A stretch of 10,891 nucleotides of DNA, from the NCBI GenBank assembly GCA_018830845.1, contig JAHJRS010000039.1, positions 1 to 10,891 of the forward strand, written 5' to 3'. Of this stretch, positions 1-10,891 are shown one piece after another (the first letter of the stretch is position 1; each line of letters opens with the position of its first letter). A program made the position numbers and the translations under genes. The notes beneath the pieces were generated by a model. That model was not told the DNA's origin and searched no databases. It saw only the letters and a list, made by a program, of their open reading frames with translations. This DNA comes from Nanobdellota archaeon. GTDB taxonomy: Archaea; Nanobdellota; Nanobdellia; Pacearchaeales; GW2011-AR1.

Positions 1-1
1 A

Positions 2-607
2 CCTTTGCAAAGACAATTTTTGATTCCCTTGGTTGTTGAAATAGAAAACCTTTATCCGGATTCAAAAGACATGCAGGCAAAGGTTGCGGTAAGCTTAGTT
101 CAGAATATTCCTTACAATGAGTCCCAGTTTGTGGACTTTTTTGGAAATGATATTAGAATTTCAAGGTACCCTTATCAGGTTCTTGGGGAACATCAGGGTT
201 CATGTGAAGGTAAGTCAGAACTTTTGGCATTTTTGTTAAAAGAAATGGGTTTTGGAGTTGTTTTATTTTACTATCCCGAAGAAGCCCATGAGGCAGTAGG
301 AATAAAGTGCCCCGTTGAAAGGAGTTATCTTAGGACCGGATATTGTTTTGTTGAGACAACGATGCCAAGCCCAATTTCTTACAGCGACGGATTTTATCTT
401 GGAATAGGCGGAATTTCCAAACTTTCTGAAAATCCCGAATTTGTAATGATAAGCAGGGGAATTTCACTTTCAAATAATCTTGAGGATTATGAAGATGCAA
501 AAGATTTGAAAAAATTGGTTAATGAAATAGAAAGTTCCGGGATGTTAAACGCTTTTGGCGAATCAAGATTTAACCAATTAAGAGAAAAATATAATTTAAG
601 CTACTGA
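2..607 (+). CDS. Transglutaminase-like domain protein, 5' truncated by window edge
   Basis: The reading frame is open to the left edge, so the N-terminus lies outside the window; the TTG at position 5 is not a convincing start. The visible ~200 residues carry a transglutaminase/papain-like core. The candidate nucleophile is the Cys in GSCEGKSELLAFLL (codon 203-205), and the candidate His is in EEAHEAVGIK (codon 287-289). A third acidic position is likely the Glu in YCFVETTMPS, where many members have Asp. In this superfamily the Cys-His-Asp/Glu triad performs proteolysis, transamidation or deamidation; the substrate cannot be told from sequence. No membrane segment is visible in this part, but a signal or anchor could lie upstream. 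It ends 2 nt before the stop of the convergent alanyl-tRNA synthetase gene, leaving no room for a separate terminator. The family call is fairly secure; the function is unknown. Confidence 0.75.
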   Translation, partial: PLQRQFLIPLVVEIENLYPDSKDMQAKVAVSLVQNIPYNESQFVDFFGNDIRISRYPYQVLGEHQGSCEGKSELLAFLLKEMGFGVVLFYYPEEAHEAVGIKCPVERSYLRTGYCFVETTMPSPISYSDGFYLGIGGISKLSENPEFVMISRGISLSNNLEDYEDAKDLKKLVNEIESSGMLNAFGESRFNQLREKYNLSY

Positions 608-609
608 TA

Positions 610-2373
610 TTATTTTAAAACCGCCTTTATTCTCCGGACCCCTGCAGATGAAGATTCTTCCTTTAAAATTTTGAATTTTCCAAGTTCTTCAAGTTTTTTT
701 ACATGAGGGCCTGTGCAGATTTCTTTACTTACAAATTTTTTAGGATTTTTTTCATCAAAAATTGTATAAACTGAGACAATTTCGGGGTATTTTGTTCCAA
801 ACTCGGACTGTGCGCCGGATTTTAGGGCAGTATCCAATTTCATTTCCTCTTTTTTAACTGAGAGATTTTTCTTTATTTTATCATTAATCCAATTTTCAAT
901 TTTCTTTTTTTCCTCTTCAGTTAATTTTCGGGGGAAGTTAAAGTCGAACCTAAGCCTATCCGAAGTTATATTTGAACCTTTTTGAGTAATTTTTTTATCA
1001 AGAATCTTCCTGAGTGCTTCATTTAACAGATGAGTTGTGGTATGCAATCGGGTTGTTTTCTTAGATTCATCAATAAGTCCCGACTTAAACTTTCCCGTGG
1101 ATGCGGTTCTTGAAAGTTCCTGATGTTTGGATAGCTCCTCGTGAAAAGATTTTTCATCAACATCAATTCCTTCTTCTCCTAATATTTCTTTGGTTATTTC
1201 AATAGGAAACCCATAAGATTGGTATAAAAGAAATGCTTTTTTGCCTGAGAATAAATTATTCCCGTGCACCAAATCGCTCTCCTTTTTTAGAATCTTCAAT
1301 CCTTTCTCAAGAGTTTTTTCAAATCTTTCTTCCTCTTTTTCAAACTCATCCAATATTCTTTTTTTATCAAATTTGTAATCAGAATAAATTTTGAATATAG
1401 GTTCAGCAATTTTTGAGGTAAAATTTTTCAAGTTCAAAGTTCTCCCATACCTCACCGCTCTTCTAATGAGTCTCCTTAAAACATACCCTCTTTCATTATT
1501 TGAAGGCATTACTCCATCTGAAATTATGAACACTGAGGCTTTTATGTGGTCGGCAATTATTCTCATTGGTTTCTCGTTCCCCCTATACTTTTTTTTGGAT
1601 AAGCCCTCAACTTTTTTAATTATCGGTTTCCACATTTTTGTTTCATAATTATCTTCAAACCCGTTAAGAATTGCAACTGTTCTTTCAACTCCCATTCCCG
1701 TGTCAATATTTTTTTGCTTTGCTTCAACGTAATTTCCGTTTTTTTCTTTATTATATTCCATAAAAACGTCATTCCAAATTTCAACCCAATTTTCATCATT
1801 TGGGTCAAAAATTTTTGGAGGAGACTTATTTTTTGCTTTCCAATAAAACATTTCTGTGTCCGGTCCGCACGGACCTGTTAAGCCCGCGGGTCCCCACCAA
1901 TTATTTTCTTTTAAAAGAAATGCAATTTTCTCTTTTGGAATTCCAAGTTCAAGCCATTTTTTTTCCGACTCAGAATCTTTTTTTGCGTCCTTGTTTCCTG
2001 CAAAAACACTTACGGCCAGTTTTTCTTTTGGTATCTTCAAGATTTTTGTTAAAAATTCAAATGAGTATTCAATTGCTTCATTTTTAGAGTAATCTCCCAA
2101 AGACCAGTTTCCGAGCATTTCAAAAAAAGTGTGATGAATGGTGTCCCCGACCTGATCAATGTCTCCTGTTCTTATGCATCTTTGAACTCCCACAATTCTT
2201 TCGCCAAGAGGATGTTTTTGTCCAATTAAAAATGGGACAAGAGGATGCATGCCTGCGGTCGTAAAGAGGACTGTGGGGTCGTTTTCAGGGATAAGTGAAG
2301 AGTTAGGAATAACCTTGTGCCCTTTTTTTTCAAAAAATTCAATGTATTTTTTTATTAATTCCTGCCTTTCCAT
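610..2373 (-). CDS. alaS: Alanyl-tRNA synthetase, short form without C-Ala domain
   Basis: Charges tRNA-Ala with alanine in the cytoplasm. The class II catalytic core is complete: DPTVLFTTAGM (residues 32-42), RTGDIDQVG followed by HHTFFEMLGNWSLGDY (about 68-95, motif 2 region), LTGPCGPDTEMFY (165-177) and DTGMGVERT (224-232, motif 3). The C-terminal part is the editing domain, which removes mischarged Ser/Gly, with its zinc ligands H444, H448 (HTTTH), C553 and H557 (CTGPH). The protein stops at 587 residues, just after SSSAGVRRI of the editing domain, whereas standard AlaRS is about 850-900 residues and continues into a DHHA1-containing C-Ala domain. The HHTFFEMLGNWSLGDY signature and short length are what I associate with bacterial/CPR enzymes rather than euryarchaeal AlaRS, which suggests lateral transfer (inference). 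A TATA-like TTTAAAAC lies 29 nt upstream of the ATG, so the gene has its own promoter although it follows two same-strand genes. Confidence 0.96.
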   Translation of the reverse strand: MERQELIKKYIEFFEKKGHKVIPNSSLIPENDPTVLFTTAGMHPLVPFLIGQKHPLGERIVGVQRCIRTGDIDQVGDTIHHTFFEMLGNWSLGDYSKNEAIEYSFEFLTKILKIPKEKLAVSVFAGNKDAKKDSESEKKWLELGIPKEKIAFLLKENNWWGPAGLTGPCGPDTEMFYWKAKNKSPPKIFDPNDENWVEIWNDVFMEYNKEKNGNYVEAKQKNIDTGMGVERTVAILNGFEDNYETKMWKPIIKKVEGLSKKKYRGNEKPMRIIADHIKASVFIISDGVMPSNNERGYVLRRLIRRAVRYGRTLNLKNFTSKIAEPIFKIYSDYKFDKKRILDEFEKEEERFEKTLEKGLKILKKESDLVHGNNLFSGKKAFLLYQSYGFPIEITKEILGEEGIDVDEKSFHEELSKHQELSRTASTGKFKSGLIDESKKTTRLHTTTHLLNEALRKILDKKITQKGSNITSDRLRFDFNFPRKLTEEEKKKIENWINDKIKKNLSVKKEEMKLDTALKSGAQSEFGTKYPEIVSVYTIFDEKNPKKFVSKEICTGPHVKKLEELGKFKILKEESSSAGVRRIKAVLK

Positions 2374-2394
2374 GCTTAACTAACATACAAGAAT

Positions 2395-2402
2395 GTTTTA
2401 AA
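2395..2402 (-). promoter_or_regulatory. TATA box of alaS
   Basis: On the minus strand TTTAAAAC begins 29 nt upstream of the alaS ATG (2373). This is the spacing expected for a leaderless archaeal transcript starting at or next to the start codon. Confidence 0.6.
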
Positions 2403-2428
2403 TTTTTGCGTTGGGAAAAAGTAGAGAA

Positions 2429-2830
2429 CTATTGACTTTGCAGCCTTGACAATTTTTCCTGTATTTCCATAAGTTGAGACTCAATATTCCCTCTTGTGAT
2501 GGGCTTTATTTTAAGTTCTTTTTTTTCAACTTCCTCCACTTTTGAAGGGGTTACTTTTTCTTTTAGGATTTCAGGAATATTGGGATGGGGGAATTCCCTT
2601 CTTATTTTGTCAATGTTGAGCTTAACTTCCTTGAGGAGTTTTGCTATTAAGAATTTTTTTCCAGATTCAAGGTTTCTCAACCGCCTGTAATTTGAAATAC
2701 TTCTTGAAATTTTTAGAAGGTTCAATTCTGAAGAAAGAATATCAACTTTTCCCCTTTTAGCTTCAGATTCTTCCAGCCTGATATGGATTGAACTTTCTTT
2801 TCTTTTTTTAGAATTCTTTTTCTTTTTCAT
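2429..2830 (-). CDS. Basic coiled-coil hypothetical protein (133 aa)
   Basis: I do not recognise an assigned function. The N-terminus is very basic (MKKKKNSKKRKESS). It is followed by a predominantly helical, heptad-like stretch (about residues 35-75, ILSSELNLLKISRSISNYRR), then FPHPNIPEILKE and a charged C-terminal helix ending LMEIQEKLSRLQSQ. No signal peptide, membrane span or enzyme motif is visible. The start is set by the upstream gene: TAATG makes the stop of that gene and the ATG of this one share one base, implying translational coupling and a common mRNA. Proteins of this look occur in DPANN genomes as far as I recall, but I cannot confirm this without a search. The two overlapping genes probably act together, perhaps as a coiled-coil complex; that is inference. 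Confidence 0.75.
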   Translation of the reverse strand: MKKKKNSKKRKESSIHIRLEESEAKRGKVDILSSELNLLKISRSISNYRRLRNLESGKKFLIAKLLKEVKLNIDKIRREFPHPNIPEILKEKVTPSKVEEVEKKELKIKPITRGNIESQLMEIQEKLSRLQSQ

Positions 2831-3423
2831 TATATCTTTGAAAAAATGTCTCTATCAATTTTTTCAACCTGAGACTTCATTTCTTGAATCTCTTTTTCCC
2901 AATTAATAAGTTCTTCTTCTTCTTTTTCCTTTATGCTCTTCGTGTGGCTCAGAAGGGTTTCTATCTCTTCAATTTTGTCTTTTGTTTCTTTGAATATTTT
3001 AAGGGATTCTTCAAATTTGTCTATTCTTACAAAAACAGGACCTGTCCGAGAATCTTCCATTCCCATTTCCCTTGTGGGAGAAATATTCCGCTTGGGCATT
3101 TGCGATTCGCGTCGTTCGGGCATTTCATAATTTGGCTTGGGTCTGTTTTTTTCAATTGGTCTTTGTAATGGCTCCGGTCTGGGTATTATTCCATCTTCAA
3201 AGTCATCCATCTCTTCCTCGTCTTCATCCCCCGAAACAGCATTCTTTATTGTTTCCTGTGAAAATCTATCTCCCATTTTGCTTGTAGGAAAACTCGGGAG
3301 TCTTGGAAAACCCTCGTCGGGGTCGTCTTCAATTTCAGGAAAGTGTGTTGGCAAACTTGGCAATTCCGGAAGTTTCGGAACTCCCATCTCTTTTTTTGAA
3401 TCCTTTTTTGAGAATAATCCCAT
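2830..3423 (-). CDS. Proline-rich/acidic N-terminus, coiled-coil C-terminus hypothetical protein (197 aa)
   Basis: No known function. Three regions are visible. Residues 1-60 are rich in Pro/Leu repeats (PKLPELPSLPTHFPEIEDD, FPRLPSFPT) after a short basic start MGLFSKKDSKK. Residues ~60-130 are a low-complexity acidic then Pro/Arg-rich linker (GDEDEEEMDDFEDG). Residues ~130-197 begin GPVFVRIDKFEESLKIFKE and form a long charged helix ending IDRDIFSKI, a likely coiled coil. There is no signal peptide or transmembrane helix. The linker is probably disordered, so the protein looks like a tethered scaffold or adaptor. It is the first gene of a minus-strand unit and overlaps the next gene by one base. 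Its upstream region is AT-rich, with several possible TATA boxes, and a GAGGTTGG sequence 5 nt before the ATG. My recollection that the C-terminal domain is conserved in DPANN archaea is not verifiable here. Confidence 0.8.
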   Translation of the reverse strand: MGLFSKKDSKKEMGVPKLPELPSLPTHFPEIEDDPDEGFPRLPSFPTSKMGDRFSQETIKNAVSGDEDEEEMDDFEDGIIPRPEPLQRPIEKNRPKPNYEMPERRESQMPKRNISPTREMGMEDSRTGPVFVRIDKFEESLKIFKETKDKIEEIETLLSHTKSIKEKEEEELINWEKEIQEMKSQVEKIDRDIFSKI

Positions 3424-3449
3424 TTAACCAACCTCTAAATATATATTGG

Positions 3450-3464
3450 GATATATACTTTAAA
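3450..3464 (-). promoter_or_regulatory. Promoter region of the coiled-coil gene pair
   Basis: On the minus strand this holds TTTAAAGT (first base 41 nt upstream of the ATG) running into TATATATC (34 nt upstream). If the distal box is used, the transcript would begin near 3435 with GAGGTTGG, a Shine-Dalgarno-like start. If the proximal box is used, the leader is only about 5 nt. This is the only unit in the window whose box is not at 27-31 nt. Confidence 0.4.
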
Positions 3465-3513
3465 AATGTTGTTCTTGGAGTTTTCACAAATTATTTAGTA
3501 GGTTTCTCTTTTT

Positions 3514-3530
3514 GATTCCAGCCGTGAATC
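3514..3530. repeat. Imperfect inverted repeat between divergent promoters
   Basis: GATTC and GAATC are separated by 7 nt. Pairing extends outward as T-rich against A-rich sequence with one G-T wobble. It lies just upstream of the TFE TATA box and could be an activator site or chance; evidence is weak. Confidence 0.25.
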
Positions 3531-3536
3531 GAAAGT

Positions 3537-3544
3537 TATTTTAA
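3537..3544 (+). promoter_or_regulatory. TATA box of the TFE gene
   Basis: TATTTTAA starts 30 nt upstream of the TFE ATG (3567) and is preceded by purine-rich CGAAAG, compatible with a BRE. The predicted transcript is leaderless. Confidence 0.5.
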
Positions 3545-3546
3545 GG

Positions 3547-3565
3547 GACTAATTTTTCATTAGTC
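3547..3565. promoter_or_regulatory. Candidate operator: perfect 7-bp inverted repeat before TFE
   Basis: GACTAAT and ATTAGTC are exact reverse complements separated by 5 nt (TTTTC). The repeat occupies the space between the TATA box and the ATG, ending 1 nt before the start codon. With a leaderless transcript it would cover roughly -20 to -2, where a bound protein would block the polymerase. It could also be chance in AT-rich DNA. Confidence 0.4.
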
Positions 3566-3566
3566 T

Positions 3567-4382
3567 ATGTTAAATAAATTACTTAATGAGGTTGTTCTTT
3601 CTATTGTAGGCAAGTCTGCGGAGGAAATAGTGGAGCCATTAAACAGCAATAAACATGTTAATGAATTTATTTTAGCAAAAAAATTGGAGATAACTATTAA
3701 TCAAACCAGAAACATTCTCTATAAAATTGCTGATTATGGGTTGGTTTCCTCAATTAGGAAGAAAGACAAAAAGAAAGGGTGGTATACTTACTACTGGAAA
3801 TTTGAAATTTTAAAGTGTCTTGAATATTTGAAAGAGCTCTGGACAAAAGAAAAGGAGAAAATTCAGAGCGAGGTTGAACTAAGAAAGTCAAAGATGTTTT
3901 ATGTTTGTGAATCTTGTGATTTGGAGTATGATGAAGATCAGGCTTTGTTAATGGATTTTACTTGTGATGAGTGTGGTAAAATATTTAGTGTTAAAAACAA
4001 TTCAAAGATGATAAAAGATTATGAGAAAGTTCTTTTAAAAATTGAAGATAAATTAAAGATTGTCGGGAGTGAAATTGAAAAGGAGCATGCAAAACTTGGA
4101 AAAAAGAGGGGAGCCGAGTTAAAAAAAGAAGAAAAGGAAAAGGAAATGAAGAAAGCCGAGAACAGAAGAAAGAGAAAAGCCGAAAAAGAAGCAAAAAAGA
4201 AAACTGAAAAAAAGGTTCAGAAGATTTCTGAGAAAAAATCAAAAAAGACAAAAAAAATTTCCAAGAAAAAACCATCGAAAGGAAAAACAAAATCCAAAAA
4301 AAAGCCTGTTCAAAAGAAAGTTAAGGCCAAAAAAAGTTCTCATAAAAAAGTGGTTAAGAAAAAAACAAAAAGAAAGAAATGA
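3567..4382 (+). CDS. tfe: Transcription factor E (TFE-alpha) with lysine-rich tail
   Basis: Archaeal homologue of the TFIIE alpha subunit, which helps RNA polymerase, TBP and TFB open promoter DNA. Residues 1-90 form the winged-helix domain (FILAKKLEITINQTRNILYK, LVSSIRKKDKKKGWYTYYW). A helical linker (~80-108) follows. A zinc ribbon has ligands C114, C117 and C133, C136 (CESC...CDEC), then a further helix to about residue 175. Typical archaeal TFE ends near there at roughly 170-190 residues. This one continues for about 95 residues of almost pure basic low-complexity sequence: by my count 37 of the last 71 residues are Lys, with Ser/Thr/Pro/Ala spacers as in histone H1-like tails. The tail probably binds nucleic acid (inference). 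The start ATG 3567 fits a TATA box 30 nt upstream. The gene diverges from the coiled-coil pair and ends at an 8-T run. Confidence 0.95.
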   Translation: MLNKLLNEVVLSIVGKSAEEIVEPLNSNKHVNEFILAKKLEITINQTRNILYKIADYGLVSSIRKKDKKKGWYTYYWKFEILKCLEYLKELWTKEKEKIQSEVELRKSKMFYVCESCDLEYDEDQALLMDFTCDECGKIFSVKNNSKMIKDYEKVLLKIEDKLKIVGSEIEKEHAKLGKKRGAELKKEEKEKEMKKAENRRKRKAEKEAKKKTEKKVQKISEKKSKKTKKISKKKPSKGKTKSKKKPVQKKVKAKKSSHKKVVKKKTKRKK

Positions 4383-4390
4383 TTTTTTTT
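4383..4390 (+). terminator. Poly-T terminator after TFE
   Basis: Eight consecutive T residues immediately follow the TGA stop, with no hairpin. U-tracts alone terminate archaeal RNA polymerase, so this is a plausible terminator before the rhomboid promoter. Confidence 0.5.
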
Positions 4391-4397
4391 CTTAAGA

Positions 4398-4405
4398 TTT
4401 AAATA
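4398..4405 (+). promoter_or_regulatory. TATA box of the rhomboid-SpoIIM unit
   Basis: TTTAAATA starts 30 nt upstream of ATG 4428. This is a near-consensus archaeal TATA box at leaderless spacing. Confidence 0.65.
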
Positions 4406-4427
4406 ACCTTCCTTCTTACGAAATGTA

Positions 4428-5273
4428 ATGGTTTATTATAATTTCACCCCTAAGAAAAAAGGATTTTTTGAGAGAATTAGTCTTACCACCCGTCTGATAA
4501 TTTTAAATGTTCTTTTATTTATTGTTTTTTATTCTCTGATTTCGGCGGGAATTTTATCTTTTGAGGATGTTGCTTTGACTCCTCTAGTTGTTTTATCCGG
4601 AAGTTCTCTTTGGACTTTTATTTCCAGCATGTTCATGCATTCCGGAATAACTCATCTTCTTTTCAATATGATTTCACTTTTTTTTATTGGAACTTTGCTT
4701 GAAAGAATTATTGGAAGAAAAAGATACTTTTGGTTTTATATGATTTCAGGAATTTTTGCGGGTTTAATTTTTGTGCTTCTTTCAGGATTCTTTGGTGGAA
4801 GTTCTCTGGGTGCAAAACTTTTTGGAGACCCGGGAGTTTTGGGGGTAGGCGCTTCCGGGGCAATATTTGGTCTTGTGGGGGTTCTTTCAGTCTTGATTCC
4901 AAATAAAAAAATAAGTCTTATTGCAGGACCCCTCATTGCAATAATTTTCAGTTCATTCCTGTCAAATGCATTTCCGGGATCTGCGTTTGTCGGATTTTTG
5001 GAGATAATTTTTACAATTTACATCTTTGCATCTATCTTTGCAATTTTTTCATTTAACCCAAGGATGTACAAAATTTCCCTTCCTCTTGAAATGCCCTTTT
5101 GGTTGATTCCTTTAATTGCAATAATTCCCCTAGTTGTGATAGGGTTATTTGTGGACCTTCCTATTGGGAATTCTGCACACTTTGGGGGGCTTTTAGTTGG
5201 ATTGATTTATGGTTTTTATTTAAAAAAGAAATACCCTCAGAAAGTGAGAAAGATATCGAGTTGGTTTAGTTAA
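4428..5273 (+). CDS. Rhomboid family intramembrane serine protease
   Basis: A multi-pass membrane protease that cleaves transmembrane segments of other membrane proteins. The catalytic dyad is visible: Ser143 in GVGASGAIFG (GxSG motif) and His251 in NSAHFGGLLVG. The oxyanion-helping HxxxN is in HSGITHLLFN (H76, N80), preceded by WTFISSMFMH. Hydrophobic helices lie at about 22-42, 60-90, 100-120, 138-158, 162-180, 185-208, 222-243 and 250-266, so there is probably one helix beyond the six-helix core. The N-terminus is cytosolic-looking (KKKGFFER) and the C-terminus basic. All catalytic residues are present, so it should be active. The substrate is unknown. It is followed after one base by the SpoIIM-family gene, which suggests co-expression and shared membrane function. 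Confidence 0.93.
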   Translation: MVYYNFTPKKKGFFERISLTTRLIILNVLLFIVFYSLISAGILSFEDVALTPLVVLSGSSLWTFISSMFMHSGITHLLFNMISLFFIGTLLERIIGRKRYFWFYMISGIFAGLIFVLLSGFFGGSSLGAKLFGDPGVLGVGASGAIFGLVGVLSVLIPNKKISLIAGPLIAIIFSSFLSNAFPGSAFVGFLEIIFTIYIFASIFAIFSFNPRMYKISLPLEMPFWLIPLIAIIPLVVIGLFVDLPIGNSAHFGGLLVGLIYGFYLKKKYPQKVRKISSWFS

Positions 5274-5274
5274 G

Positions 5275-5886
5275 ATGAAAAAAAAAGATTTTAAAAAAGA
5301 GAAGCTTTCTGTTTTTTTTGAGAAGCAGTATAAGGCTTCATGGAAATATGTAAGGGAGTCGAAAAATTTTATTTATTCAATTATCCTGCTTTTTTTTGTT
5401 TTTGCCGTTATAGGGTTTTTTGTTCCGGTTCCGGAAAGTATTCAGGTTCAAATTTTAGAATATTTTGAGAGTATTGTTGCACAAACTCAGGGGCTTTCCT
5501 GGCTGGAACTTATCTCTTTTTTGCTTAACAACAATGCCGTTTCTGGGTTCTTTGTTCTCTTTTCGGGATTTGCACTTGGAATTTTTCCTATTTTTTCGAC
5601 CATAATTAATGGTTTTATTCTGGGATTTGCCTCCAGTTTTGCAGTTTCAAACGGCGGGATTTTTTCGCTTTGGAAGATTCTGCCTCACGGGATTTTTGAG
5701 CTTCCCGCAATCTTTATTTCATTTGGTCTTGGCCTAAAATTTTCAACCTTTATTTTTAAAAAGAATAAATGGGAAGCATTCAAACTTTTCCTTGAAAAAT
5801 CCATCTTGGCTTATGTTTTTATAATCCTGCCCCTTCTTGTAATTGCTGCAATTATCGAGGGGACATTAATTTTTTTTAGGTTTTAA
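5275..5886 (+). CDS. Stage II sporulation protein M (SpoIIM/DUF95) family membrane protein
   Basis: A polytopic membrane protein of 203 residues. It has a basic N-terminus (MKKKDFKKEK), then hydrophobic segments at about 32-50, 92-112, 113-130, 142-155 and 175-200. The family signature WKILPHGIFELPAIFIS is present at about residues 132-148. In Bacillus SpoIIM acts in engulfment with a peptidoglycan hydrolase complex. Archaeal members are widespread but their role is not established, so no sporulation function is implied. The ATG is separated from the rhomboid stop by one G and has no clear Shine-Dalgarno motif, so it is read from the rhomboid transcript. Its TAA overlaps the TAA of the convergent 63-aa gene within TTAA at 5883-5886. 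Confidence 0.88.
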   Translation: MKKKDFKKEKLSVFFEKQYKASWKYVRESKNFIYSIILLFFVFAVIGFFVPVPESIQVQILEYFESIVAQTQGLSWLELISFLLNNNAVSGFFVLFSGFALGIFPIFSTIINGFILGFASSFAVSNGGIFSLWKILPHGIFELPAIFISFGLGLKFSTFIFKKNKWEAFKLFLEKSILAYVFIILPLLVIAAIIEGTLIFFRF

Positions 5887-6074
5887 TTTCTCAATTCAAT
5901 AATTCCCATCACAACAAGTATCAATCCCATCAGAATTACCAAAAGAGTTATTCCCCCTTTCAGAAATTCCCACGCTGCAACTCCCAATGATGCAAGAGCC
6001 ATTCCCGGCATAATCAAGTAAAGTGGAACAACAATTAAAATTAACCCAATAATTATCTTTAACCCCTTGTTCAT
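5883..6074 (-). CDS. Small two-helix membrane protein (63 aa)
   Basis: The frame can be extended upstream to 6227, but the added residues would run through the divergent deoxyhypusine synthase promoter and into its coding region. The internal ATG at 6074 has a TATA-like TTTTTAAA 29 nt upstream, so 63 residues is the likely product. After MNKGLK it has a first membrane segment (about 7-32, IIIGLILIVVPLYLIMPGM), a short loop (AAWEFLKG) and a second segment (about 42-58, ITLLVILMGLILVVMGII), ending ELRN. No function is recognised; tiny proteins of this shape are common in archaea. Its stop overlaps that of the SpoIIM gene by convergent TAA codons. Confidence 0.7.
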   Translation of the reverse strand: MNKGLKIIIGLILIVVPLYLIMPGMALASLGVAAWEFLKGGITLLVILMGLILVVMGIIELRN

Positions 6075-6095
6075 AAAGTAGTCAGGCAAATTGAT

Positions 6096-6103
6096 TTTAA
6101 AAA
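6096..6103 (-). promoter_or_regulatory. TATA box of the 63-aa membrane protein gene
   Basis: Minus-strand TTTTTAAA starts 29 nt upstream of ATG 6074, supporting the short form of the gene. Confidence 0.45.
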
Positions 6104-6130
6104 TATTTCGGGTTTTTTGAGAGGGAATAA

Positions 6131-6138
6131 TTTTAAAA
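6131..6138 (+). promoter_or_regulatory. TATA box of deoxyhypusine synthase
   Basis: TTTTAAAA begins 30 nt upstream of ATG 6161, the same leaderless geometry as its neighbours. It is separated by about 30 nt from the divergent TATA box. Confidence 0.55.
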
Positions 6139-6160
6139 ACACCCCCCTTTTTGTTTTTGA

Positions 6161-7141
6161 ATGGATGAAGAAAAGATTGCAAGAGAAAACATTCTAAGAA
6201 GGTCTGAAGAATTTGAAGGAAAGTCAATTCATGGCTATGATTTTAACAAAGGAGTTGACTATAATAAAATTCTGGAAAGTTTTTCAACCACAGGGATTCA
6301 GGCAAGCAATTTTTCAAAATCAGTTGAAATCATAAATGAGATGATTGAAAAAAAAGCTTTCATCTATTTAGGATACACTTCAAACATGGTTACGTCTGGG
6401 ATTCGTGAAATTGTGAGATATCTTGCAGAGAACAAAAAAGTGAATGTCCTTGTTACCACGGCAGGAGGAATTGAAGAAGATATAATAAAATGTCTTGGTG
6501 ACTTCAAGTTGGGGAGCTTTAACGCAAACGGAGAGGAACTCCGGGAAAAGGGAATAAACCGAGCAGGAAACATATTTATCCCAAATTCAAGATACTGTGA
6601 TTTTGAAGATTTTATAATGCCTATTTTTGAAGAATTTTATAAACTTCAAAAAGAAACAGGAAAAGTAGTTACGCCAAGTGAACTAATTTGGAAGCTTGGG
6701 GAAAAAATTGACAACAGGGATTCAATTTATTTTTGGGCAAACAAAAACAAAATTCCGGTTTTTTGCCCTGCAATTACTGACGGAAGTTTGGGAGACATGG
6801 TTTATTTTTTTAAGTCAAAGCATCCTGATTTTTTAATTGATGTTGCCCAGGACATATGGGAGCTTAACAACACAACTTTTGGACCGGATGAAACAGGCAT
6901 AATTGCCCTTGGCGGAGGGGCTGTAAAGCATTCAATTTGCAATGCAAATATGTTTAGGAATGGGGCCAACTATGCAGTGTACATAAATACTGCCCAGGAA
7001 TTTGATGGTTCAGATTCTGGAGCCCTTCCGGAAGAGGCCGTCAGCTGGGGAAAAATTCTTCCTGGTGCAAAAAAAGTCAAGATTCATGGAGATGCCTCAA
7101 TCATTTTTCCATTAATAGTTGCAAAAACTTTTGCTAAATAG
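6161..7141 (+). CDS. dys: Deoxyhypusine synthase
   Basis: Transfers the aminobutyl group of spermidine, using NAD, to one lysine of translation factor aIF5A. This is the first step of hypusine formation. The 326-residue protein has the family blocks in order: GYTSNMVTSGIREIVRYL (71-88), VTTAGGIEEDIIKCL (98-112), IPVFCPAITDGSLGDM (198-213), GGGAVKH (251-257) with the expected imine-forming Lys at K256, FDGSDSGALPEEAVSWGK (281-298) and DASIIFPL (311-318). Most relatives read KHH at the active-site lysine; here the second His is Ser (KHS), a small deviation. The length is typical for archaeal enzymes, and all key motifs are present, so activity is expected. It is monocistronic, with its own TATA box 30 nt upstream and the DGR-like gene's own promoter downstream. 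Confidence 0.96.
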   Translation: MDEEKIARENILRRSEEFEGKSIHGYDFNKGVDYNKILESFSTTGIQASNFSKSVEIINEMIEKKAFIYLGYTSNMVTSGIREIVRYLAENKKVNVLVTTAGGIEEDIIKCLGDFKLGSFNANGEELREKGINRAGNIFIPNSRYCDFEDFIMPIFEEFYKLQKETGKVVTPSELIWKLGEKIDNRDSIYFWANKNKIPVFCPAITDGSLGDMVYFFKSKHPDFLIDVAQDIWELNNTTFGPDETGIIALGGGAVKHSICNANMFRNGANYAVYINTAQEFDGSDSGALPEEAVSWGKILPGAKKVKIHGDASIIFPLIVAKTFAK

Positions 7142-7169
7142 TAATTTTGTAGTATTTACATGCAAAAAT

Positions 7170-7177
7170 TTTATAAA
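7170..7177 (+). promoter_or_regulatory. TATA box of the DGR-like target gene
   Basis: TTTATAAA starts 29 nt upstream of ATG 7199. It lies inside the extended frame that begins at ATG 7160, arguing that 7199 is the real start. Confidence 0.55.
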
Positions 7178-7198
7178 TCCCAGGTATTTAAATTTTGT

Positions 7199-7882
7199 AT
7201 GGCAAAAATCTTTGTAAAAGAAAAGGACAAGGAAAGAGTGGAAAATTATCTGAAGTCTGTTGATTTAGATTACTCTTTAGAAAAAGATTTTATTGAAAAT
7301 CAGAATATGGAAGGGTTTGTTTACGTCCCTTCAATAAACCTTTATGTTGCTAAAGAAAAAAAACTTCATAATAAAAATTGGTTTGAAGCACATAAAAAAC
7401 TTCAAAAAGAAGGGGAAAAAATGCTCACTCTATATGAGTTTGTTGAATTCTTAAAATATGCAAAAAGTAATAATAAAGAAATTTATGATGAAATAACCGA
7501 AGTCAGAAGTCCTTTGAGAGCTGAATGGCTTGACGCTGACTTTAAGGTTAAAAATGGAGTTTTGCATATTAATTATAATCATGTTTTAGATTCAAACGGG
7601 AATTTAATTCCAAACGATTCAGAAGCTCTTGATAAAGAAACTTTAATGAAAGACAAAAACCCCGGAATTTCACTCGAAGATTATTTAGAAAGTAATCACA
7701 CAGGTCAAGGATTGCCAAATAAGAGTGTTAAGTCTGGAGATTTATATTACTGGTTCCCAAGAAGCGACAACAATTCAGTCGCGAGGTTCAATGCCCTCGA
7801 TTATGGGGCTAACCTCAGCTGCAACTGGTATTCGTCTAATCGGTTCGGCAATCTCGGGGTACGCGCCGTTAGGCGCGAGTAA
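7199..7882 (+). CDS. Probable diversity-generating retroelement target protein with C-terminal variable region
   Basis: A 227-residue protein. The N-terminal half (MAKIFVKEKDKERVENYLKS to about 100) is charged, helical and cytosolic-looking, with MLTLYEFVEFLKYAK in its middle. Residues ~105-185 (RAEWLDADFKV, LHINYNHVLDSNGNLIPN, GDLYYWFPRSDNNS) lead into a C-terminal block, SVARFNALDYGANLSC (193-208) and LGVRAVRR (219-226). Framework motifs of this kind separated by freely varying residues are what I recall from DGR-diversified C-type-lectin-fold proteins in DPANN archaea and CPR bacteria. The DNA supports this: positions 7776-7880 are about 57% GC by my count, against about 20% at 7441-7500, with codons (CTC, CGG, GCG, GGG) otherwise rare here. 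A hairpin follows at once. No reverse transcriptase or template repeat is seen in the window. The start at 7199 was chosen from the TATA box; ATG 7160 would place that box inside the gene. The ligand is unknown. Confidence 0.75.
   Translation: MAKIFVKEKDKERVENYLKSVDLDYSLEKDFIENQNMEGFVYVPSINLYVAKEKKLHNKNWFEAHKKLQKEGEKMLTLYEFVEFLKYAKSNNKEIYDEITEVRSPLRAEWLDADFKVKNGVLHINYNHVLDSNGNLIPNDSEALDKETLMKDKNPGISLEDYLESNHTGQGLPNKSVKSGDLYYWFPRSDNNSVARFNALDYGANLSCNWYSSNRFGNLGVRAVRRE
7775..7877 (+). other. Putative DGR variable region (VR)
   Basis: Codons 193-226 of the upstream gene. Framework residues (SVARF, A, L, C, LGVR, VR) are interspersed with positions that would be A-derived in a template: N198, L200-G203, N205, S207, N209-Y211, N214-N218. 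The end is very GC-rich (GTACGCGCC), like the initiation-of-mutagenic-homing end of characterised VRs. The boundaries are estimates, since no template repeat is available for alignment. Confidence 0.55.
7862..7877 (+). repeat. GC-rich 6-bp inverted repeat at VR 3' end
   Basis: CGCGCC, loop GTTA, GGCGCG: a perfect 6-bp stem inside the last codons. It shares 7875-7877 with the next hairpin, so the two stems exclude each other. Confidence 0.5.
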
Positions 7883-7894
7883 GGTGTTACTCGC
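7875..7894 (+). repeat. 8-bp stem, 4-nt loop hairpin spanning the stop codon, DGR-type
   Basis: GCGAGTAA, loop GGTG, TTACTCGC: a perfect 8-bp stem containing the TAA stop. DGRs such as that of Bordetella phage BPP-1 need a hairpin/cruciform of about this size just 3' of the variable region for target recognition. A T5 tract (7897-7901) follows, so it could alternatively act as a terminator. Confidence 0.6.
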
Positions 7895-7896
7895 TC

Positions 7897-7901
7897 TTTT
7901 T
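7897..7901 (+). terminator. T-tract following the hairpin
   Basis: TTTTT two bases after the hairpin, inside a T-rich stretch to about 7925. It is likely sufficient for archaeal termination. Confidence 0.35.
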
Positions 7902-7972
7902 AATTTGATTATTATTTTATTTTTGGAAAATTATCTAAAATTTTCACCACTTACCAATTCTTAAGATAAATA

Positions 7973-7980
7973 TTTAAATA
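7973..7980 (+). promoter_or_regulatory. TATA box of disA
   Basis: TTTAAATA, identical to the rhomboid box, starts 29 nt upstream of ATG 8002 but only 11 nt upstream of GTG 7984. This favours 8002 as the start. Confidence 0.6.
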
Positions 7981-8001
7981 GAAGTGAAGATTTTGTTTGT
8001 C

Positions 8002-9108
8002 ATGGCCAATGAAATAAAAGAAAATCCAAAAACCGAAGAACTTTTTTTACCTTTTTCAAAAGGGAATCTTGAAGGGGAGCTTGGAAAGGATTTTATGGAT
8101 GTTTTGAAAATGGTTGCCCCCGGGACGAGCCTGAGAGTGGCACTTGATGATTTTTTGAATGCAAAGATGGGCGCTCTTATTGTTGTGGACAATGGAAATC
8201 TTGGGGATATTGTCGAAGGAGGATTCAGAGTTGACACTAAATTTAGCGCACAGAAACTTGTTGAACTTGCAAAAATGGACGGAGCAATAATTCTTTCTAA
8301 AGATGTGAAGGAAATTCTTAACGCAAATACACTTCTTTATCCAAGTATAACAATTCCCACAAAAGAAACCGGGACAAGACACAAAGCTGCAGAAAGAACT
8401 TCAAAACAAACAAAGACAATTGTTATTGCGGTTTCGGAGAGAAAAAATAAAATTTCTTTATACTATGGTGATGCTTCATATCAGCTTCAGAGGAGTTCTG
8501 AAGTTTTAAGGAGGGCTTCCGAAACTCTTCAGATTCTTGAAAAGCAAAGGGATATTTTTGATGAACTTTTATCTAATTTGAATTCTCTTGAATTAAGGCG
8601 CCATGCCACAATTAATGATGTGTGTATTGTTTTGCAAAGGGTTGAAATTATGAAGAGGGTTTCAGAAGTTGTTCAGAGATATTTAATTGAACTTGGACAG
8701 GAAGGAGTGATTGTAAAAATGAGGCTTAAAGAATTAATGAGCGGGCTTTCAAAAGAGGAGGAACTTATTTTAAAAGATTATTTTGGTTCAAACCATTCAT
8801 CTTCCCTTGAAATACTTGAAAGAATGGATTTTGATTTTTTACTTGAGCCAATGAATATTTCAAGGTTGCTTTTTGAAGAGATTCACGACAAAAATATTTC
8901 CCCTAAAGGTATAAGGCTTCTTGGAAGAACGAATCTCCTTGAGAGATATGTTGATTTGCTTATCGGTAACTTTGAAAATCTGTCCGAGATAATTGGTGCA
9001 AGTAATGAGGAGCTTTTAGAAGTTTTGGAAAGTGAAGCAATGCTTTCTTTTTTCAGGGAAGAAATATACAACCTCAAGGAAAAAATTAATCTTGGTAAGG
9101 GGCTTTAA
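8002..9108 (+). CDS. disA: DisA-type diadenylate cyclase (c-di-AMP synthase)
   Basis: Condenses two ATP to c-di-AMP. The 368-residue protein matches the bacterial DisA layout and length (about 360). An N-terminal DAC domain (about 25-155) carries GALIVVDNG, the DGA motif (93-95, MDGAIILSKD) and the ATP-binding block IPTKETGTRHKAAER (118-132). The usual RHR motif reads RHK here. A helical linker follows (about 160-290), then a C-terminal helix-hairpin-helix-like region (SPKGIRLLGRTNLLERYVDL, 300-319). The second hairpin of that region lacks the expected G-x-G (it reads LESEAM), so DNA-junction binding may be weakened. Characterised archaeal enzymes are DacZ, which lacks this linker-HhH tail, so a full DisA in an archaeon suggests bacterial origin (inference). 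GTG 7984 in frame was rejected because it lies within the leaderless promoter spacing. The gene is monocistronic, and a DHH phosphoesterase lies two genes downstream. Confidence 0.92.
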   Translation: MANEIKENPKTEELFLPFSKGNLEGELGKDFMDVLKMVAPGTSLRVALDDFLNAKMGALIVVDNGNLGDIVEGGFRVDTKFSAQKLVELAKMDGAIILSKDVKEILNANTLLYPSITIPTKETGTRHKAAERTSKQTKTIVIAVSERKNKISLYYGDASYQLQRSSEVLRRASETLQILEKQRDIFDELLSNLNSLELRRHATINDVCIVLQRVEIMKRVSEVVQRYLIELGQEGVIVKMRLKELMSGLSKEEELILKDYFGSNHSSSLEILERMDFDFLLEPMNISRLLFEEIHDKNISPKGIRLLGRTNLLERYVDLLIGNFENLSEIIGASNEELLEVLESEAMLSFFREEIYNLKEKINLGKGL

Positions 9109-9138
9109 AATTTTAATTTATCTTTCAGAATATAAATT

Positions 9139-9146
9139 TTTATAAT
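9139..9146 (+). promoter_or_regulatory. TATA box of the frameshifted hypothetical gene
   Basis: TTTATAAT starts 30 nt upstream of ATG 9169. Between box and start lies ATAGA-N5-TCTAT, a weak 5-bp inverted repeat. Confidence 0.55.
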
Positions 9147-9168
9147 AGACTAATTCTATCCCTTTTTT

Positions 9169-9663
9169 ATGAATGGAGAAAATGATTTTTATCTTCCAAA
9201 CGGGTCAAAGGTTTTTTTGGAATCAGAAAAGAATAATTTTGAAAAATTAATCACTCTTGCAAAATCCGAGGACACCTTAAACGAAACTGAAATTATGAAA
9301 AAAATAGGAAATTTCCCCCCTTTTAGCCTTTTAGTTTATGATGAATTTCTAGGATGGGGAAATTATCATTCAAAAAATGAAGAAATATTCCTGACTATTA
9401 CGGATTATTCAGACCAACTTTTTGCAGACTGGATTGATTGTTCCTTTTCATTTAATAAAAGTGCAGTCAGGGTTATAAAAAAAATGAGGGATGGGGAAGA
9501 ATTTTCAAGAAGACTCAAAATAAGAACAAGATTTTCGTGGGTAGATTATGATTCTTCAATCCAGACTATGCGGGAAAATATGGAGAAGGGCTGTTCAATT
9601 CAGAAGGAATTTGATTCAGATTATTCAAATCCCCCCCAGGAAGGAAATTTATTCTTTATTTGA
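9169..9663 (+). CDS. Hypothetical protein, N-terminal part (frame interrupted)
   Basis: I do not recognise this protein. It is acidic and soluble-looking, with FPPFSLLVYDEFLGWGNYHS and WIDCSFSFNKSAVRVIKK as its most structured stretches and no signal peptide or membrane span. The frame stops at 9661-9663 shortly after a run of seven C (9631-9637). Reading on from the run in the next frame gives a further 115 codons of equally protein-like sequence, so this is the N-terminal ~154 residues of a product of about 268 aa (9169-9976). In the stretch where both frames are open (9548-9630), the residues of this frame (MRENMEKGCSIQKEFDSDYS) fit the local style, while the other frame does not. The promoter spacing of 30 nt supports ATG 9169. 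Confidence 0.65.
   Translation: MNGENDFYLPNGSKVFLESEKNNFEKLITLAKSEDTLNETEIMKKIGNFPPFSLLVYDEFLGWGNYHSKNEEIFLTITDYSDQLFADWIDCSFSFNKSAVRVIKKMRDGEEFSRRLKIRTRFSWVDYDSSIQTMRENMEKGCSIQKEFDSDYSNPPQEGNLFFI
9631..9637 (+). other. C7 homopolymer at the frame change
   Basis: Seven consecutive C. With six, the frame would run from 9169 to 9976 without a stop. Most simply it is a base-count error in the assembly or a recent +1 mutation; slippage at a C run is a less likely alternative. Confidence 0.6.
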
Positions 9664-9976
9664 AGAAGGAGGAGAAGTATTGGTAAATCATCTTGTAATT
9701 AAAGAATTTCCGGGCAATGCGAGCGGGGAAATCAAATTTTCTTGCGGGGGTGAAAAAAGAAAATATTTTTTGTCCTATGGAGCTATTGAAGAGATGATTC
9801 TTTCAAAGGATCCTGATGCTTTTATTGTGAAAGAACCTTTTTTGTGCTGTTCAAGAAATATTCTTAATTCTTCAACGTGTATTCAGGATCTTTTTTTAAA
9901 AAGTTACCTCAAAAAAAGAAACCTTAAAAAAATAGAGGATCCCCTAAAGGGTTTCTTTCCTCTTTCCCAAAATTAA
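9632..9976 (+). CDS. Hypothetical protein, C-terminal part (downstream of frameshift)
   Basis: Continuation of the gene that begins at 9169, in the next frame. It reads PPRKEIYSLFEEGGEVLVN, then VIKEFPGNASGEIKFSCGGE, a region with CCSRNILNSSTC and a basic C-terminus ending GFFPLSQN. Three Cys (CC and C, ten residues apart), with another in SCGGE, might bind a metal, but spacing alone does not prove it. An ATG in this frame exists at 9548, but the 28 codons before 9632 overlap better coding sequence in the other frame, and there is no TATA box at the right distance. It is therefore not treated as a separate gene. No family is recognised. Confidence 0.55.
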   Translation, partial: PPRKEIYSLFEEGGEVLVNHLVIKEFPGNASGEIKFSCGGEKRKYFLSYGAIEEMILSKDPDAFIVKEPFLCCSRNILNSSTCIQDLFLKSYLKKRNLKKIEDPLKGFFPLSQN

Positions 9977-9987
9977 TCGTCAACATT

Positions 9988-9995
9988 TTTATACT
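9988..9995 (+). promoter_or_regulatory. TATA box of the DHH phosphoesterase gene
   Basis: TTTATACT begins 29 nt upstream of ATG 10017, consistent with a leaderless transcript. Confidence 0.55.
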
Positions 9996-10016
9996 AAACT
10001 TGTTTTCAATTTTGAT

Positions 10017-10891
10017 ATGTTAAGAAAAAAAGAAATTGAAGAAATTAGGGAGCATCTTTTAAGGGCCCAAAACCCCCTATTTTATTTTGATAATGATCAG
10101 GACGGGCTTTGTAGTTACCTCCTGTTAAGGAAATTTTCGGGAAAGGGAAATGGGGTTCCTGTTAAAACATCTCCTTTGGGAAAAGATTACGCAGGAAGGA
10201 TAAAAGAGTTTAATCCGGATTATATTTTTATACTGGATCAGCCGGTCATTTCGGATGAATTTTTTGAAGAGGTGAAAGAGAAAAATATTCCTCTTGTTTG
10301 GGTAGATCATCATGAAACCCAAATAGAAAAAATTCCTAAAGAGGTTTTTTACTTTAACCCTCTTTTTAGCGACGGGAAAAATGAACCTGTTACAAAAATC
10401 TGCTATGAAGTCACAAAGAGAAAAGAGGATTTGTGGATTTTGATTGCAGGATGTCTTGCTGACAAATTTTTTCCGGAGGAGTATAAGAATTTTTCAAAAG
10501 TTTACCCTGATTTGACAATTGATTCGAGAGTTCCTTTTAAAATATTTTATGAATCTGAAATTGGAAAAGTTTCAAGAATGATGGGAACAGGATTGAAGGA
10601 TAGAACAAGCATGGTTATGAAAATGATAAGGTTTTTGCTTAATGCAAGGACGCCCTACGAAGTTCTTGAGGAAAAAAAGGAAAACATAGAAATGCACAAG
10701 AGATTCCATGAGATTGATTCAAAATTAAAGGTTCTTTTTGAAAAAGCAAAGAATAGTTTAGGAAAGGGAAAGGTCTTGTTTTTTAGGTATGCAGGGGACA
10801 CAAGCATGAGCGCCGACATTTCAAACAGGCTAAGCTACGAATTTCCTGAAAAGATTGTCGTTGTGGCTTTTTTGAGAGGTGCAAGGGTCAA
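10017..10891 (+). CDS. DHH-family phosphoesterase (RecJ/NrnA-like), 3' truncated by window edge
   Basis: The frame is open from ATG 10017 to the right edge (291 complete codons). The Mn-dependent DHH core is clear: motif I FDNDQDG (D25, D27, D29), motif II FILDQP (D74), motif III VDHHET (D97, H98, H99) and a later Asp in AGCLADKFF. The C-terminal part seen (GKGKVLFFRYAG, SADISNRLS, KIVVVAFLRGAR) looks like the start of a DHHA1 substrate-binding domain, whose glycine-rich GGG/GGH loop would lie outside the window. Members hydrolyse phosphodiester bonds in single-stranded DNA/RNA (RecJ, archaeal GAN), oligonucleotides (NrnA) or cyclic dinucleotides (GdpP, DhhP). The substrate cannot be chosen from the visible part. 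DisA two genes upstream makes a c-di-AMP/pApA role worth testing, but each gene has its own promoter, so there is no operon linking them. Confidence 0.85.
   Translation, partial: MLRKKEIEEIREHLLRAQNPLFYFDNDQDGLCSYLLLRKFSGKGNGVPVKTSPLGKDYAGRIKEFNPDYIFILDQPVISDEFFEEVKEKNIPLVWVDHHETQIEKIPKEVFYFNPLFSDGKNEPVTKICYEVTKRKEDLWILIAGCLADKFFPEEYKNFSKVYPDLTIDSRVPFKIFYESEIGKVSRMMGTGLKDRTSMVMKMIRFLLNARTPYEVLEEKKENIEMHKRFHEIDSKLKVLFEKAKNSLGKGKVLFFRYAGDTSMSADISNRLSYEFPEKIVVVAFLRGARV

What the first reader, a model, noticed from the sequence alone, without database searches (positions are those of the whole stretch)
7199..7894. Probable DGR target gene with no retroelement cassette nearby
The last ~35 codons (SVARFNALDYGANLSC ... 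LGVRAVRR) look like a variable region on a C-type-lectin framework, and the base composition jumps (about 57% GC at 7776-7880 against about 20% at 7441-7500 by hand count). A perfect 8-bp/4-nt hairpin follows immediately, as in known DGRs. No RT, Avd or template repeat is visible in the window, so the gene would be a remote (trans) target of a cassette elsewhere. The protein is cytosolic-looking, unlike many surface-displayed targets.
Basis: partly seen in the sequence, partly recalled or inferred. Interest (0 to 1): 0.88.

Follow-up and report, generated by a model that had tools for sequence, protein, structure and literature searches.

The report
Switchable retroelement rewriting a distant gene
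The gene in this archaeal genome piece is a remote target of a diversity-generating retroelement that lies on another contig, and the retroelement's enzyme gene carries a slippery DNA repeat, found at the same spot in many relatives, that probably switches the whole mutation machine on and off.

Summary
The gene at 7199-7882 is a target of a diversity-generating retroelement (DGR) whose cassette lies elsewhere: contig C3 of the same genome holds a paralogous target, a template repeat (TR) and a reverse transcriptase (RT). Three variable repeats (VRs; window, C3, C65) differ from this TR at 34 places, 32 of them TR adenines (P = 4e-14). DPANN DGRs and RT-less targets are already in print.

The surprise is the RT. 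It is split at a run of ten G just before its GMPLGNLTSQ motif. In the window's family 46 of 99 RT genes examined carry a G/C run or (GA)n tract: 42 at this site, 4 at a second one; in 38 of the 46 the frame breaks at the tract. Of 47 broken RTs, 7 break elsewhere. Downstream pieces remain under purifying selection, and TR/VR pairs look as fresh as those of open RTs. None of 74 viral RTs has such a tract. Best reading: slipped-strand phase variation of a hypermutator. Reversibility, read-level tract variation and RT activity were not testable; the C-type lectin fold stays untested.

The parts
7199..7882 (+). DGR target gene (227 aa), remote from its cassette
   Evidence: paralogues at C65:19-705 (81% aa identity) and C3:1187-1867 (69%)
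7777..7857 (+). variable repeat (VR), 81 nt, matches TR C3:2119-2199
   Evidence: 11 mismatches to TR, 10 at TR adenines, one C>T
7850..7860 (+). IMH-like 3' end of the VR, AATCTCGGGGT; the TR has AATCTCGGAAT (IMH*-like); approximate bounds
   Evidence: alignment; compare the TGGGGT / TGGAAT pair reported for nanoarchaeal DGRs in PMC4372165 (passages)
7862..7877 (.). 6-bp inverted repeat, loop GTTA, inside the gene
   Evidence: identical in C65, degraded in C3
7875..7894 (.). 8-bp inverted repeat, loop GGTG, over the stop codon
   Evidence: sequence; imperfect in C65, not seen in C3

Best explanation
The window gene is a trans target of a DGR in a Pacearchaeota-type DPANN archaeon. The cassette on contig C3 (target 1187-1867, TR 2119-2199, RT in two frames 2231-2782 and 2748-3242) supplies a TR RNA; an error-prone RT copies it with substitutions at adenines, and the cDNA replaces the VR at the 3' end of at least three paralogous target genes, the window's among them. 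The RT gene is a contingency locus: a run of ten G (other species: G8-13, C11 or (GA)n) in the linker just before the SQ motif changes length by slipped-strand mispairing, so that RT is made in some cells and not in others, and bursts of target diversification alternate with phases in which a selected variant is kept. Shown: TR/VR adenine pattern, the tract, its recurrence at one site, broken frames, constraint on both halves. Inferred: DNA-level reversibility, retrohoming in trans, the benefit, and that the halves are inactive when out of frame.
For: TR/VR: 32 of 34 mismatches at A over three VRs, P 4.3e-14; 17 of 26 template A hit. RT: YVDD and GMPLGNLTSQ, PHROG 1423 reverse transcriptase for both halves. 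Tract: the genome's 564,663 bases hold two runs of 9 or more G, one of them in this RT. Family census: 46 of 99 RTs with a tract (29 G, 1 C, 16 GA), 42 at the linker and 4 at a second site; 38 of 46 break at the tract, 6 are open, 2 break elsewhere; both frame offsets occur (23 and 13 of 36 linker breaks). Background: 9 tracts in 432,444 nt of neighbouring DNA against 46 in 100,288 nt of RT. 36 of 47 broken RTs break within 21 of 355 profile positions (P 6e-35 for uniform breaks). 16 disjoint pairs of out-of-frame RTs: downstream pN 0.14-0.34, pS 0.62-0.88; dN/dS 0.09-0.14 in the 6 unsaturated pairs. TR/VR non-A divergence 2.1% beside broken tract RTs, 1.8% beside intact tract-free RTs. On the RT tree tract presence needs 31 changes, at least 8 forced by well-supported branches.
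Against: No reads: tract length variation inside one population was not seen, and one genome per species is held. Only 6 tract-bearing RTs are open against 38 broken at the tract, fewer than the third expected from random lengths (P 0.003), so slippage may not be the only force or assemblies may misjudge lengths. 46 of 99 RTs manage without a tract. Two linker breaks have no called tract (L277, L310). Only one RT was found in the 75%-complete own genome and it is broken; an open RT may sit in the missing part. Tracts also occur in a few open RTs outside the family at other positions (L159, L169; L421, L424). 10 of 37 broken tract RTs showed no TR/VR pair within the stretch searched. The fraction of mismatches at A is partly by construction, because pairs were kept for A bias.
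Confidence: 0.77

Rival explanations
1. Programmed slippage in expression: RNA polymerase or ribosome slips on the G or GA tract, so a fixed small share of full-length RT is always made from the out-of-frame gene. The tract would set a low dose rather than a switch.
For: Most tract RTs are out of frame (38 of 46), both halves stay constrained, TR/VR pairs look recently used; all three fit constant low-level expression.
Against: Both frame offsets occur (23 and 13 of 36), as do open tract genes (6), and three repeat units (G, C, GA) replace each other among close relatives; a programmed site usually keeps one slippery word and one direction (established knowledge).
Confidence: 0.12
2. Plain decay: these DGRs are dead or dying, and the tract is a mutational hot spot where pseudogenes break first.
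For: 33 of 63 genomes have a broken-at-site RT, and in 27 of these no open RT was found. Isolated RT frameshifts with intact TR/VR were reported before (PMC3521204, passages).
Against: Only 7 of 47 broken RTs break outside the two tract sites, and L305 and L283 are the two with a further lesion that I noticed. Purifying selection persists downstream, and TR/VR divergence at non-A sites is 2.1% against 1.8% beside intact RTs.
Confidence: 0.07
3. Assembly or sequencing error: tract lengths are misread in metagenome assemblies and the RTs are in truth intact.
For: All genomes are draft assemblies; long G runs are error-prone.
Against: Errors would not create the tracts, which are rare elsewhere and sit at one site in assemblies with different naming styles (k141, NODE, rifoxy); GA tracts break frames too (14 of 36 linker breaks).
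Confidence: 0.04
4. Two-part RT: the halves are translated separately and assemble.
For: Both halves are conserved; the motif methionine (33 of 34) could serve as a start.
Against: An ATG in the downstream frame within 99 nt is present in 6 of 34, no more than in the other frames (7 and 12); intact single-frame RTs are common (52 of 99 are open).
Confidence: 0.02

Closest known systems
Diversity-generating retroelements of DPANN archaea (nanoarchaeal DUSEL4 DGRs, Paul et al. 2015, PMC4372165; passages, part 1 of 5 of the text)
   Same: RT, TR, VR at the target's 3' end, adenine mutagenesis, orphan cytosolic-looking targets, GGGGT / GGAAT ends, several DGRs per genome, RT-less partial DGRs suspected to be diversified remotely.
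   Different: The parts of that paper that I saw do not mention tracts or split RTs ('frameshift' occurs 0 times in its text). Here one TR is matched with three targets on three contigs and the RT carries a tract.
BPP-1 DGR (Guo et al. 2011, PMC3240598; passages)
   Same: Target site at the 3' end of VR followed by an inverted repeat (8-bp stem, 4-nt loop in BPP-1).
   Different: Here no inverted repeat is shared intact by the three targets; loops are GTTA and GGTG rather than GRNA; no Avd-like family (PF05635) in the genome found.
Bacterial contingency loci with poly-G or dinucleotide tracts (Campylobacter, Neisseria; abstracts in listings; review PMC11868660, passages)
   Same: Simple-sequence tract inside an ORF, frames on and off among relatives, constraint kept downstream.
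   Different: The switched gene is the engine of another hypermutation system, in archaea; the review passage itself calls archaeal phase-variable loci a matter for future work.
DGRs with inactivated RTs (DiGReF, PMC3521204; passages)
   Same: Frameshifted or interrupted RT with intact TR/VR.
   Different: There, single bacterial cases of different lesions; here a recurrent lesion at one repeat tract.

Membership tests
Diversity-generating retroelement | RT of the DGR type with [LIVM]GxxxSQ and YxDD motifs | tested here: met
   GMPLGNLTSQ and YVDD in the downstream half; PHROG 1423 hits for both halves; RVT_1 50.4 bits for the downstream half, 22.9 (below the 29.6 cut-off) for the upstream half. 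That the motif marks DGR RTs is recalled.
Diversity-generating retroelement | TR/VR pair differing at template adenines | tested here: met
   32 of 34 mismatches at A in three VRs.
Diversity-generating retroelement | IMH / IMH* difference at the 3' end of VR and TR | tested here: met
   CTCGGGGTA (window, C65), CTCGGAGTA (C3) against CTCGGAATA in the TR; function not tested.
Diversity-generating retroelement | Inverted repeat after the VR | tested here: inconclusive
   Present in window and C65, degraded in C3.
Diversity-generating retroelement | Target VR on a C-type lectin fold (common, not universal) | tested here: inconclusive
   AlphaFold mean pLDDT 48.3 with 8 sequences; no useful sequence match.
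Diversity-generating retroelement | Accessory gene such as Avd (common, not universal) | tested here: inconclusive
   PF05635 has no match in the 75%-complete genome; other accessory families were not searched.
SSR phase-variable (contingency) gene | Unstable repeat tract inside the ORF | tested here: met
   G10 at C3:2759-2768; 46 of 99 family RTs.
SSR phase-variable (contingency) gene | Relatives found in both open and broken frames at the tract | tested here: met
   6 open, 38 broken at the tract, 2 broken elsewhere. Compared across species, not within one.
SSR phase-variable (contingency) gene | Tract length varies within a population and reverts | not testable with these tools
   No reads; one genome per species.
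SSR phase-variable (contingency) gene | Expression differs with tract length | not testable with these tools
   Needs a reporter or proteomics.

The most novel reading that the evidence does not exclude
A whole lineage of DPANN archaea has put its targeted hypermutation engine under a random genetic switch: slipped-strand phase variation of the DGR reverse transcriptase, gained and lost repeatedly with different repeat units at one linker, lets a fraction of cells diversify several dispersed target genes while the rest keep their proven variants.
Probability: 0.7. Interest if true: 0.9.

Novelty: new variant of a known kind. Interest (0 to 1): 0.82.

Why it matters
DGRs make huge diversity in chosen genes, but how cells keep a good variant from being overwritten is little understood. 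A repeat tract that shuts the RT off and lets it return would be a simple answer, would join two hypermutation systems (contingency locus and DGR) in series, and would be a clear case of phase variation in uncultivated archaea. It also bears on surveys: RTs in two frames are easily discarded as pseudogenes, and in this family 47 of 99 examined RTs are in more than one piece. It can be tested with existing metagenome reads.

Tried and rejected
Homologues by peptide pattern with the three-target alignment: none in genome contigs or viral contigs; whole-genome search found them instead. Rfam on the window: nothing at gathering scores. PDB by sequence: weak hits only. AlphaFold: a low-confidence model, so no fold search was run. 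Five targets in the genome: rejected. The end of C73 overlaps the start of C65 by exactly 127 nt and C9 (reversed) shares 123 nt with it, so C73 and C65 are probably neighbours; three complete targets are seen and a fourth is implied by the second flank (C9). Independent start for the RT's downstream half: not supported. First dN/dS run: 12 of its 14 printed pairs used L283, whose downstream piece is short and which has a further piece elsewhere; replaced by disjoint pairs without L283. Other runs of G in relatives, looked at in 13 loci: several lie in frame inside open genes, others not; no count was made.

Rows dropped: one search started from 105 family chains; 6 that do not span profile 150-230 were left out of the 99 (one of them, L375, has a G9 and a linker break). 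Not all RT rows were fetched and its list was cut, so the census is a large part, not all, of the family's RTs; 63 of the 69 genomes with a match are in it. Two of the 7 'elsewhere' cases (L317, L334) keep one frame and may be gaps or insertions; L373 begins at 194 and resumes at 250.

Full report
What was checked first. The window is contig C30 of a 564,663-base draft genome in 97 contigs, about 75% complete. A genome of the same genus, G010, holds an 18,236-base contig that matches in length and in RT coordinates the record JAGVXF010000018.1, 'Candidatus Pacearchaeota archaeon RIFOXYB1_FULL_34_12', so I call the host a Pacearchaeota-type DPANN archaeon.

The cassette. A DNA search of the own genome found two complete paralogues (C65, 88% DNA identity; C3, 77%), gene 5' ends at the ends of C9 and C73, and a short match at C3:2119-2199 beside the C3 paralogue. 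Contig C3 (L007) holds in order a target (1187-1867), the TR (2119-2199), the RT (2231-2782 and, in another frame, 2748-3242) and a long SMC-like gene; an RNase-HII-like gene lies upstream (these two names are recognised by eye). No other RVT_1 match was found in the genome.

The mutation pattern. Over 81 nt, with 26 adenines in the TR, the VRs differ from the TR at 14 (C3), 9 (C65) and 11 (window) places; 13, 9 and 10 of these are at TR adenines, 32 of 34 in all (P 4.3e-14). The two exceptions are a C>G in C3 and a C>T in the window. The adenines changed to G 21 times, T 10 times and C once. VRs also differ from each other mainly at these sites (10 of 11, 13 of 15, 12 of 13). The similarity starts abruptly at AGTCGCG and ends at CTCGG, with GGGGT in two targets, GGAGT in C3 and GGAAT in the TR, the same kind of pair that Paul et al. 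2015 give for nanoarchaeal DGRs (PMC4372165, passages). That paper also describes RT-less partial DGRs that may be diversified remotely (part 1 of 5 read). Roux et al. 2021 state that their survey could not detect remote targets and that archaeal clade-5 targets usually lack recognisable transmembrane or other domains (PMC8144416, passages).

Relatives. The target profile matches 19 of 92 related genomes. An unsupervised search for near-repeats with adenine-biased differences in the fetched loci recovered TR/VR pairs in 9 of the 19 genomes, own included (the search kept pairs with at least 75% of differences at one base, so the bias itself is by construction). Target C-termini vary strongly on a shared frame ending in LGVRA or similar.

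The split RT. The own RT changes frame at a run of ten G (C3:2759-2768). In same-genus genomes the same place holds G9 (G001, broken), a (GA)13 tract (G004, broken), G11 (G006, broken) and (GA)6 (G010, open). I therefore searched 181 genomes of the family with a profile of seven open RTs: 69 had matches, many in two pieces meeting at profile 192-198. I fetched most of these stretches and took a census: 99 RT genes from 63 genomes span the linker. Tract means at least 8 G or C, or at least five units of a dinucleotide. 46 RTs have one tract each (29 G, 1 C, 16 GA): 42 at the linker, 20 to 99 nt before the GMPLG motif (two of these were placed by their junction sequence), and 4 at a second site about 155 nt after it. 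38 of the 46 break at the tract, 6 are open, 2 break elsewhere. Of 53 without a tract, 46 are intact, 2 break at the linker and 5 elsewhere. Both frame offsets occur: 23 and 13 of 36.

Controls. In 432,444 nt of other DNA from the fetched family loci there are 9 tracts by the same definition, one of which (L330) proved to be the cut end of an RT; the 99 RTs make 100,288 nt with 46. In the own genome 1 of 2 runs of 9 or more G is in the RT. In 28 other genomes, chosen mostly for a broken RT, I counted by hand 45 such runs, 19 of them in RTs. Of 74 distinct viral DGR-type RTs, from the best 80 of a capped list, none has a tract and none is split; a best-match list favours unsplit genes, so the tract count is the fairer control. 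In the same order outside the family, 9 RTs have no called tract; one (L365) is broken at the linker beside a G6 run, another (L372) elsewhere. In 20 loci from other orders of the class, four picked because they looked split or partial and 16 because they looked intact, one is broken at a linker G12 (L409) and three open RTs have G tracts (L420, L421, L424). The trait is thus common in this family and not confined to it.

Is the broken RT dead? Three results say not. First, breaks outside the two sites are few (7 of 47; two of these keep one frame). Secondly, in 16 disjoint pairs of out-of-frame RTs the downstream piece has pN 0.14-0.34 and pS 0.62-0.88; six pairs are unsaturated, with dN/dS 0.09-0.14. 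Thirdly, TR/VR pairs were found beside 27 of 37 broken tract RTs and 30 of 39 intact tract-free ones; differences at non-adenine sites are 2.1% and 1.8% (both sets kept only adenine-biased pairs; one cross-comparison with 15 non-A differences is included in the first). A tree of 106 upstream pieces (quick, LG+G4; 45 of 103 inner branches weak) needs 31 changes between tract and none, at least 8 forced by well-supported branches, and tract presence is hardly clustered (50 of 500 shuffles as low). This suggests rapid gain and loss.

Mechanism. The linker before the SQ motif varies in length among open RTs, so a stretch of glycines or Arg-Glu there is probably tolerated when in frame, which makes it a natural place for a switch. 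Slipped-strand mispairing at such tracts is established in bacteria (recalled; abstracts), and replicative archaeal polymerases slip in vitro (PMC4134008, abstract start). My reading: the tract turns the RT on in a minority of cells; these rewrite the VRs of all targets sharing the TR; reversion to off fixes the outcome. That more are broken than random lengths predict (38 of 44 against two thirds, P 0.003) would fit selection for mostly-off. In 27 of the 33 genomes with a broken-at-site RT no open RT was found; drafts are incomplete, so this is weak evidence. Slippage during expression is the main rival and is not excluded.

Literature. Searches for DGR with phase variation, frameshift, slipped-strand, contingency loci, homopolymer and regulation showed listings with title and start of abstract, capped at 20 of up to 172; I saw no report of tract-controlled DGR RTs there. 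Passages were read in PMC3521204 (isolated RT lesions; contingency loci named only as another mechanism), PMC10053308, PMC2831843 and PMC11868660. Paul et al. 2017, the main survey of DPANN DGRs, is not held, so it could contain such an observation.

The target protein. It is probably cytosolic by eye (no signal or membrane stretch seen).

Noticed in passing
window 8002-9105 (+) and 10017-10889 (+): A DisA-type diadenylate cyclase (DAC and DisA-linker domains) and a gene with a weak DHH match (25.7 bits, cut-off 28.1) in a DPANN archaeon; whether they form a c-di-AMP pair was not examined.
   Followed up: partly
L068 (G000:C9) 1-131, L069 (G000:C73) end, L049 and L050 (G010) ends: Contigs of two genomes end inside the 5' part of target genes; in the own genome the ends share 123-127 nt with C65. 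Assembly breaks at these repeated genes, so target numbers are underestimated.
   Followed up: partly
G000:C66:4013-4021 (L353): The only other run of 9 G in the genome, between a glycosyltransferase-like and a methyltransferase-like gene (names by eye): a possible second variable locus.
   Followed up: no
L376 (G177:C1): A 54-nt GA tract in a DGR RT, the longest dinucleotide tract in the census.
   Followed up: no
L159, L169, L421, L424: Open DGR RTs outside the family with GA or G tracts at other positions of the gene.
   Followed up: no
L293, L294, L336, L339: Second tract site about 155 nt after the GMPLG motif, in four family RTs, all broken there.
   Followed up: partly
L007 2078-2089 and 2149-2160: GGCTAACCTCAA occurs just before the TR and again inside it; perhaps a remnant of an older template.
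   Followed up: no
window 3567-4379 (+): TFIIE-alpha-type N-terminal domain followed by a long lysine-rich tail.
   Followed up: no
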